A stretch of DNA of 64,000 nucleotides from Thermocrinis minervae (GTDB lineage: Bacteria; Aquificota; Aquificia; Aquificales; Aquificaceae). The number at the start of each line of letters is the position of its first letter. Within the stretch, counting starts at the first letter, position 1. Position numbers and translations under genes: made by a program. The stretch is from positions 228,486-292,485 of the forward strand of contig NZ_LT670846.1 of NCBI RefSeq assembly GCF_900142435.1. The letters are read 5' to 3'. The notes below the pieces were generated by a model. It made no database searches and was not told the DNA's origin. It was given only the letters and a program-made list of their open reading frames with translations. Positions 1 to 64,000 of this stretch are shown here, one piece after another.

Positions 1-671
1 TTTGCCTTCTCTTCCTCCTTTAGAATCTCAGCCGCAAGCCTGACAAACTCTTTTGCTACCTCTGCTACCTTTTTTGCCTGTGGTGTAAGGGCCTTTGGTT
101 CTAGGGCTTCAAGTCCCTCTTTCTGTGGATCTGTATCTGTAACCATGTCAGAACCTTCTTCTAAAGGTTCTGGGAACCTAAAGACTATGGCGCATCTGTG
201 TTCCATACCAGACTCTATGAGAACTTCTACGTCACCTATCTTCCTTATATTCTCCTTAAGCTTCTGGGTTATCCTTCTGTTTTCTTCAGTGGGTATCCTC
301 CCGGCTCTTCTGTCCACTACTATAGGTCTTCCCTGCTCGTACCTAACGGTTGCGTAGTTTGCCCTTATGGCTACATCTGTATCTCTAACTTCAAGCCCAA
401 GTCCTAAAGCTTCCAGTATCCCTCTACCTATGTTGTGTTCGGCGGGGTTGTAGCCGAATAGTCCGAGGTGTCCTGGGCCACTACCTGGTGTTATACCGAT
501 GTCTACGGGTATGTGCATCCCAAGAGCCGAAACTTTAGCTAGTTTATCAAGGTTGGGCGTGTGTGCAAGTTCAAGCTCTGTCTTACCGTCCTCCACGGGA
601 AGACCACCTATACCATCGAGCACTACCAGTATGAGCTTAGTGTTGTTCTGCTTTACAAGAGCTTCCAGCAT
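1..671 (-). CDS. apgM: 2,3-bisphosphoglycerate-independent phosphoglycerate mutase, archaeal type (partial)
   Basis: Glycolytic and gluconeogenic enzyme interconverting 3- and 2-phosphoglycerate. I translated it by hand from the complement: about 223 N-terminal residues lie in the window and the C-terminus runs off the left edge. Seen: an alkaline-phosphatase-superfamily metal motif VVLDGIGG (Asp about residue 19) and the TPGSGPGHLGLFGYNP segment (Ser about 64, candidate phospho-acceptor), both typical of the archaeal ApgM branch rather than bacterial GpmI. The ATG at 671 lies inside the 3' end of apbE, so the two overlap by 35 bp and are probably co-transcribed. No clear ribosome binding site precedes this ATG, so the start is tentative. 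Confidence 0.88.
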   Translation of the reverse strand, partial: MLEALVKQNNTKLILVVLDGIGGLPVEDGKTELELAHTPNLDKLAKVSALGMHIPVDIGITPGSGPGHLGLFGYNPAEHNIGRGILEALGLGLEVRDTDVAIRANYATVRYEQGRPIVVDRRAGRIPTEENRRITQKLKENIRKIGDVEVLIESGMEHRCAIVFRFPEPLEEGSDMVTDTDPQKEGLEALEPKALTPQAKKVAEVAKEFVRLAAEILKEEEKA

Positions 672-1533
672 GGATATAGATTATATCAACGTACTCCAAA
701 AAGCTCCTGTTACACACCACTCTACCGTTCTTGTATAGGATGAGTACTCCAAACTCTGGGTATTTGGTCATGAACTCCTCCAACTTTGAATCCTCCATAG
801 CGTAAAGGCCAGTGGATAGTCCATCGGTTATACCACAATCCTTGTAAGCTACCGTTACCTGCGTTATATTGTTCGGCTTACCGATTATATGCTTCCTAAA
901 GTAGTTTCCTGATGTGGAAAGGCACACATCTTTTCTGTTGATACCTTCAAGGAGAACTCCCCCAGTCATAGGGTCGTACACGGCTATCCTCCTCCTGTGC
1001 CCCCATATCTTCATGTCACCGGCTATGGATATAAAACCCCAGGGAGTGTTTAGCTTTTGGTAGGCACTCTCTACAGCGTAGCCTTTTCCGATGCCTCCTA
1101 GGTCTATGGCCATACCTTCCTTTTCTAGGAATACCTTCCCCTTTTCAAGCTTTATCTTCTTGTAATCTATAAGGGATAGGGCTTTATCCTTGGAGAGCAG
1201 GCCAAGCCTCTTGTAGTTTATGGTATAGGAGCCTACAGTTATGTCAAAGGCCCCATCTGTTAACTTAGAGACATAGATAGCCTCTTCTATGGCTCTGTAG
1301 GTTTCTTCCGATACATCCACAGGTTCTTTTCCAGCCATTCTGTTTATGCGCGACACTTCAGAATTTTCTATGTAGTCAGAGAGCTTTTCCTCTATGTCCC
1401 TTAAGTACCTATAAGCTTCGTAGACTTTGTCTTCAGGTAGGTCCACTATGGCGTAAGTTCCCATAAGATGGAACAGATGCACACCTGCTATGGCCGTGTA
1501 AGCTAAAAAGAGAAAGGTTATAATCCATACCAT
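637..1533 (-). CDS. apbE: FAD:protein FMN transferase (ApbE family)
   Basis: Flavin transferase that attaches FMN through a phosphodiester bond to Thr/Ser of target proteins outside the cytoplasm. The 298-residue product begins with a hydrophobic segment (residues 2-20) acting as signal or membrane anchor. It then shows the family's N-terminal HLMGT block (22-26), DGAFDITVG (about 93-101), the signature DLGGIGKGYA (144-153) and a C-terminal GITDGLSTGLY block. No lipobox Cys is visible. The start codon shares the tetranucleotide CATG with the divergent small gene. A TATAAC lies 10 nt upstream of it, inside that gene. No flavoprotein target (Nqr/Rnf subunit) is visible in the window. Confidence 0.9.
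   Translation of the reverse strand: MVWIITFLFLAYTAIAGVHLFHLMGTYAIVDLPEDKVYEAYRYLRDIEEKLSDYIENSEVSRINRMAGKEPVDVSEETYRAIEEAIYVSKLTDGAFDITVGSYTINYKRLGLLSKDKALSLIDYKKIKLEKGKVFLEKEGMAIDLGGIGKGYAVESAYQKLNTPWGFISIAGDMKIWGHRRRIAVYDPMTGGVLLEGINRKDVCLSTSGNYFRKHIIGKPNNITQVTVAYKDCGITDGLSTGLYAMEDSKLEEFMTKYPEFGVLILYKNGRVVCNRSFLEYVDIIYIHAGSSCKAEQH
1519..1524 (+). promoter_or_regulatory. -10 element TATAAT before the 85-residue gene
   Basis: A perfect TATAAT sits 7 nt before the ATG at 1532, inside the apbE coding region. Transcription would start at or next to the A of the start codon, giving a leaderless mRNA. It supports the reality of the small gene. Confidence 0.5.
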
Positions 1534-1789
1534 GGAAAAAGAAGTTATAGAGCTCTTGAAGGAGATTCAAGAAGATCTTAAAGATCCTTTTAACCCATAC
1601 CCTCTAGAAGACAGGATGCTGCGCCTCTTGGAAGTTTTAAAGACTCTTCCAGGTGAAGATCTTTCTCAGATGCTTCCTATCTTTGAAGAGATAAGGAAAA
1701 ACATAGAAGAAAACTATAGGATAGCTTTAGGATGGTTGGAGGAGCTAACAAGGTTTATGGAAAAAAGAGGTTTAGACTTAAGAGCTTAA
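1532..1789 (+). CDS. small acidic helical protein of unknown function
   Basis: I do not recognise this 85-residue protein. It is rich in Glu, Leu and Lys with heptad-like spacing and no Cys, so it is probably an alpha-helical cytosolic protein. The reading frame is supported by a TATAAT 7 nt upstream and by the next gene starting inside its 3' end (58 bp overlap), which suggests translational coupling to the NlpC/P60 gene. Its start codon overlaps the divergent apbE start within a single CATG. Partner or function cannot be named from sequence. Confidence 0.6.
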   Translation: MEKEVIELLKEIQEDLKDPFNPYPLEDRMLRLLEVLKTLPGEDLSQMLPIFEEIRKNIEENYRIALGWLEELTRFMEKRGLDLRA

Positions 1790-2871
1790 TCCTTCTTTTT
1801 CTTCTTTACACCCTTGCTTTTGGACTAGATGTTCAGAGCATAAACAGGCAGGCTTACTCTTCCGTAGTGTACATGGTAAAGGTTGAAGACTTTCCGGAGG
1901 AGATGGATGGCAGCCTAGTAAGGACATGGATCACGGAAGACAGATATCCAGAAGGACTTCTTTCCGAAGCGGATTATCAAAGGTTATGGAAAGCATGCTC
2001 CTTGGATAAAATACCCGATAGGGTTAAGGTATCCTTCGGCTGGACTTTAAGAAGAACGGACATGAAGATGTACCCTACGGATAAACCTGTTAGCAGAAAA
2101 GGTTCAAATATAGACTACAATCAGTACACGCTCCTTGAACCCTTCACTCCTCTTGCTGTGCTTAATGAAAGCGGTGGATGGCTCTACGTACACGCTCCTT
2201 TCATGAGGGGATGGGTTAAAAAGGAAGATGTGTACCTTTCATCCAAAGAGGAGCTCATAAAGGTAATTAGCCTACCCTTCTTGGTAGTAACAGCTCCAGA
2301 GAAGGAAATAGGTGGGCTCTCATGGAGCATGGGTTCAAAGCTTTATTACACGCGCAAAGATGGCGATAGATACCTTATCCTGATGCCCAACATGAAAAAG
2401 CTTTGGATAGAAAAAGATAACGATCTTCATGAAGGTTATCTTAGCTTTAGTGAAGAGATAGTAAAAAGGCTTCTTGTAGCTTACCTTGGTATGCCTTACA
2501 GCTGGGGTAAGCTCGACTGTTCTGCCTTCGTCAGGAATGTCTTTTTGGTGTTTGGAGTGGAACTTCCAAGGAACTCATCCCAACAGATGAGGGTAGGTAA
2601 CTCTTACGGTTGTTGTTTTGCATCTTATGAGCAATTTAAGGAAACTCTACGAAGTTTACCTCCCTACAGAACTCTCATATTCATGAAGGGTCATGTTATG
2701 GTGTACGGTGGGTTTGAGAAGGGTCAACCTGTTGTATACCATGCCGTCCACTCCATAGTCCACGACGACAGTATCAAAAGGTATGTAGGAAAAGTTGTAA
2801 AAAACAGACTGGAGGAAGATTCTCTTAGAAACCTCTATTCTAAGGTCATTGATGTGAGGGTACTACCATAG
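1732..2871 (+). CDS. secreted SH3-NlpC/P60 cell-wall hydrolase
   Basis: Likely periplasmic peptidoglycan endopeptidase. The 379-residue product starts with a basic n-region and a hydrophobic stretch (about 16-31) reading as a signal peptide. SH3-like beta segments follow (about 135-180, containing GGWLYVHAPFMRGWV), then an NlpC/P60 domain from about 245. The catalytic Cys is in DCSAFVRN (about 263) and candidate His residues are in GHVMVYGG (about 321) and YHAVHS (about 335). The ATG at 1732 is the only start giving a complete signal peptide. The 3' end overlaps the convergent thrB by 37 bp, so transcription from the two strands interferes at the ends. Confidence 0.85.
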   Translation: MVGGANKVYGKKRFRLKSLILLFLLYTLAFGLDVQSINRQAYSSVVYMVKVEDFPEEMDGSLVRTWITEDRYPEGLLSEADYQRLWKACSLDKIPDRVKVSFGWTLRRTDMKMYPTDKPVSRKGSNIDYNQYTLLEPFTPLAVLNESGGWLYVHAPFMRGWVKKEDVYLSSKEELIKVISLPFLVVTAPEKEIGGLSWSMGSKLYYTRKDGDRYLILMPNMKKLWIEKDNDLHEGYLSFSEEIVKRLLVAYLGMPYSWGKLDCSAFVRNVFLVFGVELPRNSSQQMRVGNSYGCCFASYEQFKETLRSLPPYRTLIFMKGHVMVYGGFEKGQPVVYHAVHSIVHDDSIKRYVGKVVKNRLEEDSLRNLYSKVIDVRVLP

Positions 2872-3737
2872 GGTTCAACAGCCAGAACTAGGGGTTTTGC
2901 AGTTACAGAATGTTTGGAAAAAGCTTTACACATACCCTCCGCTACTTCCTTTGCTCTATCCTTGTGGCATAGGCTTGCTATGCTCGGACCGGCACCGCTT
3001 AGAAAAGCAGCATAAGCTCCAAATTCGTAAGCTGTTTGAATAACATCTTCAAATCCAGGGATGAGCTTAGATCTGTAAGGTTGATGAAGCTTGTCCTTTG
3101 TAGCTTCTTTCAGGAGATGGAGATTTCTAGTGACTACGCTAGCTATAAAAAGGCTTGCTCTTTGTATGTTGAATATAGCATCCTTTAGATCTACCTCACG
3201 CTTTAAAACAGCCCTTGCCTCTTCTGTAGAGAGTTCAAAGTCTGGTACTGCCAAAGCTACGTGTACTTCCTGTGGAAAGTCCAGCTTCACAAAGTAAACC
3301 TTCTCATCAACAGCACACACTACGAAACCACCCACCAGAGCTGGTAAAAGGTTGTCCGGATGCGGTTCAAACTCAAAGGCAACTGCAAGCTTTTCTTCCA
3401 AGGAGAGTTTTTTTCCATGTATTCCTTCAAAGGCCAAAAGACCACCCACTATGGCGGTAGAGGAAGAACCAAGACCCCTAGCCGTTGGAATACTGTTCTT
3501 TTGATGTAGCTTAAAGGGCATTTCTTTATATCCAAAGACCTGACACGCCCTCTTATAGACCCTTATAAACAGGTTTCTTTCGTCCCTCGGAAGATTTTTT
3601 CCTTCACCCTCCATTGTTACCGTGTAGCATTCTGCCACTTCTACCGTAAACTCGTTGTAAAGGCTTAATGCTAGCCCAAAGGTATCAAAGCCCGCCCCTA
3701 GGTTACTCGTGCTCGCAGGCACCCTTATGTAAAGCAC
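2835..3737 (-). CDS. thrB: homoserine kinase
   Basis: GHMP-family kinase phosphorylating homoserine with ATP in threonine synthesis. The 300-residue length is normal. Seen: N-terminal RVPASTSNLGAGFDTFGLAL, the ATP-binding GLGSSSTAIVGG loop (about 90-101) and a late AAFLSGAGPSIASL block typical of ThrB. The start is a GTG at 3737. A TATAAA lies only 1 nt before it, which is too close for a transcript starting there to carry this codon, so the promoter is unresolved. It is divergent from mreB and convergent with the NlpC/P60 gene. No other threonine gene is adjacent. Confidence 0.93.
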   Translation of the reverse strand: MLYIRVPASTSNLGAGFDTFGLALSLYNEFTVEVAECYTVTMEGEGKNLPRDERNLFIRVYKRACQVFGYKEMPFKLHQKNSIPTARGLGSSSTAIVGGLLAFEGIHGKKLSLEEKLAVAFEFEPHPDNLLPALVGGFVVCAVDEKVYFVKLDFPQEVHVALAVPDFELSTEEARAVLKREVDLKDAIFNIQRASLFIASVVTRNLHLLKEATKDKLHQPYRSKLIPGFEDVIQTAYEFGAYAAFLSGAGPSIASLCHKDRAKEVAEGMCKAFSKHSVTAKPLVLAVEPYGSTLTSMTLE

Positions 3738-3759
3738 CTTTATAGTTTACAACAAGGTA

Positions 3760-3768
3760 TGCTATAAT
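3760..3768 (+). promoter_or_regulatory. extended -10 promoter of mreBCD
   Basis: TGCTATAAT (TGn plus a perfect -10) lies 27 nt before the mreB ATG. No good -35 is seen at the right distance, which fits an extended -10 promoter. The leader would be about 20 nt. Confidence 0.6.
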
Positions 3769-3795
3769 GGTAGTGAATAAGCTGAGTAGAGCACC

Positions 3796-4833
3796 ATGAA
3801 TATACTGAGTAAGATCCTTCAAGCTCTTGGTTTCTCCTCAGGTAACATAGGAATAGACCTAGGAACTGCCAACACAGTTGTTTACTTAGAAGGTAAGGGT
3901 ATAGTACTTCAAGAACCCTCCATAGTGGCCATAGATACGAAGACTGGGCAAGTTATAGCAGTTGGTAAGGAAGCAAAAAGTATGTTAGGAAAAGCACCAG
4001 AGACCATACAGATCATAAGGCCACTTAGGGACGGTGTAATTACAGACTTTGAAGCCACAAGGGTTATGCTTTCTAGCATAATAGAAAAGGTTCTTGGAAG
4101 AAGGCTTTTTAAACCAAGACCTTTAATAGTGGTGGGCGTTCCCTCTGGCGTTACACAGGTGGAAAAAAGAGCAGTAATAGATGCGGCAAAAGCTGCTGGT
4201 GGTAGGGAAGTATATCTTATACCCGAACCTATGGCCGCAGCTATAGGTGCCGGTCTTCCCATTGAAGAACCGGTAGGCAACATGATCGTGGACATAGGTG
4301 GTGGTACTACTGAGATAGCAGTCATATCCTTAGCTGGCATAGTAGTCTCTCATTCTATAAGGATAGCCGGTGATGAGATGACGGAAGCCATAATACAGTA
4401 CATAAAAAGGAAACACCATGTGCTTATCGGAGAACAAACAGCAGAAAAAATAAAGATAGAGCTTGGCAATGCCATAAGGGATGATGAAGAGACAAGCATG
4501 GAGATAAAGGGTAGGGATGTGACTGGTCTGCCCAAGATCGTTAGGGTAACTTCCAGCGAAATAACGGATGCTTTAGAAGATACTATAAGCTCTATCATAA
4601 ATGCCATAAGGTCAACTCTCGAAAGGACTCCTCCCGAACTTGCATCAGATATAGTGGAAAGAGGTATAACGTTAGCAGGTGGTGGATCATTACTTAAGAA
4701 CTTGGATGTAAGGATAAACAGAGAAACAGGTATAGAAACTAGGTATTGTGAAGATCCTATAACAGCTGTAGCGAGAGGGGTAGGTAAGGTTCTAGACAAC
4801 ATGGAACTTATCAGAAAAGTATCCATGGAATGA
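3796..4833 (+). CDS. mreB: rod-shape actin-like protein MreB
   Basis: Bacterial actin that forms membrane-associated filaments directing lateral wall synthesis. The 345 residues match the family length. Seen: phosphate-1 motif IGIDLGTANTVVY (about 18-30), IVDIGGGTTEIAVIS (phosphate 2, about 165-180) and the adenosine motif GITLAGGGSLLKNLD (about 290-304). An N-terminal hydrophobic stretch could be the membrane-binding helix. It heads an mreB-mreC-mreD operon joined by ATGA overlaps. RodA, its usual partner, is in the same window at 57 kb but in a separate unit. Confidence 0.98.
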   Translation: MNILSKILQALGFSSGNIGIDLGTANTVVYLEGKGIVLQEPSIVAIDTKTGQVIAVGKEAKSMLGKAPETIQIIRPLRDGVITDFEATRVMLSSIIEKVLGRRLFKPRPLIVVGVPSGVTQVEKRAVIDAAKAAGGREVYLIPEPMAAAIGAGLPIEEPVGNMIVDIGGGTTEIAVISLAGIVVSHSIRIAGDEMTEAIIQYIKRKHHVLIGEQTAEKIKIELGNAIRDDEETSMEIKGRDVTGLPKIVRVTSSEITDALEDTISSIINAIRSTLERTPPELASDIVERGITLAGGGSLLKNLDVRINRETGIETRYCEDPITAVARGVGKVLDNMELIRKVSME

Positions 4834-5606
4834 CACGGAAAGATTTCATTAAGTATGCAGTACTGTTGATATTTTCTCTCCTTCTTTACTTTGTAAACAT
4901 ACCTTTAGGAAGGGAACTCTTGAATCTTTTTCAAAGATTGACCCTTCCAGTGTATTACCTAAAGGCAAAAGTTTCTGATACTGTAAGTAACTATGTAAGA
5001 ACTTACATACTGCTCGTTGATGCCAGAAGGGAGAACGAGCTTCTTAAAAGAGAGGTAGAGTCTTTAAAGCTCTACAAAGCACAGCTTGATAGTTGTAGAA
5101 TAAGCCTCGAGAAGGTAGGAATTTCTACTGGCAATACGGGCAGCACAAGGTGTGGAGTAATAGGGTACGATCCAAAGGGTGAAGATAGTTTTATATACAT
5201 AGACAAAGGTAGAAACGTTGGATTGGAAGATGGTTTTATAGTCTTTTACGGCGATAAGTTTGTGGGGTTGGTTCAGGATGTTTTCGGCGGACATGCAAAA
5301 GTCAGCACCACTTATTCAAACAAGCTTTTCATCTCCTGTATGCTTTTAAAACAGGACCCTAAAAACTACATATACAAGGGTGGGTTTCCATACGGTGAGC
5401 TTCTTTATGTAAACTGGGAGGATCCAGTGGAAGTAGGTGATACTGTAGTACTAAGAAGTCCGAAGGATAAAAGCATTCCGGCTTTTGTGATAGGTAAAGT
5501 GATTGCTGTAGAAAAGAAACAAGGTTTTTTCAAAAAAGTGCTAGTAAAACCCGATATAGATGTGAGAAGGTTAGAGTTTGTGTATGTTTTGGATAAAAAG
5601 CTATGA
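4830..5606 (+). CDS. mreC: rod-shape-determining protein MreC
   Basis: Inner-membrane protein with a periplasmic part that links MreB to the wall-synthesis machinery. The 258-residue product has one transmembrane helix near the N-terminus (about 9-28), a predicted coiled coil (about 58-90, rich in Glu/Leu/Lys) and a C-terminal beta domain. The domain contains the family pattern of ALDSC-like spacer, GYDPKGEDSFIYIDKG and GLEDGFIVFYGDKFVG. Its ATG overlaps the mreB stop (ATGA) and its stop overlaps mreD. It is slightly shorter than E. coli MreC (367), as in many thermophiles. Confidence 0.93.
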   Translation: MTRKDFIKYAVLLIFSLLLYFVNIPLGRELLNLFQRLTLPVYYLKAKVSDTVSNYVRTYILLVDARRENELLKREVESLKLYKAQLDSCRISLEKVGISTGNTGSTRCGVIGYDPKGEDSFIYIDKGRNVGLEDGFIVFYGDKFVGLVQDVFGGHAKVSTTYSNKLFISCMLLKQDPKNYIYKGGFPYGELLYVNWEDPVEVGDTVVLRSPKDKSIPAFVIGKVIAVEKKQGFFKKVLVKPDIDVRRLEFVYVLDKKL

Positions 5607-6034
5607 AGTTCTACTTTTTAGTCTTATTTATTATCCTTTTGCAGTCTATACTTTTAGTTGGGATATTTCCAAGCGTGCTGTATGTTCCAAATTTCCTTTT
5701 TATAATGCTTTTTGTAAAGGCTATCCAAAATGGAGATATACTTTCAAAGGCTTTTATTTCTAGTCTTCTACTAGATATCTTATATGATACTTTGGGTTGG
5801 GTAACAAGTTCTCATATGTTGTCTTTGTTTTTACTTAAACTCTTTAGGTCAAGGTTTGACATAGCTAGCAAACTATCTGTAGTTATACTTGGTTCTTTTT
5901 TTATACTGTTAGAGTTTTTAATCAGGTTTTTACTCTTTAGAATAAAGTATTACTATCCATTCCATACCGGATGGTTTATGTTTATGTACTTGCTGGACTT
6001 TGTTTATCTGGTATACATGTCTAGAAAAGTGTGA
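5603..6034 (+). CDS. mreD: rod-shape-determining membrane protein MreD
   Basis: Small integral membrane subunit of the elongasome. The 143 residues are almost entirely hydrophobic, with about five predicted membrane helices and the conserved-type segment LLLDILYDTLGW in the middle, matching the usual GLLLDL...LG pattern of MreD. Position directly after mreC with an ATGA overlap makes the call firm despite weak sequence conservation. The gene is AT-richer than its neighbours, as expected for Phe/Leu/Ile-rich membrane proteins. Confidence 0.88.
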   Translation: MKFYFLVLFIILLQSILLVGIFPSVLYVPNFLFIMLFVKAIQNGDILSKAFISSLLLDILYDTLGWVTSSHMLSLFLLKLFRSRFDIASKLSVVILGSFFILLEFLIRFLLFRIKYYYPFHTGWFMFMYLLDFVYLVYMSRKV

Positions 6035-6112
6035 CCAATACTAAAGCCCCTAAGGTTCTTATCTCATCCTTAAAGTCCTTTTACTATCTGATATTTCTAG
6101 CTGTTATTTCGT

Positions 6113-6130
6113 GTGTAAATTACTTTACAC
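6113..6130. promoter_or_regulatory. 7-bp perfect inverted repeat in the mreD-acyP gap
   Basis: GTGTAAA and its complement TTTACAC are separated by 4 bp (TTAC). The dyad lies 31-48 bp upstream of the acyP -10 element in a 139-bp gap with no gene. It has no T-tract, so it looks more like a regulator-binding operator than a terminator. The regulator is unknown. The rest of the gap (6035-6173) shows nothing else I recognise. Confidence 0.4.
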
Positions 6131-6160
6131 TGTAGTTTATATGATTTTGTCCTGGTAAAA

Positions 6161-6166
6161 TATAGA
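6161..6166 (+). promoter_or_regulatory. -10 element TATAGA before acyP
   Basis: Seven nt separate this hexamer from the acyP ATG, so the transcript is probably leaderless. No SD precedes the ATG. Confidence 0.4.
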
Positions 6167-6173
6167 TCTGTGG

Positions 6174-6446
6174 ATGGTGGCTTTTAGAGTGTACGTGGAC
6201 GGTATAGTACAAGGGGTAGGGTTTAGAGCCTTTACAAAAAGGCTAGCAGAAAGCTACGGTCTTTCTGGATGGGTAAGGAACCTTCCAGACGGTAGGGTGG
6301 AGATCTTTGTACAAGGCGACAGGGATGTAGTATGGGAATTTCTCAAAGGAGTGTCTGAAGGCCCAAAACACGGGAGGGTAGACAGTCTTACCTTAATCAA
6401 GGAGGTACCTAAAGATGAAGATCTGGGTTTTAGCATTAGGTATTAG
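6174..6446 (+). CDS. acyP: acylphosphatase
   Basis: Small cytosolic enzyme hydrolysing carboxyl-phosphate bonds of acylphosphates. The 90 residues match the family. Seen: the phosphate-cradle signature GIVQGVGFRAFTKR (about 10-23, catalytic Arg) and GWVRNLPDGRVEIFVQG (about 32-48, catalytic Asn). The ATG at 6174 is preceded by a -10-like TATAGA and no SD. The 3' end overlaps the LysM/M23 gene by 32 bp, and that gene's strong SD (GGAGGT) lies inside acyP, so the pair forms one transcription unit. Confidence 0.96.
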   Translation: MVAFRVYVDGIVQGVGFRAFTKRLAESYGLSGWVRNLPDGRVEIFVQGDRDVVWEFLKGVSEGPKHGRVDSLTLIKEVPKDEDLGFSIRY

Positions 6447-7662
6447 TCTGTTATCCATAGGTTACGCAAAGCAGACATGTACCTACTATGTGGTAAAAGA
6501 AGGAGATACACTAGAAAAAATAGCAAAGAATCAAGGAGTAAGCATTAAGGATGTAATGAAGGCTAACAAAGGTATAAACCCAGCTAGACTAAAACCAGGT
6601 ACAAAGATATGTATACCATCCTCTGAAGCACATAAGAAGACAAAACTGAAAAAAGAGGGAAAAAAAGAAGAGGAAAGGTATGCTATCTACGTTGTTAGAA
6701 AGGGTGATACCATTGAAAGCATAGCTGAAAGCTTTGGAGTAAGCCCTAAAGAGCTCATCAGGGTAAACAAGCTCAAGTCAAGAAAGCTCGTAGTTGGCCA
6801 ACAGATAAAGATACCACCAAGAACTGTTAAAGAATCATCTAAGAAAGAGTCATCCGCGGAGGTTACTGAAACTAAAGAAAAGTACACCTACTACATAGTG
6901 AAAAAGGGAGCAAGACTTGAGCATGTTGCAAAGGCTACTGGAGTACCTTTAGAGACTTTGGAAAAGCTAAACCCTGAGCTTAAAGGAAAGTGGCTAAAGA
7001 AGGGTCAAAAGGTGAAGATTCCAGTAACCCACGCAAATGTGGAATCTGAGGAAAAGATTAAATATAAGGTACATCGTGTCAGGAGAGGAGAAACTCTTCA
7101 GTCTATAGCTAGAAAATACGGTGTTTCTGCAGAAGAGCTTGCGAAACTAAACGGTTTAAGGAAACATACAAGGTTACATGCAGGTCAGAAAATAAAGGTA
7201 CCTATCAAGGTTACGACAGAGCCGGAGAAACCTAAAGTACAACCTGAAAAACTTCCAGCTCCACCTGTGGTAAAGGAAGCACCAGCAGAAAAGCCTGTTA
7301 GTTCTTCTACAATAGGAAGTTTACCTATGCCCGTGAGCGGAAAAATTCAGAAGGTAGCTAACGGAGTGGACATACAGGCGGAGTGTGGCAAACCTGTTAA
7401 AGCTGTGGCTGACGGTAAAGTAATATACAGCGGCAATGACCTTCAGGCTTACGGAAACATGATAATAATCCAACACGACAACTTTATAAGTGTGTATGCC
7501 TACAACCAAGAGAACCTTGTAAAAAGGGGGGATAGCGTAGAGAAGGGTCAAGTCATAGCCAAAGTGGGAAAGAAGAATGGCTCAGACGAATGTTTACTAC
7601 ACTTTGAGCTTAGGAATAAAGATGGTGCACCTGTAGATCCTACAGAACACCTTAAACCGTAG
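6415..7662 (+). CDS. LysM x4 / degenerate M23 (NlpD/EnvC-like) envelope protein
   Basis: Exported peptidoglycan-binding protein, probably an activator of cell-wall amidases rather than a peptidase. Order: signal peptide (1-18), LysM1 (about 23-68), LysM2 (89-134), LysM3 (157-203), LysM4 (217-263), a Pro/Lys-rich linker (264-300) and an M23/LytM domain (about 305-413). In active LytM enzymes the domain opens with a His-x-Asp metal site and ends HLHFEL. Here the opening is GVDIQAECGKPVKAV with no metal His and the end is CLLHFEL, so at least two zinc ligands are missing, as in NlpD and EnvC. The start is fixed by AAGGAGGT 8 nt upstream. No amidase gene lies nearby. Confidence 0.88.
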   Translation: MKIWVLALGISLLSIGYAKQTCTYYVVKEGDTLEKIAKNQGVSIKDVMKANKGINPARLKPGTKICIPSSEAHKKTKLKKEGKKEEERYAIYVVRKGDTIESIAESFGVSPKELIRVNKLKSRKLVVGQQIKIPPRTVKESSKKESSAEVTETKEKYTYYIVKKGARLEHVAKATGVPLETLEKLNPELKGKWLKKGQKVKIPVTHANVESEEKIKYKVHRVRRGETLQSIARKYGVSAEELAKLNGLRKHTRLHAGQKIKVPIKVTTEPEKPKVQPEKLPAPPVVKEAPAEKPVSSSTIGSLPMPVSGKIQKVANGVDIQAECGKPVKAVADGKVIYSGNDLQAYGNMIIIQHDNFISVYAYNQENLVKRGDSVEKGQVIAKVGKKNGSDECLLHFELRNKDGAPVDPTEHLKP

Positions 7663-8026
7663 CATCTTCTTGGTATTCCTCTATGATTATATGCGTCCCT
7701 TGTTGGCCTTTGATGAACTTTTTAATGGTAGTTATCTTGTATATTTGACTGTCATTTTCTATAACACCTGCCTTCTCCAATACATCCCATAGACTTTTGA
7801 GCATGTTGTCTATGTCTCTTTTGCGCCTGTTTGGAAGTATAAAGGTTACTTGCATGCTTACGGGTTTGTTTATCTTCTCGCCGGTGTACTGCTGCTTTAT
7901 CTCCCATATAGCTCTCACTTCCCAGTTCTTTACGCGTGGTGGCTTGAACACCTTTCCTCCTTTCTTTCTTAAGTACCTGTTGCTCTTGGGAACAGGCAGG
8001 AAAGGTAGAGTCAGCTTTATCATCAC
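7652..8026 (-). CDS. rusA: RusA-family Holliday junction resolvase
   Basis: Dimeric Mg-dependent endonuclease resolving Holliday junctions. The 124-residue protein shows the RusA signature: basic N-terminus (KSNRYLRKKGGK), RRKRDIDNMLKSLWDVLEKAG with the key Asp residues (about 72-92), then IENDSQIYKI with another Asp (about 96) and a Lys-rich tail. RusA is often phage-borne, but no other phage gene is present here and codon use matches the neighbours, so this looks chromosomal. It overlaps the LysM/M23 gene convergently by 11 bp and starts inside the end of the DUF4149 gene (ATGA-like), so those two are co-transcribed. Confidence 0.85.
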   Translation of the reverse strand: MMIKLTLPFLPVPKSNRYLRKKGGKVFKPPRVKNWEVRAIWEIKQQYTGEKINKPVSMQVTFILPNRRKRDIDNMLKSLWDVLEKAGVIENDSQIYKITTIKKFIKGQQGTHIIIEEYQEDATV

Positions 8027-8415
8027 TTAAGCATTAGCCTGACACACAATCCAAAGGATGACAGGAGGTTAACGAGGTTTATGACCATGGAAACCCCATG
8101 CCAAAAGAGAAAGCGTTCGTAGTCTACCTGTTTTAAGTGGTGTGAGTAGGGTACTATGAAGAAGAGTTCCACAGCGGATGTAAGGAATACGAGCATAGCC
8201 AGAAGTAGGGCAACCTTATCCTGTTTGAAAAGTAAAAGGGAGGACACAAGGCCTACAACAAGACCAACCAAGAAGTAAACTGGGAAGATCTTTTCTACTA
8301 CAGAGCCGGCTTGGTCCTTTGTAAGCACTCTAAAAAGCGTAGGGGCTATGAAGAAGCTAAAAAAGGAACCAAGCCCTAGGTAGAAGGAGTTTATAAAGAG
8401 CAGAAAGTTCTTCAT
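8023..8415 (-). CDS. DUF4149 (TMEM205-like) membrane protein
   Basis: Function unknown. The 130 residues form four predicted membrane helices (about 3-27, 45-63, 68-90, 105-127). The FFIAPTLFRVLTKDQAGSVVEKIFPVYF segment near the N-terminus matches the DUF4149 pattern of small bacterial membrane proteins. It overlaps dapA upstream and rusA downstream by 4 bp each, so dapA, this gene and rusA form one operon. The polar segment SHHLKQVDYERFLFWHG near residue 92-108 faces one side of the membrane. Confidence 0.75.
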   Translation of the reverse strand: MKNFLLFINSFYLGLGSFFSFFIAPTLFRVLTKDQAGSVVEKIFPVYFLVGLVVGLVSSLLLFKQDKVALLLAMLVFLTSAVELFFIVPYSHHLKQVDYERFLFWHGVSMVINLVNLLSSFGLCVRLMLK

Positions 8416-9296
8416 ACTACTAAGGGTAAGTTATACTTTCTTAGTGTATCAAGGAGAAGCTTTTCATTCTCTGGCTTCATAGGACATAGAGGAAGCCTGA
8501 ACTCCTTTTCACACATGCCCATAGCCCAGCATGCAGTCTTTACAGGTATAGGGTTCGTCTCTATGAAGAGGACCTTAAACAGGTCGTACAGATAGTAATG
8601 CATCTGCATAGCTTTTTTAAAGTCTCCGGCAAGGGCATAGTCTACCATAGCCTTTACTTCCCTTGGCATCACGTTGCTGGCTACTGAGACTACCCCTTTT
8701 GCACCCAAGGCCATCATGGGAAGTGTAAGGGAGTCATCACCGGAGAGTATGATAAACTCATCACCCAGCTTTTTCCTGAGCTCGGATATGCGGTCCATGT
8801 TGGGGGTGGACTCCTTGGAGCCTATTATGTTAGGGCAATCCTTTACTAGCCTGTAGACGGTATCCACAGATATCTCAACTCCGGTCCTTGAGGGTATGTT
8901 GTAGAGGATTATGGGTATGTCTACTTCATCTGCTACGGTTTTAAAGTGTTGGTACAAACCTTCCTGCGTGGGTTTGTTGTAGTAAGGAACTACCAGAAGG
9001 CACGCGTCTGCACCTGCCTTTTTAGCGTAATAGGTAAGCTCTAAAGCTTCGTGGGTAGCGTTGGCTCCAGTTCCTGCTATAACTTTTATTCTTCCTTTGG
9101 CGTAGGCTACAGCTTCCTGTATAACCCTTTCGTGTTCTTCAAAGGTGAGCGTAGGGGATTCTCCAGAGGTCCCACATACTAGGATGGCATCTGTGCCGTT
9201 GTTCACGTGAAAGTCTATAAGCTTTTTAAGGCTTTCGTAATCTACATCACCGTCCTTAAAGGGTGTGATGAGTGCAACTATAGAGCCGTAAAACAT
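8412..9296 (-). CDS. dapA: 4-hydroxy-tetrahydrodipicolinate synthase
   Basis: Condenses pyruvate with aspartate semialdehyde, the first committed step of lysine/diaminopimelate synthesis. TIM-barrel product of 294 residues. Seen: N-terminal GSIVALITPF, the GTSGESPTLT substrate loop, LYNIPSRTG (catalytic Tyr) and IGSKEST (Schiff-base Lys). A longer frame opens at 9320, but the ATG at 9296 fits family length, avoids overlap with the upstream gene and has TATAAT 6 nt before it. Another lysine-pathway gene, dapB, lies at 23 kb in a different unit. Confidence 0.97.
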   Translation of the reverse strand: MFYGSIVALITPFKDGDVDYESLKKLIDFHVNNGTDAILVCGTSGESPTLTFEEHERVIQEAVAYAKGRIKVIAGTGANATHEALELTYYAKKAGADACLLVVPYYNKPTQEGLYQHFKTVADEVDIPIILYNIPSRTGVEISVDTVYRLVKDCPNIIGSKESTPNMDRISELRKKLGDEFIILSGDDSLTLPMMALGAKGVVSVASNVMPREVKAMVDYALAGDFKKAMQMHYYLYDLFKVLFIETNPIPVKTACWAMGMCEKEFRLPLCPMKPENEKLLLDTLRKYNLPLVV

Positions 9297-9302
9297 AACA
9301 AG

Positions 9303-9308
9303 ATTATA
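9303..9308 (-). promoter_or_regulatory. -10 element TATAAT before dapA
   Basis: TATAAT on the minus strand, 6 nt from the dapA ATG and overlapping the stop codon of the upstream fusion gene. It suggests dapA has its own leaderless promoter within an otherwise continuous run. Confidence 0.45.
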
Positions 9309-11766
9309 CCCTATATACATCCTCTATAGCCTTCTTTGTTTCTTGCACTATTTCCTCGTAGCTTTTACCATTTGGTTCTATCTTCCTGAGAAATCTAACC
9401 CTTATCTTATAAGGCTTAGGGAAGAAACTACCTATGGGCATAGCCTTAAAGGTACCTTCTATCACTACTGGCACTACTGGTACCGAAAGCTCTTTACTGA
9501 GTATGGCGAACCCCTTTTTGAAGGGCAGAAGTCTACCGTCTCTCGTTCTCGCACCCTCGGGGAATATGACAACTGTCTTACCAAGCTTTAAAAGCCAAGC
9601 GGTCTTCTGAAGAGACCCTTGAAGGTCCTTCTGTAGGTTAACGGTGATAACGTGCGCAAACCTTGCGAAGAGGGACCTTAAACTTCCTCGAAAGTACTCT
9701 TCTTCACCCAGAAAGTAAGTCCTTTTGGCCACATCTTCAGGTAGAGCGCTAAGTAGTACAAAACCGTCCAAATAGCTAGCGTGGTTGGGAGCTAGTATGA
9801 AACCGCCACTTGGTAAATTTTCTTCAAAACTCACTTCCAGCCTATTGTACAGCTTGAAAATTACCTTTAGGATCAATCTTCCTATGGATATAAACCTAGG
9901 ATGGCTTTCCACATGAAAAGGTTTACTTTCCTGTAGTATCTTTCCCCAATCTACACTGCTTGTATCCTTTTTAACAGAGTGGTTCTCTATGTATCTTATA
10001 AGGTCTTCAAACCTCATGAGCGTGGAGAGTTCTTCTTCGGTTATCTGAAGTCCGAAAGTGCTGTGTATGAAAGCTAGTAGCTCTACCTTTCCTAAAGAAT
10101 CAAGCCCTAGGTCTATCTCAAGATGGTCATCGGCGTAAGGTTTTTTCCCTGTTAAGGACTGTATGATACTTGAGAGGGCGTCTACATAAGGCCCCTTCAG
10201 TTCTCTTCTTTCTTTCTTCTCTTGGGTACTTTTGTAAATCTCCAGTAGCTTATACCTTTTTAGCTTTCCGAGCCTTGTCTTGGGAAGCTCCTCTTTTATT
10301 AACTTGTAGCCCACTACTCTCTTCCATTCGGGTAAACTTCTGTTGAAGGGATCTAAAACCTTCCACTTTATGTACTCTTCTATGTTTACTATACCCAGCT
10401 CTTTTAGTTTTTCCTCGTTTACTACTATAAGAGCGTGTAAACTACCGTCTATCTCAAGTATACCTACCTCCTTTATGAGACCCTTTGAGCTTTCTAAAAG
10501 ACTACTTTCCATTTCCTCTGGGTCTACTTTCTTACCACCTGAGAGGACTATTATCTCTTTTATCCTTCCGGTTATGTATAAGTAGCCTTCTGTATCCATA
10601 TAACCCAGATCACCCGTCATGAGATATCCTTCCTTAAAGACCTTATGTGTATCTTCTGGCTTGTTGTAGTAACCTACCATTACGTTTGGACCTTTTACCA
10701 AGATCTGACCATCTTCATCTATCTTTACGCTCACGCCTTTTATGGGTATGCCTACGGAACCGAGCTTTATCCTATTTGGTGGGTTGAAGGACACTATGGG
10801 TGATGTCTCTGTAAGCCCATAACCTTCTATGACTTTAAAGCCAAGCCTTGAGAAGAACTTTGCAGTTTTCAAGGGAAGCTTGGCGCCACCACTTACCATG
10901 AACCTCAGTCTACCACCAAAGGCCTTGTGAATGGGGGAGAAGAGTCTTTTCCTTGCAAAGGGTAGGGGGATAGAAAGGTAGTAAAGTGTTCTACCTAATA
11001 GGTTTGAGAAGAGCCGTTCCCTTAGTTTTGCTTCAAGCATTTGGTAAAGTCTCGGTACACCCACAAGGACAGTAGGTTTATAGTCTCTCATCGTATTGAG
11101 AAGCTCATCCGAACTTAGCTTCTCCAAAAACACCACGCTGGCGCCTATACTTAAGGGAACTAAGATCGTGGTCATAAGGGGATAAGAGTGATGGAAGGGA
11201 AGGATGGCTAGTGTTCTGTCTTTACTACCTACCAGGTTAAGCTCCTTTATGGCGTCTATGTTGGAAAGGAGGTTTTTAAAAGAAAGCATAACTCCTTTGG
11301 GATTTCCTGTAGTTCCAGAAGTGTAGAGTATCAAAGCTATCTCAGAAAGCTCTCTGTAGATTGCGTGTACGTTAGGTTTGGGTAGTACAAGCCTGTCAAA
11401 GTTTATAAGCTCTAAATCCTTTGCAACCCTTCTTATCTTTTCCTCCGTATGGTCTGAGCAGAAGACTACAGCAGGTTTTACCTCCTGGAGTATGTATAAC
11501 AGATCTTGTTCTTCTATGAGGAAGTCTATGGGTACGGCAGTACCACCTCTGGACCATATGCTGTACAGGGCATAAATCCACTCTGGTCTATTTTCCGATA
11601 CTATGGCCACAGGTTTTCCAAAGAGTGGCTCAAACAGACTTGCGTAGGAGTTTATGTTATCTACAAGTTCCCTGTAGGATATTTCCTCTCCTTTGTGAAT
11701 GAGTGCCACGCTTTCGGAGGCTTTTGGTTGTGGAAGTACAAGCCTCCTTTCAGGGTCATACTGCAT
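9304..11766 (-). CDS. acyl-AMP ligase / acyl carrier protein / acyltransferase fusion
   Basis: An 820-residue three-domain protein. Residues 1-510 are an AMP-forming fatty-acid ligase: TSGTTGNPKG (about 148), GYGLTETSP (about 312), and YMTGDLGY-type and GRIKEIIVLSGGKKVDPEE motifs. Residues about 525-595 are an acyl carrier domain with LGLDSLGKVEL, its Ser (about 556) being the expected phosphopantetheine site. Residues about 630-815 are a PlsC-type lysophospholipid acyltransferase with NHASYLDGF (His about 661), FPEGARTRDG (about 734) and VPVVPVVIEGT. Inferred role: activate a free fatty acid, tether it to the built-in ACP and transfer it to a lysophospholipid or glycerol phosphate. E. coli Aas has the catalytic domains in the opposite order and no ACP. 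It follows guaB with no gap. Confidence 0.85.
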   Translation of the reverse strand: MQYDPERRLVLPQPKASESVALIHKGEEISYRELVDNINSYASLFEPLFGKPVAIVSENRPEWIYALYSIWSRGGTAVPIDFLIEEQDLLYILQEVKPAVVFCSDHTEEKIRRVAKDLELINFDRLVLPKPNVHAIYRELSEIALILYTSGTTGNPKGVMLSFKNLLSNIDAIKELNLVGSKDRTLAILPFHHSYPLMTTILVPLSIGASVVFLEKLSSDELLNTMRDYKPTVLVGVPRLYQMLEAKLRERLFSNLLGRTLYYLSIPLPFARKRLFSPIHKAFGGRLRFMVSGGAKLPLKTAKFFSRLGFKVIEGYGLTETSPIVSFNPPNRIKLGSVGIPIKGVSVKIDEDGQILVKGPNVMVGYYNKPEDTHKVFKEGYLMTGDLGYMDTEGYLYITGRIKEIIVLSGGKKVDPEEMESSLLESSKGLIKEVGILEIDGSLHALIVVNEEKLKELGIVNIEEYIKWKVLDPFNRSLPEWKRVVGYKLIKEELPKTRLGKLKRYKLLEIYKSTQEKKERRELKGPYVDALSSIIQSLTGKKPYADDHLEIDLGLDSLGKVELLAFIHSTFGLQITEEELSTLMRFEDLIRYIENHSVKKDTSSVDWGKILQESKPFHVESHPRFISIGRLILKVIFKLYNRLEVSFEENLPSGGFILAPNHASYLDGFVLLSALPEDVAKRTYFLGEEEYFRGSLRSLFARFAHVITVNLQKDLQGSLQKTAWLLKLGKTVVIFPEGARTRDGRLLPFKKGFAILSKELSVPVVPVVIEGTFKAMPIGSFFPKPYKIRVRFLRKIEPNGKSYEEIVQETKKAIEDVYRV

Positions 11767-13224
<1,458 letters not shown>

Positions 13225-13248
13225 TTAATTATATTTCCAACCGTGGCC

Positions 13249-13254
13249 TATATT
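13249..13254 (+). promoter_or_regulatory. -10 element TATATT before yceD
   Basis: Eight nt before the yceD ATG, in the 41-bp gap shared with the divergent guaB start. Leaderless transcription is implied. Confidence 0.35.
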
Positions 13255-13262
13255 TATAACCT

Positions 13263-13742
13263 ATGCCCGTGGTAAACCTAAAGGAGGCTTTTAAAAGAGG
13301 TAAAAGGTTTACAGGTAGTTACAGACTTTCACCCAAGGAAGTGGGACTGCCTGCAGACCTTGGGGAGCTAAGAGAACCCGTGGAGGTGTACTTGGAGATA
13401 TACAAAGAGGACAGGGGCTACAGGGTCTTTATGTCCATCACGGGTAAGGTAGTCCTTGAATGTAGCAGATGCTTGACAGTGTTTGAGAACGACATAGGCA
13501 GGGAGCATAACTTTAGGATAGAAAGCTACCCTACCAAAGATGTGATGTACCTGAGTCCCTCTGACTTGGAAGTATCCTTCTACGAGGATGAAGAAAACGT
13601 AGACATAGCACAGCTCGTCAGAGAGCAGATTATCTTAAGCATCCCTACAAAACCCCTATGCGACCCTGAGTGTAAAGGAATACATCTTGAAGAAGCTCAT
13701 GCGGACAATCCCTTTGCAGTCCTCAAGAGGTTTCTACCTTAG
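13263..13742 (+). CDS. yceD: YceD/DUF177 family protein
   Basis: YceD-family protein, implicated by others in 23S rRNA accumulation and usually encoded next to rpmF (ribosomal protein L32). The 159 residues show the DUF177 pattern: an N-terminal PVEVYLEIYKEDRGYRVFMSITGKV beta region, a CSRCL motif (about 62-66) and a C-terminal KPLCDPECKGI motif (about 136-146). The four Cys could bind a metal. Here rpmF is 36 kb away, so the usual pairing is broken. The 3' end overlaps the next, convergent gene by 9 bp. Confidence 0.82.
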   Translation: MPVVNLKEAFKRGKRFTGSYRLSPKEVGLPADLGELREPVEVYLEIYKEDRGYRVFMSITGKVVLECSRCLTVFENDIGREHNFRIESYPTKDVMYLSPSDLEVSFYEDEENVDIAQLVREQIILSIPTKPLCDPECKGIHLEEAHADNPFAVLKRFLP

Positions 13743-13985
13743 GTAAACCCTCTCTATGTAGATAAGGAGTTCTTCTAAGAACATATCAGTTTCTTTTTCA
13801 TCCTCGAAGCTTATGCTTATCCTTTCAATGCCTCCAGTGTATAGTATGACTGTGTTAGCTCTTTTCTCTGCAGTCCTTATATGGGCGTAGGGTACCACGT
13901 ACACAGACCTATCGCTCCTGTATATCATGTACCTGCTTTCAAGCACTATACCCTTTTCTGCCAAGATCTCCCTTACACTTTTCAA
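13734..13985 (-). CDS. hypothetical 83-residue protein
   Basis: Not recognised. The sequence has an N-terminal amphipathic helix, a central beta-rich part (SRYMIYRSDRSVYVVPYAHI) and an acidic C-terminal helix (EDEKETDMFLEELLIYIERV). That is consistent with a small alpha/beta cytosolic protein. Its ATG overlaps the stop of the upstream methyltransferase gene (4 bp), so it is translated as the second gene of a two-gene unit. No Cys or catalytic motif is visible. Confidence 0.6.
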   Translation of the reverse strand: MKSVREILAEKGIVLESRYMIYRSDRSVYVVPYAHIRTAEKRANTVILYTGGIERISISFEDEKETDMFLEELLIYIERVYLR

Positions 13986-14617
13986 CCCTGCAGCCCCGGT
14001 GGAATCTTTATGGGTATGCTTTGTCTCTCTTCAAGGGTCCTGTCTGGAAACAGAGCGTATACACCAAAACAGTACTTACCTACTTCTATTACCCTTCCTA
14101 CCTTTAGCCCAGCCTCTTCCAACATAAGACCCACTTCCCATTCAGAGTAGACTTCCTCTGGTGGAGGTCCCTTGTCCCTTTCCTCCTTCTTCCAATCTAT
14201 GATTGCCAGATAGCCGAAGGGTTTTGCAACCCTCTCAAGTTCCTTCAAAAAGGTTATAGGGTCGGAAAGCTCATGGAACACAAAGGTCATGAGTACAAAG
14301 TCTACCGAATGCTCAGGCAAGGGTATGCTGTTTTCCTCGGACTTTAGAACCTCTACGTTTTGCAGGCCTAGGCTTTCTACCTTTTTTCTTGCGTAGTCCA
14401 CAGCTTCTTGTTGAACATCTATAGCATAAACCTTACCCTTTGGTCCAACTATAGAGGATATGTACGGTAAGTAGAAGCCTGCACCTGTACCTACATCAAG
14501 CACATGCATACCCTCTCTAAGCCCAAACTCTCTAAAGACCTTCACAGGGTCAAACAGTTCAAGGCGTGCTGGATCGTCTAACTTGCTTAGCTTCTGCGGA
14601 TCGAACTTATGAGCCAT
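13982..14617 (-). CDS. class I SAM-dependent methyltransferase
   Basis: Methyltransferase of unknown substrate. The 211 residues contain motif I VLDVGTGAGFYLPYIS (about 40-55), YAIDVQQEAVDYARKKV (motif post I, about 63-79), DFVLMTFVFHEL (motif II, about 102-113) and LAIIDWKKEERDKGPPPEE, which resembles UbiE/arsenite-methyltransferase relatives. The N-terminal HKFDPQKLSKLDDPARLELFDP block is a recurring start for one small-methyltransferase group. It is divergent from the HIT gene; a TAAAAT lies 22 nt and an AAGAGGG-like SD lies closer upstream. Confidence 0.82.
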   Translation of the reverse strand: MAHKFDPQKLSKLDDPARLELFDPVKVFREFGLREGMHVLDVGTGAGFYLPYISSIVGPKGKVYAIDVQQEAVDYARKKVESLGLQNVEVLKSEENSIPLPEHSVDFVLMTFVFHELSDPITFLKELERVAKPFGYLAIIDWKKEERDKGPPPEEVYSEWEVGLMLEEAGLKVGRVIEVGKYCFGVYALFPDRTLEERQSIPIKIPPGLQG

Positions 14618-14691
14618 CTTGATACCCTCTTACGTAAATTTTAATGTAAGTCTAGAAGTCTGTATGGCAATCTAAAGGCTTACAAAGAGCT

Positions 14692-14697
14692 TATAAT
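14692..14697 (+). promoter_or_regulatory. -10 element TATAAT before the HIT gene
   Basis: Perfect hexamer 7 nt from the ATG at 14705, with no SD between, so a leaderless mRNA is expected. Confidence 0.5.
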
Positions 14698-14704
14698 TTT
14701 CCCT

Positions 14705-15061
14705 ATGGACTGCATCTTCTGCAAGATAGTAAGGGGTGAGATACCTTCTAAAAAGGTTTATGAAGATGAGCTTGTATATGCTTTCTACGATATAAACCCT
14801 GTGGCACCACAGCATATCCTCATAGTACCCAAGAAGCACATAGTAGGTGTACAACAACTGGAGCAAGAAGACGAATGCTTGGTGGGTCACATGTTCTACG
14901 TGGCGCGTAGGATAGCCGAGCAGCTGGGGTTAGCACCTGATGAGAATCTAAACAAAGGCTACAGGCTCGTGTTCAACGTGGGTAAGGATGCAGGTCAGAG
15001 TGTCTTTCATCTTCACTTACACCTAATAGGTGGAAGATCCATGGGTTGGCCACCTGGATGA
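14705..15061 (+). CDS. HIT-family nucleotide hydrolase (HinT-like)
   Basis: Histidine-triad protein acting on AMP-linked or dinucleotide substrates. The 118 residues show the zinc/core N-terminus CIFCKIVRGEIPSKKVYED, the central DINPVAPQHILIVPKKHI and the catalytic triad VFHLHLHLIGG (about 99-109). That matches the HinT branch in length and layout. The TGA stop overlaps an ATG (ATGA) that I take as the start of the next gene, so the two are translationally coupled. Confidence 0.93.
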   Translation: MDCIFCKIVRGEIPSKKVYEDELVYAFYDINPVAPQHILIVPKKHIVGVQQLEQEDECLVGHMFYVARRIAEQLGLAPDENLNKGYRLVFNVGKDAGQSVFHLHLHLIGGRSMGWPPG

Positions 15062-16014
15062 TAAGCTTCAGAGATTTTATGCTCCAAAAGGTACAAGAGT
15101 ATTATGCAAGTCTGCCTTTTGTAGGAAAGGACTTCTACACAGCTCCGGAGTTAGATAAAGCCTTTGGTTATGCCATCGGTGATTTTCTCTCTCAATATCT
15201 TCAGTCTTATCCCGTGGTACTTGAGCTTGGTGCTGGTAACGGTACACTTGCGTACGATCTTCTTACCTTCTTTGAAGAGAAAGGCTTAAACGTGGAATAC
15301 ATTATCTACGAGACAAGTACTAGCCTTAAAAAGTTTCAGAGTAAAAGGCTTGAGAGGTTTTTTAATAAAGTCCACTGGGTGGATAGACTCCCTGATACTT
15401 TTGAAGGTGTTGTGATCTCAAACGAGTTTTTTGACTGTTTCCCAGTTCGGGTAATCAAAGGTTGGAAGGAGCTCTTTGTGAAAGATGGAGAAGCTTTCTG
15501 GAAGGAGATTCAGGATAAGAGGGTTTTTGAGTTCATAAGAAGGATGGGTTACGAAAACGTGGACACACTCCTCGAAGTCTGTCTTGACTGCATAGACTTT
15601 TTGAAAGAACTTTCCTCCAGACTCTCCAAAGGTTACATACTCACCATAGATTATGGCTACAGGCATCCTCTTGAGGTACCGCAGGGTACGGTGGTGGGTT
15701 ACAAGGGCCATAGACTTGTGCAGGACGTACTAAAGGAAGAGGGAACCTTTGATGTGACGGCAAGCGTAAACTTTCAGGCCCTTGTGGAGTACGGTAGAGA
15801 CTTTGGTCTTGAGACTGTCTTTCTAAAGAGGTTGAGGGAGTTTTTACTCTCTTCGGAAGGCTTTATGAAGGAGCTCCAAGAGCTACCTTTAAGGGAGGAT
15901 CCGGAGAGCATCCAGAGGCTCTCACGGATCAAAAACATTCTAATAAGCATGGGAGAGAGGTTCTGGGTGCTCTTCCAACAGAAAGCTCATAGGAGTCTAA
16001 GCTCTAGCTCGTAG
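15058..16014 (+). CDS. MidA/NDUFAF7-like SAM-dependent methyltransferase (DUF185)
   Basis: The family's mitochondrial member methylates an Arg of a complex I subunit; bacterial substrates are largely unknown. The frame can open at a TTG (15046), but the ATG at 15058 makes an ATGA overlap with the HIT gene and gives the better start. Seen: N-terminal FVGKDFYTAPELDKAFGYAIG (family signature with the aromatic/acidic YTAPEL), motif I VLELGAGNGTLAYDLL and VVISNEFFDCFPVRVI (the NE.FDA..V-type motif). Later come TIDYGYRHPLEVPQGTVVGY and VTASVNFQALVEYG. The 3' end overlaps the secreted propeller gene by 28 bp. Confidence 0.85.
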   Translation: MISFRDFMLQKVQEYYASLPFVGKDFYTAPELDKAFGYAIGDFLSQYLQSYPVVLELGAGNGTLAYDLLTFFEEKGLNVEYIIYETSTSLKKFQSKRLERFFNKVHWVDRLPDTFEGVVISNEFFDCFPVRVIKGWKELFVKDGEAFWKEIQDKRVFEFIRRMGYENVDTLLEVCLDCIDFLKELSSRLSKGYILTIDYGYRHPLEVPQGTVVGYKGHRLVQDVLKEEGTFDVTASVNFQALVEYGRDFGLETVFLKRLREFLLSSEGFMKELQELPLREDPESIQRLSRIKNILISMGERFWVLFQQKAHRSLSSSS

Positions 16015-17495
16015 ACCTCTCCCCTGTTCTGGATAGGTATGGTTCCCTTCTTTCCTGTGAGTACATAAACTTTTCCATCCTTTGTAGAGACTATAGCCTG
16101 TATGGACTCTTCAAAGGATCCACCCCTTATCTGCTTTAGCATGAGTACACCTTGGCGCTTCTCTCCGAGTAGGAAGAGTTCTCCTCTAGTGTACTTGAGT
16201 ATGTCTAAGAATCTCTGTATAACACCGCCAGTGTTCTTTATTACAAGCGCAGCTTTGAAACCTACTATATCTACTGTAGTACCCTTTGGGCTAAAGATGT
16301 AGTTGGTTTTGCCTTGGTCCAGTATAGGTATCTCTACAGATGTGTAAGAACCTCCAAAGCCTTCATCCGTGGAGTAAACTTCCTGCTCACCATCAAAAAC
16401 CCTTACCCTTTGGTTTGAGTCGGTAAACACCAAGTACTTACCAAAGTAAAAGGCTGAGTCAATCCTGAAACCCCTAGGTGCCGCAAAGGGTCCCGCCTCT
16501 ACAAGTTTGTCTCCTTCAAGCTTTAGCCTTACAGTCTTTCCGAACTTGTTGCTAAAGTCAAAGGTCTGTCCTACAAAGGTCTCTGTTGGTCTGCTCTTGT
16601 CCAGCACTGCCATAAACATGGGAATATCTTTTTTTACGGACACTAGCATGTCGCCTACCATCTTCAGGATGAGGGAGCTGGCCTTATCACCCGATACCAT
16701 GTTCACCAGTATGTAGTCTTTGTTCTCCTCTCCTATCCTACCTACTGACACAGATACGGGGATGCCTGCTGGCAAGCTGTAGGATGACCTAAGGAGTAGG
16801 TCATTCTTTAGTATTTCGTAAACTTCAAGCTTACTGCTGTAAAGAACCACCAAGTAATCCTTTCCATTACCGTACACGTCACCTACATCAGCTGACAACG
16901 GCAAAGAAGGGAGTACTCTTATAAGTTTGCTCCTTCCTAGGAAGCTAAGATCTTCAAGACTTGCCCTCTGGAGGCCTGTAGTTTGAAGTGAAGGTTTGGG
17001 GAAGAAAGCAACAGGCTTTTGGTTAAACTCTACACCAAACCCATCTGAGAACTCTTTCACCACGTAAGGACAGCCTTGTCCTCTTTTAACACCTTCTACT
17101 GCGGAGCTTACTTGGAAGTAGCCTTCGTCGGAGCCTGCGTAGCAAACATCAGGCACGTACACCTTTACTCGGTCTGATGGCTTTACATCCTTACCCTCAA
17201 CCAGTCTACCGACGGAGTAGCTTTCTTCAACGGTCGTTATCTTTATCCTACCTATGGGATTCTGTTCCACACCTAAGACCTTTCCAGTTACAGGGTGGAC
17301 GATCTTCTGTCCTTCTCTAAGCACCAAAAGCTCTTCTCCTGGGAATAACTTTCCTTTACCAAGGTCCACTACTACCTTGTCCTTGTCCACTTTGACTACG
17401 TAACCCTGTCTGTTAAAGAACTCTTTAAGACCTTCCAGGTCAAGGGCAAACACTAAGATAGGGAGAAGCAAAAGTGTAAATGTCAACCTTCGCAT
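15987..17495 (-). CDS. secreted protein with FlgT-C-like and propeller-like parts
   Basis: Function unknown. The 502 residues begin with a clear signal peptide (1-17). Residues about 20-115 ([29 protein letters not shown] and [17 protein letters not shown]) resemble the small beta domain seen at the C-terminus of the flagellar basal-body protein FlgT. Three Cys (residues about 118, 142 and neighbours) could form a disulfide. From about 185 on, short beta repeats such as [27 protein letters not shown] recall FG-GAP/VCBS propeller blades. It follows leuB with a 13-bp overlap. The FlgT resemblance is by eye only. Confidence 0.6.
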
Positions 17496-18568
17496 AGCTT
17501 TTCAACCTCCTTTGAAATAAGTTGAGCCATTTCGGTAGTTCCTACTACCGTTGTGCCTTCGGAGGATATGTCAGGAGTCCTGTAGCCCATTTGAAGGACT
17601 CTTTCTACAGCCTGTTCTATGACTGATGACTCCTTTTCTAGACCAAAGGAGTACTTTAACATCATAGCCACGGACAGGATTGTAGCTATTGGGTTTGCTA
17701 TACCTTTACCGGCTATGTCCGGTGCTGAACCATGTACTGGTTCGTAGAGGGCATGCTTATCCCCAAGGCTGGCAGAAGGTAGCATACCAAGACTGCCTGA
17801 TATTACGGCAGCTTCGTCTGAAAGGATATCACCGAACATATTACCCGTGACTATGACGTCAAAGGTGGAGGGTCTTTTGATTATCTGCATGGCACAGTTG
17901 TCCACGTAGAGATGTTCTACATCCACATCTGGGAAGTTCTGTTTTTCTTCTTCGACTATCTCCCTCCAGAGAGCGCTTACCTCTAAAACGTTAGACTTAT
18001 CTACGCTCGTAAGCTTCTTCCTCCTAACTCTGGCTATTTCAAAGGCTTTTCTTACAACCCTCCTAATCTGGCTCTCCGTGTAATGCATGGTGTTTATGGC
18101 GTACCTCTCACCGTTCCTGAATATACCCCTGGGTTCTCCGTAGTAGAGGTCCCCGGTTAGCTCTCTGACTACTATAAAGTCTGTTCCTTGTGCTATCTCC
18201 TTCTTTAGTGGTGATGCATCTATGAGGGCTGTGTAGACTTTTGCAGGTCTTAGGTTTGCGTAAAGGTCAAGGGCCTTACGTATGCCCAAAAGACCCTTCT
18301 CTGGCCTTTTGTCAGTAGGAAGGTTGTCCCACTTAGGACCGCCTACGGCACCCAACAGCACAGCATCTGCCTTAAGGCACAGATCCAGGGTCTCTTGTGG
18401 GAGTGGAGTACACTTCTCGTCTATTGCTTTCCCGCCTATAAGGCCTTCTTCAAGCACGAAGTCATGTCCAAAGATCTCTCCCACACGCTTGAGCACGAGA
18501 AGGCTAGCCTCTACTATCTCAGGACCTATCCCGTCTCCCTTCAGTACAGCTATCTTATAAACACCCAT
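17483..18568 (-). CDS. leuB: 3-isopropylmalate dehydrogenase
   Basis: Oxidative decarboxylation of 3-isopropylmalate in leucine synthesis, NAD-dependent. The 361 residues have the family layout: [17 protein letters not shown] at the N-terminus, the substrate Arg cluster LRPAKVYT and [16 protein letters not shown], the catalytic Lys region [35 protein letters not shown] and the NAD-binding [15 protein letters not shown]. The ATG at 18568 is 6 nt from a TATACT. It shares a 29-bp gap with the divergent sbcD. No other leu gene is in the window. Confidence 0.97.
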
Positions 18569-18574
18569 AGATTT

Positions 18575-18580
18575 AGTATA
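18575..18580 (-). promoter_or_regulatory. -10 element TATACT before leuB
   Basis: Six nt before the leuB ATG on the minus strand and only 5 bp from the oppositely oriented sbcD -10. The two promoters must overlap in their -35 regions, each lying in the other gene. Confidence 0.4.
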
Positions 18581-18585
18581 TTTGA

Positions 18586-18591
18586 TAAAAT
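18586..18591 (+). promoter_or_regulatory. -10 element TAAAAT before sbcD
   Basis: Six nt before the sbcD ATG with no SD, so a leaderless start is likely. Confidence 0.4.
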
Positions 18592-18597
18592 GACACT

Positions 18598-19749
18598 ATG
18601 AAGCTTCTTCATATCTCTGATCTTCATGCAGGTAAAACTTTAAACAAGATTTCAAGAATTGAGGACCTTGAATACGCCTTGGAACAGGTGAAGGATGTAT
18701 GCCAGAAGGAAGGTGTAGAAGTTCTTCTCATAGCTGGAGATGTTTATGACAGGAGTATACCAGACGCACAATCTGAGGAAGTTATAATGAACTTTCTCAC
18801 AGATATGGCCTTAAACAAGGTCCATGTAGTTCTCATAGCTGGTAACCACGACAGCTATGACAAGATAAAAACCCTAAAACATATGAAAAAACTCTCCTCC
18901 TACATACACCCCTTTGATAGGCCGTCTAGGAACCTAGATTCTTGTATATTCCACTATAAGGACCTTGCAGTGGCATGTTTACCCTACCCTTCTGAGAGGT
19001 TACTCACAAAACTCTCCGAAGATTCCCACAGGACGTATGCAGAAGTTGTTCAAGAATACATCAGGGCTTTAGCCAATGAGGTAGAAAAGTATCCCAATCG
19101 TGTGCTTTTGGCTCACCTGCACGTTGAGGGTGTTACTATCGGAAATTCGGAGAGGAAGGGTAGCCTGGCGGAGTTCTACGCCATAAGGCAAGAGAGCATT
19201 CCCAGCACCTTTGACTATGTAGCCCTTGGTCATATACACAAGCACCAAAGGCTTTTAAGGGCTCCCACGAAAGCCTATTACTCAGGCAACCTCTACCAGC
19301 TTGACTTTTCAGAAACGAACACGGACAAGTTTATAAACCTTGTGATCTTTGAAGGGAACCAGGTAAAAGTAGAGTCCATACAGATAAGCCTCAAGCGCAA
19401 GCTTGTGAAAGAAACAGTAGACATAAGCAATCCTATAGAGGAGTTTTTGGACAGAGTTGCCCACACTCAAGATCTCTATTGGGTAGAGCTAAAGTCCAAG
19501 GGTGTAGACCTTAGTCTTAACCTGAAGAAACAGAAGATCCAGGAAGTACTAGGAGATAGGCTAGTAAAGCTTACGTTTGTTACCGATTCAAAACCCACGG
19601 CACAGGAAAACGTAGTTTCAATAGATAGGATAGATTTAGTAGACCTATACAGTCTCTTCTACAGGACTTACAGGGGTGTGGATCCTAGCGGTGAGCTTAT
19701 TGAGGAGTTTAAGAAACTCTTAAGGGAGGCAGAGGTTGAGACCTCTTAG
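18598..19749 (+). CDS. sbcD: SbcD/Mre11 nuclease subunit
   Basis: Mn-dependent 3'-5' exonuclease and hairpin endonuclease subunit of the SbcCD double-strand-break processing complex. The 383 residues carry the calcineurin-type phosphoesterase motifs: ISDLHAG (about 6-12), IAGDVYDRS (about 44-52), AGNHDSYDK (about 81-89), LLAHLHVEG (about 168-176) and ALGHIHKHQ (about 205-213). The C-terminus overlaps sbcC by 14 bp. The ATG at 18598 follows a TAAAAT by 6 nt. Confidence 0.96.
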   Translation: MKLLHISDLHAGKTLNKISRIEDLEYALEQVKDVCQKEGVEVLLIAGDVYDRSIPDAQSEEVIMNFLTDMALNKVHVVLIAGNHDSYDKIKTLKHMKKLSSYIHPFDRPSRNLDSCIFHYKDLAVACLPYPSERLLTKLSEDSHRTYAEVVQEYIRALANEVEKYPNRVLLAHLHVEGVTIGNSERKGSLAEFYAIRQESIPSTFDYVALGHIHKHQRLLRAPTKAYYSGNLYQLDFSETNTDKFINLVIFEGNQVKVESIQISLKRKLVKETVDISNPIEEFLDRVAHTQDLYWVELKSKGVDLSLNLKKQKIQEVLGDRLVKLTFVTDSKPTAQENVVSIDRIDLVDLYSLFYRTYRGVDPSGELIEEFKKLLREAEVETS

Positions 19750-22564
19750 GCTTACGTTGGAGGGATTCACCACTTACAAAAAGAAACAGACCATAGACTT
19801 TTCAAACTTGGAGTTCTTCCTAATACAGGGTAAAACAGGAGCCGGTAAGACGAGCCTTCTGGATGCTATGTGCTACGCTCTCTTTGGCAGGGTTCCAAGG
19901 TACAGCCAGCAGCTCCCCCACGAAGAAGTTCTGTCTAAAGGTTCTGACAAAGTGTACGTAGAGTTTAAGTTCAGCGTCAAGGGTAAGGAGTACGAAGTTG
20001 TAAGGTACTACTCTAGGATAACCGGCAGAGGAGAGGTCAGGTTTTACGAGCAGGGCAAACCCTTAAACTTGAAGGCCAAGCAGGTAGAGGAGAGAATATC
20101 ACAAATACTCGGGATGGGTTACGACGTGTTCACTAAGGTGCTAGTCCTACCACAAGGCCAGTTTGACAGGTTTTTAAAACCTCAGAAGCAAACGGAAAGA
20201 AGGGATATCCTCAACAGGCTCATAGGCTACGAAGAGGTACTCAAGAAGCTAAGTGATAGGGTCAGCCAGGAATATCACAAGCTAGAACAAGAAATAGAGT
20301 ACATGGAGAGGGAACTCGAGGAACTAAAGTCATACACTGTAGACCTGTACGAAGAAAAGAAGGGGCGTTTAGAGGAAACTGTAGAGGCCATACGCCAGAT
20401 GGACATCCAGCTTAGGGACATTCAGGAAAAGCTAAGCCACTTGGAGGAGATAAAGAGGAAATTGGACGAGCTGAACGACCTAAGGAGTAAGTTTTCTCTG
20501 CTTGAATCCAGGAAGGATGAAGTGGAAAGCTTAAAGGAGAGGATAGAGAGAGTTGAAAAAGCTAAAGAGTATGAGTCTCCCATAAAACAGTTTAAGTGGC
20601 TCTCCTCAAAGCTGGAAGATCTAAACAGACAGGAGAAGGAACTTTCCATAAAGGTTGAAAAGCTTAGAAGCTTACTTGAAGAAGAGGTTAAAGCTTTCCA
20701 AAGGTACGAAGAAGAGTACGTAAAACTAAAGGAATATAGAAAGGTCTACGACGAGCTCCTTCAGAAGAAGGAAAAGTGGGAAAGGCACACAAAGATAAGG
20801 AATGAGCTAAGTACATTACAGTTAGAAATACACCAGCTAAAGCAGGAAATTTTAAAGCTTGAAGAGCAGATATCCCAGCATGCCAGCCAGCTGGATGCAA
20901 AGAAACAGAAGATAGAAGATCTAAACCAAAGCATTCAAGAGGAGGCAGAACTCCTAACAGAGTACAGATTGCTAACGAGCACAAAGACTAAGCTTGAAAA
21001 TTTAAGAAAACAAAAGGAGGAGCTTGTAAGACAGATAGATAAGCTCCAGCAGGAGCTTTCTGGGAAGGAGAAAAGCTTAATAGAACGTATACTTGAAAGC
21101 CTGAGGGAAAGCTACAGAAGCACAGGTCGCTGTCTTGTTTGTGGCAGGGTAGAGGACGGGCATACTAACTTGGAAGATACACACGTAGTCCAAGTGGATA
21201 CAAAGCTTGTGATGAAGGTAGACGAAGATAGAAATAAGCTAGAGAAGCTAAAGGCCTCTTTAGAGAGGCTACAGGAAGAAGAAAAAGGACTCTTAAAAGA
21301 CCTTCCCATAGATGTAGATAAGCTAGAGGAACACTATCAGAAGATAGTGCAAAGGCTAAGCAAGATAAAGGAAGACAAACAGACATTAAAGACTCTTACT
21401 GAAGAGTACGAAATACTAAGCCACCTAAAGGCACAGCTGGAAAAGACTCTTGAGGCTAAGAGGACTGCCCTTCACGAAAAACTCTCTAGGATGCAAGCAC
21501 TTCAGGAAGAGATAAAACAGCTTGAGGACACTTTAGGGAACCTAACGAAGACATCGCTCAACCAGATAGAGGAGGAAATAAATAATCTTAAGGAGCTTAT
21601 AGACACCATCTCGAACAACTACCACGAACATCTGGAGAAAAAAAACAGGCTAGAGTCAGACTTAAAGGCAACAATAAGCAGGCTTGAGGAGATATTAAAA
21701 AGTAAGACCTCTTTAGAAGAACAAAAGCTGGAACTCTCTCCCATTATCTACAGAGCAAGGACCGAGTTTGGAAGTCTCGAAGCTGTTGAGGATTTCCTAA
21801 AGGAAAAGGAAAAACTTGAAGTATGGAAGAAACAGGTAGAAGATTACATTACCGAGTATAGAACACTTGAAGAAAAGATTAAAGAGCTTTCTGAATTGAC
21901 TTACTCCTTTGACCATGAGCTTTACAATTCTATAAAAGAAGAGTACGAAAGACTAAGTCAGAAACATAAAGAACTTGTTGAGGAAAAGGGAAGGCTTGAA
22001 GAGCAGCTTAACAACATAAGTGAGAAGATAAAAAGGCGTTCTGAGCTGGAAGGTAAGTATGAGAAGATCAGAAGGAGGTACGAACTTTACAGACTTCTAA
22101 GAGAAGACATGAAGAGTAATAAGTTCCAGGACTTTGTCAGTAAGCACATGCTAAGAAGTGTGATAGACAGAGCCAACTATTACCTTGAGAAGTTTTCCCC
22201 TTATGAGTTTAGGATCAACAACAAAGAGGAGTTAGTAATCTACGATAAAACCGTAGGTGCAGAGAGATCTGTCTACAGCCTGAGCGGTGGCGAGACCTTT
22301 CTGGCAAGCATATCCCTAGCCTTTGGTCTTGCTGACGTTGTCTCTGACAATTCTCCTCTTGAAAGCATGTTCATAGACGAAGGTTTTGGCTCCTTGGACT
22401 CTGAAACCAGAGACAACCTCGATGATTTCTTTGAACTTATAAAACAGAACTCTAACAGGGTAGTAGGTATAATAAGCCACCTGGAGGACTTGGCTGAGAA
22501 GTTCAGCCAAAGGATAGTAGTAAAGAAGCACGGAGACTATTCAACCGTGGAGGTTTACTATTAA
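19736..22564 (+). CDS. sbcC: SbcC/Rad50 ATPase subunit
   Basis: SMC-like ATPase of the SbcCD complex. The 942 residues show Walker A GKTGAGKTSLLDAM (about 32-45) and long coiled coils (about 175-455 and 480-790). The zinc hook GRCLVCGR (Cys pair near 466 and 469) lies close to mid-protein. The signature YSLSGGETFLASISLAFGLA (about 843-862) and Walker B MFIDEGFGSLD (about 879-889) follow. Translation starts at a TTG (19736), preceded by GGGAGGC, inside the end of sbcD. The frame is complete and ends 4 bp before the convergent tRNA-Asp. Confidence 0.96.
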   Translation: MRPLRLTLEGFTTYKKKQTIDFSNLEFFLIQGKTGAGKTSLLDAMCYALFGRVPRYSQQLPHEEVLSKGSDKVYVEFKFSVKGKEYEVVRYYSRITGRGEVRFYEQGKPLNLKAKQVEERISQILGMGYDVFTKVLVLPQGQFDRFLKPQKQTERRDILNRLIGYEEVLKKLSDRVSQEYHKLEQEIEYMERELEELKSYTVDLYEEKKGRLEETVEAIRQMDIQLRDIQEKLSHLEEIKRKLDELNDLRSKFSLLESRKDEVESLKERIERVEKAKEYESPIKQFKWLSSKLEDLNRQEKELSIKVEKLRSLLEEEVKAFQRYEEEYVKLKEYRKVYDELLQKKEKWERHTKIRNELSTLQLEIHQLKQEILKLEEQISQHASQLDAKKQKIEDLNQSIQEEAELLTEYRLLTSTKTKLENLRKQKEELVRQIDKLQQELSGKEKSLIERILESLRESYRSTGRCLVCGRVEDGHTNLEDTHVVQVDTKLVMKVDEDRNKLEKLKASLERLQEEEKGLLKDLPIDVDKLEEHYQKIVQRLSKIKEDKQTLKTLTEEYEILSHLKAQLEKTLEAKRTALHEKLSRMQALQEEIKQLEDTLGNLTKTSLNQIEEEINNLKELIDTISNNYHEHLEKKNRLESDLKATISRLEEILKSKTSLEEQKLELSPIIYRARTEFGSLEAVEDFLKEKEKLEVWKKQVEDYITEYRTLEEKIKELSELTYSFDHELYNSIKEEYERLSQKHKELVEEKGRLEEQLNNISEKIKRRSELEGKYEKIRRRYELYRLLREDMKSNKFQDFVSKHMLRSVIDRANYYLEKFSPYEFRINNKEELVIYDKTVGAERSVYSLSGGETFLASISLAFGLADVVSDNSPLESMFIDEGFGSLDSETRDNLDDFFELIKQNSNRVVGIISHLEDLAEKFSQRIVVKKHGDYSTVEVYY

Positions 22565-22567
22565 GGG

Positions 22568-22645
22568 TGGCGGAGCCGACGGGATTTGAACCCGCGCCCT
22601 CCGGCTTGACAGGCCGGCGTTCTGACCGGGCTGAACTACGGCTCC
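22568..22645 (-). tRNA. tRNA-Asp(GTC)
   Basis: The complement folds as a standard cloverleaf. Acceptor GGAGCCG pairs with CGGCTCC, D-stem GTTC with GAAC, anticodon stem CCGGC with GCCGG around loop CTGTCAA (anticodon GTC at 22608-22610), and T-stem GCGGG with CCCGT. The 3' CCA is encoded. It follows the archease gene on the same strand with 16 bp between, so the two are probably co-transcribed. Confidence 0.97.
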
Positions 22646-22661
22646 AACCCTATAACACTTA

Positions 22662-23075
22662 TTATATATCAAAAATCACTTCTGCCACGTAGTTATTACC
22701 TTCCTTTTCTACTCTTAGCCTGTGGTAAGTGGCAGCCTTTATGACCAGCTTTCTTTCGTGTTTGTCTGGATCAAAGCTTCCACCCCTTAGCTCAACAGTA
22801 GCACCCTTTTCATCCAGGCTAAGCACTCTACAGCTCTTCGGAACAAAGAGCTTAGACTCAAAGATGGTAAGTAGCTTGTTGATGGCATCGGCCAGAAGGA
22901 AAGGCATCTCCGATTGAACCTCTAACTTTACCCTTTGATCTTCTTGGATATCATCGGGGTTTGTGATCTCATAAAAGGTAGCCAGTATGGCCTTGCACAC
23001 GAGCTCTTCCAAGCTTTTAGCTCTTACCCTTATGCCCGCATCGGCTGTAATGTCGTCTATGACCTCGTAAAACAT
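22662..23075 (-). CDS. archease
   Basis: Archease activates the RtcB RNA ligase by promoting its guanylylation; the family is best known from tRNA splicing and repair. The 137 residues show an N-terminal YEVIDDITADAGIRVRAKSLEEL block and a C-terminal KAATYHRLRVEKEG...AEVIFDI block, both typical. In most members the N-terminal motif reads DHTAD; here the His is replaced (DDITAD), although the acidic residues remain. No rtcB is in the window. It sits between dapB (1-bp overlap) and tRNA-Asp. Confidence 0.88.
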   Translation of the reverse strand: MFYEVIDDITADAGIRVRAKSLEELVCKAILATFYEITNPDDIQEDQRVKLEVQSEMPFLLADAINKLLTIFESKLFVPKSCRVLSLDEKGATVELRGGSFDPDKHERKLVIKAATYHRLRVEKEGNNYVAEVIFDI

Positions 23076-23869
23076 TACAGTCCCAGCACGTCAAACATGT
23101 TGTAAAAGCCTTTTTCTTTATCGTGTATCCACTTAGCTGCTTCTAAGGCACCTCTGGCAAAGGTCTCTCTGGATGTGGCTCTGTGAGTAAGCTCTAGTCT
23201 TTCACCAAACCCCAAGAAGTAAACCGTATGGTCCCCCACCACGTCTCCGCCTCTTATGGCAAACACTCCTACTTCATCCTCTTTTCTTGGGCTTATACCA
23301 TCCCTGCACGATATCCTTCTAGTTTCATCAAGCTGTTGATTTACAACCTCGTATAGCTTTAAGGCTGTTCCACTTGGTGCATCCTTTTTAAAACGGTGGT
23401 GTATCTCCACAATCTCCACATCAAAGCCCTTACCCTTTAAAGACTGCGTGGCTATCTGGACAAGTCTAAAGAGTAGATTTACACCCAGGCTCATGTTTGG
23501 TGAGAGAAGTACTGCCGTCTTTTCTGAAAGCTCTTTAAGCTGATTCACCTCATCCTCAGTGAACCCAGTGGTACCTATCACTATAGGTTTTCCAGCCTCT
23601 GCGCAAAGCTTCGCATGTCCTAAAGCTGCTTCTGTGTTCCCAGAGAACTCTATAACCACATGACACATAGGGAGGACTTCTTCTAACCTTGATGTGAGAG
23701 GAACTCCTTCATAGTCCTTTATGTTTACAGCTTTACCCAAGTCTGGGGATACCACACAGTCTGGATGTTCCACACCTGCTACTATCTTCAAAGAAGCATC
23801 GTGGAGGGCAGTTTGGAGTATAGCTCTACCCATCCTGCCAAGGGCACCGCAGATAACTACCTTTATCAT
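23075..23869 (-). CDS. dapB: 4-hydroxy-tetrahydrodipicolinate reductase
   Basis: NAD(P)H-dependent second committed step of lysine/diaminopimelate synthesis. The 264 residues carry the Rossmann motif GALGRMGRAI (about 8-17), VIGTTGFTEDEV (about 97-108), SPNMSLGVNLLF (about 122-133) and the substrate signature EIHHRFKKDAPSGTALKL (about 153-170). Family length is normal. Its ATG overlaps the stop of the upstream 84-residue gene by 4 bp and its stop abuts archease, so all three are in one unit. DapA is elsewhere at 8.4 kb. Confidence 0.97.
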   Translation of the reverse strand: MIKVVICGALGRMGRAILQTALHDASLKIVAGVEHPDCVVSPDLGKAVNIKDYEGVPLTSRLEEVLPMCHVVIEFSGNTEAALGHAKLCAEAGKPIVIGTTGFTEDEVNQLKELSEKTAVLLSPNMSLGVNLLFRLVQIATQSLKGKGFDVEIVEIHHRFKKDAPSGTALKLYEVVNQQLDETRRISCRDGISPRKEDEVGVFAIRGGDVVGDHTVYFLGFGERLELTHRATSRETFARGALEAAKWIHDKEKGFYNMFDVLGL

Positions 23870-24120
23870 CCTTCCTCTTCTTCTCCTCCGAAGAGCATTT
23901 CCTCTAGGTCCTCTAGGGCTTCCTCTGCTTGATCAACGGGAACTATGGAAGGGTAAAGGGCTACTTCCACATCCTCTTTGAAGAGGAACTTGGAGAGAAG
24001 CTGTTGTAGCTTTTCCAACTCTTCAGGGGTTAAGTCACTTCTTATGCTCTCCTCTATGGGCTTGTTGGTGAAGAAGAAACCCACCAGGCTGAAAGGTACG
24101 GCATACATTCTGTCGTCCAT
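23866..24120 (-). CDS. hypothetical acidic 84-residue protein
   Basis: Not recognised. The first half (YAVPFSLVGFFFTNKPIEES) is moderately hydrophobic and the second half is strongly acidic, with consecutive Glu-rich helices ending in GGEEEEG. It lies between uvrB (29-bp gap with AAGGAGG-type SD) and dapB (4-bp ATGA overlap), so it is co-expressed with both. No enzymatic motif is visible; a small adaptor or regulator is possible but is not shown by the sequence. Confidence 0.6.
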   Translation of the reverse strand: MDDRMYAVPFSLVGFFFTNKPIEESIRSDLTPEELEKLQQLLSKFLFKEDVEVALYPSIVPVDQAEEALEDLEEMLFGGEEEEG

Positions 24121-24149
24121 TTTAACCTCCTTCTTTCAATTATAAGCCT

Positions 24150-26144
24150 TTAGACAAGGTTTAGCATCTCCCTCAGCTTCTTTATCTCATCCCTTATCTT
24201 AGCTGCCTTTTCAAACTCCCACTTCTTGGCGGCTTCCCACATCTCCTTTTCTAACTTGTTTATCCTCTCTATGATATCCTCCTCTGAGGATATGCCTTTA
24301 GGTATTGTAGTAGGGAGTTTCACATAGTCTAGTTCTTCTATGGCTAAGAGATCTTTTACGGGCTTTACTATGCTTCTGGGCTGTATACCGTGTTTCTTGT
24401 TGTACTCTTCCTGGATTTTCCTTCGTCTGTTTGTTTCTTCTATGGCCCTTTGCATGGATGGGGTTACCCTGTCCGCGTAAAGGATGGCCTTACCCATAAC
24501 GTTCCTAGCTGCTCTACCTATGGTCTGTATTAGGGAAGTGTAGCTTCTTAGGAAGCCTTCTTTATCTGCCTCTAAGATGGCGACAAGACAGACCTCGGGA
24601 AGGTCAAGGCCTTCCCTGAGGAGGTTTACACCTACTATGACGTCTATGCTTCCTTGTCTTAGCTCCTTTACCACCTTTGCCCTCTCTATAGCATCCAGGT
24701 CTGAGTGCATGTACTTTGCTTTTATTCCCCTTTCAGATAGGTAGTCTGCTACATCTTCTGCGAGCCTCTTTGTGGTAGTAAGAACCAAGGCCTTGCAACC
24801 TTTTTTCTTCCTCTCCTGGATCTCTCTTAGTAGATCTTCAAGTTGACCCTTTGTGGGACGTACTTCCACTTCCGGGTCCAGTAGTCCGGTGGGACGCACT
24901 ATCTGTTCCACTATTACACCTTTAGACCTTTCTATTTCCCAATCGGAGGGTGTTGCAGAGACGTATATAACTTGGTTTATCCTCTGTAAGAACTCCTCAA
25001 AGGTAAGGGGTCTGTTGTCAAGGGCGGAGGGAAGCCTCCAACCATACTCTACGAGTTTTTCCTTCCTGGATCTGTCTCCGTTGTACATAGCCCTGACCTG
25101 CGGGATGGTAACGTGAGATTCGTCCACTATAAGAAGGAAATCTTCTGGAAAGTAGTCAAGAAGGGTATATGGTGGTTCCCCCGGTTTCCTTCCATCAAAG
25201 TACCTTGAGTAGTTTTCAATACCCTTACAGTAACCGAGCTCTCTTATCATCTCTATGTCGTGCATGGTCCTTTGGTAAAGTCTTTGGGCTTCTACTTCTC
25301 TCCCCAGGCTTTTAAAGTACTTTACCCTTTCATAAAGGTCCCTTTCTATCTGTTCAAGGGCCTCTTCTACTATACTCCTTGGCGCTATGTAGTGGGAAGC
25401 TGGAAAGAAAGTATACTTCTGAAGGGAAGATATGGTATGCCTGTTGAGTGGGTCCAGAGTGGTTATGGCTTCTATCTCATCGTCCCAGAATTCTATCCTC
25501 ACAAGGTAATCTTCGGCTTCTGAGGGCATAACCTCAATGGCGTTGCCTCTCACAGAGAAAGTAGCCCTCTTGTAAGAATAGTCATTCCTTGAGTAGCCTA
25601 TCTCCACCAACTTCCTCGCTAAGGTGGTGGGGCTTATCCTGTCACCCACCTTTACACTTATCCTAAGGTTCCAGTAGTGATCTGGGTGACCAAGGCCATA
25701 TATGCAAGATACAGAGGCTACCACTATTACATCCCTTCTTTCCAACACGGAGACTGTGGCAGAGTGCCTGTATCTTTCTAGAACCTCGTTTATGCTTGCA
25801 TCCTTCTCTATATACAGGTCCTTTTCGGGTATGTAAGCTTCGGGTTGATAGTAATCGTAGTAGGAGATAAAGTACTCTACGGCGTTGTTTGGGAAAAGTT
25901 CCTTCAGCTCCCTGTAGAGCTGGGCTGCAAGGATCTTGTTATGACACAAAACCAGCGTAGGTTTTTCCCACTTAGCTATTACGTTTGCTATGGTAAAGGT
26001 CTTACCTGTACCTGTTGCACCCAAAAGTACCTGTTCCTTTACACCTCTTTCTAGGTTGTTCAGAAGTTCCCTTATAGCTTTAGTCTGGTCGCCGGCAGGT
26101 TTCAGGTGGGTTATAAGCTCAAAGGTTCCTTCCTTTACCCTCAT
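24150..26144 (-). CDS. uvrB: excinuclease ABC subunit B
   Basis: Damage-verifying helicase-like subunit of nucleotide excision repair. The 664 residues are full length. Seen: Walker [17 protein letters not shown] (about 40-55), the beta-hairpin [21 protein letters not shown] (about 94-114), DESHVTIPQ (about 337-345), [10 protein letters not shown], motif [11 protein letters not shown] (about 538-546) and the C-terminal UVR domain (about 620-658, [25 protein letters not shown]) that contacts UvrC. It follows the sensor kinase with 3 bp between. No uvrA or uvrC is in the window. Confidence 0.98.
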
Positions 26145-26147
26145 CCT

Positions 26148-27110
26148 TTAAAAATCTATTACAACCATAAAGGATCTTCTTATGTGAAGGCTGATCTTAA
26201 GGCCGTTCCTTTTGGCCATGCTCTGAATGAGCCTAAGACCCAAACCCATACCACCACGCCTTGTTTCCATGAAATCATTTATTACTAAAAGTCTTACCCT
26301 TTCCCTAACTTTACACAGCCTTACGTAAACTTTGCTTTTCGAGTGTTTTAAAGCATTGTGAAGTACGTTGTAGAGTATGTCTTCAAGGTCCAGAGGGTCT
26401 ACCCTTGTGTAGGCTTCTCTAAGCCTTACAATAAGCTTTTTATTCTCCGCTTCATCTTGCAAATCTTTAAGTATGTCGGATATAAGACTGTCCAACCTTA
26501 TTACCACTGGTTTTGGAGCCTTTTCCTCCAACAGAGAGCTGAAAAACCTAAGATCCCTCTCAGCCCTTTTTATTGACTTCTCTACACGCAGCAGAGACTT
26601 ATCCTCGGGAAGTTTTCTCTTGAGAAGACTCATGTTCACGGAGAGTATGCTCACTAAGTTTCCGAATCTGTGGTTTATGGATAGAAGAAGGTCCTTTAAC
26701 TTTTGCTGTTCTAAAGCTATTCTTCTAAAAAGACTGTCCACGGCCCCCATGTAGAGGGTTAAGAAGCCTAAGATGATGAAAAATTCGAAGATCAGAAGCC
26801 TTAAAAAGATGTTATTTAGAACTTCTCTCCTTCTGCTTTCAGGGTAACCAACCTTTACTATCCTCTCGGGGTTTGAAAGGTTCTGAAACTCGTAGACTAT
26901 GTAGTCCTTTACAGGCTCGTATATCACCACAAAGCCTTCGGCCTCTCTGACTCCGTAGTGGATGTGCTCCAATGCTAGGTTTCTGGCCTTTTCCTCCAAA
27001 AGTCTGTCGTTTAGACGGGCAAACTCATAGAAAAGGAATAGGTTGAGCAACGCTAGAGAAGTTATTAAAAACAAGGTGGTGTAAAGGTAAAGTCTAAACT
27101 TTTCACTCAA
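26148..27110 (-). CDS. sensor histidine kinase with atypical H and G1 boxes
   Basis: Membrane sensor kinase partner of the adjacent response regulator. The 320 residues have a transmembrane helix (about 8-28), a short extracytoplasmic domain (about 29-106), a second helix (about 107-128) and a kinase core. The expected phospho-His lies in LLSINHRFGNLVSILSVN (about residue 146-163), which lacks the usual HELRTPL form. The N box is DILYNVLHNALKHSKS and the glycine lid is GGMGLGLRLIQ. The G1 position reads NDFMETRRGG rather than D.G.G. Its start overlaps the regulator stop by 8 bp. The signal sensed is unknown. Confidence 0.82.
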   Translation of the reverse strand: MSEKFRLYLYTTLFLITSLALLNLFLFYEFARLNDRLLEEKARNLALEHIHYGVREAEGFVVIYEPVKDYIVYEFQNLSNPERIVKVGYPESRRREVLNNIFLRLLIFEFFIILGFLTLYMGAVDSLFRRIALEQQKLKDLLLSINHRFGNLVSILSVNMSLLKRKLPEDKSLLRVEKSIKRAERDLRFFSSLLEEKAPKPVVIRLDSLISDILKDLQDEAENKKLIVRLREAYTRVDPLDLEDILYNVLHNALKHSKSKVYVRLCKVRERVRLLVINDFMETRRGGMGLGLRLIQSMAKRNGLKISLHIRRSFMVVIDF

Positions 27111-27747
27111 CGTAGTAGCCTCTGCCCTTGACTGTCTTTATGAACCCTTCGGGCAGGATCTTTCTGAGGTTCTTTATGTGCGACCTTATCACCTCGTCAC
27201 CTACCGCCATGCCACCCCACACGTAGTTTAGTATCTCCTCGTGGCTTACCACCCTTCCCCTGTTTTGAACCAGGAGCTTTAGAAGCATCATATCCTTCTT
27301 GCTTAAAGGGATCATCTTTCCGTCTACCTTTACAGTGTCAGCATCCAGGTCTATCTCCACGGAGCCTATCCTTGCGTATCCTTCAGACACCCTCCTTCTG
27401 TGTAGAGCCCTTATCCTCAGGAGAAGCTCTTTCATATCAAAGGGCTTTACCAAGTAGTCATCAGCACCTTCCCTAAAACAAACTTCTTTGTCCTCTATGC
27501 GTCCTTTCGCAGTCAGTATAAGTATGGGTGTGCTTTTATCCTTTTGTCTTATCTCTTTAAGAAGCTTTTCACCTGGTATATGGGGCATTATAAGATCAAG
27601 AACGATAACGTCGTAGGATGAAATCTCGAGTATGGGTAGAACACGCCTTGGGTCTGAAACCCAGTCCACCTCAATTCCTTCTGCCTTTAGGTAATCAGCC
27701 AGCGACTCCCCCAGTAGCTTATCGTCCTCCACCAGGAGTACTTTCAT
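27103..27747 (-). CDS. OmpR/PhoB-family response regulator
   Basis: Two-domain transcription regulator of 214 residues. The receiver domain (1-115) has the acidic pocket VEDD (7-10), phospho-acceptor Asp in VIVLDLIMP (about 52) and Lys in YLVKPFD (about 103). The winged-helix domain (about 124-213) has LSKKDMMLLKLLVQNRGRVVSHEEIL and a recognition helix VIRSHIKNLRKIL. It shares a 29-bp overlap with the upstream phosphatidyltransferase gene and an 8-bp overlap with its kinase, so the lipid gene and the two-component pair are co-transcribed. Confidence 0.95.
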   Translation of the reverse strand: MKVLLVEDDKLLGESLADYLKAEGIEVDWVSDPRRVLPILEISSYDVIVLDLIMPHIPGEKLLKEIRQKDKSTPILILTAKGRIEDKEVCFREGADDYLVKPFDMKELLLRIRALHRRRVSEGYARIGSVEIDLDADTVKVDGKMIPLSKKDMMLLKLLVQNRGRVVSHEEILNYVWGGMAVGDEVIRSHIKNLRKILPEGFIKTVKGRGYYVE

Positions 27748-28315
27748 CTTTTTTCTTTATTAAGTATACTATCCTCTGGAGTGTGGTTAAGAAAGCTCCT
27801 ATCAAGATTACCACGACAGCCACTTCTACGAAACTTGTAAGTATGCCAAGGAGTAGTACCATCCATCTTTCTGGTCTTTCAAACAGGCCCACATCCATCG
27901 TGTAACCTAGGCTTTCAGCCCTTGCCCTGGTGTAGCTCACCGAGTAGGAAAACACCATGGCGAGCATGCACGTCAGCGAGAAGAGTTTATCCTCAGAGGA
28001 AAGAGCTAGGGCTATGAAAGGCATAGCATCTGAAAACCTGTCTACCACCGAATCTAAAAAAGCTCCAAAGTCACTTTTATTTCCTAACTTTCTGGCGAGG
28101 GTTCCGTCAATGGCGTCGCAGACAGCACCTAAAAACAAGAAGAAAAAAGCGAGGAGCGTGTTCTTCTCGTACAAGAAGTATGATCCTACTCCTACAAGTA
28201 CAAGACCCAAGAGGGTAATAGCGTTTGGGCTTACCTGCAGATTTTTAAGGAGATCCACCAAGGGAGATATGCTCTTTTCAAAGTACGGCTTTATATCTCT
28301 AGTTAGATAACTCAT
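27719..28315 (-). CDS. CDP-alcohol phosphatidyltransferase (PgsA-like)
   Basis: Integral membrane enzyme transferring a phosphatidyl group from CDP-diacylglycerol to an alcohol acceptor, probably glycerol 3-phosphate or inositol phosphate. The 198-residue form carries the family motif D-x2-DG-x2-AR-x8-G-x3-D-x3-D, seen as CDAIDGTLARKLGNKSDFGA then FLDSVVDR. About six membrane helices surround it. A longer frame opens inside tRNA-Ser; the ATG at 28315, with TATAAT 9 nt upstream, is the plausible start. The acceptor cannot be decided from sequence. Confidence 0.88.
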   Translation of the reverse strand: MSYLTRDIKPYFEKSISPLVDLLKNLQVSPNAITLLGLVLVGVGSYFLYEKNTLLAFFFLFLGAVCDAIDGTLARKLGNKSDFGAFLDSVVDRFSDAMPFIALALSSEDKLFSLTCMLAMVFSYSVSYTRARAESLGYTMDVGLFERPERWMVLLLGILTSFVEVAVVVILIGAFLTTLQRIVYLIKKKDESTPGGGR

Positions 28316-28324
28316 TATGCTCTT

Positions 28325-28330
28325 ATTATA
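28325..28330 (-). promoter_or_regulatory. -10 element TATAAT between tRNA-Ser and the phosphatidyltransferase
   Basis: Perfect hexamer 9 nt before the ATG at 28315 and 1 bp beyond the 3' end of tRNA-Ser. Its -35 region would be inside the tRNA gene. Confidence 0.45.
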
Positions 28331-28331
28331 A

Positions 28332-28421
28332 CGGCGAGGGAGGGATTCGAACCCCCGGTGGGCCGTCAAGACCCACAGCGGTTTTCGAGACCGCCCCGTT
28401 CGTCCACTCCGGCACCTCGCC
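28332..28421 (-). tRNA. tRNA-Ser(CGA)
   Basis: The complement is a 90-nt class II tRNA. Acceptor GGCGAGG pairs with CCTCGCC, anticodon stem GCGGT with ACCGC around CTCGAAA (anticodon CGA at 28385-28387). There is a long variable arm and a T-loop GGTTCGAATCCC. Discriminator is G and CCA is not encoded. It is divergent from gapA, whose -10 is 16 bp away. Confidence 0.97.
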
Positions 28422-28436
28422 TTCTTTAAGGTTTAT

Positions 28437-29527
<1,091 letters not shown>

Positions 29528-29537
29528 CTTTACAATC

Positions 29538-30074
29538 ATGATCCTGAGTGACGGAACCATAAAAAAACTTATAGAGAGAGGAGAGATAAAGATAGAACCC
29601 CTGGAGGAGAAAAACATCCAAGCTTCCTCTATAGACCTTCGGCTGGGGGGAGAGATAGCCCTCTACAGGATGGAGAGGATAGACATAAGAGAAAAAGACC
29701 TCAAGGTAGAAAAGATAGAGTTGGGTGAAGATGGCTTTTGGATAGAGCCTAAAGCCTTCGTCCTAGCCACCACCTTAGAGTACATAAAGCTTCCAGATTA
29801 CATAACTGCCTTTGTAGAAGGTAGGTCTTCCTTAGGAAGGTTGGGTCTATTCATAGAGAACGCCGGCTGGGTTGATGCTGGCTTTGAAGGTCAGATAACC
29901 CTAGAACTCTATAACGCCAACAACTGTCCCATAAAGCTCTACAAGGGTATGAGGATATGCCAGATTGTCCTAGCTAAGCTTGACAAGAGGGCACAGAAGG
30001 CCTACAGAGGCAAGTACTTAGGCCAGAGCGGTGTAACACCTTCAAAGATTTTTATGGATTTTCAGGATTCTTAA
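29538..30074 (+). CDS. dcd: dCTP deaminase
   Basis: Deaminates dCTP to dUTP in pyrimidine nucleotide supply; some thermophilic homologues also hydrolyse to dUMP. The 178 residues match Dcd length. Seen: N-terminal ILSDGTIKKLIERGEIKIEPL, ASSIDLRLGGEI, FVEGRSSLGRLGLFIENAGWVDAGFEGQITLEL with the catalytic Arg/Glu region (about 94-122), and the C-terminal YLGQSGVTPSKI. The ATG lies 10 nt past tRNA-Leu, so the transcript may be released by tRNA processing. The 3' end overlaps the convergent DUF2203 gene by 23 bp. Confidence 0.95.
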   Translation: MILSDGTIKKLIERGEIKIEPLEEKNIQASSIDLRLGGEIALYRMERIDIREKDLKVEKIELGEDGFWIEPKAFVLATTLEYIKLPDYITAFVEGRSSLGRLGLFIENAGWVDAGFEGQITLELYNANNCPIKLYKGMRICQIVLAKLDKRAQKAYRGKYLGQSGVTPSKIFMDFQDS

Positions 30075-30447
30075 GCTCAAGTATCTCAACAGGCTTTCTC
30101 CCTGCAAAACCTTCGTTGAGCTCATGCCAGTAGTTTATGTCTTCCTCGTCCTCCTTCCAACAGAGCCATATGTACCTGTTTTCATGGAAGGAAAGAAAGT
30201 CTACGAGTATAGGGTCTAGACCTTTTATGACGCCACCCAACGCCTCTATCTTCTGTAGTCCTCTTCTAATATCTTGGTCTAGTTCTCTTATCTGACTTTC
30301 TATGTAAAGCTTCTCAAGAGGGTCCTGCTCTTCTTCTAACCTTTCTTCCAAAAGGTACAACTCACTCCTTTTGTCTACAACCTCGCTCACTATGGCTTTT
30401 ATGAGCGGTAATATCTCTCTAGCCTGCTGCAGATCAAAGATTTTCAT
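30052..30447 (-). CDS. DUF2203 family protein
   Basis: Function unknown. The 131 residues match the DUF2203 pattern: N-terminal FDLQQAREILPLIKAIVSEV, a helical middle (YLLEERLEEEQDPLEKLYIE), then GGVIKGLDPILVDFLSFHENRYIWLCWKEDEEDINYWHELNEGFAGRKPVE. The Trp/Cys/His cluster is the family's signature. It is divergent from murF with a 21-bp gap. A TATTAC lies close before its ATG. Confidence 0.82.
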   Translation of the reverse strand: MKIFDLQQAREILPLIKAIVSEVVDKRSELYLLEERLEEEQDPLEKLYIESQIRELDQDIRRGLQKIEALGGVIKGLDPILVDFLSFHENRYIWLCWKEDEEDINYWHELNEGFAGRKPVEILELKNPENP

Positions 30448-30454
30448 AATTTAG

Positions 30455-30460
30455 TAATAT
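30455..30460 (+). promoter_or_regulatory. -10 element TAATAT before murF
   Basis: Eight nt from the murF ATG, inside the 21-bp gap shared with the divergent DUF2203 gene. Confidence 0.35.
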
Positions 30461-30468
30461 ATTCTCTG

Positions 30469-31794
30469 ATGGAGTTAACATCAGAGAAAGTTGCCCTTTT
30501 ACTCAAAGGTAAGCATATTGGTACACCTCAAAGGTTTAGGAGCGCATGTATAGATTCAAGACAAGTGGAAGAAGGTAGTCTCTTTGTAGCGCTAAAGGGT
30601 TCAAGGCACGACGGGCATGATTTTGTCATGCAAGCCTTACAGAAGGGATGTGTGGGAGCTTTGGTTGAAAGAGAGGTTCCAATTCCTGAGGGTAAATTCC
30701 TTATAGTGGTTGATAATACGCTCCGCGCCCTTCAGAAGCTTGCCAAGTATAAAAGGGAGAACTTTAGCGGTACCGTGGTGGGCATTGCTGGTTCTGCTGG
30801 AAAGACCACCACTAAGGAGATGATAGCCTTTCTCCTTTCAAAGGTGGGTAAGACATGTAAAACTCCCAGGAACCTAAACTCCCAGGTAGGTGTCCCTCTT
30901 TCCGTTATCAACTTTGATAGTGATTGTGAGTACTGGGTAGTAGAGATGGGAGCGAGCCAGAAGGGTGATGTAAGAAGGCTAGTGCAGATAGTTAAACCTT
31001 CGGTAAGAGTGATAACATCCATAGGTGAGGAACACCTGGAAACCTTTGGTTGCTTAGACGACGTAGTGCTTGGAAACGGAGAGATCTTTTCTGACATGCA
31101 TGAGGAAGACATAGGTGTAGTACCTTCCTACGTGTACGAATGCTACAAAGACTACAAGGTTATAACCTTTGGTGATGGATCTGAATTTGAAGCCAGGGAC
31201 GTAAGCTTGTCCTTGGAGGGTGTGAGCTTTAACGTCCAAGGGGTGAGGATATTTATACCCATACCGAGTTTTGCAGTAGTGGAAAATGCTCTCTGCAGCC
31301 TTGCTACTATTAAGGCCATGGGTTTAGACTGGAAGAAGCTGGCAGAGAACCTTAGCCAGTTTAAACCTGTGGAAGGAAGGTTTAGGGTTATAAAGGCAGG
31401 CCCTAACACTCTTATAGATGATTCTTACAACGCAAACCCTCCATCTGTGAGGATGGCCCTGAAGACCCTGTCCCGACTTCCAGGTAAGAGGATGGCAGTT
31501 CTGGGAGATATGTTAGAGCTCGGTTCAGACAGCGAGAGGTATCATAGGGAAATAGGAAGCTTGTGTGCAGAGCTCGGTATAGACGAATGTGTCTTCTACG
31601 GTAAGGAGATGTTCTACGCCTACCAAGAGTGCAAAAGGCTAAAGCAAGAGTGTTATCACTTTGATGAGGAGGATGAGCTTTTGAGTTTGATAAAAGGTAA
31701 GTACGGCTGGATCATACTCTTCAAAGGCTCCAGGGGTATGCGCATGGAGAGGTTCATCGAGAGGTTGTTGAATGATTGGCACTTTAGCATATAA
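30469..31794 (+). CDS. murF: UDP-N-acetylmuramoyl-tripeptide--D-alanyl-D-alanine ligase
   Basis: Final cytoplasmic ligase of peptidoglycan precursor synthesis, adding D-Ala-D-Ala to UDP-MurNAc-tripeptide with ATP. The 441 residues show the N-terminal uridine-binding domain (SACIDSRQVEEGSLFVALKG), the ATP loop GIAGSAGKTTTKEM (about 103-116), LNSQVGVPLSVI, and the C-terminal domain with LIDDSYNANPPSVRMAL (about 307-323) and AVLGDMLELG. It stands alone here, divergent from DUF2203. The promoter of the efflux operon lies within its last codons. Confidence 0.97.
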   Translation: MELTSEKVALLLKGKHIGTPQRFRSACIDSRQVEEGSLFVALKGSRHDGHDFVMQALQKGCVGALVEREVPIPEGKFLIVVDNTLRALQKLAKYKRENFSGTVVGIAGSAGKTTTKEMIAFLLSKVGKTCKTPRNLNSQVGVPLSVINFDSDCEYWVVEMGASQKGDVRRLVQIVKPSVRVITSIGEEHLETFGCLDDVVLGNGEIFSDMHEEDIGVVPSYVYECYKDYKVITFGDGSEFEARDVSLSLEGVSFNVQGVRIFIPIPSFAVVENALCSLATIKAMGLDWKKLAENLSQFKPVEGRFRVIKAGPNTLIDDSYNANPPSVRMALKTLSRLPGKRMAVLGDMLELGSDSERYHREIGSLCAELGIDECVFYGKEMFYAYQECKRLKQECYHFDEEDELLSLIKGKYGWIILFKGSRGMRMERFIERLLNDWHFSI

Positions 31795-31803
31795 TAATAT
31801 AAT
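31776..31803 (+). promoter_or_regulatory. sigma-70-type promoter of the efflux operon
   Basis: TTGGCA (31776-31781) and TATAAT (31798-31803) are separated by 16 bp. The -35 lies in the murF end. The leader is about 30 nt and contains AAAGGAG before the ATG at 31841. A TATACTGTTCGGT stretch in the leader could hold an operator, but I see no clear dyad. Confidence 0.6.
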
Positions 31804-31840
31804 GAAATTCTTATATACTGTTCGGTAAAGGAGAAGAAGT

Positions 31841-33157
31841 ATGAGAGCTGTGCTCTTTTTGATATTTCTAGTGTCGCTTGGCTTCTCGGGAGAGGTGGTC
31901 ACTCTTAGGCAAGCGATGGAGAGTGCCCTTCAGAACAGCCTTGAGATAAAGTCCTCAAAGAGAGAGGTTATGGCTCAGGAGAGGGAACTGAAAAGTGCTA
32001 TAGGATACTACTTCCCTCGTATAAAAGTGGAAGAAGTTTATACACGCACGGACATACCTGTGTACGCTTTCATGGCCAAGTTAAACCAAAGCAGGATAAC
32101 ACCCTTTGACTTTGACCCCAACAAGCTCAACAATCCTTCTGCCGTGAACAACTTTCAGACCAAGTTCAGTATAGAAGTACCTATATGGATGGGCGGGAAA
32201 ACCCAGGCCATGGTAGAAGCCTCCAGGCATAGCTTGTCTGCAACCCGCTTAGAGGCCAGTAAAAAAGAAGAAGAATCGCTTTTCAAGACTTACCAAGCTT
32301 ATGCAGATGCTTTTGTAGCTAAAAAGATGGTTGAGACAGCCAAAACCTCCTTAAAGGAAGCTGAGGAACATGTCAGGCTCGCGGAGAGTACCTACAAGGT
32401 AGGGATATCCCTCCTAGCGGACGTACTCAGGGCAAAAGTATACTTATCCAAAGCCCAAGAGATGCTCTCCACAGCCCAGAACAACTACCAGATTGCCAAG
32501 AGAGGTCTAGAGCTAGTTACTAACACCACCTTCGGAGACTTTGACGTGGAAGACTTAGGACAGTGTCCTAATGTGTCCCTAGAGGAGTTAAAACAGAAGG
32601 CTTTAGAAGAACGTAAAGACATAAAGGCCCTTCAGGAGAACATAAAAGCAATGAAGAGCATGCAGATGGCCATACTCGCGGACAACCTTCCACAGGTTTA
32701 TGCTTTTGGGTCTTATGAACTCAACAATAAGAACAGTCCTTTTGGATCAGATGGTAAAGGATACATGGTGGGTGCTGGCATCTCTTGGACTTTTGATACG
32801 GGTCTTTCTGTGTACAACAGATACCTAGCTCAGGGTGAAAGGATAAAGGCGATGGAAGATAGGCTAAAGCTCTTGAAGGACGCGGCCATCTTTGAAGTAG
32901 AAAAGGCCTATACCAACTACCTTAACTCTCTTCAAGCTTATAAGTCTGCCCAAGCAAGGGAGGAAGCAAGCAAAGAAACAGTAAGAGTCATGGAGCTTAG
33001 GTTTAGACAAGGTTTGGTTAGGATGGTAGACCTTTTAGACGCTCAGACTCAGCTTGATATGGCCAGGTTTGAAAAAGTCCAAGCTCTTGGTAACTGTCAT
33101 AAGGCATACGCCGAGCTTCTGTACTCAGCAGGTCTTATCAGGGAGGTGCTCAGATGA
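31841..33157 (+). CDS. TolC-family outer-membrane efflux protein
   Basis: Outer-membrane channel of a tripartite efflux system. The 438 residues start with a signal peptide (1-16) and hold two repeats of long alpha-helical segments typical of the TolC/OEP fold (TLRQAMESALQNSLEIKSSKRE near the start, KETVRVMELRFRQGLVRMVDLLDAQTQL near the end). The helices are separated by beta-strand segments for the barrel. It is first in a three-gene operon, and the ATGA overlap with the next gene makes the partnership clear. Confidence 0.93.
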   Translation: MRAVLFLIFLVSLGFSGEVVTLRQAMESALQNSLEIKSSKREVMAQERELKSAIGYYFPRIKVEEVYTRTDIPVYAFMAKLNQSRITPFDFDPNKLNNPSAVNNFQTKFSIEVPIWMGGKTQAMVEASRHSLSATRLEASKKEEESLFKTYQAYADAFVAKKMVETAKTSLKEAEEHVRLAESTYKVGISLLADVLRAKVYLSKAQEMLSTAQNNYQIAKRGLELVTNTTFGDFDVEDLGQCPNVSLEELKQKALEERKDIKALQENIKAMKSMQMAILADNLPQVYAFGSYELNNKNSPFGSDGKGYMVGAGISWTFDTGLSVYNRYLAQGERIKAMEDRLKLLKDAAIFEVEKAYTNYLNSLQAYKSAQAREEASKETVRVMELRFRQGLVRMVDLLDAQTQLDMARFEKVQALGNCHKAYAELLYSAGLIREVLR

Positions 33158-34269
33158 AGGGATACCTAAAGTACATAGGTTTTTTGGTAGTCATAGGTCT
33201 TTTAGTGGCTTGGTTTGTTGGGGCCTTCAAGCATAAAGAACCAGCATACTTGGTAGAGGGACAAAAGCGTACAGTCCAGGGACTAAAGGTAGGTAGCCCA
33301 ACCCTCTCGCAGACGAGGATAGAGGCCTTTTCTGGAAGCGTAGTAGCAGACCAAACAGCTCACATCTCAACCCGCATAATGGGCAAAGTGCAGAAAGTCT
33401 ACGTGAAGGAAGGTGATTTTGTAAAGGCTGGACAACTTCTAGTAAGCGTGGATGCTTCCGACGTACTTTCTCAAGCGAGCGCAGTAGAAAAGCAGATAAC
33501 CCAAGCTCAAGAAGCTTACAAGGCAGCCTTGGCCAACTACGAAGCTGTAAAAAAGACCTACGAAAGATATGAAGCCCTCCTAAAGGAAGGGGCGGTAACC
33601 CAACAGGAATTTGATCAGGTCAAGGCTCAGTACGAGGCTGCCCTAGCAGGTGTGAGACAGGCCCAAGCAGGTATAGAAGCCCTTAAGTATCAAAGACAGG
33701 CAGTTGCTTCTAACTTGAACTACGCCACACTTAGGGCACCTTTTAGTGGGTATGTGACAGTCAAGAACGTTAACGAAGGCGATATAGCAGTGCCAGGACA
33801 GCCACTCCTTACCTTGGAAAAATCTCCTTACAAAGTGGAATTCTACCTGCCTGAAAGGTATCTAGGTAAGATAAAGCCAGGGCAGATCTTTGATGTTCAG
33901 GTGGATCCTGTGGGTGTAGTAAAGGGTAGGGTAGTAGAAGTTTCTCCAGCTTTGGACCCCATGAGCAGGACCTTTAGGGTAAAGCTTCTCTTGGAGGACA
34001 ACCCTTCTGTTAGAAGTGGTATGTACGCAAAACTTCTCATACCTGAGGAAGGCAAGACAATCTTAGTTCCAGAAAGCGCCATCTACAGAAGGCATGACTT
34101 CACTGGAGTATTTGTAGTAAGACCTGATAATACTCTAGAGCTGAGGTTCGTAAAGCTTGGCCAGAAGGTGGGTGACATGGTAGAGGTACTTTCCGGACTT
34201 GAAGGTAACGAGAGGATAGTCATAGAGGGTGTTGAAAAGGCCTGCGATGGATGTAGGATAGGAGGCTAA
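33154..34269 (+). CDS. RND efflux periplasmic adaptor (membrane fusion protein)
   Basis: HlyD/AcrA-type adaptor bridging the pump and the TolC-like channel. The 371 residues have an N-terminal membrane anchor (about 7-25), a lipoyl-like half motif (GKVQKVYVKEGDFVKAGQLLVSVD, about 74-97) and a coiled-coil hairpin (about 105-175, rich in Ala/Gln/Glu). The second lipoyl half (TLRAPFSGYVTVKNVNEGDIAVPGQPLL, about 190-217) and beta-barrel domains follow. Three bp separate it from the pump gene. Confidence 0.95.
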   Translation: MKGYLKYIGFLVVIGLLVAWFVGAFKHKEPAYLVEGQKRTVQGLKVGSPTLSQTRIEAFSGSVVADQTAHISTRIMGKVQKVYVKEGDFVKAGQLLVSVDASDVLSQASAVEKQITQAQEAYKAALANYEAVKKTYERYEALLKEGAVTQQEFDQVKAQYEAALAGVRQAQAGIEALKYQRQAVASNLNYATLRAPFSGYVTVKNVNEGDIAVPGQPLLTLEKSPYKVEFYLPERYLGKIKPGQIFDVQVDPVGVVKGRVVEVSPALDPMSRTFRVKLLLEDNPSVRSGMYAKLLIPEEGKTILVPESAIYRRHDFTGVFVVRPDNTLELRFVKLGQKVGDMVEVLSGLEGNERIVIEGVEKACDGCRIGG

Positions 34270-34272
34270 AGG

Positions 34273-37200
34273 ATGTATGGGTTCGCTGGAAGACTTGCTC
34301 ACTATTTCATAGACTCAAAGCTTACTCCCATAATAGTTTTAGTCTCTTTGGCCCTTGGAGCCTTTGCCATAATAACCACACCTAAAGAAGAGGAGCCTCA
34401 AATAATAGTTCCCATGATAGACATATACCTCTCCTACCCTGGAGCTTCCCCCCAGGAAGTTGAGAGGAGAGTGGTTGAGCCCCTAGAAAAGAAACTCTGG
34501 GAGTTGAAAGACATAGAGTATCTATACTCGGCATCTTCTGAAGGACAGGCTATAGTTACAGCCAGGTTCTATGTAGGAACGGACCCTGTAAAGGCCCTGG
34601 TAGATCTAAACACCAAGATGATGTCTGCCATGGACGTGGCACCACCGGGAGTCTCCTTACCACCTCTCATAAAGCCAAAATCCATAGATGACGTACCAAT
34701 AGTTACACTCACCCTATGGGGTAAGAACTATGACTGGTACGACCTTAGGAAGTTTGCTGCCGTACTGGAGACGGAGATAAAGAAGATAAACAACGTGGCG
34801 GATGTGTTCATAGTAGGTGGAAGACCTAGAGAGCTGAGGGTTGTGTTGGACCCTCAAAAGTTAGAGTACTACCGTGTATCTCCTCTTTACATAGCAAAAG
34901 TGATACAGGCAGCCAACTCTCAATTGCAAGTGGGGACACTAAAGGGAGAAGGTAAGGAATACCTGGTAAAAACAGGCGATTTTATAAAGTCAAAGGAAGA
35001 TCTAGAGAACTTAGTAGTAGGCGTGTTTAATGGTAGGCCCGTATTTTTGAGGGATGTAGCCAAGATAGAGGATGGTCCATCGGACATAAAGGACTACGTG
35101 CTAATGGGATTTGGGCCTAAGTATGAACAGAAGAATATAAAGGGAGTGACTACCTCTGACCTGTACCCTGCTGTAACCATAGCAGTAGCCAAAAGGAAGG
35201 GGACCAACGCCGTAGATGTAGCAGAGGAGATTCTAAAGGTGGTAGAACATGTTAAAGGTACCATGCTTCCTTCTGACCTTAACATAACAGTAACAAGAAA
35301 CTACGGAGAGACTGCAAAAGAGAAGGCAGACGAGCTCATAAAGAAGCTCTTCATAGCTACCTTCTCTGTAGTTCTTCTCATAGCGGTAACTCTTGGGTTT
35401 AAGGAGGCTATAGTAGTAGCAATAGCCGTACCTGTTACTCTGGCACTTGCCTTGTTCCTGAGTGAACTCCTTGGGTTTACTCTCAACAGAGTTACTCTCT
35501 TTGCCCTCATCTTCTCCATAGGTATACTCGTGGACGACGCCATAGTGGTAGTTGAGAACATTCACAGATGGTTTGAGTTACAGCTTGCTAAAACTCCCAG
35601 GGAGGCTATAGTCAGGGCTACGGATGAAGTAGGAAACCCCACCATACTAGCTACCTTTACCGTAATAGCTGCCCTGATGCCCATGGCCTTTGTGAGCGGT
35701 CTTATGGGACCCTACATGAGACCTATCCCCATTAACTCTTCTTCTGCAATGCTCTTCTCTCTATTCGTTGCCTTCATGATAACACCGTGGGCATCTTACA
35801 TATTCCTGAGGGACAAATTTGATAAAGCCCACGAAGAGCATAAGGAGATAGACATAAAGTCCACAGTCTTCTGGAAGATATACTCGCGCATAATGGTCCC
35901 ACTTCTGACAAGCAAGGCAAAGCGTTACGCACTTTATACGGCTACCATACTCTTGCTTCTTGGCTCTGTATCCCTTCTCGTCTTCAAGGTGGTCTTAGTG
36001 AAGATGCTACCCTATGACAACAAGAGTGAGGTACAGATAGTCATAGACATGCCGGAAGATGCAACCCTCGAGAGGACTTTGCAGGTAGCAAAAGCTATTG
36101 GTGAGTACATATCCAAAGAGAGCATAGTCACAGATTACCAGATATACGTTGGAACCTCTGCACCTTTTAACTTCAACGGTCTTGTAAGACACTACTACCT
36201 TAGGCAGGCACCTTACTATGCAGACATACAGGTTAACCTCATTCCCAAGGATGAAAGAAAAGAACAGTCGCACGACTTTGCAAAGAGGATAAGGCCCAAG
36301 GTAGAGGAGATAGCCAGAAGGTACGGTGTTAAGTACGTAGCTGTGGTAGAAGTGCCTCCTGGTCCTCCTGTGCTATCCCCCATAGTGGCGGAAGTATACG
36401 CTCCAGACTTTGAAACCCAGCAGAAGGTGGCCAAGGAGGTTCTGAAGATTTTCAGGTCATCACCAGCTATCGTAGACTCAGGTATATACTTAGAGGATCC
36501 TGTCCCAACGCTCAAGATCTCTGTGGATGAATACAAGGCTAAAATGGCAGGTCTTACAAAGGAGGAAGTAGTACAGACTCTAGCTGCCCTCATACATGGT
36601 TACAGGGTTGATGTAGCAAGGAACACGGCCACAGAAAATACTCCAATAGTTATAAGACTTGAAGAGAAGTACAGAACCCTTGATCTACTAAAAACACTAA
36701 AGATACCCACGAGGGATGGAAGGTTAGTAGCCCTGTCCGATATAGTCCAGGTGAAGGAAGAGCCAAGAGAACCCACTATATACAGGAAGAACCTCCGTAG
36801 AGTAATCTACGTAATAGGTGACGCGGGTGGAAGGGAAGAGGCACCCTTCTATGGGATCTTCGCTGTAAGGAGTAAAGTTCTAGACATACCTAACCCTTAT
36901 GGGCCTATAAAGGAACTGTGGATGTCCTTACCTTTAGTGGAGGACGGTGTCTATGTCAAATGGGATGGTGAGATGCACATAACGCTGGAGGTCTTCAGAG
37001 ACCTTGGTCTGGCCTTTGCTGTGGCACTCTTCATAATGTATGTTCTCATACTCGGATGGTTCAAAGACTTTAAGATACCTGGCATAATCATGGCACCAAT
37101 ACCACTTACCTTAGTGGGTATAATCCCAGGGCATGCCTTACTCGGTGCCTTCTTTACGGCTACATCCATGATAGGCTTTATAGCCCTTGCAGGTATAATA

Positions 37201-37515
37201 GTCAGGAACTCCATACTTCTTGTAGACTTCGCTGAGGAAAGGATAAAGCAAGGAGTGCCCATACACTTGGCAGTGGTTGAGTCTGGAGTTATAAGGACAA
37301 GGCCCATACTGCTCACGGCTGTAGCTCTTATAGTGGGTTCCTTTGTGATACTCTTTGACCCCATATTCAACGGCCTTGCCGTCTCACTTATATTTGGAAC
37401 TATAGGTTCAACGGCTCTCACTCTGGTCCTGATCCCAGTTATGTACTACGCTTCAAAGACCAAAAAGATAGAAGTACCCTCCCCTGAGGAGATTCAAAGG
37501 GATATCCTAAGGTAA
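34273..37515 (+). CDS. RND-family efflux pump (AcrB-like permease)
   Basis: Proton-driven inner-membrane pump of 1080 residues. It has the RND layout: TM1 near residue 18, a large periplasmic loop with PGASPQEVERRVVEPLEKKL, TM2-6, a second loop, and TM8-12 near the end. The proton-relay pair Asp-Asp is in GILVDDAIVVVENIHRWF (about 416-433) as in HAE1-type drug pumps, and GIIVRNSILLVDFAEERIKQG marks the second half. Substrate cannot be deduced. The cluster contains no regulator. The gene ends at a hairpin terminator shared with rlmB. Confidence 0.95.
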   Translation: MYGFAGRLAHYFIDSKLTPIIVLVSLALGAFAIITTPKEEEPQIIVPMIDIYLSYPGASPQEVERRVVEPLEKKLWELKDIEYLYSASSEGQAIVTARFYVGTDPVKALVDLNTKMMSAMDVAPPGVSLPPLIKPKSIDDVPIVTLTLWGKNYDWYDLRKFAAVLETEIKKINNVADVFIVGGRPRELRVVLDPQKLEYYRVSPLYIAKVIQAANSQLQVGTLKGEGKEYLVKTGDFIKSKEDLENLVVGVFNGRPVFLRDVAKIEDGPSDIKDYVLMGFGPKYEQKNIKGVTTSDLYPAVTIAVAKRKGTNAVDVAEEILKVVEHVKGTMLPSDLNITVTRNYGETAKEKADELIKKLFIATFSVVLLIAVTLGFKEAIVVAIAVPVTLALALFLSELLGFTLNRVTLFALIFSIGILVDDAIVVVENIHRWFELQLAKTPREAIVRATDEVGNPTILATFTVIAALMPMAFVSGLMGPYMRPIPINSSSAMLFSLFVAFMITPWASYIFLRDKFDKAHEEHKEIDIKSTVFWKIYSRIMVPLLTSKAKRYALYTATILLLLGSVSLLVFKVVLVKMLPYDNKSEVQIVIDMPEDATLERTLQVAKAIGEYISKESIVTDYQIYVGTSAPFNFNGLVRHYYLRQAPYYADIQVNLIPKDERKEQSHDFAKRIRPKVEEIARRYGVKYVAVVEVPPGPPVLSPIVAEVYAPDFETQQKVAKEVLKIFRSSPAIVDSGIYLEDPVPTLKISVDEYKAKMAGLTKEEVVQTLAALIHGYRVDVARNTATENTPIVIRLEEKYRTLDLLKTLKIPTRDGRLVALSDIVQVKEEPREPTIYRKNLRRVIYVIGDAGGREEAPFYGIFAVRSKVLDIPNPYGPIKELWMSLPLVEDGVYVKWDGEMHITLEVFRDLGLAFAVALFIMYVLILGWFKDFKIPGIIMAPIPLTLVGIIPGHALLGAFFTATSMIGFIALAGIIVRNSILLVDFAEERIKQGVPIHLAVVESGVIRTRPILLTAVALIVGSFVILFDPIFNGLAVSLIFGTIGSTALTLVLIPVMYYASKTKKIEVPSPEEIQRDILR

Positions 37516-38244
37516 GCCTGGTGCAGTGCCAGGCTTTTGCCTTCTAACACATTCCCACATGGCTATAGCTCCTGCAGAGGAAACGTTTAAAGAGTTTATC
37601 TTTCCTGCCATGGGTATAGTCACCACTAGGTCCGAAACCTCTAACACACTCTTAGACACTCCTTCGCCTTCAGATCCAAGTACAAGGGCACAGGGTAAGG
37701 GTATGTCTACATCTCTTATGTCCTTCCCTCCCCTTTCCACAGCTATTACCCATCCACCAAGCTTCTTAAACTCTAGGAGTGCCTTAGCCAAGGAAGGTAC
37801 CTTAGAGAGTTTTAGGTTGAACACAGCACCCGAGGAGGCCTTAACAACTGTCTGGTTTATGGGGCAGGACCTATCCTTTGGCATAAGAGCGCCAACACCC
37901 CCAAGAACTTCACACGTTCTGAGCAGATTTCCTACGTTTTGAGGGTCTGTGATATGATCCAACACCAGGAAGAAAGAGTTTCTGTTTTTAGTATCCCAAA
38001 ATAGCTCTTCAGGGCTTACGTACTCTATAGGGCTAAGTAAGGCCACTATACCTTGTGTTTTCTTAGTCTTTGCTAGTTCTTCCAGCTTTTGCCTTGGTAC
38101 TTTCTGTATCTTTATTCCCCTTTCCTTACAGAGTTTAACTACTTGGTGTGGAGGATGAGAGTCGTGAGCTACCAATACCTTCTCCAAACTTTTACCAGAC
38201 CTTAGAGCTTCTATAACTGGATTCTTACCGTATATAACTAGCAC
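37507..38244 (-). CDS. rlmB: SpoU/TrmH-family rRNA 2'-O-methyltransferase (RlmB-like)
   Basis: Probably methylates a ribose in 23S rRNA (G2251 in E. coli RlmB). The 245 residues show the N-terminal substrate-binding domain (VIYGKNPVIEALRSG) and the SPOUT knot motifs: LDHITDPQNVGNLLRTCEVLG (motif 1, about 92-112), LVLGSEGEGVS (motif 2, about 189-199) and IPMAGKINSLNVSSAGAIAMWE (motif 3, about 211-232). The start is a GTG overlapping polX by 20 bp. The last codons (KPGTAPGLP) are encoded by the terminator hairpin of the opposing pump operon. Confidence 0.9.
   Translation of the reverse strand: MLVIYGKNPVIEALRSGKSLEKVLVAHDSHPPHQVVKLCKERGIKIQKVPRQKLEELAKTKKTQGIVALLSPIEYVSPEELFWDTKNRNSFFLVLDHITDPQNVGNLLRTCEVLGGVGALMPKDRSCPINQTVVKASSGAVFNLKLSKVPSLAKALLEFKKLGGWVIAVERGGKDIRDVDIPLPCALVLGSEGEGVSKSVLEVSDLVVTIPMAGKINSLNVSSAGAIAMWECVRRQKPGTAPGLP
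37515..37538 (+). terminator. hairpin terminator of the efflux operon, overlapping the rlmB end
   Basis: A 7-bp stem (AGCCTGG / CCAGGCT) with a 7-nt loop is followed by TTTT on the plus strand. On the minus strand the same stem is followed by TACCTT, so it may act in both directions. It is coding for the last residues of RlmB. Confidence 0.7.
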
Positions 38245-39976
38245 CCATCTTCCTCCTTTTTTCTTTTACAAACTCAAGGACTCCTTGATAGTCTCTTGTG
38301 TTTAGTACCAGCTCAGGCCTTGCCCACCCTCTTCGTGCAAGGCCAACGCCTAGGGTTATGTAAGACAGGTGTTTTGGTGCATGTGCATCAGTAACTATTG
38401 CTATGTAGACACCTTCCTCCATGCATCTTCTTATCCACTCAGGCGGTAGATCAGCCCTGAAGGTGTTTAGCTCAAGGGCCGTTGATGTTTCCTTTGCCAT
38501 CTGGAGTACCTTTTTCATATCCAGTGGATAACCCTCCCTGGAGCCGTAGGCCCTTCCTGTTGGATGACCTATGAGGTTTACGTATGGGTTTTCCATGGCT
38601 TTGAGTATCCTGTAGGTGTTGTCTTGGTTAAGGCGCGAGTGGATGGAGGCTACCACAAAGTCGAACTCCTCCAAAAGCTCGTCTGGAAGATCAAGACTGC
38701 CATCGGGGAGTATATCCACCTCGCAACCCTTCAGTATATGAAACCCTAATGGTTCATACTCTTCCCTCAGTCTTTCTATCTCCTTCCATTGTTTCCTGTA
38801 CCTTTCGGGATCAAGGCCGTTGGCAACTCTGGATGACTGGGAGTGATCACCTATTACTATGTACTTGTGACCAAGTTCATAAGCAGTTCTAACCATCTGT
38901 TCAAGGCTTGCAACTCCATCGCTCCAGTTGGTGTGCATATGAAAGTCCCCCTTTATATCCGAGTAGTCAACGAGCCTAGGAAGCTTGCCCTGCAAGGCAA
39001 GCTCTACTTCTCCCGTATTTTCCCTTATCTCAGGAGGTGGAGTCTGCATCCCTAGAAGAGAGTAAACTTCCTCTTCTGTGGCACCACCTAGGTACTCACC
39101 TGTGTCAGCCCTGAAAACGCCGTACTCGTTGACCTTTAGTCCCTTCTCTTTTGCTATATCCCTTATACGTATGTTGTGCTCCTTTGAACCTGTAAAGTAT
39201 TGGAGAGCAGCTCCAAATTGGTGGGGTTCTACGGTCCTGAGGTCTACCTGTCTACCGTTGCTTAGGACCACGCTCGATTTGGTCTCACCCTTTAGGAGAA
39301 CCTCTTTCACGTCGGGGAACCTTATAAAGTGTTCGTGTATCCTTGGCCAGTTTTCAGCTTTTGCCGACACTAGTATGTCTATATCGCCTATGGTCTCCTT
39401 CCTTCTTCTTAAGCTTCCAGCCAATTCTATCTTTTCAATCAGATGGCCTATCTGCTTCATGTAATCTACGTAGGATGTGCCAATATCGTAGGCCTCTATA
39501 AGGCTCATTCTCTCTTTGCTCCTTTCCCAAAGCTCTAAGCCACGTAGGATGTTTTGGATCTTCTTCTCTCCAAAGCCAGGTAGGAAGGCTAGCTTACCAG
39601 TTCGCAAGGCTCTTATAAAATCATCTTTGGTCCTTATCTTGAGTTTGTCATATGCTAAGCGTAGGGTTTTGGGTCCTATACCTGGTACCTCCAAGAGCTC
39701 CAAGAGGTCTTCTGGGACTTGCTTTTTTAACTCTTCGTACCTCTTTATGGTTCCTGTGCGGAGATACTCCACTATTTTCTCTATAGTGGACTCACCTATA
39801 CCTGGCAACTCTCTTATCTTTCCTGTTTTGACTAGTTCTTCTACATCTTGATCAAGCTCGGATAGGATTTCCGCAGCCCTCCTGTAGGTGGCTATACGAT
39901 AGGGGTTTTCTCCCAAGAATTCAAGCATATCTGCCATTCTTTCGAAAAGCTTGGCGAGTTCTTTGTTTTTGTTCAT
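38225..39976 (-). CDS. polX: family X DNA polymerase with PHP domain (PolX)
   Basis: Bacterial PolX gap-filling repair polymerase with 3'-5' exonuclease. The 583 residues show an N-terminal 8-kDa and helix-hairpin-helix region (LPGIGESTIEKIVEYL, VPGIGPKTLRLAYD). The nucleotidyltransferase motif GSLRRRKETIGDIDILVSA (about 190-208) and a Thr/Gly finger region (YFTGSKEHNIRIR) follow. The C-terminal PHP exonuclease domain (DFHMHTNWSDG about 346-356, GDHSQSS, IGHPTGR, DAHAP) has its metal His/Asp residues intact. It follows the fliT-like gene by 3 bp, so this repair gene is at the end of a flagellar transcription unit. Confidence 0.95.
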   Translation of the reverse strand: MNKNKELAKLFERMADMLEFLGENPYRIATYRRAAEILSELDQDVEELVKTGKIRELPGIGESTIEKIVEYLRTGTIKRYEELKKQVPEDLLELLEVPGIGPKTLRLAYDKLKIRTKDDFIRALRTGKLAFLPGFGEKKIQNILRGLELWERSKERMSLIEAYDIGTSYVDYMKQIGHLIEKIELAGSLRRRKETIGDIDILVSAKAENWPRIHEHFIRFPDVKEVLLKGETKSSVVLSNGRQVDLRTVEPHQFGAALQYFTGSKEHNIRIRDIAKEKGLKVNEYGVFRADTGEYLGGATEEEVYSLLGMQTPPPEIRENTGEVELALQGKLPRLVDYSDIKGDFHMHTNWSDGVASLEQMVRTAYELGHKYIVIGDHSQSSRVANGLDPERYRKQWKEIERLREEYEPLGFHILKGCEVDILPDGSLDLPDELLEEFDFVVASIHSRLNQDNTYRILKAMENPYVNLIGHPTGRAYGSREGYPLDMKKVLQMAKETSTALELNTFRADLPPEWIRRCMEEGVYIAIVTDAHAPKHLSYITLGVGLARRGWARPELVLNTRDYQGVLEFVKEKRRKMGASYIR

Positions 39977-39979
39977 AAG

Positions 39980-40219
39980 TTAAAAGATACTTCCCTTCAA
40001 CCTGTTTATATTGACCATAGTTTGGGCCATCTGAAGCTTTTTTTCTTCCGTTTGCTGAATAAGAAAATTAAGAAGGTTTAAACACTCTTTAGCCTCTTCC
40101 AAGGTAAGGTTTTTAAAGTGTTCCTCCGAGAGGCTTTTAAGTTTGGATATAGCTTCTTCCCACTTTTCTTCTTTGATCAGCAATTGGCATTCTAGTAAGA
40201 GTGCTTTAAGGTTTTCCAT
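39980..40219 (-). CDS. small helical protein, FliT-like by position
   Basis: A 79-residue all-helical, Lys/Glu-rich protein (KEEKWEEAISKLKSLSEEH, QQTEEKKLQMAQTMVNINRLKG). Sequence alone does not identify it. Its place immediately after fliS (14-bp overlap), after fliD, matches fliT, which encodes the chaperone of FliD, and its size and helical character fit. I therefore suggest a FliT-type export chaperone on context, with moderate doubt. Confidence 0.5.
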   Translation of the reverse strand: MENLKALLLECQLLIKEEKWEEAISKLKSLSEEHFKNLTLEEAKECLNLLNFLIQQTEEKKLQMAQTMVNINRLKGSIF

Positions 40220-40589
40220 AGTGTTCTTTTTCCACGTCCTCCCAAGCAGACTTTAGCTCCCAGAGGACCTTTATCATCTTCTCTAACGTCTCGGGGTCAT
40301 CTTGTAAAGAAAGCCTCACAAGATCGTTGCTTAAAGCCTGATAGATTTCTCTCAGATTCTTGGCTATCTCTCCACCCTTTTCAAGGTCTAGAGTACTGTC
40401 CAAGACTGTTATTATCTCCTGGGCTCTTCCAAGATTTTCAAGTTTCTCTTTTAATTCTTCGGGAGATTGTTCTCTCTTTCGAGATATATCAAGGGCACTT
40501 TCTAAACATGCTATGGCCTTTTCGTACAGAAGGATCACAAGCCTTACGGGGTTTGAGGTCATTACCATGTTCTCAAGGTATGCGTTCAT
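40206..40589 (-). CDS. fliS: flagellin export chaperone FliS
   Basis: Cytosolic chaperone that binds the flagellin C-terminus before export. The 127 residues match FliS: N-terminal MNAYLENMVMTSNPVRLVILLYEKAIACLESAL (family pattern YxxxxV.TA.P..L...LYDGAI..L..A), four helices, and AQEIITVLDSTLDLEKGGEIAKNLREIY in the middle. It overlaps fliD by 4 bp and the fliT-like gene by 14 bp. It is part of the fliC-flaG-fliD-fliS unit. Confidence 0.93.
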   Translation of the reverse strand: MNAYLENMVMTSNPVRLVILLYEKAIACLESALDISRKREQSPEELKEKLENLGRAQEIITVLDSTLDLEKGGEIAKNLREIYQALSNDLVRLSLQDDPETLEKMIKVLWELKSAWEDVEKEHYGKP

Positions 40590-41908
40590 CCTTTACCTCC
40601 TTGCATCTGAGACAGCGTAACTATAAAGTCCTGAAGCCTTTGTTTTATGTTGTTCGCCTGGAGCATAAAGGCTTCTACCTTAGAAAACTCAAGTCTTAGA
40701 CTTTCTTCTTCCTTAGCAAGCTGCTGTGAGATCTCTTCGTATCTTTTCTGCAGGCTATATATCCTTGACTGATACTCACCTATCAAGGAGTTAAAAAAGT
40801 TGGACTGTTTTGAGAGATAGTTAGAGAGGGCATCCTTTAAGCGTGTTAGCGTATTATACACGTTATTTCTATCACTGTTCATTAGGCTGCTCAGCATATC
40901 TGTGTTTAGTGAGGCTGTACCGTCTTCATTGTAGTTTATGATTCCCATTCTTACGAGTGGATCTAAGAGTGTGCTTAGGTCTGTAAGGATTCCCCTGACT
41001 ACAGAGTTACCCTGGAAGGGTGCATTCAGTCCTGTGGCCTCAGAGACCTTTTTAACCACATCGTTGTAGGCTTTTAGCACAGAGTTTAAGAAGTCTGTCA
41101 CCTTGGAGTTATCTTCTTGTATGCTGACGTTGCTAGAGCCTACAGACTTGGCCGTTATGCTAACCCCTGAAAACACGTTACTGAAGGTGTTGGAAGGGTT
41201 GCTTATGGGTGTTCCAGAGCCTATCTGTATTTGAGCGTTCTGAGCTCCTTGGATGAGAAGGTTATAACCAAACTGGTATGGCAGGTTTCCCACGAGATGT
41301 ATCGCTTTTGTACTAAGGTCAGGAGCTGTCTCTACGGTGGAGTTTGCCTCATCCGTTTCAGAAAGCATGAGCTTGTAATTAGTCCCGTCGTAATAGACAG
41401 AAGCTTTTACGTAATTTTGAACGGAGTTTATCTTGTTTACTATATCTTGGAGTGTGTCGGTACTGTTGTAGGATATGGTAAAGTCCTTGTAGTCCGTGAG
41501 TGAGGTGTAGTACCTGAGGGTGAAGGTCCCTGAAGTGCCTATATTCTCTGTGAGTGAGGAGAAACCATTTCCGTAAACGAGGATTTCCTTCTGTGCAAGT
41601 TTGTTTACATTCACGGAAAAGTTTATGTCTGGTGCATCCTGGGATACATTGACAGAGATAACATTTGGATCGGATACGTCAGCCTTCTTTGCTCTGAAAA
41701 GATCGTCTATGTTTACACCGCTTATGGTAGAGCTAAAAGCTGAGAGGGAAGAGGCTATGCCTGAGAGTATATCCTTTTGTTGAGAATACTGTTGAGTCTG
41801 CTTTTGTATATCTTGCAGAGGCTTAGACTTTAATTGGATTATCTGGTCTATTATCGACCCCCAGTCAAATTGGCCTGTTACGTTGCTAAGGTAGAACTCT
41901 CCAGCCAT
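40586..41908 (-). CDS. fliD: flagellar filament cap protein FliD
   Basis: Hook-associated protein 2, which caps the filament and helps flagellin fold. About 440 residues, usual for FliD. The N-terminal domain includes GQFDWGSIIDQIIQLKSKPLQDIQKQ, a central beta region follows, and the C-terminal coiled coil (about 385-435, QSRIYSLQKRYEEISQQLAKEE then FMLQANNIKQRLQDF) is typical. The frame also opens at a GTG one codon earlier (41911). The ATG at 41908 has AGGAGG 5 nt upstream and overlaps the flaG stop. Confidence 0.93.
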   Translation of the reverse strand: MAGEFYLSNVTGQFDWGSIIDQIIQLKSKPLQDIQKQTQQYSQQKDILSGIASSLSAFSSTISGVNIDDLFRAKKADVSDPNVISVNVSQDAPDINFSVNVNKLAQKEILVYGNGFSSLTENIGTSGTFTLRYYTSLTDYKDFTISYNSTDTLQDIVNKINSVQNYVKASVYYDGTNYKLMLSETDEANSTVETAPDLSTKAIHLVGNLPYQFGYNLLIQGAQNAQIQIGSGTPISNPSNTFSNVFSGVSITAKSVGSSNVSIQEDNSKVTDFLNSVLKAYNDVVKKVSEATGLNAPFQGNSVVRGILTDLSTLLDPLVRMGIINYNEDGTASLNTDMLSSLMNSDRNNVYNTLTRLKDALSNYLSKQSNFFNSLIGEYQSRIYSLQKRYEEISQQLAKEEESLRLEFSKVEAFMLQANNIKQRLQDFIVTLSQMQGGKG

Positions 41909-42264
41909 CACTCCCTCCTCTCTAAGAGTATACCAAGCATCTGGTCTATTTTTTTCATGAGTTCAAGAAGGTACTCTGGAGGTATCTGCCTTATCACCTC
42001 GTTTGTCTCTATGTTTATGATCTTTACCACTGGTATTTCAAGGTCTTTGTCTATGTCTATCTTGAGTTGTATATTGAAGTAATCAAGCTTCCTTCTTATT
42101 TCTTCCAGGATCTTTTGCAGCTCTTCTGTGCTGAGATTTCTGGTTTTCTTTTCATCCGTGATGATTTCCCCTGGTATATTCTGAACAGGAGGTTGGGGCG
42201 CAGGGCGATTATCCATCTGGGGCAGGGTTTGTGGATTAAACATATTAACTTTACCTACCTCCAC
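41908..42264 (-). CDS. flaG: FlaG-family flagellar protein
   Basis: Small protein of filament gene clusters that influences filament length. The 118 residues have a disordered Pro/Gln-rich N-terminus (NPQTLPQMDNRPAPQPPVQN). The FlaG domain follows (about 50-110: LNYFNIQ-type LDYFNIQLKIDIDKDLE, then VVKIINIETNEVIRQIPPEYLLELM), with the conserved VIRQIPPE signature. It lies between fliC and fliD, the standard position. Confidence 0.93.
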   Translation of the reverse strand: MEVGKVNMFNPQTLPQMDNRPAPQPPVQNIPGEIITDEKKTRNLSTEELQKILEEIRRKLDYFNIQLKIDIDKDLEIPVVKIINIETNEVIRQIPPEYLLELMKKIDQMLGILLERRE

Positions 42265-42290
42265 TGCACCACACCTCTTATGTTCTTAAA

Positions 42291-42310
42291 GGGAGGGAAC
42301 CTACCCTCCC
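42291..42310 (-). terminator. hairpin after flagellin gene
   Basis: GGGAGGG and CCCTCCC form a perfect 7-bp stem with a 6-nt loop just past the fliC stop, followed by a short TTT on the minus strand. It probably attenuates flagellin transcription before flaG, giving more fliC than downstream message. Confidence 0.6.
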
Positions 42311-42318
42311 CAAAAGGC

Positions 42319-43857
42319 TTATCTGAGCAGTTGCAGTACCAGTTGAGGAAGTTGGTTTGCCTGTGCTAGCATAGCTATGGAGGATTGCATTTTTATCTGT
42401 AGGCTTGTGAAGTTTGACATCTCCTGAGCATAGTCCGTGTTACGTATGACGTTCTCCGCGTTCTTCGTGTTGTCGTAAGCCACGTTTTGGGCATCGTATA
42501 TAGACTGTAGATTGTTCATGACTGCGCCTATCTGTGCCCTTATAGTATCGGCCTTCTGTAGTGCTTTTTTCACTATCAGGAGTGCCCTTTCCGCGCCCGC
42601 GTTAGTAGAAACGTTAATTGAGTAGAGATTGTTAAAGGTTGCGTTCAGGTTTGCATCCGCCGTTCCATTTGTCCCTACTATATCCACCCCGTTTTCATTG
42701 ACCACAAAAGGATTGGAGCTGTAAATGCTGAGCTGACCTATTTTTACGGCGTAAGCTGAACCACCGTTTGTAACACCGGTTACGCTTGTAGCACCTTCCA
42801 GCAGTTGATCAAAATTTATGGTGGCCGTTCCAGAGCCAGTGTAGGAAGCTTCTATGGCTATGGTTTCTCCGTTGGTGGTCTTGAGGACCAACTTTCCGTT
42901 ATCTATGGAGGCGGTTACGGGAGCGTTTGCAGCCGATGCCGCTGCGTTGATCTGTGACACCAAGTCGTTGAGCGAAGTGTTTGCGGTTATACCCGTTACA
43001 CTGAAGGTGGGTGTACCAACAGTGGCCTGACCTATGTAAAAGTTGAGGTTAACAGTTCCAGGGCTTGTAGCGCTTGTTTCTGTAAACACGCCTGTAAAGG
43101 TGGCTGCTGTGCTTTGGTTTTTAGCGACGGCCTCTATGCCCATAGCTTGAAGCGATGCATCATTGTTTATGTTTTGGACAGCTGTGGCAGCATCTACAAG
43201 GTAAACGTTGGTGCTGTTGTTATAAAGAACCGTTTTACCCCCAACCCTTAGATAATCCCCACTGTCAAGGGTGTAAAGTGTTCCGGTGAGGCTTGTAAGA
43301 CTACCTGTGCCAGAAGTTACTCTACCGGTTCCATCTACTATGTAAGCACCCAAGGACTGAGCCCTTAAGTCGCCTATGGATACATTTACCACCTGCCCAT
43401 ACCTAGGCCCGTAGTGGATGTACTTATTTTGGAATGTACCATCAAGCAGCTTTATTCCGTTGTATTCAGTGTCCGTACCTATCTTCTGGATGGCATCCAC
43501 AAAGTTCATTATCTCTTGCTGTAGTGCTGCTCTGGCGTTTGGATCGTTTATGTCGTTGGCAGCTCTTCCAGCCCTTGCATAGATCTCGTTGAGCTTATTG
43601 AATACCTGTCCTGCGCTGTTTTCCGCTATGGTAAGAGCAGATATACCCGTCTGGATGTTAAGGTTTCCTGTCTGAAGACCAGAAGCCACTATGGCAAGCT
43701 GGTCAGCCACGAAAAGGCCAGCTGAGTCATCGGATGCATTGAGGATCCTTAATCCTGTAGAGAGCCTAAGCAAAGATTTGTTCATCTCCCTCTCCGTCTG
43801 GAGTAGGGAGGTGTGTGTTACCGCTGATTCATAGTTGAAGTTAATCCTCAGCGCCAT
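42319..43857 (-). CDS. fliC: flagellin
   Basis: Structural subunit of the flagellar filament, 512 residues. The conserved D0/D1 ends are clear: N-terminal YESAVTHTSLLQTEREMNKSLLRLSTGLRI, ASDDSAGLFVADQLA, and ARAALQQEIMNFVDAIQKIGTDTEYNGIKLLDG; C-terminal QIGAVMNNLQSIYDAQNVAYDN, then SSIAMLAQANQLPQLVLQLLR. The central region (about 175-400) is Thr/Ser/Asn/Gly-rich and variable, a good candidate for surface glycosylation. A sigma-28-type promoter precedes it and AGGAGG lies 7 nt before the ATG. The N-terminus resembles Aquifex flagellin. Confidence 0.98.
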   Translation of the reverse strand: MALRINFNYESAVTHTSLLQTEREMNKSLLRLSTGLRILNASDDSAGLFVADQLAIVASGLQTGNLNIQTGISALTIAENSAGQVFNKLNEIYARAGRAANDINDPNARAALQQEIMNFVDAIQKIGTDTEYNGIKLLDGTFQNKYIHYGPRYGQVVNVSIGDLRAQSLGAYIVDGTGRVTSGTGSLTSLTGTLYTLDSGDYLRVGGKTVLYNNSTNVYLVDAATAVQNINNDASLQAMGIEAVAKNQSTAATFTGVFTETSATSPGTVNLNFYIGQATVGTPTFSVTGITANTSLNDLVSQINAAASAANAPVTASIDNGKLVLKTTNGETIAIEASYTGSGTATINFDQLLEGATSVTGVTNGGSAYAVKIGQLSIYSSNPFVVNENGVDIVGTNGTADANLNATFNNLYSINVSTNAGAERALLIVKKALQKADTIRAQIGAVMNNLQSIYDAQNVAYDNTKNAENVIRNTDYAQEMSNFTSLQIKMQSSIAMLAQANQLPQLVLQLLR

Positions 43858-43892
43858 CTTTTTAACCTCCTTCCTGGTATTCTATATGTAAT

Positions 43893-43919
43893 AAATCGGT
43901 ATTAAACGGGAATTTTTTA
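43893..43919 (-). promoter_or_regulatory. sigma-28 (FliA) promoter of fliC
   Basis: On the minus strand TAAA is followed by 15 bp and ACCGATTT, against the consensus TAAA-N15-GCCGATAA. The core CCGAT and the spacing are exact. The leader to the ATG at 43857 is about 30 nt and carries a strong SD. Confidence 0.8.
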
Positions 43920-43925
43920 AGTGTT

Positions 43926-43931
43926 TATAAT
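43926..43931 (+). promoter_or_regulatory. -10 element TATAAT before the GT/methyltransferase fusion
   Basis: Perfect hexamer 12 nt before the ATG at 43944, placed just beyond the -35 of the divergent flagellin promoter. The two promoters therefore overlap. Confidence 0.4.
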
Positions 43932-43943
43932 TTACAAAGCACC

Positions 43944-46088
43944 ATGTTAGTCGTGCGGGTAAAAACGGGAGGGAGGTTAAACTTCAACGGTTACTCCTTT
44001 GATCTCAAGCCAGGACAAAGGTTACTCTTCGCTAAGGATGTGTTTAACTTACTTAAGGAAGATTACAAGAGATTATTCGAAGAGGATAAGCTTGACCTCC
44101 CTCCTGTATACAGGGGTGAGAACTTAAACGGTAAAGTCCTGTTTGTCTTCATGCAAGGAGCCATAGGAGACGTGTTGTGTTCTACAGTAGCGTTGAGGGA
44201 GATAAAAAGACGTTACCCTAGGATGAAGCTGTGGGTGGCAGTATCTGGCAAGGCAAAACCTATCCTGGAAGATCTTCCTTATGTAGATAGACTACTACCG
44301 CATCCTACCCCACTTTCTGAGGTGAAAAAGGCGGACTACATGGTGAAGGCTGTAGAGATGGTGGGTGGTCCCCAGTTTGACAGTCTTAACATGGTGGAAT
44401 ACTTCCTTTGGAAGTTTTATCTGTATCACGCGCAGGACGAAACGCCAGACGTGGTAGTAAAGGAAGACATAAGAAGAGAGCTAGAGCCCATCTTTGAAAA
44501 GATAAGGGAGATCTCAGGTGGTAAGAAGGTTCTGCTTTTTCACTACCTTGCTTCTTCAGTCCACAGAACTCTGCCACCTAAGCTTTTGAAAGACCTCCAA
44601 GAACTTATAAGAGATGAGTACATACCCGTTGTATGTTCTTTACCGACAGAGGACATAACGGTGAACGTATCCTTTGAGCTTTACGGTATACAGGCTGTAA
44701 ACCTCTCACCCTACATGAAAACCGTAAAACATCTTATAGCTGCTGTCTCTCTCTCCGATGCGGTGGTAACTGCTGACACGTCAACGTTACACATAGCTGG
44801 AGCTCTCAAAAAGCCTACTGTTCTTATAAGTGGTCCTGTAGAACCTTATAATACCGCCGGTACGTATCCTACGGTCATACCGGTGAGGGCCAACTACACG
44901 GGGCAGACTTGCAGAGCACCGTGTGGTATACATGCCATCGCAGAGCCGTGCAACGAAGCAAAGCTTTTGGGAAAGTACTACAGTCCATGCCTTGAAAGTA
45001 TCCCATCCAAGGTTATAGCCCTGGCCCTAAAGGATGCTCAGCTCCTTTCGCAGGAGGATTTTCCAAAGCCCGAGGTATGCCCCGTGTGTGAACATACGGG
45101 AAGCTTTCACCTTTTTGAAGTTATAAACGGCCACAGGATCTTTGAATGTCCTTCGTGTGGTCTACAGTTCGCCCATCCTCTGAAGGCGATGGATTACGAA
45201 AAGGCATACGAAGGGAAGTACGAAGACCTGCTTAGCTTTACTAACATACCGTACGAGTCCTACACAAAGGTTTCTACTGCTCGGGAGGAGATAGAAAGAT
45301 GGTCTGCCCTCCCACGTATAAACGTGCTTTTGCCCATACTCTCTGTGCTCCCCAAGGGTAAACATCTGGACGTGGGTTGTAGTACTGGGTTTTTTATGCT
45401 AATAGCCAAGAAGTACGGCTTTGAAAGCTACGGTTTTGATGCTTCAGAAAAGGCGGTGAAGATAGCAAAGGAAAGGTTCAACCTTAGGGTTGTAAAAGCC
45501 TTTACCTTTAAGGATCTTCCCGAAGACTTTAAAGGTCCTTACAAGCTCATAACTGCCTTTGAAGTCTTGGAGCACCTAGAGGACCCTGTGGGTTTCCTAA
45601 GAGAGGTATACTCCATGCTGGAAGAAGGCGGATTATACCTCATGAGCTGTCCACCATACTTTAAGTTTGAAAACACCGCACTAGGATACAGAAAGTACAA
45701 GTGGTGGTATGGAGACTATCCTCCAAACCATCTTACGCGATGGAAACCTTGGACATTGCACTATGCTCTTAAAAAGGCTGGTTTTGACGAAGTCATCATA
45801 TTTACTGAGCCTCTTATACCTGGTACTGTCCTTGAGGGTATAACACCGCCCGAGGTGATTCTTCAAGATCAGAAGCTGGGTAATATAACTATTCCACGCA
45901 GCACGGTAACCCAGCTGATCATAAACACTCTTAAGCCTCTATACCTGAACTCAAGACTTTTGGGAAATTTTCAGTTCGCTATAGCCGTTAAAGGAAAAAG
46001 TGATATAGACTGGGAAAGGGTTGTAAGCAGGGCCATAAGGCTTTCTGCAGTGGAGATCATATACAATAGGGATGACCTCATTCTATGA
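43944..46088 (+). CDS. glycosyltransferase (GT9-like) / zinc ribbon / SAM methyltransferase fusion
   Basis: A 714-residue protein of three parts. Residues about 64-345 resemble heptosyltransferase-type GT-B enzymes (family GT9): VLFVFMQGAIGDVLCSTVALREIKRRYP near 68-95 and DAVVTADTSTLHIAGALKKPTVLISG near 273-298. Residues about 377-412 form a zinc-ribbon-like CPVC...CPSC pair. Residues about 440-690 are a class I methyltransferase: LDVGCSTGFFMLIAKKYGF (about 473), YGFDASEKAV and ITAFEVLEHLEDPVGFLREV. Such zinc-ribbon methyltransferases often act on sugars or glycan ends. It is divergent from flagellin with an 86-bp gap. A role in making a methylated flagellin or surface glycan is inferred from position. 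Confidence 0.82.
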   Translation: MLVVRVKTGGRLNFNGYSFDLKPGQRLLFAKDVFNLLKEDYKRLFEEDKLDLPPVYRGENLNGKVLFVFMQGAIGDVLCSTVALREIKRRYPRMKLWVAVSGKAKPILEDLPYVDRLLPHPTPLSEVKKADYMVKAVEMVGGPQFDSLNMVEYFLWKFYLYHAQDETPDVVVKEDIRRELEPIFEKIREISGGKKVLLFHYLASSVHRTLPPKLLKDLQELIRDEYIPVVCSLPTEDITVNVSFELYGIQAVNLSPYMKTVKHLIAAVSLSDAVVTADTSTLHIAGALKKPTVLISGPVEPYNTAGTYPTVIPVRANYTGQTCRAPCGIHAIAEPCNEAKLLGKYYSPCLESIPSKVIALALKDAQLLSQEDFPKPEVCPVCEHTGSFHLFEVINGHRIFECPSCGLQFAHPLKAMDYEKAYEGKYEDLLSFTNIPYESYTKVSTAREEIERWSALPRINVLLPILSVLPKGKHLDVGCSTGFFMLIAKKYGFESYGFDASEKAVKIAKERFNLRVVKAFTFKDLPEDFKGPYKLITAFEVLEHLEDPVGFLREVYSMLEEGGLYLMSCPPYFKFENTALGYRKYKWWYGDYPPNHLTRWKPWTLHYALKKAGFDEVIIFTEPLIPGTVLEGITPPEVILQDQKLGNITIPRSTVTQLIINTLKPLYLNSRLLGNFQFAIAVKGKSDIDWERVVSRAIRLSAVEIIYNRDDLIL

Positions 46089-46767
46089 GTTCAAAGATCT
46101 TGAAGTTTCTAATGCTCAGATGAACAGAGTAAAGCACTGGGAGGTATGCTCTTAGGTTGTAGTAGTAGAGCTTCTCCGGCGGCATACTTTTTAAAGCATC
46201 CACGTTGGTTATGAGGATGTTTTTAAACTCTGCTTTACCCTTGCTTGTTTCAACCGTTAGGTTAGTGTTCACAAGGAGATTATCTTCCACGAGAGTTTTA
46301 ACAAACTCCATGGCCTGAAGAATATCCCTTCCAAACTCGGTGAGCTTGTTTTTAATGTCCTGAAGGTACTGAGTTTCGTTTCCCTCTTCATCGAAAAGCC
46401 TTTGACCTTCTTCTGAGTATGCTGCCTCGTCCACAACTACAATCCCACTCTGGTCGTCTTCCAAAGAAAGTCCAAAAGGGTACAGGTCTATGGCCTTCGG
46501 TATGACGTCTACCTTCCATCTTCCTTCTTTGTCTACGAAGAAGTTTCTACCTATGCCAAGTAGGGCAAAGGGGAATAGTCTGTCTCCTGACTTCCCAAAC
46601 ATTACGGGGAAGTACATGCTGCAGGCCAAAAGTTCAGAAAAGCCCAAGGAAACTATGTCCACATCCCTCGCAAAGGAGTAATCTGTCCTTTCAGATACTT
46701 TAAAGTCTGCGTGTACCTTTTGGTCTAGAACCGCAGGCTTTTTGAAAGCCTTATGAATTAAGTTCAT
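46078..46767 (-). CDS. SapC-family protein
   Basis: Member of the SapC family, named after a Campylobacter S-layer locus gene; molecular role unproven. The 229 residues show the family course: DYSFARDVDIVSLGFSELLACSMYFPVMFGK (about 28-58), PFALLGIGRNFFVDKEGRWKVDVIPKAIDLYPFGL (about 66-100) and a charged DEEGNETQYLQDIKNKLTEFG region. There is no signal peptide. It follows epmA with a 4-bp overlap and ends 11 bp inside the convergent fusion gene. Position between a surface-glycan-type gene and lipid genes suggests an envelope role. Confidence 0.78.
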   Translation of the reverse strand: MNLIHKAFKKPAVLDQKVHADFKVSERTDYSFARDVDIVSLGFSELLACSMYFPVMFGKSGDRLFPFALLGIGRNFFVDKEGRWKVDVIPKAIDLYPFGLSLEDDQSGIVVVDEAAYSEEGQRLFDEEGNETQYLQDIKNKLTEFGRDILQAMEFVKTLVEDNLLVNTNLTVETSKGKAEFKNILITNVDALKSMPPEKLYYYNLRAYLPVLYSVHLSIRNFKIFELIE

Positions 46768-47609
46768 ATGACAATCCCATCATAACCCTTAAGGACGCTA
46801 AAGAGTCTCTCAAGCCCTATGGAACATCCTGCACATTCTGGCATATCCTCGTAAGCCCTGAGGAGTTCTTCGTCCATGGGAAGGTTCCCCCTCCATAGCT
46901 CCATCCTCCTCTTTATCTCCTCTTTATCTGTCTCCTCCGTCCAACCGTTGGCTATCTCAACACCCTTTATGTAGAGCTCAAACCTTTCCGCGTAGCCATT
47001 CCTTATCTTGGCGTAGACGCACAGCCTTTTTGGAAAGTCCTTCAGGAAGGTAAGCTTGTCTTTTCCAAGCTGTCTCTCTACGTCTATGTATATCCTGTAG
47101 AAAAGGGTCTCCCAGTCTTCCTTGTCATCAAACTCGTACCCGTAAGCCATGAGGTTGTTCTTGAACACCTCTTCGTCCTCTGACAGTATTATTCCTGCGT
47201 ATTCTTCGAAGGCTCTTTCCACGCTTATGCTTTCCCAATCAAGCTCGTAGCCTAGGTACCTTACGAGGTCTGTAATCTCTTGCATGAGGTAGTTGTAATC
47301 CTTTCCTACCGCGTACCATTCAAGCATGGTAAATTCCTTTCTATGCCACTTTCCCACCGGATCATCTCTGAATACTTTGGCTATCTGGAATATGTCCCTC
47401 TTTAGGATACTCAGGAGCTTTTTCATGTAAGGTTCTGGGGAGGTTTGAAGGTAATAGGTTTTTCCACCTATCTCTAGGCTTATGGGTTTTACGTTTGGGT
47501 CTATGTTTGGATACTCTAAAAGCACTGGAGTGTGAACTTCAAGGTATCCCCTTCCTTTGAAAAATTCCCTCACTCTGTCTATGAAATCCGACCACTCTTT
47601 GGTAAGCAT
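46764..47609 (-). CDS. epmA: EF-P lysine lysyltransferase-like (EpmA/GenX/PoxA)
   Basis: Lysyl-tRNA-synthetase-like enzyme that attaches (beta-)lysine to elongation factor P. The 281 residues carry class II synthetase motifs: motif 1 region FFKGRGYLEVHTPVLLEYP, motif 2 FRDDPVGKWHRKEFTMLEWYAVG (about 101-123) and motif 3 AGCSIGLERLFSVL (about 258-271). There is no anticodon-binding domain, as expected for EpmA. It is shorter than the 325-residue E. coli enzyme. No efp or epmB is in the window. It lies 1 bp after fabH and overlaps sapC. Confidence 0.85.
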   Translation of the reverse strand: MLTKEWSDFIDRVREFFKGRGYLEVHTPVLLEYPNIDPNVKPISLEIGGKTYYLQTSPEPYMKKLLSILKRDIFQIAKVFRDDPVGKWHRKEFTMLEWYAVGKDYNYLMQEITDLVRYLGYELDWESISVERAFEEYAGIILSEDEEVFKNNLMAYGYEFDDKEDWETLFYRIYIDVERQLGKDKLTFLKDFPKRLCVYAKIRNGYAERFELYIKGVEIANGWTEETDKEEIKRRMELWRGNLPMDEELLRAYEDMPECAGCSIGLERLFSVLKGYDGIVI

Positions 47610-47610
47610 G

Positions 47611-48534
47611 TTAAAACCTCATGAGGACGGCTCCCCACGTGAGGCCTCCACCCATGGCAGTCATAAGCAACGTATCTCCTCTCTTTAACTTCCCCTCTTT
47701 GTAAGCTTCATAAAGAGCTATGGGTATGGATGCGGCACTCGTGTTTCCATACCTGTGTATGTTGGAGTAGATCTTTTCAAAGGGTATGCCTAACTTTTCC
47801 GCTAAAGCTTGTACTATCCTTATGTTTGCCTGGTGGGGCACCACAAGGTCTACATCTTCAACGGAGATGTTAGCCTCTTTTAGTACTTGCCTGCACGCCT
47901 CTTCCATGCTACGCACGGCTACCTTAAACAGTTCTCTACCTTTCATCTGGATGTGTCCGCACTTTTCTGCAAAGAGGAGTTCCCACAAGCTTCCGTCCGA
48001 GTAGAGCTTGGACGTGTACAGACCATCTTGGCTCTTCTCTACTACTGCAGCACCAGCTCCGTCTCCAAAGAGCACGCATGTGTTCCTGTCCTGCCAGTTT
48101 ACTATAGTGGAGAGCTTTTCAGCACCTACGACCAGGGCCTTATTTACTTTTCCAGAGACAAGGTAAGAATGAGCAACATCCAGGGCGTACAGAAAGCCGC
48201 TGCATGCGGCAGAAAGGTCAAAGGCAAAAGCTCTTTTTGCAGAAAGCTCTGCCTGAAGTAGACATGCTGTAGCAGGAAAGGTCTTGTCTGGGGTAAGCGT
48301 GGCTACAAGGATAAGGTCTATCTCCTCGGGATCTGTGTTGGCCATTTGGAGGGCCATAAGGCTTGCCTGCTTTGCCATGTAGGTTAGAGTTTCATCTTGG
48401 GCTATCCTCCGCTCCTTTATACCCGTCCGTGTGGTTATCCAATCGTCGGATGTATCCACCATTTTCTCAAGGTCAAAGTTGGTAAGCACCTTTTCGGGTA
48501 AGTAGACCCCGAGTCCTGAAATCCTTATGCCCAT
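47611..48534 (-). CDS. fabH: beta-ketoacyl-ACP synthase III
   Basis: Initiates type II fatty-acid synthesis by condensing acetyl-CoA with malonyl-ACP. The 307 residues have the Cys-His-Asn triad: Cys in DLSAACSGFLYALD (about 112), His in VPHQANIRI (about 236) and Asn in NIHRYGNTSAASIP (about 266). An N-terminal ISGLGVYLPEKVLTN and C-terminal AMGGGLTWGAVLMRF match the family. It overlaps plsX by 10 bp. PlsX-FabH pairing is classic and supplies acyl chains for phospholipids. Confidence 0.97.
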   Translation of the reverse strand: MGIRISGLGVYLPEKVLTNFDLEKMVDTSDDWITTRTGIKERRIAQDETLTYMAKQASLMALQMANTDPEEIDLILVATLTPDKTFPATACLLQAELSAKRAFAFDLSAACSGFLYALDVAHSYLVSGKVNKALVVGAEKLSTIVNWQDRNTCVLFGDGAGAAVVEKSQDGLYTSKLYSDGSLWELLFAEKCGHIQMKGRELFKVAVRSMEEACRQVLKEANISVEDVDLVVPHQANIRIVQALAEKLGIPFEKIYSNIHRYGNTSAASIPIALYEAYKEGKLKRGDTLLMTAMGGGLTWGAVLMRF

Positions 48535-49550
48535 GAAGCTTTAGCTCCTTCTGGCATGAACTTCTTCATATTGGAGGCTAATTTTTCATTGAAGTGATGG
48601 GTGTAGAACTCTGTGGCTACCTTTATGGCGTTTTTTATAGCCTTTGCGTTGGCTCTTCCGTGTGTGATTATAACAGGCTTTTTTGCTCCGAGCAGCGGTA
48701 TTCCGCCATACTCGGTAAAGTCTGCCTTCTTCTTGAAGTTGTTAAGAGCTGGCATAAGCAAGAAGGCACCTATCTTAGCCAGAAGGCTCTTCTTGATCTC
48801 CTCTTTTATCATCTGGACTACTGCCATGCCTAAGCTTTCGCTCGCCTTTAGTATTATGTTTCCTACGAACCCATCGCACACTATTACATCAAAGGTACCC
48901 GCGTATATGTCCCTTCCTTCGGCATTCCCTAAGAAGTTAAGGCCAAGCTGCTTTAGGAGTGGATAAGTCTCTTTAACTAGCTCGTTGCCCTTACCTTCCT
49001 CCTCACCTATGCTTAGAATCCCAACCCTCGGGTTTTGTATACCCAGTATCTCCTCTGCGTATGTATGTCCTATTATGGCAAATTGTACAAGGTGCTTTGG
49101 TTTACAGTCAACGTTTGCACCTACATCTATTAAAACTGTCTTACCCTTTGGGTTTGGCAAGGCTACACCTATGGCTGGTCTTTCTACCTCTTCTATGGCT
49201 CCTATGACAAACTTACCGACCGTGAGGACAGCACCCGTATTACCTGCAGAAACGAGACCGTCGGCCACTCCATCCTTTACTAGCTTCCCGGCTATGTAAA
49301 GAGAAGACTCCTTTTTCTTAAGCACGTTAGAGGGTGGCTCGTGCATACCGATGGTGTCCTTTGCATGCACTACCACGAGTCTTTCGTCCTTTACTCCCTC
49401 CCTCTTTAGTATCTCCTTTATCCTCTGCTCGTCTCCCACCAAGAATATGGTTTGTGCAAACTCTTTACTTGCCCATATACATCCCTTTACTATCTCCTCG
49501 GGGGCGTAGTCTCCCCCCATACAGTCTACAGCTATCTTGGGAAGACTCAT
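48525..49550 (-). CDS. plsX: phosphate acyltransferase PlsX
   Basis: Converts acyl-ACP to acyl-phosphate for glycerol-3-phosphate acylation by PlsY. The 341 residues match: N-terminal IAVDCMGGDYAPEEIVKG (about 6-23), LVSAGNTGAVLTVGKFVIG (about 99-117), VLIDVGANVDCKPKHLVQFA and VCDGFVGNIILKASE (about 230-244). It overlaps rpmF by 4 bp and fabH by 10 bp. The operon order rpmF-plsX-fabH is common in bacteria. Confidence 0.97.
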   Translation of the reverse strand: MSLPKIAVDCMGGDYAPEEIVKGCIWASKEFAQTIFLVGDEQRIKEILKREGVKDERLVVVHAKDTIGMHEPPSNVLKKKESSLYIAGKLVKDGVADGLVSAGNTGAVLTVGKFVIGAIEEVERPAIGVALPNPKGKTVLIDVGANVDCKPKHLVQFAIIGHTYAEEILGIQNPRVGILSIGEEEGKGNELVKETYPLLKQLGLNFLGNAEGRDIYAGTFDVIVCDGFVGNIILKASESLGMAVVQMIKEEIKKSLLAKIGAFLLMPALNNFKKKADFTEYGGIPLLGAKKPVIITHGRANAKAIKNAIKVATEFYTHHFNEKLASNMKKFMPEGAKASWA

Positions 49551-49732
49551 AACGTGTCTAGGATCTGTCTACCCTTGTAGTATCCACAGTATGGACATAC
49601 TCTATGTGGTAGTATCATCTCACCGCAGTTTGGGCAAGAGGCCAAAGAGGTGGCCTTAAGCTTTGCAAAGAAGTTCTGAGCTCTTCTCTGATCTCTTCTC
49701 CATCTAGAAGTCTTCCTTTTAGGAACAGCCAT
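49547..49732 (-). CDS. rpmF: 50S ribosomal protein L32
   Basis: Zinc-binding form of L32, 61 residues. Seen: basic N-terminus AVPKRKTSRWRRDQRRAQ and two Cys pairs, CPNCGEMILPHRVCPYCGYYKG (about 33-54). AAGGAGG lies 8 nt before the ATG and a consensus promoter lies upstream, so expression should be high. It heads rpmF-plsX-fabH-epmA-sapC. The usual upstream partner yceD is elsewhere. Confidence 0.97.
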   Translation of the reverse strand: MAVPKRKTSRWRRDQRRAQNFFAKLKATSLASCPNCGEMILPHRVCPYCGYYKGRQILDTL

Positions 49733-49795
49733 ATCTTAACCTCCTTAGATAAAGTAAAAAAAACTTAAAACCTTTGTAAATAAAAGTTTTCAGAA

Positions 49796-49824
49796 ATTAT
49801 ACAGTCCACTACTGAATCTGTCAA
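49796..49824 (-). promoter_or_regulatory. consensus sigma-70 promoter of the rpmF operon
   Basis: On the minus strand a perfect TTGACA (49824-49819) is 17 bp from a perfect TATAAT (49801-49796). The leader is about 57 nt, AT-rich, and ends with AAGGAGG. It is the only promoter in the window matching both consensus hexamers exactly. Confidence 0.85.
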
Positions 49825-49894
49825 GAAGAGAGACCTTTACTGAGCTATCTCATACGGTGATGGACTTGTGTAGTGGTATCCTTAAGATATCTCT

Positions 49895-49907
49895 GAGAAA
49901 AATTCTC
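49895..49907. promoter_or_regulatory. short inverted repeat before the ferredoxin gene
   Basis: GAGAA-AAA-TTCTC lies just upstream of AAGGAGG (49911-49917) and 16 bp from the ferredoxin ATG. A second dyad, TATC-CTTAA-GATA, lies at 49877-49889. Either could be an operator or leader hairpin. I cannot identify a convincing -35/-10 pair for this gene. Confidence 0.35.
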
Positions 49908-49923
49908 CTGAAGGAGGTGACTT

Positions 49924-50256
49924 ATGGAGTTTAGGCACGTGTTTGTGTGTGTAAATCAGAGACCACCAGGACATCCTATGGGATCCTGCGCCGAAAAGGG
50001 AAGCAGGGACATTTACGCTAAGCTTATGGAAAGCATCCAGATGGATCCTGAGCTTTTTATGAGCGTGATAGTAACTCCTACGGGTTGTCTCGGACCTTGC
50101 GGTCTTGGTCCCACCATAGTGGTGTACCCAGACGCCGTGTGGTACGGAAATGTAAGGCTTGAAGATGTACCCGAGATAGTAAACTCTCACCTGAAAGGTG
50201 GAAAACCTGTAGATAGGCTAGTTGTTTCCAAGGGTAAACCACCGGGCATGTTCTAA
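49924..50256 (+). CDS. thioredoxin-like [2Fe-2S] ferredoxin
   Basis: Electron carrier of the thioredoxin-fold ferredoxin family first studied in Clostridium, Azotobacter and Aquifex. The 110 residues include HVFVCVNQRPPGHPMGSCAEKGSRDIY (Cys 9 and 22) and TPTGCLGPCGLGPTIVVYPDAVWYG (Cys about 55 and 59), the four expected cluster ligands. The ending VSKGKPPGMF is as I recall for the Aquifex protein. It stands alone, preceded by a strong SD. Its electron partner is not indicated by neighbours. Confidence 0.95.
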   Translation: MEFRHVFVCVNQRPPGHPMGSCAEKGSRDIYAKLMESIQMDPELFMSVIVTPTGCLGPCGLGPTIVVYPDAVWYGNVRLEDVPEIVNSHLKGGKPVDRLVVSKGKPPGMF

Positions 50257-50258
50257 GG

Positions 50259-50282
50259 GCCGAGGGTCAACCAGCCCCCGGC
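50259..50282. terminator. hairpin between convergent ferredoxin and hfq genes
   Basis: GCCGAGGG and CCCCCGGC pair over 8 positions with one mismatch around an 8-nt loop. It covers the gap between two convergent genes and the first codons of the hfq 3' end. No T-tract follows, so termination strength is uncertain. Confidence 0.45.
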
Positions 50283-50509
50283 ACTCCTTCTTCTTCAAAC
50301 TCTAGCTCTAGCTTTTCTGAAGGGACTATAGTAGTTATAGCATGCTTGTAAACTAACGTCTGCTGACGCCCATCCTCCAGAAGTATGGTGTATAAGTCAA
50401 AAGATCTTATCCTTCCTTGGAGTCTTATGCCATTCAGAAGGTAGATAGTAACCTTGACCTTTCTTTTCCTGGCAGTGTTTAGGAAGGTTTCTTGGGTCCT
50501 GTAGGGCAT
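50267..50509 (-). CDS. hfq: RNA chaperone Hfq
   Basis: Sm-like hexameric protein that mediates small RNA-mRNA pairing. The 80 residues show Sm1 ([28 protein letters not shown], about 19-46) and Sm2 ([12 protein letters not shown], about 52-63, with the YKH signature). N-terminal TQETFLN matches Hfq. The C-terminal tail is short and acidic. It follows the ADP-ribosylglycohydrolase gene with 3 bp between. Confidence 0.96.
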
Positions 50510-50512
50510 TTT

Positions 50513-51490
50513 CTACCTCCTTTCTCTTTGTTCTACCACGAGCTCATAAAGCTTTTGGGAGATATTAATATAATACTCTGACCTTTCAAGGTTTACAACT
50601 AGGTCCTCAGGGAAGACGTAAAGGCCGTAGTAAGCTCCTACCATGGATCCTACAAGGTAGCCGATGGAGTCCGTATCACCGCCGAAATCTCCGCAGGCGT
50701 TTACCGCTTGCCAGAAGGCTTCCATGGGGTTCCCTATGTTGGAGAGGAATATAAAGAGGGCAAGGGGAAAGGATTCAAAGACGTAGGTAGAGTTACCCAA
50801 GATGGCTATGGCATCCTCTAAACTTTTGCCTTCCTTGAGCAGCTGTATGACAGTGTCTATGAATTTCTTGGACTTTTCCCTCTTCATGAAGACCTTGAGG
50901 TGTTCGAGGAGGTTTAATCGGTCTTCCTGTCTGGAAAGGTCGTAGCTTTCAAGTATAAGGAGGGATATTAGGGCCGAGTATGCTCCGCTCGCGTCGTATA
51001 TCTCTGGGCTCCTGTGGGTTATGAGACTTACCAGCCTACCACCCTCTGAGGCCAGGTAGGGGTTGTAGTAGTGGTAAAGACCTACTACGCTGCACCTTAG
51101 TATACCCTCCACCGAAAAAGAATAACATCCTGCATCTTCCAGGCTTATGCCAGAGGATAGAAGGTCTATAGCCCTAAGAAGTGTTGGATCTGTCTGTCTG
51201 TGCTTGAGCTCATCCTTTCTGAACTCCAGTAGTCTGTAAAAGAAATCATAGGGATCTATCATCTTCTTGGAAAGTATGCTCTCGCAGAGTATCATGCTTA
51301 TGGTAGTCTCATCCGAAGTGTCCTCCGGCCTAAGGCCATAAGCTGGACTGTGTGGATGAGGTTCCACAAATCCTTCCACTCTACCGCCGTAGTATTCTAG
51401 GGCTTGCTCCTTAGTTATGTCCTCTAGGGACTTACCTATGGCATCTCCTAGGGCAGATCCTACTATGACTCCTTGGAACTTTTCAAGCAT
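50513..51490 (-). CDS. ADP-ribosylglycohydrolase family protein
   Basis: DraG/ARH-type hydrolase that removes ADP-ribose from proteins or other acceptors. The 325 residues have the family's metal-binding parts: GSALGDAIGKSLEDI (about 11-25), EDTSDETTISMILCES (about 56-71) and FGGDTDSIGYLVGSMVGAYYGL (about 268-289). A nif-associated role, as in DraG of Rhodospirillum, is not supported by neighbours. No ADP-ribosyltransferase is nearby. It is followed by hfq. The 15-bp gap to the divergent ComM-like gene contains overlapping promoters. Confidence 0.9.
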   Translation of the reverse strand: MLEKFQGVIVGSALGDAIGKSLEDITKEQALEYYGGRVEGFVEPHPHSPAYGLRPEDTSDETTISMILCESILSKKMIDPYDFFYRLLEFRKDELKHRQTDPTLLRAIDLLSSGISLEDAGCYSFSVEGILRCSVVGLYHYYNPYLASEGGRLVSLITHRSPEIYDASGAYSALISLLILESYDLSRQEDRLNLLEHLKVFMKREKSKKFIDTVIQLLKEGKSLEDAIAILGNSTYVFESFPLALFIFLSNIGNPMEAFWQAVNACGDFGGDTDSIGYLVGSMVGAYYGLYVFPEDLVVNLERSEYYINISQKLYELVVEQRERR

Positions 51491-51493
51491 CCT

Positions 51494-51499
51494 TATAAT
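51494..51499 (+). promoter_or_regulatory. -10 element TATAAT before the ComM-like gene
   Basis: Perfect hexamer 6 nt before the ATG at 51506, within the 15-bp gap to the divergent glycohydrolase gene. Confidence 0.45.
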
Positions 51500-51505
51500 T
51501 TTCTC

Positions 51506-53017
51506 ATGTTCTGTAGGATAAGGAGTGGGGGAGTGTTGGGGATAGAGGGCATACTGGTGGATGTAGAGCTGGACATCTCTCCAGGTCTTCCCCAGTTTAA
51601 CATAGTAGGGCTTCCAGATAAGGCCATAAGCGAGGCCAAGGATAGGATAAGATCAGCCCTTAAGAACCTTGGGGTTTCCCTACCTCAAAAGAGGATAACG
51701 GTAAACCTCTCTCCCTCCCATGTGAAAAAGCAAGGGACGCTGTACGACCTTCCTATGGCCGTAGGCATACTAGTGCTCATGGGCGTTGTAAATGTCCAAG
51801 AAGATGTGGTAGTACTGGGTGAGCTTTCTCTAGATGGGAAGATCAACAGGGTTTCTGGAGTCCTTCCCATAGTACTCTCTTTAAAAGAACAGGGTTTTAG
51901 GAAGTTTATAGTTCCGAAAGAGAACGAGTTAGAAGGTGGTATAGTGGAGGGTGTTGAAGTCTATGGTTTTGAACATCTGACAGAGGTGGTGGAGTTTCTG
52001 CAGGGTAAGCCCAAAGAGCCTGCAAGGGTAGACATAAAGACTCTCTTTGAAAACTCTAAGGGCTTTGACATAGATATGTCTGACGTTTACGGTCAGACCA
52101 TGGCCAAGAGGGCTATGCAGATAGCTGCAGCGGGGTTCCATAACGTCCTTCTCGTAGGACCACCAGGCAGCGGTAAAAGCATGCTGGCAAAAAGGCTCAT
52201 AACCATAATGCCGCCTCTAAGCTTTGAGGAGGCTCTTGAGATAACCAAGATATACAGCGTGGCTGGTTTACTGAGAGAAGGTCTTATAACGCAAAGGCCT
52301 TTTAGGTCTGTGCATCATACAGCTTCAGACGTGTCTCTTATAGGTGGTGGGAACCCACCCATGCCCGGAGAGATAAGCCTTGCCCACAGGGGAGTTCTCT
52401 TCTTGGATGAGATGGTAGAGTTTGGAAGAAAGAGCCTGGAGGCTCTCAGACAACCCATGGAGGACGGTTACGTGGTGGTTACGAGAGCAAGTGGTAGGTT
52501 TGTTTTTCCAGCTCAGTTCCTCTTGGTGGGTGCCACAAACCCATGCCCATGCGGCAACTACGCAAACCCTTACAAGGCTTGTGTTTGTACCCCAAACCAG
52601 ATAAAGGCTCACCAGTCCAAGCTTTCAGGACCCATAATGGACAGGATAGACCTTAAAGTTTGGGTAGACCCACCAAAGGAAGAAGAACTGGTCAACATGC
52701 AAAAGGGACCCTCTTCGGAGGAGATGAGGCAAGCCGTCATGAGGGCTGTCCAGATACAGAGAGAAAGGTTTAAAGGAAAACTAAAGTTTAACTCTCATAT
52801 GAATCAGAAGGAGATAGAAAAGTACTGTATTCTGACGCAAGAAGCAAAGGACCTTCTCAAAAGGGCCATGCAGGCCCACCATCTGACAGGTAGGGGCTAT
52901 GCTAGGCTTTTAAAGGTAGCCAGGACTATCGCTGACCTGGACGGAGAGGAGAAGATAGACGTTCTGCATCTGTCGGAGGCTCTACAGTTTAGGGTGGACG
53001 AAAAGTCTCTCGTCTGA
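51506..53017 (+). CDS. comM: YifB/ComM-family Mg-chelatase-like AAA+ ATPase
   Basis: ComM is a hexameric helicase that promotes branch migration in natural transformation; homologues occur widely. The 503-residue form has an N-terminal lon-like domain (LDISPGLPQFNIVGLPDKAISEAKDRIRSAL). Walker A VGPPGSGKSMLAKRL, Walker B GVLFLDEMVEFG, a zinc-type CPCGNYANPYKACVCTP stretch and the C-terminal HHLTGRGYARLLKVARTIADL also match. The frame opens earlier (51473), but the ATG at 51506 matches family starts and has a -10 6 nt upstream. Confidence 0.93.
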   Translation: MFCRIRSGGVLGIEGILVDVELDISPGLPQFNIVGLPDKAISEAKDRIRSALKNLGVSLPQKRITVNLSPSHVKKQGTLYDLPMAVGILVLMGVVNVQEDVVVLGELSLDGKINRVSGVLPIVLSLKEQGFRKFIVPKENELEGGIVEGVEVYGFEHLTEVVEFLQGKPKEPARVDIKTLFENSKGFDIDMSDVYGQTMAKRAMQIAAAGFHNVLLVGPPGSGKSMLAKRLITIMPPLSFEEALEITKIYSVAGLLREGLITQRPFRSVHHTASDVSLIGGGNPPMPGEISLAHRGVLFLDEMVEFGRKSLEALRQPMEDGYVVVTRASGRFVFPAQFLLVGATNPCPCGNYANPYKACVCTPNQIKAHQSKLSGPIMDRIDLKVWVDPPKEEELVNMQKGPSSEEMRQAVMRAVQIQRERFKGKLKFNSHMNQKEIEKYCILTQEAKDLLKRAMQAHHLTGRGYARLLKVARTIADLDGEEKIDVLHLSEALQFRVDEKSLV

Positions 53018-53025
53018 TAACCTAT

Positions 53026-53472
53026 TCATAAATGCCTTTCACTTCGGTAATCGGACAGTTTAGAGTATGCGTAAGACCCTTTTTCTGAACATGGCCTTAT
53101 ACGGAGCTTTCTTCCCTCAGGCAGGATCTCTATCTCTATCCAAAGGTCGCAAGGTATGTCTGGTGTTGGCCACTCTATGAGTACAAGACCGTTACCCAAA
53201 AACTCATCCAGGTTTAAATCTTTTACCCTGTAGAGATCCACATGGAAGACTCTAAACTTCTCAGTAGGGTACTCGTTTATGAGGGTGAAGGTAGGGCTTC
53301 TGACTTGATAGCCTTCGTAAAGCCCCAACGCTTGCACGAGTGCTCTTACTATGAAAGTCTTTCCAGCTCCCAAAGGTCCGGAAAGACATATGATCTCATC
53401 ACCCTTCAACACCTTGGCCAGTTCTCGGACGAACCTTACAGTCTGCTCTTCGTCCTTTAGCACAAACTCCAA
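53026..53472 (-). CDS. tsaE: tRNA threonylcarbamoyladenosine biosynthesis ATPase TsaE
   Basis: P-loop ATPase needed with TsaB, TsaC and TsaD to make t6A37 in ANN-decoding tRNAs. The 148 residues show CLSGPLGAGKTFIVRALVQALG (Walker A, about 34-55), VRSPTFTLINEYP and VFHVDLYRVKDLNLDEFLGNGLVLIEWP (about 75-102), all typical. The start is TTG. It shares a 22-bp gap with the divergent 157-residue gene and ends 8 bp from comM. Confidence 0.95.
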   Translation of the reverse strand: MEFVLKDEEQTVRFVRELAKVLKGDEIICLSGPLGAGKTFIVRALVQALGLYEGYQVRSPTFTLINEYPTEKFRVFHVDLYRVKDLNLDEFLGNGLVLIEWPTPDIPCDLWIEIEILPEGRKLRIRPCSEKGSYAYSKLSDYRSERHL

Positions 53473-53479
53473 AGCATGC

Positions 53480-53485
53480 TATATT
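53480..53485 (+). promoter_or_regulatory. -10 element TATATT before the 157-residue gene
   Basis: Nine nt from the ATG at 53495, in the 22-bp gap to tsaE. Confidence 0.35.
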
Positions 53486-53494
53486 TTAAAACTT

Positions 53495-53968
53495 ATGGAA
53501 TTTTTCTTCTTTCCGGATGTTTATGCGGACACTTATCTGATAGACTACTACGTGATATCCTTCAACCTCAACAATAAGGATCTTGTGGTCACCAGAGAAT
53601 GGGAAGGTAGGGAGTACATAGTGGAGGTATTGGACGTAGACGAATTTCTACGCCAAGCCAAGGACGTTGTACTGTTTGAGTTCGGTGACGAGGTAGAGAG
53701 ATTCAGCAACCTAGAAGAAGCCCTAAGACACGCTTACAGGCTTGCGTACACGGAGGCAAAGAGAAGGAGTCCTAAGGAGATACTACCTGCCATGGGTGTG
53801 GGTTGTCCACCCCTTGATCTTATAAGGAGGACTTTTCCCGTTGAGTTTAAGCTTGACCCCTTCCCAAAGGATCTTACGGCCTACCTGGAGAATATAGTAA
53901 GGAGTGTGCCCAAAGACATGCCAAAAAAGGAGACTCACGATGAAGGCAACGAATGGGACATACTCTGA
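53495..53968 (+). CDS. conserved-looking hypothetical protein upstream of hslU
   Basis: Not recognised. The frame extends upstream, but the ATG at 53495 is the sensible start. The 157 residues begin with an aromatic, strand-like block ([22 protein letters not shown]), followed by helices. There is a Pro-rich block with one Cys ([21 protein letters not shown]) and an acidic tail. The last 29 bp overlap hslU, whose SD lies inside this gene, so the two are co-translated. It does not look like HslV, which has a Thr-Thr-Ile/Thr-Ile start. A role with HslU is possible only by position. Confidence 0.65.
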
Positions 53969-55280
53969 CCTCCTTGAAGAGCTTACCCCTCAAAGGATAG
54001 TTGAGGAATTAAGCAAGTACATAGTGGGCCAAGAGAAGGCAAAAAAAGCTGTTGCCATAGCTTTGAGGAACAGATGGAGAAGGCAAAAGCTCCCCGAAAG
54101 CATAAGAGATGAGGTGGCTCCGAAGAACATAATCCTGATTGGACCCACGGGTGTGGGTAAGACGGAGATAGCCAGAAGGCTCGCACAGCTTATAAAAGCA
54201 CCCTTCATAAAAGTTGAAGCTACCAAGTACACAGAGGTAGGTTACGTGGGTAAGGATGTAGAGTCTATGGTGAGGGAGCTAGTGGAAGTTTCATACCAGA
54301 TGGTCAAAGCGGAAAAGATGCAAGATGTAAGACAGAAGGCCAGGAAGATAGCCGAAGATATACTGGTGGACATCCTCTCAAAAGATCCCTTTATAACCGA
54401 CGGTAGGCTCACCAAGTCAGACATAAGGGCCAAGCTCAGGAGCGGAGAGTTGGACGAGAAGGTAGTAGAAATATGGGTTCAGGAAAAGTTACCACCCATA
54501 CTAACCGTTGGTGGTCCACCCATACTGGAAGATCTGGGGGAGCAGTTAAAAGACCTCTTTGGTGGCATGCCCGTGGGTAGGAAGAAAAGGCGTGTAAAGG
54601 TCAAGGATGCTCTAGCCATACTCGAACAGGAAGAGGCTGAAAAGCTGATAGATCACGAGGAAGTTGCACGCGAGGCTATATACAGAGCTGAAAACTTTGG
54701 TATCATCTTCATAGACGAGATTGACAAAATAGCCATAAAAACTCCCTCTTACGGACCTGGAGTATCCAGAGAAGGGGTCCAGAGAGACCTTCTTCCTATA
54801 GTAGAGGGTACTGTTGTGAGGACCAAGTACGGGCCAGTGAGAACAGATCACATCCTCTTTATAGCAGCGGGAGCTTTTCACATGTCCAAACCTTCCGACC
54901 TCATACCCGAGTTACAGGGTAGGTTCCCTATAAGGGTAGAGTTGAGTCCTCTAACCAAAGAGGACCTGGTGCGCATACTTACTGAGCCTAAGAATGCCCT
55001 TATAAAACAGTACGTTGAGCTCCTGAAGACAGAAGGAGTGGACTTAGAGTTTACCGAAGATGCAGTGCATGAGATAGCACGTATAGCGGAGGAAGCTAAC
55101 AACAAGTTGGAAAATATAGGAGCAAGAAGGTTACACACCATCATGGAGATACTCCTTGAAGACATCTCCTTCAACGCTCCTAGTCTAAAAGGACAGCACA
55201 TAATAATAGATGGAAAGTTTGTAAGGGCAAAGCTTGAATCTGTTGTAAAAGATGTGGATCTTTCTAAGTATGTACTATGA
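53940..55280 (+). CDS. hslU: HslU ATPase subunit of the HslUV protease
   Basis: AAA+ unfoldase that feeds proteins to the HslV peptidase. The 446 residues start at the ATG at 53940, which has AAGGAG 8 nt before it; a longer frame opens at 53904. Seen: [20 protein letters not shown], Walker [17 protein letters not shown] (about 65-80) and the pore [14 protein letters not shown] (about 101-114). The intermediate domain (about 115-235), Walker [12 protein letters not shown] and [18 protein letters not shown] near the end follow. hslV is not adjacent. Confidence 0.95.
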
Positions 55281-55723
55281 TAGAGGAATTCATAGAAAGA
55301 CTTGAAGAGCTCATAAGACTACAACAGAGGGCAGTAATATCTCTTGTTAAGCCTATGCAAAGCGGATCGCTTTCCTTACTTACAGCTCTTGATGTACTCA
55401 GCTACCAGTTGGAGACTTTAGACATACTCAAGGAGATACTCTTCCTAGAAGAGGATGAAGAAGCGGTAAGCTTGTGTATAGAGGCCTTCTCTTGGATAAG
55501 CTTTCTACTGCCTCGTATAGAGCCTGCTCTCCCTGTATACTTACAACATCTGGTAGTTGAAGGAAGCCCCTTCTTTGTAAAGCTCAGCAGCATAGCTCAA
55601 GATGTGGAACTCTGGAAAGATCCATCCAAAAGGGATAGGCTTTTGTGGTACATACAGAAGACAAAGGAGTGTATAGCCTCTCAGATAGAGTTGATGAAGA
55701 AAGCCTCCTTTGGACACTACTAG
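55277..55723 (+). CDS. hypothetical helical protein downstream of hslU
   Basis: Not recognised. The 148 residues appear almost all helical ([68 protein letters not shown]). There is one His, few Cys and no signal peptide. Its ATG overlaps the hslU stop (ATGA) and its end overlaps the convergent maf by 4 bp. Translation coupled to hslU suggests it belongs to the same unit; any functional link is inference. Confidence 0.62.
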
Positions 55724-56274
55724 TCTAGTACTTTTTTGAGTATCCAGTAGGTTTCAGATATAGGTAAGCCCATGACCGTGTAGAAGTCACCCCTTATGGA
55801 CTCCACTAAGGCTGCTCCAAAACCCTGTATGGCGTAGGCTCCTGCCTTATCGAGAGGTTCTCCAGTTTTTACGTACTCCTCTATCTCCTGCTTTGTTAAC
55901 TCTCTCATCTTTACGCTTGCAGTTTTGTGAAATAGGTACCTACCCTTTTGGGATAGGATACATACTGCGGAAACTACTCTGTGCCAGCGCCCCGAAAGCT
56001 CGAGAAGAAACCTTTTGGCTTCCTCTTCGTCACGAGGCTTTCCGTAAACCTTACCATCAAGGTACACCACTGTGTCTGCAGCCAGAACCGTTGCAAACTT
56101 ATACTCTTTCCAGACTGATAGCGCTTTTCTCTTTGCGTTGAACCTTGCAGTCAGCACAGGATCCTTTAATGTCTCTTCTTTTATCCTTGAGGGTATTACA
56201 GAGAACTGGAAGCCAAGCATACGGAGGATGTCTACCCTCCTCTTGGACTCTGAAGCAAGGATGAGAAACCTCAT
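55720..56274 (-). CDS. maf: Maf-family nucleotide pyrophosphatase
   Basis: Hydrolyses non-canonical or modified nucleoside triphosphates, particularly dTTP/UTP or m7GTP depending on subgroup. The 184 residues show the Maf signature LILASESKRRVDILRMLGF (about 3-21), VLAADTVVYLDGKVYGKP (about 63-80), SGRWHRVVSAVCIL and DKAGAYAIQGFGAALVESIRGDFYTVMGLP near the end. It shares its 3' end with the convergent 148-residue gene. It is followed upstream by surE on the same strand with a 19-bp gap. Confidence 0.94.
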   Translation of the reverse strand: MRFLILASESKRRVDILRMLGFQFSVIPSRIKEETLKDPVLTARFNAKRKALSVWKEYKFATVLAADTVVYLDGKVYGKPRDEEEAKRFLLELSGRWHRVVSAVCILSQKGRYLFHKTASVKMRELTKQEIEEYVKTGEPLDKAGAYAIQGFGAALVESIRGDFYTVMGLPISETYWILKKVLD

Positions 56275-56293
56275 CTACTCCACATATTTTAAC

Positions 56294-57043
56294 CTAAGCC
56301 TGCCACGTCTTCTTAAGGATTTCGAGTGCCCTGTAGTTTGTAAGATCAAGCTGCAGAGGAGTTATAGAAACGTAGCCGTGGTAAACAGCCCAATAATCTG
56401 TGCCTTCTTCCAAACTCCAACCAAACTTTTCTGCAGTTATCCAGTACAGGGGTTTTCTTGCAGGGTCTGAAAGTTTGAGGACCTTTTCTACGTACGCCCT
56501 TCTTCCCTGCCTTGTGATCATAAAACCCCTTATTTCATCTCTTGGCAAGGCTGGAACGTTTACGTTCAGATACGTATCCTCCGGCATACCTTTCTCCAGA
56601 ACCATTTTTACCACGTCAAGGCATACTCTGGCAACTTCTTTAAAGTCTGGGTTTTCTCCAAATACGGAAAAAGCTACAGATGGTATGCCCAGTATCCTAC
56701 CTTCCATGGCTCCTGACACAGTACCTGAGTAGGTTATGTCTTCACCTAGGTTTGGTCCTTCGTTTATACCCGAGCATACAAGGTCGGGAGCTTTACCGTC
56801 CAGCAGCACATAGTAGCCCAGGTGTATACAGTCTGCTGGAGTGCCTCCTATTACCGTCCAAAAGTCATCGTCTACCCTTCTCATACGCAGTGGTGCTGTA
56901 AAAGTAAGGGAATGTCCCACTCCGCTTAGGTTTCTATCTGGCGCTATCGTTATAACCCTTCCAAGCTTTTTCAGCTCTTCCCTTAGGGCTTTTATACCTT
57001 CTGAAAAGTAACCGTCATCGTTTGTCAGTAGAAATACAGGCAT
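56294..57043 (-). CDS. surE: 5'-nucleotidase SurE
   Basis: Metal-dependent phosphatase hydrolysing nucleoside monophosphates. The 249 residues carry the acidic LLTNDDGYFSEGI (Asp-Asp about 8-9), APDRNLSGVGHSLT (about 36-49), GTPADCIHLG and SGINEGPNLGEDITYSGTVSGAMEG (about 93-117). The ATG is 8 nt from a TAAAAT and the gap to the divergent rodA is 30 bp. Confidence 0.96.
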   Translation of the reverse strand: MPVFLLTNDDGYFSEGIKALREELKKLGRVITIAPDRNLSGVGHSLTFTAPLRMRRVDDDFWTVIGGTPADCIHLGYYVLLDGKAPDLVCSGINEGPNLGEDITYSGTVSGAMEGRILGIPSVAFSVFGENPDFKEVARVCLDVVKMVLEKGMPEDTYLNVNVPALPRDEIRGFMITRQGRRAYVEKVLKLSDPARKPLYWITAEKFGWSLEEGTDYWAVYHGYVSITPLQLDLTNYRALEILKKTWQA

Positions 57044-57051
57044 ACAAAAAT

Positions 57052-57061
57052 ATTTTAAAAT
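57052..57061. promoter_or_regulatory. overlapping -10 elements between surE and rodA
   Basis: ATTTTAAAAT reads as TAAAAT on both strands. Minus strand: 57057-57052, 8 nt from the surE ATG. Plus strand: 57056-57061, 12 nt from the rodA ATG. Both promoters share 2 bp. Confidence 0.4.
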
Positions 57062-57073
57062 GCTACTTTAGAA

Positions 57074-58150
57074 ATGAGTCTGTGGTTGCCTGTATTTATC
57101 CTATTCGCGATGGGTGAGTTTGCCCTTATTATCTACCATGTTTTACCAAGTCTGTACGTTGGATCTATCAGCCTTAATGTCTTAAAGAAGCCGCTCTTAC
57201 AGCTTACTGTCTTTCTCACTGCCTTTGTTTTTGTAAATTATCTAGAAAAAAAATTTGACTATTCAGTTTTAAAGAATAAAAGGATAGCCTATCTCTTTAT
57301 AGGTTTCTCCACACTTATGCTTGTACTCGTCCTTATCAATAAGCTATTAACAGGTAAGGCTGTAAACAGATGGTTGTTTGGTGGTAGTATACAACCCTTG
57401 GAGTTTACCAAGCTATCTGTGATAGTGTTTTTGTCCTACTATGTTTACTCTAAAGGTGGTGCTAAGGAGTTTAGGTACATCTTCTGGGCAAGCTTCCTTG
57501 TAGGTTTAAACGCCGTGCTTCTCTTTTTACAACCTGACAAAGGAGGTGCTGTTTCTATAATGACCCTTACCCTGCTTATCCTCTTCGCTGGTGGTATGCC
57601 TGCGAAGGTGTACCTACCGGTGACTTTGGGCTTTGTCCTTCTGAGCCTTCCTTTCCTGCGTGGTGGATACGTCAAAGAAAGGGTTTTGGCATGGAAGGAT
57701 CCCTTCTCCGATCCTACGGACTCTGGCTATCAGATAATACAGTCCCTTTACGCCTTTGCCCATGGTGGGCTTTTTGGTACTGGTATAGGACAGGGTGTTC
57801 AGAAGCTAAAGGGTGGACTACCTCTTGCGGACACAGATTACATAATAGCCCTTATAGCTGAAGAGTTTGGTTTTGTGGGTGTTTTAATGGTGTCTTTAGT
57901 GTACGCTTATTTAGTCGGTTACCTGATGGTTATGTCTATAAGGGTAAAAGACATCTTTGGAAAACTCCTGCTCTTTGGCTGCGCTTCAAGCTTTGCCCTC
58001 AGCTTCCTGTGGAATCTGGCCATGGCTACGAATCTTCTTCCGTCCAAGGGTATAGCTTTGCCTTTCTTAAGCTACGGTCTTTCTAACCTGCTTATGTCTA
58101 CTATTATGGTAGGTTTGTGCAACATGGTCATAAAGAAGTACACAGTATAA
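57074..58150 (+). CDS. rodA: SEDS peptidoglycan glycosyltransferase RodA
   Basis: Polytopic membrane glycosyltransferase making lateral cell wall with MreBCD and a class B PBP. The 358 residues give about ten membrane helices and the SEDS motifs: NRWLFGGSIQPLEFTKLSVIVFLSYYV (about 96-122), QPDKGGAVSIMTLTLLILFAGG, and GGLFGTGIGQGVQKLKGGLPLADTDYIIALIAEEFGFVG (about 233-270, catalytic Asp). The C-terminal LPSKGIALPFLSYGLSNLL also matches. It is divergent from surE. The guaA -10 overlaps its stop codon. Confidence 0.95.
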   Translation: MSLWLPVFILFAMGEFALIIYHVLPSLYVGSISLNVLKKPLLQLTVFLTAFVFVNYLEKKFDYSVLKNKRIAYLFIGFSTLMLVLVLINKLLTGKAVNRWLFGGSIQPLEFTKLSVIVFLSYYVYSKGGAKEFRYIFWASFLVGLNAVLLFLQPDKGGAVSIMTLTLLILFAGGMPAKVYLPVTLGFVLLSLPFLRGGYVKERVLAWKDPFSDPTDSGYQIIQSLYAFAHGGLFGTGIGQGVQKLKGGLPLADTDYIIALIAEEFGFVGVLMVSLVYAYLVGYLMVMSIRVKDIFGKLLLFGCASSFALSFLWNLAMATNLLPSKGIALPFLSYGLSNLLMSTIMVGLCNMVIKKYTV

Positions 58151-58151
58151 T
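58146..58151 (+). promoter_or_regulatory. -10 element TATAAT before guaA
   Basis: Perfect hexamer 9 nt from the guaA ATG; its bases include the rodA TAA stop (58148-58150). Confidence 0.45.
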
Positions 58152-58160
58152 ACATAATCT

Positions 58161-59690
58161 ATGTCACGTAGACCTGTCCTAGTGTTTAACTTTGGATCTC
58201 AGTACGTGCAGCTCATAGCCAGGAGGATAAGAGAGCTTGGAGTTTACAGTCAGATTGTGCCCTACTACATAGACCCACAAGAGGTGGAAAGGTTAAACCC
58301 TTACGGGATAATCTTCTCAGGTGGACCGGCTTCTGTGTACCAAGAGGGAGCACCCTTACCCCACCCAAAGATATTGGACCTGGGAGTACCCATACTGGGC
58401 ATATGCTACGGTCTTCAGACCATAGTGCATATGCTGGGTGGTAAGGTAGAAAGGGCCCAAAAGCAAGAGTACGGTAGGGCTACCCTGAGGGTGCTAAAAG
58501 AAGATCCTCTCTTCAAAGGTCTTCCTAAGGAGTTTGAGGTTTGGATGAGCCATGCAGACAAGGTGAGTGTTCTTCCGGAAGGGTTTGTAGCTCTAGCATC
58601 TTCTGAAAACTCTCCCTATGCAGTTATAAGACATTCAGAGAGACCCATATACGGCGTTCAGTTCCATCCGGAGGTGACACACACATCCTATGGCAAAGAA
58701 CTTTTGGGTAACTTCCTCTTTGAGGTCTGCAAAGCTCAAGTAAACTGGCAGATGCCAGACTTTATACAGCATAAAGTTGAAGAGATAAGACAGACGGTGG
58801 GCAATTCAAAAGTGGTGTGTGCTCTGTCTGGTGGAGTAGACTCTACAGTAGCTGCAGTCCTTACCTACAAAGCCATAGGTGATAGGCTTTTCTGCATCTT
58901 CGTAGACCACGGCCTTCTTAGAAAGGGAGAATCTCAGGAGGTGGAAGAGTCCTTTAAAAAGCTCTCGTTACCCTTTAAGAAGGTGGACGCTAGCGAGTAT
59001 TTCCTTGAAAGGTTAAAAGGTGTGGAGAATCCAGAGCAGAAGAGAAAGATAATAGGGCATACCTTCATAGAAGTCTTTGAGAGAGAAGCCAAGGAGTTCG
59101 GGGCCGAGTATCTGCTACAGGGAACTCTCTACCCAGATGTTGTGGAAAGTGCTGGTATTGAAGGAGCAAAGGTTATAAAGACCCACCACAACGTAGGCGG
59201 GCTTCCAGAGAGGATGAACCTAAAGCTGCTAGAGCCTTTAAGAGAGCTCTTCAAGGACGAAGTGAGGAAGGTAGGAGAGCTTTTAGGGGTTCCCGAGAAC
59301 ATCCTAAAGAGGCATCCCTTCCCAGGCCCTGGTCTGGCTATAAGGATACTCGGAGAGGTAAAGAAAGAAGACCTGGAGATACTGAGAGAAGCGGACTACA
59401 TCTTCATAGAAGAGTTGAAAAGATGGGGACTTTACGATAAGGTATGGCAAGCCTTTGCCGTGCTGCTACCTGTGAAAAGTGTAGGAGTTATGGGAGACGT
59501 GAGGACCTACGAGAGGGTGGTGGGGCTTAGAGCGGTGGACAGCACTGACGGTATGACGGCAGACTGGTCCAGACTTCCCTATGAATTCTTAGACCATGTC
59601 ATGAGGAGGATAATAAACGAGGTCAAGGGCATAAACAGGGTCGTCTACGACATATCATCAAAACCACCAGCTACCATAGAATGGGAGTAG
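58161..59690 (+). CDS. guaA: GMP synthase (glutamine-hydrolysing)
   Basis: Amidates XMP to GMP. The 509 residues contain the class I glutamine amidotransferase domain: GICYGLQTI (Cys about 80), and [10 protein letters not shown] with the catalytic His/Glu (about 168-177). The ATP-pyrophosphatase P-loop is [12 protein letters not shown] (about 221-232). The C-terminal GMP synthase domain includes [17 protein letters not shown]. It ends 1 bp from the convergent MoaD-like gene. GuaB is at 12 kb, so the pair is split. Confidence 0.98.
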
Positions 59691-59691
59691 G

Positions 59692-59979
59692 TCAAAGTCC
59701 ACCGGCTATGGCTGGCACTATGGAAAGCACATCCCCAGGCTTTAGTTGAGTTTGTACACCTTGTAGAAATCTTACATCTTCATCGTTCACGTAGAGGTTT
59801 ACGAACCTTCTTATCTCTCCGTTCTCGTCCAGGAGTCTCTCCTTTACACCAGGGAACATACCCTCTAACCTCTCTATTAGTTCGCTTAGGCTTATGGGGC
59901 CTTCTACATCTACAGATATTTCTCCCTGACCGTTAGTGAGCCTTCTTAAAGGTGTAGGGACTCTCACCACTATAGGCAT
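59692..59979 (-). CDS. MoaD/ThiS-family ubiquitin-like sulfur carrier
   Basis: Beta-grasp sulfur carrier of 95 residues. The body (VVRVPTPLRRLTNGQGEISVDVEGPISLSELIERLEG, then FVNLYVNDEDVRFLQG) and the end KPGDVLSIVPAIAGG match MoaD and CysO-type proteins, whose C-terminal Gly-Gly becomes a thiocarboxylate. Here a Leu follows the Gly-Gly, so activation would need removal of one residue, or the protein is not a classical carrier. moaA and moaE are 3-4 kb away on the same strand. Either a molybdopterin or a cysteine/thiamine role is possible. Confidence 0.85.
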   Translation of the reverse strand: MPIVVRVPTPLRRLTNGQGEISVDVEGPISLSELIERLEGMFPGVKERLLDENGEIRRFVNLYVNDEDVRFLQGVQTQLKPGDVLSIVPAIAGGL

Positions 59980-60013
59980 GCTGTACCTCCTGAGGTAGTA
60001 TATTATAACCTCT

Positions 60014-60253
60014 TTAGCTTAGCTCTTTGAGCTTTTCCCTTATAAACTCCCAGCTCCACCAGGTAGCTTCGTTTAGGGGCTTGGGTTTGCCTATATCCTC
60101 TTCGCTGCCCTCTACCCATACGTACTCTCCGTCTGTAAGGAGTTTGAAGTTTCTGGTGCGGGAGGACCACCGCCAGAAGTTATGAGGTCCTATCCCCAAA
60201 GCCTTTTGAAAAAGTTCCATCTCCTGTGGCAAAAGCGGTCTTCCTTTCCTCAT
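60014..60253 (-). CDS. hypothetical 79-residue protein
   Basis: Not recognised. It is notably rich in Trp (six) and basic/aromatic residues: NFWRWSSRTRNFKLLTDGEYVWVEG and NEATWWSWEFIREKLKEL. No Cys. Its start overlaps the DEAD-box helicase stop by 4 bp, so it is translated after the helicase. The aromatic and charged pattern could suit RNA or protein contact, but this is only a guess from composition and position. Confidence 0.6.
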   Translation of the reverse strand: MRKGRPLLPQEMELFQKALGIGPHNFWRWSSRTRNFKLLTDGEYVWVEGSEEDIGKPKPLNEATWWSWEFIREKLKELS

Positions 60254-61347
60254 GCTTGCTGATAGCTCTCCTTCAACTTTTTTATTCTCCAGAGGGACTT
60301 ACTGTCCTCTGGTGTCACAAGGCTTAGGGCTTTACCGTAGGAACCAAGCCTCGCTGTCCTGCCTATACGGTGTATGTAAACCTCTGGGTCTTCAGGAACA
60401 TGGTAGTTTATCACCAAGCTGACCCCCTTTATATCCAATCCTCTGGATGCTACATCCGTAGCCACGATCACCCTTACCTTGTCTTCCCTGAAAAGCCTAA
60501 GAGAGTACTCCCTCTGCCTTTGGGTCATATCACCGTGCAAGCTGCAAACCCTAAAGCCCTTTTCTTGGAGCCTTTGGCTTAGTTCCTTTGCATCTTTTTT
60601 GGTCTTTACGAAGATTATGACCTTTTCAAGCTTGTGCTCTCTTAATATCCTTTCAAGCTCGTGCAACTTCTGAGCAGATGAGTTTAGCCTTATGATCCTT
60701 TCTTCTATCCTTGGCTTTAGCTCAGGGCTTATCACCTTCACAAACTTGTAGCCTTCTCTTAGGTGTTTTCTGGCTAGCTCTTGGACTCTTTTTGGTATGG
60801 TGGCAGAGAAGAAGAAGGTCTGTCTTTCTTTCGGTACGTAGGAGATAATCTCCTCTATATCTTCTATGAAACCCATGTCAAGCATTACGTCCACCTCATC
60901 AAGCACTAGAAAGGATATACTTCCAAGGTCAAGAGCTCCTCTGAGGATGAGATCCTTTATCCTACCGGGTGTTCCCACCACTATGTTTGGGCTGTACTTG
61001 TCCAAAGCCTCCAGGTCTCCTTTCACGGGCCTACCACCGTAGAAGGCAAAAACCCTCAGCCCTTTGTACTTGGACAGGGAAAGGAGCTGGTCTTTTACCT
61101 GGAGGGCAAGCTCCCTCGTAGGCGTTAAAATAAGGGCCTTCAGACCGTCTTCCCTTCTTAACTTTTCAATTATGGGTATGCCAAAGGCTGCCGTCTTTCC
61201 CGTTCCCGTCTGTGCCTGACCCATCACGTCATAACCCTTGAGGGCTAGGGGTATGGCTTCCTTCTGTATGGGTGTAGGTTGGGAGAAGCCAAGATCTTTT
61301 AGGGCTTTTCGTAGCGGTTCGCTTAGTTGTGAGAAGTCAAATTCCAT
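60250..61347 (-). CDS. DEAD-box family RNA helicase
   Basis: ATP-dependent RNA helicase of 365 residues, a minimal two-RecA core without long C-terminal extension. Motifs: Q motif FSQPTPIQKEAIPLALKG (about 19-36), Walker A AQTGTGKTAAFG (about 43-54), PTRELALQV, TPGRIKD, and motif II, which here reads VLDEVDVML rather than DEAD (about 147-155). SAT, IFVKTKKDAKEL, TDVASRGLDI and HRIGRTARLGSYG follow. It is first in a unit with the Trp-rich 79-residue gene. Confidence 0.94.
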   Translation of the reverse strand: MEFDFSQLSEPLRKALKDLGFSQPTPIQKEAIPLALKGYDVMGQAQTGTGKTAAFGIPIIEKLRREDGLKALILTPTRELALQVKDQLLSLSKYKGLRVFAFYGGRPVKGDLEALDKYSPNIVVGTPGRIKDLILRGALDLGSISFLVLDEVDVMLDMGFIEDIEEIISYVPKERQTFFFSATIPKRVQELARKHLREGYKFVKVISPELKPRIEERIIRLNSSAQKLHELERILREHKLEKVIIFVKTKKDAKELSQRLQEKGFRVCSLHGDMTQRQREYSLRLFREDKVRVIVATDVASRGLDIKGVSLVINYHVPEDPEVYIHRIGRTARLGSYGKALSLVTPEDSKSLWRIKKLKESYQQA

Positions 61348-61482
61348 AGTGTCCTCCTTATGTTCTGTAAAGCCTCTAAATTTAAACCAGTTGGAAGTTT
61401 AAGTCAACGATTAAATGGAACTGTCTTAGGTTGGTAAAATCGAGGATAAGGTTTAGGCTTGCATGCTTTTAAATATTAAATT

Positions 61483-61488
61483 TATAGT
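61483..61488 (+). promoter_or_regulatory. -10 element TATAGT before ispG
   Basis: Six nt before the ispG ATG. The 147-bp gap (61348-61494) also holds a direct repeat GCATGCT at 61461-61467 and 61493-61499, the second overlapping the start codon. I recognise no other element there. Confidence 0.35.
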
Positions 61489-61494
61489 CTTAGC

Positions 61495-62559
61495 ATGCTG
61501 GAAAGGAGAAAGACAAGGCAGATACAGGTAGGTTGGGTAAAGATCGGAGGAGACGCTCCCGTAGTGGTGCAGTCTATGACCTCCACCAAGACCCATCAGG
61601 TGGAGGAAACTCTCCAGCAGATAAGGAGACTCTATGAGGCAGGATGCGAGCTTGTAAGAGTTGCAGTTCCACACAGAGAGGACGTGGAGGCATTGCCGGA
61701 CATAGTCAAAAACTCTCCTATTCCTGTAATAGCCGACATACACTTTGCACCTTCTTATGCTTTCCTTTCCATGGATAAGGGTGTGCATGGCATTAGGATA
61801 AACCCCGGCAACATAGGAAAGGAGGAGATAGTAAGGGATATAGTCCAAGAGGCAAAGGTCAAAGGTGTAGCCATAAGGATCGGCGTAAACTCGGGGTCTT
61901 TGGAGAAGGATCTGCTTGAAAAGTACGGCTATCCGTGCGCTGAGGCTCTCTTTGAAAGCGCTGTGCGTTGGTCCGAGAAGTTTGAAAAGTGGGGCTTTTA
62001 CAACTTCAAAGTCTCCATAAAGGGTTCCGATGTGCTTGAGAACATAAGGGCCAACGAGATGTTTGCCAAATACACTGATGTGCCACTTCACATAGGTATA
62101 ACAGAAGCTGGCATGGGCCTTCAGGGTATAGTCAAGTCCTCTGTGGGTATAGGTATACTTCTTTACAAAGGTATAGGAGACACGGTAAGGGTATCTCTAA
62201 CAGACGACCCAGTAGTGGAGGTGGAGACAGCTTATTACATACTATCATCCTTGGGTATAAGAAGGAGAGGACCAGAGATAGTGTCCTGTCCCACCTGTGG
62301 TAGGATAGAGGTGGACCTTCCTAAGGTGGTATCTCAAGTAAAAGAGAAGTTAAAGGACGTGAAAACACCCCTTAAGATAGCCATAATGGGCTGTGTGGTG
62401 AACGCCATAGGGGAGGCCAGAGAGGCAGACCTTGGACTTGCCTGTGGAAGGGGTTTTGCCTGGCTCTTTAAGAAGGGCAAGCCTATAAGGATGGTAAAGG
62501 AAGAAGAGATGGCCCAAGCCCTTTTAGAGGAGATATACAAGGAGAACGGCCATGAGTGA
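61495..62559 (+). CDS. ispG: 4-hydroxy-3-methylbut-2-enyl diphosphate synthase IspG
   Basis: [4Fe-4S] enzyme converting MEcPP to HMBPP in the non-mevalonate isoprenoid pathway. The 354 residues show VQSMTSTKTHQVEETLQQIRRLYEAGCELVRVAVP (about 24-58), ADIHFAPSYAFLSMDKGVHGIRINPGNIG, and the cluster Cys residues in SCPTCGRIEVDL (about 263-274) and MGCVVNAIGEAREADLGLA (about 299-317). It starts a unit with the following 111-residue gene (8-bp overlap). A 147-bp gap precedes it. Confidence 0.97.
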   Translation: MLERRKTRQIQVGWVKIGGDAPVVVQSMTSTKTHQVEETLQQIRRLYEAGCELVRVAVPHREDVEALPDIVKNSPIPVIADIHFAPSYAFLSMDKGVHGIRINPGNIGKEEIVRDIVQEAKVKGVAIRIGVNSGSLEKDLLEKYGYPCAEALFESAVRWSEKFEKWGFYNFKVSIKGSDVLENIRANEMFAKYTDVPLHIGITEAGMGLQGIVKSSVGIGILLYKGIGDTVRVSLTDDPVVEVETAYYILSSLGIRRRGPEIVSCPTCGRIEVDLPKVVSQVKEKLKDVKTPLKIAIMGCVVNAIGEAREADLGLACGRGFAWLFKKGKPIRMVKEEEMAQALLEEIYKENGHE

Positions 62560-62887
62560 GCTGGAAAAGTATCAGAGGCTTATGCAAAAAGCTCAGCTTG
62601 TAGAGGGTGCCACGCTTAATTTTGTCATGTTGGACCTGAAACCAAGGTGGATGAAGTGTAGGAGGACAAAGAGGGTAGTCTTTCAGTTTCACAAGCTGGG
62701 ACAGGAAGAAGGAGTCACACACTGCGGTAAAAAACTTGAGGAGTATCAGATACTTCCCGAAAGACAGGAGAATCTAGTAATCACTCAGATAAACATGATG
62801 CTAGGAGGCTTAGGCCTCTTGGTCTTCTTTGACCTATGTCCTGAGTGTTTTGGTAACATAAACAGGTGTACACCTTTGGAGGGTTAG
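62552..62887 (+). CDS. hypothetical Cys-rich 111-residue protein coupled to ispG
   Basis: Not recognised. It has a Lys/Arg-rich middle and Cys at PRWMKCRRTK, TGVTHCGKKL-type VTHCGKKLEEY, FDLCPECFG and NRCTPLEG. These could form a metal or Fe-S site (five Cys in all). A hydrophobic stretch (TQINMMLGGLGLLVFFDL) precedes the CPEC pair. It overlaps the ispG stop by 8 bp, so the two are co-translated. Its end overlaps the convergent moaA by 4 bp. Whether it serves IspG is unproven. Confidence 0.65.
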   Translation: MSELEKYQRLMQKAQLVEGATLNFVMLDLKPRWMKCRRTKRVVFQFHKLGQEEGVTHCGKKLEEYQILPERQENLVITQINMMLGGLGLLVFFDLCPECFGNINRCTPLEG

Positions 62888-63894
62888 CCACCCACCTTGA
62901 ACATCTCTATTTTTCTTGGAGATTTTCCCTCTTTTAAGAGGGTTAGTCTCTCTTCAGAGTACCTGTCTTTCCTCGATAACCACACGCTCCTTACAAACTC
63001 CCTTATATCTTCGTCGCTGGCTCCAGATCTTATGAGCCTTTTAACGTCGTAGCCGTCCTGAGCAAAAAGGCACGTAAGCACCTTACCATCTGCTGTAAGC
63101 CTTAGCCTGTTGCAGTCGCCGCAGAAAGGCTCAGTCACGGAGGCTATTATGCCAAACTCAAGGCCATCGTCCTTGTACCTGTACCTCTGGGCAGTCTCCC
63201 CTCTGTAGCCTCTCCCTATAGGTTCTACCTCAAACTCCTTCTGTATTATGCTCAGTATCTCTTTGGCACTTACAACCTTGTCCAGGCTCCATCCGTTCAG
63301 AGTGCCTACATCCATAAACTCGATGAACCTTACGGTAAGACCCATACCTTTGAAGAACTTGGCTATGTCCAAGATCTCAGAATCGTTTACTCCCTTGACC
63401 ACGCACACGTTTACCTTCACAGGCACAAGGCCTACCTTGATGGCTTCCTCTATGCCCATCAGTATGGTCTTCACCTTTACATCCCTTCCTACCATCCTAG
63501 ACAGGACATCATCCCTAAGGGATGGTAAGCTCACAGTTACTCTCTTTAAACCTGCTTCCTTAAGAGCTTTTGCTTTTTCTTTGAGTAAAAAGCCGTTGGT
63601 GGTCAGGCTTATATCTACGTCAAACTCGGAGATAAGCCTTATGAGGTTCTCAAGGTGTTTCCTCACTAAGGGTTCTCCGCCAGTTATCCTTATCTTCTTT
63701 ATCCCCAAGGGTAATACAGCCTTTACGAACCTGGCTATCTCCTCAAAGGTAAGGATCTCTTCCTTTGGAAAAAAGGAGTAATCTCCGTCTGCTGGCATGC
63801 AGAAAAAGCATCTAAAGTTACACCTGTCTGTGACGGATATGCGCAGGTCCCTTAGCTCTCTACCCAGAAGATCCTTTACGCTCCCAGTACCCAT
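62884..63894 (-). CDS. moaA: GTP 3',8-cyclase MoaA
   Basis: Radical SAM enzyme starting molybdenum cofactor synthesis from GTP. The 336 residues have the N-terminal cluster CNFRCFFC (about 26-33), [15 protein letters not shown], and the C-terminal cluster [21 protein letters not shown] (about 261-281). The Gly-Gly-rich C-terminus of the family is present (ends KVGG). Its start overlaps moaE by 19 bp, so moaE-moaA is one unit. Confidence 0.97.
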
Positions 63895-64000
63895 TCACCC
63901 TTTCCATCCTTGAACACTTCCTTCTTCCATATGGGTGCCCTCTTTTTTACCTCATCCACCGCGTACCTGCAGGCTTTAAAGGTCTCTTCCCTGTGACCGC
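63876..64000 (-). CDS. moaE: molybdopterin synthase catalytic subunit (C-terminal part)
   Basis: Only about 40 C-terminal residues are in the window; the gene runs off the right edge. Translating the complement gives [29 protein letters not shown], matching the MoaE end (H/R-x-EAF-ACRYAID-LK-x-PIWKKE). MoaE transfers sulfur from MoaD to precursor Z. The stop lies 19 bp inside moaA. Confidence 0.85.

Follow-up and report, generated by a model that had tools for sequence, protein, structure and literature searches.

Maf is a known flagellin glycosyltransferase. Where Maf is absent, Caulobacter uses FlmG, a soluble cytoplasmic flagellin glycosyltransferase that has a GT-B domain and an N-terminal TPR flagellin-binding domain, with pseudaminic acid as its sugar (PMC7591256). 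TibC/AAH, of the heptosyltransferase-type GT-B fold, also acts directly on protein, its substrate being an autotransporter (PMC4358343). In Geobacillus, a single polypeptide, WsaE, both transfers and O-methylates sugars of an S-layer protein glycan (PMC2943079), and the flagellin glycosylation islands carry separate methyltransferases (PMC5109656). A first-pass annotation of the DNA described here had called the union of glycosyltransferase and methyltransferase in one protein unusual; WsaE gives such fusions a precedent (PMC2943079), but the literature searched holds no paper on this particular fusion or its linkage to SapC, nothing relevant on SapC with flagellin or GT9 enzymes with flagellin, and no functional SapC paper.

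The window, by which we mean the whole stretch of Thermocrinis minervae DNA that was analysed (64,000 nucleotides), contains one open reading frame that joins a GT9 glycosyltransferase, a four-cysteine ribbon and a class I methyltransferase, as the first-pass annotation had proposed; from the comparisons below, it probably encodes a previously undescribed flagella-decorating enzyme. Its parts are as follows.

43944..46088, plus strand: gene for the GT9 - Cys4 ribbon - methyltransferase fusion, 714 aa, from open frame, domains and homologues
43944..44123, plus strand: N-terminal small beta domain, residues 1-60, predicted strands at 2-6, 10-14, 17-21 and 26-29
44124..45038, plus strand: GT9-like GT-B domain, residues 61-365, from Pfam, PDB profile, Foldseek and site table
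44910..44990, plus strand: cysteine cluster C323/C327/C336/C349 in the glycosyltransferase C-lobe, a putative metal site (alignment, site table)
45069..45179, plus strand: CxxC-x19-CxxC ribbon, residues 376-412, with C379/C382 and C402/C405, between the two enzymes
45321..45803, plus strand: class I SAM-dependent methyltransferase domain, residues 460-620, from motif I and Methyltransf_23
45804..46085, plus strand: C-terminal extension, residues 621-714, with the N-terminus the most variable part of the fusion (site table)

Both enzyme domains are recognized by Pfam above the curated cut-offs: Glyco_transf_9 (PF01075) at residues 191-323 (E 1.3e-6; 28.4 bits against a cut-off of 22) and Methyltransf_23 at residues 470-615 (E 1.6e-20; 73.9 bits against 27). 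The ribbon, by comparison, gave only sub-threshold matches, with no Pfam zinc-ribbon model over its cut-off. A profile built from 13 glycosyltransferase parts of the fusion family matches both lobes of the solved GT9 heptosyltransferases 1psw and 3tov, and the PDB profile search also returned 2gt1 (GT9). The structure model is of moderate confidence (mean pLDDT 65.5); it supports the methyltransferase fold and the GT9 fold (Foldseek to 3tov, 1.1e-7) but no finer claims.

Full-length homologues are found in 29 genomes including its own, in Aquificota, Nitrospirota and Desulfobacterota (28 besides its own), and since the complete architecture recurs in three phyla the fusion is real and no artefact. 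The residues that define the GT9 part (G75-D76, H200, S204-S205, R208, D278-T279 and H283) are invariant in 29/29, forming an N-lobe GD, the pattern H200-x3-SS-x2-R208, and a C-lobe D278-T-x3-H283 (DTxxxH), and all four ribbon cysteines are likewise kept in every homologue. SAM motif I, which reads LDVGCSTG in the window, is kept in 28 of the 29; it is varied yet recognizable in the Aquificota genus g10 and lost in the Desulfobacterota homologue at L039 (genome G142; 8001-10031), where the GT9 part and ribbon are intact. Loss of the methyltransferase motif beside an intact glycosyltransferase suggests that glycosyl transfer is the core activity of the fusion. The C323-C349 cluster is absent from the two most distant homologues, and residues 1-60 show 40-57% identity among close ones (site table).

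At an E value below 1e-25, the fusion was called in 7 of the 136 Aquificota genomes surveyed: its own, G023 (66% identity) and five of g10 (32-34%). It is carried by 11 of 296 sampled Nitrospirota genomes (59-63%) and, at full length, by 8 of 395 sampled Desulfobacterota genomes (58-63%), with two more at 31% and L039 as a ninth close case; genomes within one phylum are related, so that these counts overstate independence. In the tree, the Thermocrinis protein and that of G023 group with the Desulfobacterota proteins (support 98/98 and 94/95), away from other Aquificota, which points to transfer of the fusion between phyla.

The first-pass annotation had named both immediate neighbours of the fusion gene, flagellin on its divergent side and SapC on its convergent side, and Pfam agrees with each.

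42319..43857, minus strand: fliC, flagellin, divergent from the fusion gene (Flagellin_N 4.5e-32, Flagellin_C 1.4e-17)
40206..42264, minus strand: flaG, fliD and fliS, after fliC (FlaG 4.2e-22, FliD_N/FliD_C, FliS 4e-29)
46078..46767, minus strand: SapC (PF07277, E 9.3e-48), convergent with the fusion gene, stop codons overlapping
43893..43919, minus strand: sigma-28-like box of fliC, TAAAAAAT-11-ACCGATTT, scoring 10/16 against consensus, 35 nt from the ATG
43926..43931, plus strand: TATAAT 12 nt before the ATG of the fusion gene, a possible -10 box giving a near-leaderless transcript

The fusion and fliC promoters had also been said to overlap. In favour of this, fliC orthologues have boxes at a distance from the ATG similar to the 35 nt of the window, several scoring better and one (G742) perfect, and a similar TTTATAAT stands at the place of the TATAAT in the nearest homologue (L040; G023); against it, the 10/16 score of the window's box is equalled in about half of shuffles, and no sigma-70 pair for the fusion gene reached the scan threshold, with no -35 found. 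Overlap is possible, but it makes a weak argument, and one the flagellar case does not need. Control of the fusion gene by sigma-28 was considered, and the promoter scan found no such box before it in any genome scanned. On the other side, the end of a gene for a class II lysyl-tRNA-synthetase-like (EpmA-like) protein (46764-49550), itself downstream of fabH- and plsX-like genes, overlaps the SapC start codon, so SapC of the window may be co-transcribed with the EpmA-, fabH- and plsX-like genes.

Linkage of the fusion to flagellar genes and to SapC is kept across three phyla, and the survey of fliC neighbourhoods that the first-pass annotation had called for bears out the flagellar association: of the 29 homologues, 18 have flagellar genes at their locus, and 8 further ones adjoin SapC with no flagellar gene in view. 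Eleven of the 18 are the Nitrospirota homologues, in every one of which fliW lies directly 5' of the fusion gene (in L033, L034, L037 and L038 the run upstream is flgA, H, I, J, N, K, L); the other seven (G000, G023, G138, G561, G533, G742 and G588) have fliC within about 8 kb. One of these, the Desulfobacterota genome G742, repeats the layout of the window in order and directions (SapC> <GT-MT fliC>). SapC adjoins the fusion in 14 of 29 (G000, G023, the five g10, G138, G561, G498, G660, G461, G533 and G742), and in the five related g10 genomes the SapC/fusion pair is far from fliC. Counted by lineage, 6 of 9 outside Nitrospirota have fliC no more than about 8 kb away (rough chance 8e-11, ~1e-10) and 7 of 9 have SapC at 2 kb or less (rough chance 3e-12 for at least 6 of 9), both chance figures being orders of magnitude.

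SapC is found in 7/7 Aquificota carriers against 19/129 non-carriers (Fisher p 4.5e-6, five of the seven being one genus) and in 7/7 Nitrospirota and Desulfobacterota carriers tested, and flagellin is present in 7/7 carriers tested outside Aquificota. Judged by neighbourhood and co-occurrence, SapC is a real, conserved partner of the fusion gene, and comparative genomics gives strong support to a link between the fusion and flagellin. The structure model of SapC is unusable (mean pLDDT 41.8) and no fold was inferred from it. A second SapC paralogue, seen in the Thermocrinis genome (C1:1353186; L147 4948-5685) and in a related Aquificaceae genus (L148 4953-5657), has an N-terminal C-x4-C-x3-CC motif that is absent from the flagellar SapC and might coordinate a metal or an Fe-S centre. 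Thermodesulfovibrio-type genomes have a separate short GT9 gene that converges on SapC (L143 5575-6411; L145 5566-6423) or, at L038 10081-10947, on the fusion gene.

In other Aquificaceae (L105, L112, L113 and L114) the gene beside fliC is ~645 aa long, and the two scanned are Maf; other Maf genes adjoining fliC were confirmed at L121 and L123, and in some Aquificaceae this slot comes with sugar-biosynthesis genes. The fusion thus occupies the place taken in relatives by a flagellin glycosyltransferase. No Maf_flag10_N gene was found in the Thermocrinis genome. The idea that Maf and the fusion exclude each other across Aquificota was considered, and the pattern is not significant (0/7 against 28/129, p 0.34); G139 has both Maf beside fliC and the fusion.

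Other GT9 proteins point in a similar direction. In g10, 5/5 genomes have a GT9-like paralogue of 988-1039 aa lying ~50 bp beyond a type IV prepilin gene (L045 7749-11161; L122 12024-15665; L051, L052 and L054), suggesting a pilin glycosyltransferase, and in G466 (L215) a GT9-only homologue is part of a glycosyltransferase gene group beside fliC; together these suggest that the wider GT9 clade serves filament subunits. The composition of the flagellin contributes little: its Thr/Ser/Asn-rich middle had been offered as an argument by the first-pass annotation, and at 22.5% S+T it is ordinary among relatives. Flagellins of carriers do have more S+T than others (0.25 against 0.21, p 0.0005), a difference confounded by phylogeny, the window's own value being 0.225.

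We consider it fairly likely that the fusion is a soluble cytoplasmic flagellin-glycan enzyme in which GT9 adds a sugar, the methyltransferase caps it, and SapC is a partner. The fusion would modify flagellin in the cytoplasm, ahead of export, the GT9 part moving a sugar from a nucleotide-sugar to Ser/Thr in the variable domain of flagellin or to a sugar already present. ADP-heptose is what GT9 enzymes use wherever the donor is known, and by analogy with these characterized enzymes it would be the most likely donor here; a gene resembling a heptose kinase (RfaE domain I) occurs in 7/7 genomes, scoring above the curated cut-off in 4 of them. The methyltransferase, tethered via the Cys4 ribbon, would then cap that sugar by SAM-dependent methylation, and SapC would serve as a further modifying factor, or else as a substrate or chaperone protein. 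It is plausible for one protein to add a sugar and to methylate that sugar as well, given that 28 of the 29 homologues have two apparently intact active sites. The glycan may also be sulfated, given the sulfotransferase genes (Pfam) near the fusion or SapC in G742 and G681 (L211 5387-6250; L213 287-1147); a similar-looking gene is at L039 13435-14277.

The closest characterized GT9 members are LPS heptosyltransferases, and the fusion could instead act on a glycan of the cell surface, be it LPS core, O-antigen or a different polysaccharide, its adjacency to flagellar genes reflecting a shared surface programme of thermophiles. Two homologues, G613 (L207) and L039, are exceptions to the flagellar pattern that lie in sugar-gene clusters without fliC (a third exception, G681, is on a short contig), and in the genome of L039 two SapC genes adjoin fliC at another locus (L128), followed by further genes including one of the NeuB family. 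The Thermocrinis genome also has a free-standing ribbon-methyltransferase paralogue (C1:844952-845635; L044 8944-9891) in a region that has glycosyltransferases and genes resembling rml, with flagellar hook-type genes on its flanks. We nonetheless regard this explanation as unlikely: the linkage to fliC, fliW and SapC survives rearrangement in three phyla, and the Thermocrinis genome has four other, separate GT9 genes. The first-pass annotation had named homologues consistently beside LPS core genes instead of flagellin as the pattern that would speak against it, and no LPS core locus adjoins the fusion among the homologues inspected.

Methylated flagellins are known in general, and the Methyltransf_23/11 family matches leave the substrate of the methyltransferase unfixed, so that it might act on side chains of the flagellin polypeptide and the two domains make two separate flagellin modifications. 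We think this quite improbable, as the free-standing ribbon-methyltransferase paralogue sits in a glycan-type region and Foldseek matches the fusion to the sugar C-methyltransferases KijD1, TcaB9 and MtmC, although many other class I methyltransferases match equally well or better. Most improbable of all is a role in flagellar regulation or assembly, like that of its neighbours FliW and FliS, with the enzyme domains secondary. Such a role would suit the position right after fliW that every Nitrospirota homologue has, but a scaffold would have no need of the catalytic motifs of both enzymes that are kept in 28/29. The flagellin-glycan reading, that of the first-pass annotation, is probably right, and the evidence for it is now better than that first offered.

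If this is true, one more enzyme class would join the short list of those that glycosylate flagellin directly, the SapC family would gain a testable role, and there would be a hint at how thermophile flagella are modified; the linkage pattern leads to simple predictions on flagellin mass. More tentatively, Maf and FlmG may be joined by a further class of cytoplasmic flagellin glycosyltransferase: a protein O-heptosyltransferase derived from GT9, with its own capping methyltransferase, SapC-assisted, in thermophiles of three phyla, with sister GT9 proteins for type IV pilins.

Compared with known systems, the fusion resembles Maf (PF01973/PF20157) in its place, which is that of Maf beside fliC in other Aquificaceae, and in the predicted cytoplasmic modification of flagellin, but it has no Maf domain (no Pfam match to MptE-like or Maf_flag10_N) and belongs to fold family GT9, whereas Maf has no methyltransferase. 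Like FlmG it has a GT-B domain and would be a soluble flagellin glycosyltransferase of the cytoplasm; it differs from FlmG in having no TPR (no Pfam match) and in having a methyltransferase. With TibC/AAH it shares a heptosyltransferase-type GT-B fold and an N-terminal beta domain (PMC4358343). The four cysteines in its glycosyltransferase C-lobe may be a counterpart of the TibC iron finger, but they are separated by 3/8/12 residues in the fusion and by 2/15/11 in TibC (PMC4358343), and PDB sequence and profile searches with the fusion matched LPS heptosyltransferases and not TibC. The GT9 fold and motifs are those of WaaC/WaaF (1psw, 2gt1), from which the fusion is set apart by scores that are weak and fall well short of the equivalog cut-offs, by its extra domains and by its flagellar context. 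WsaE differs in having two rhamnosyltransferase domains, an N-terminal methyltransferase and a glycan built on a lipid carrier (PMC2943079). By the features tested, the fusion is not Maf, FlmG or TibC.
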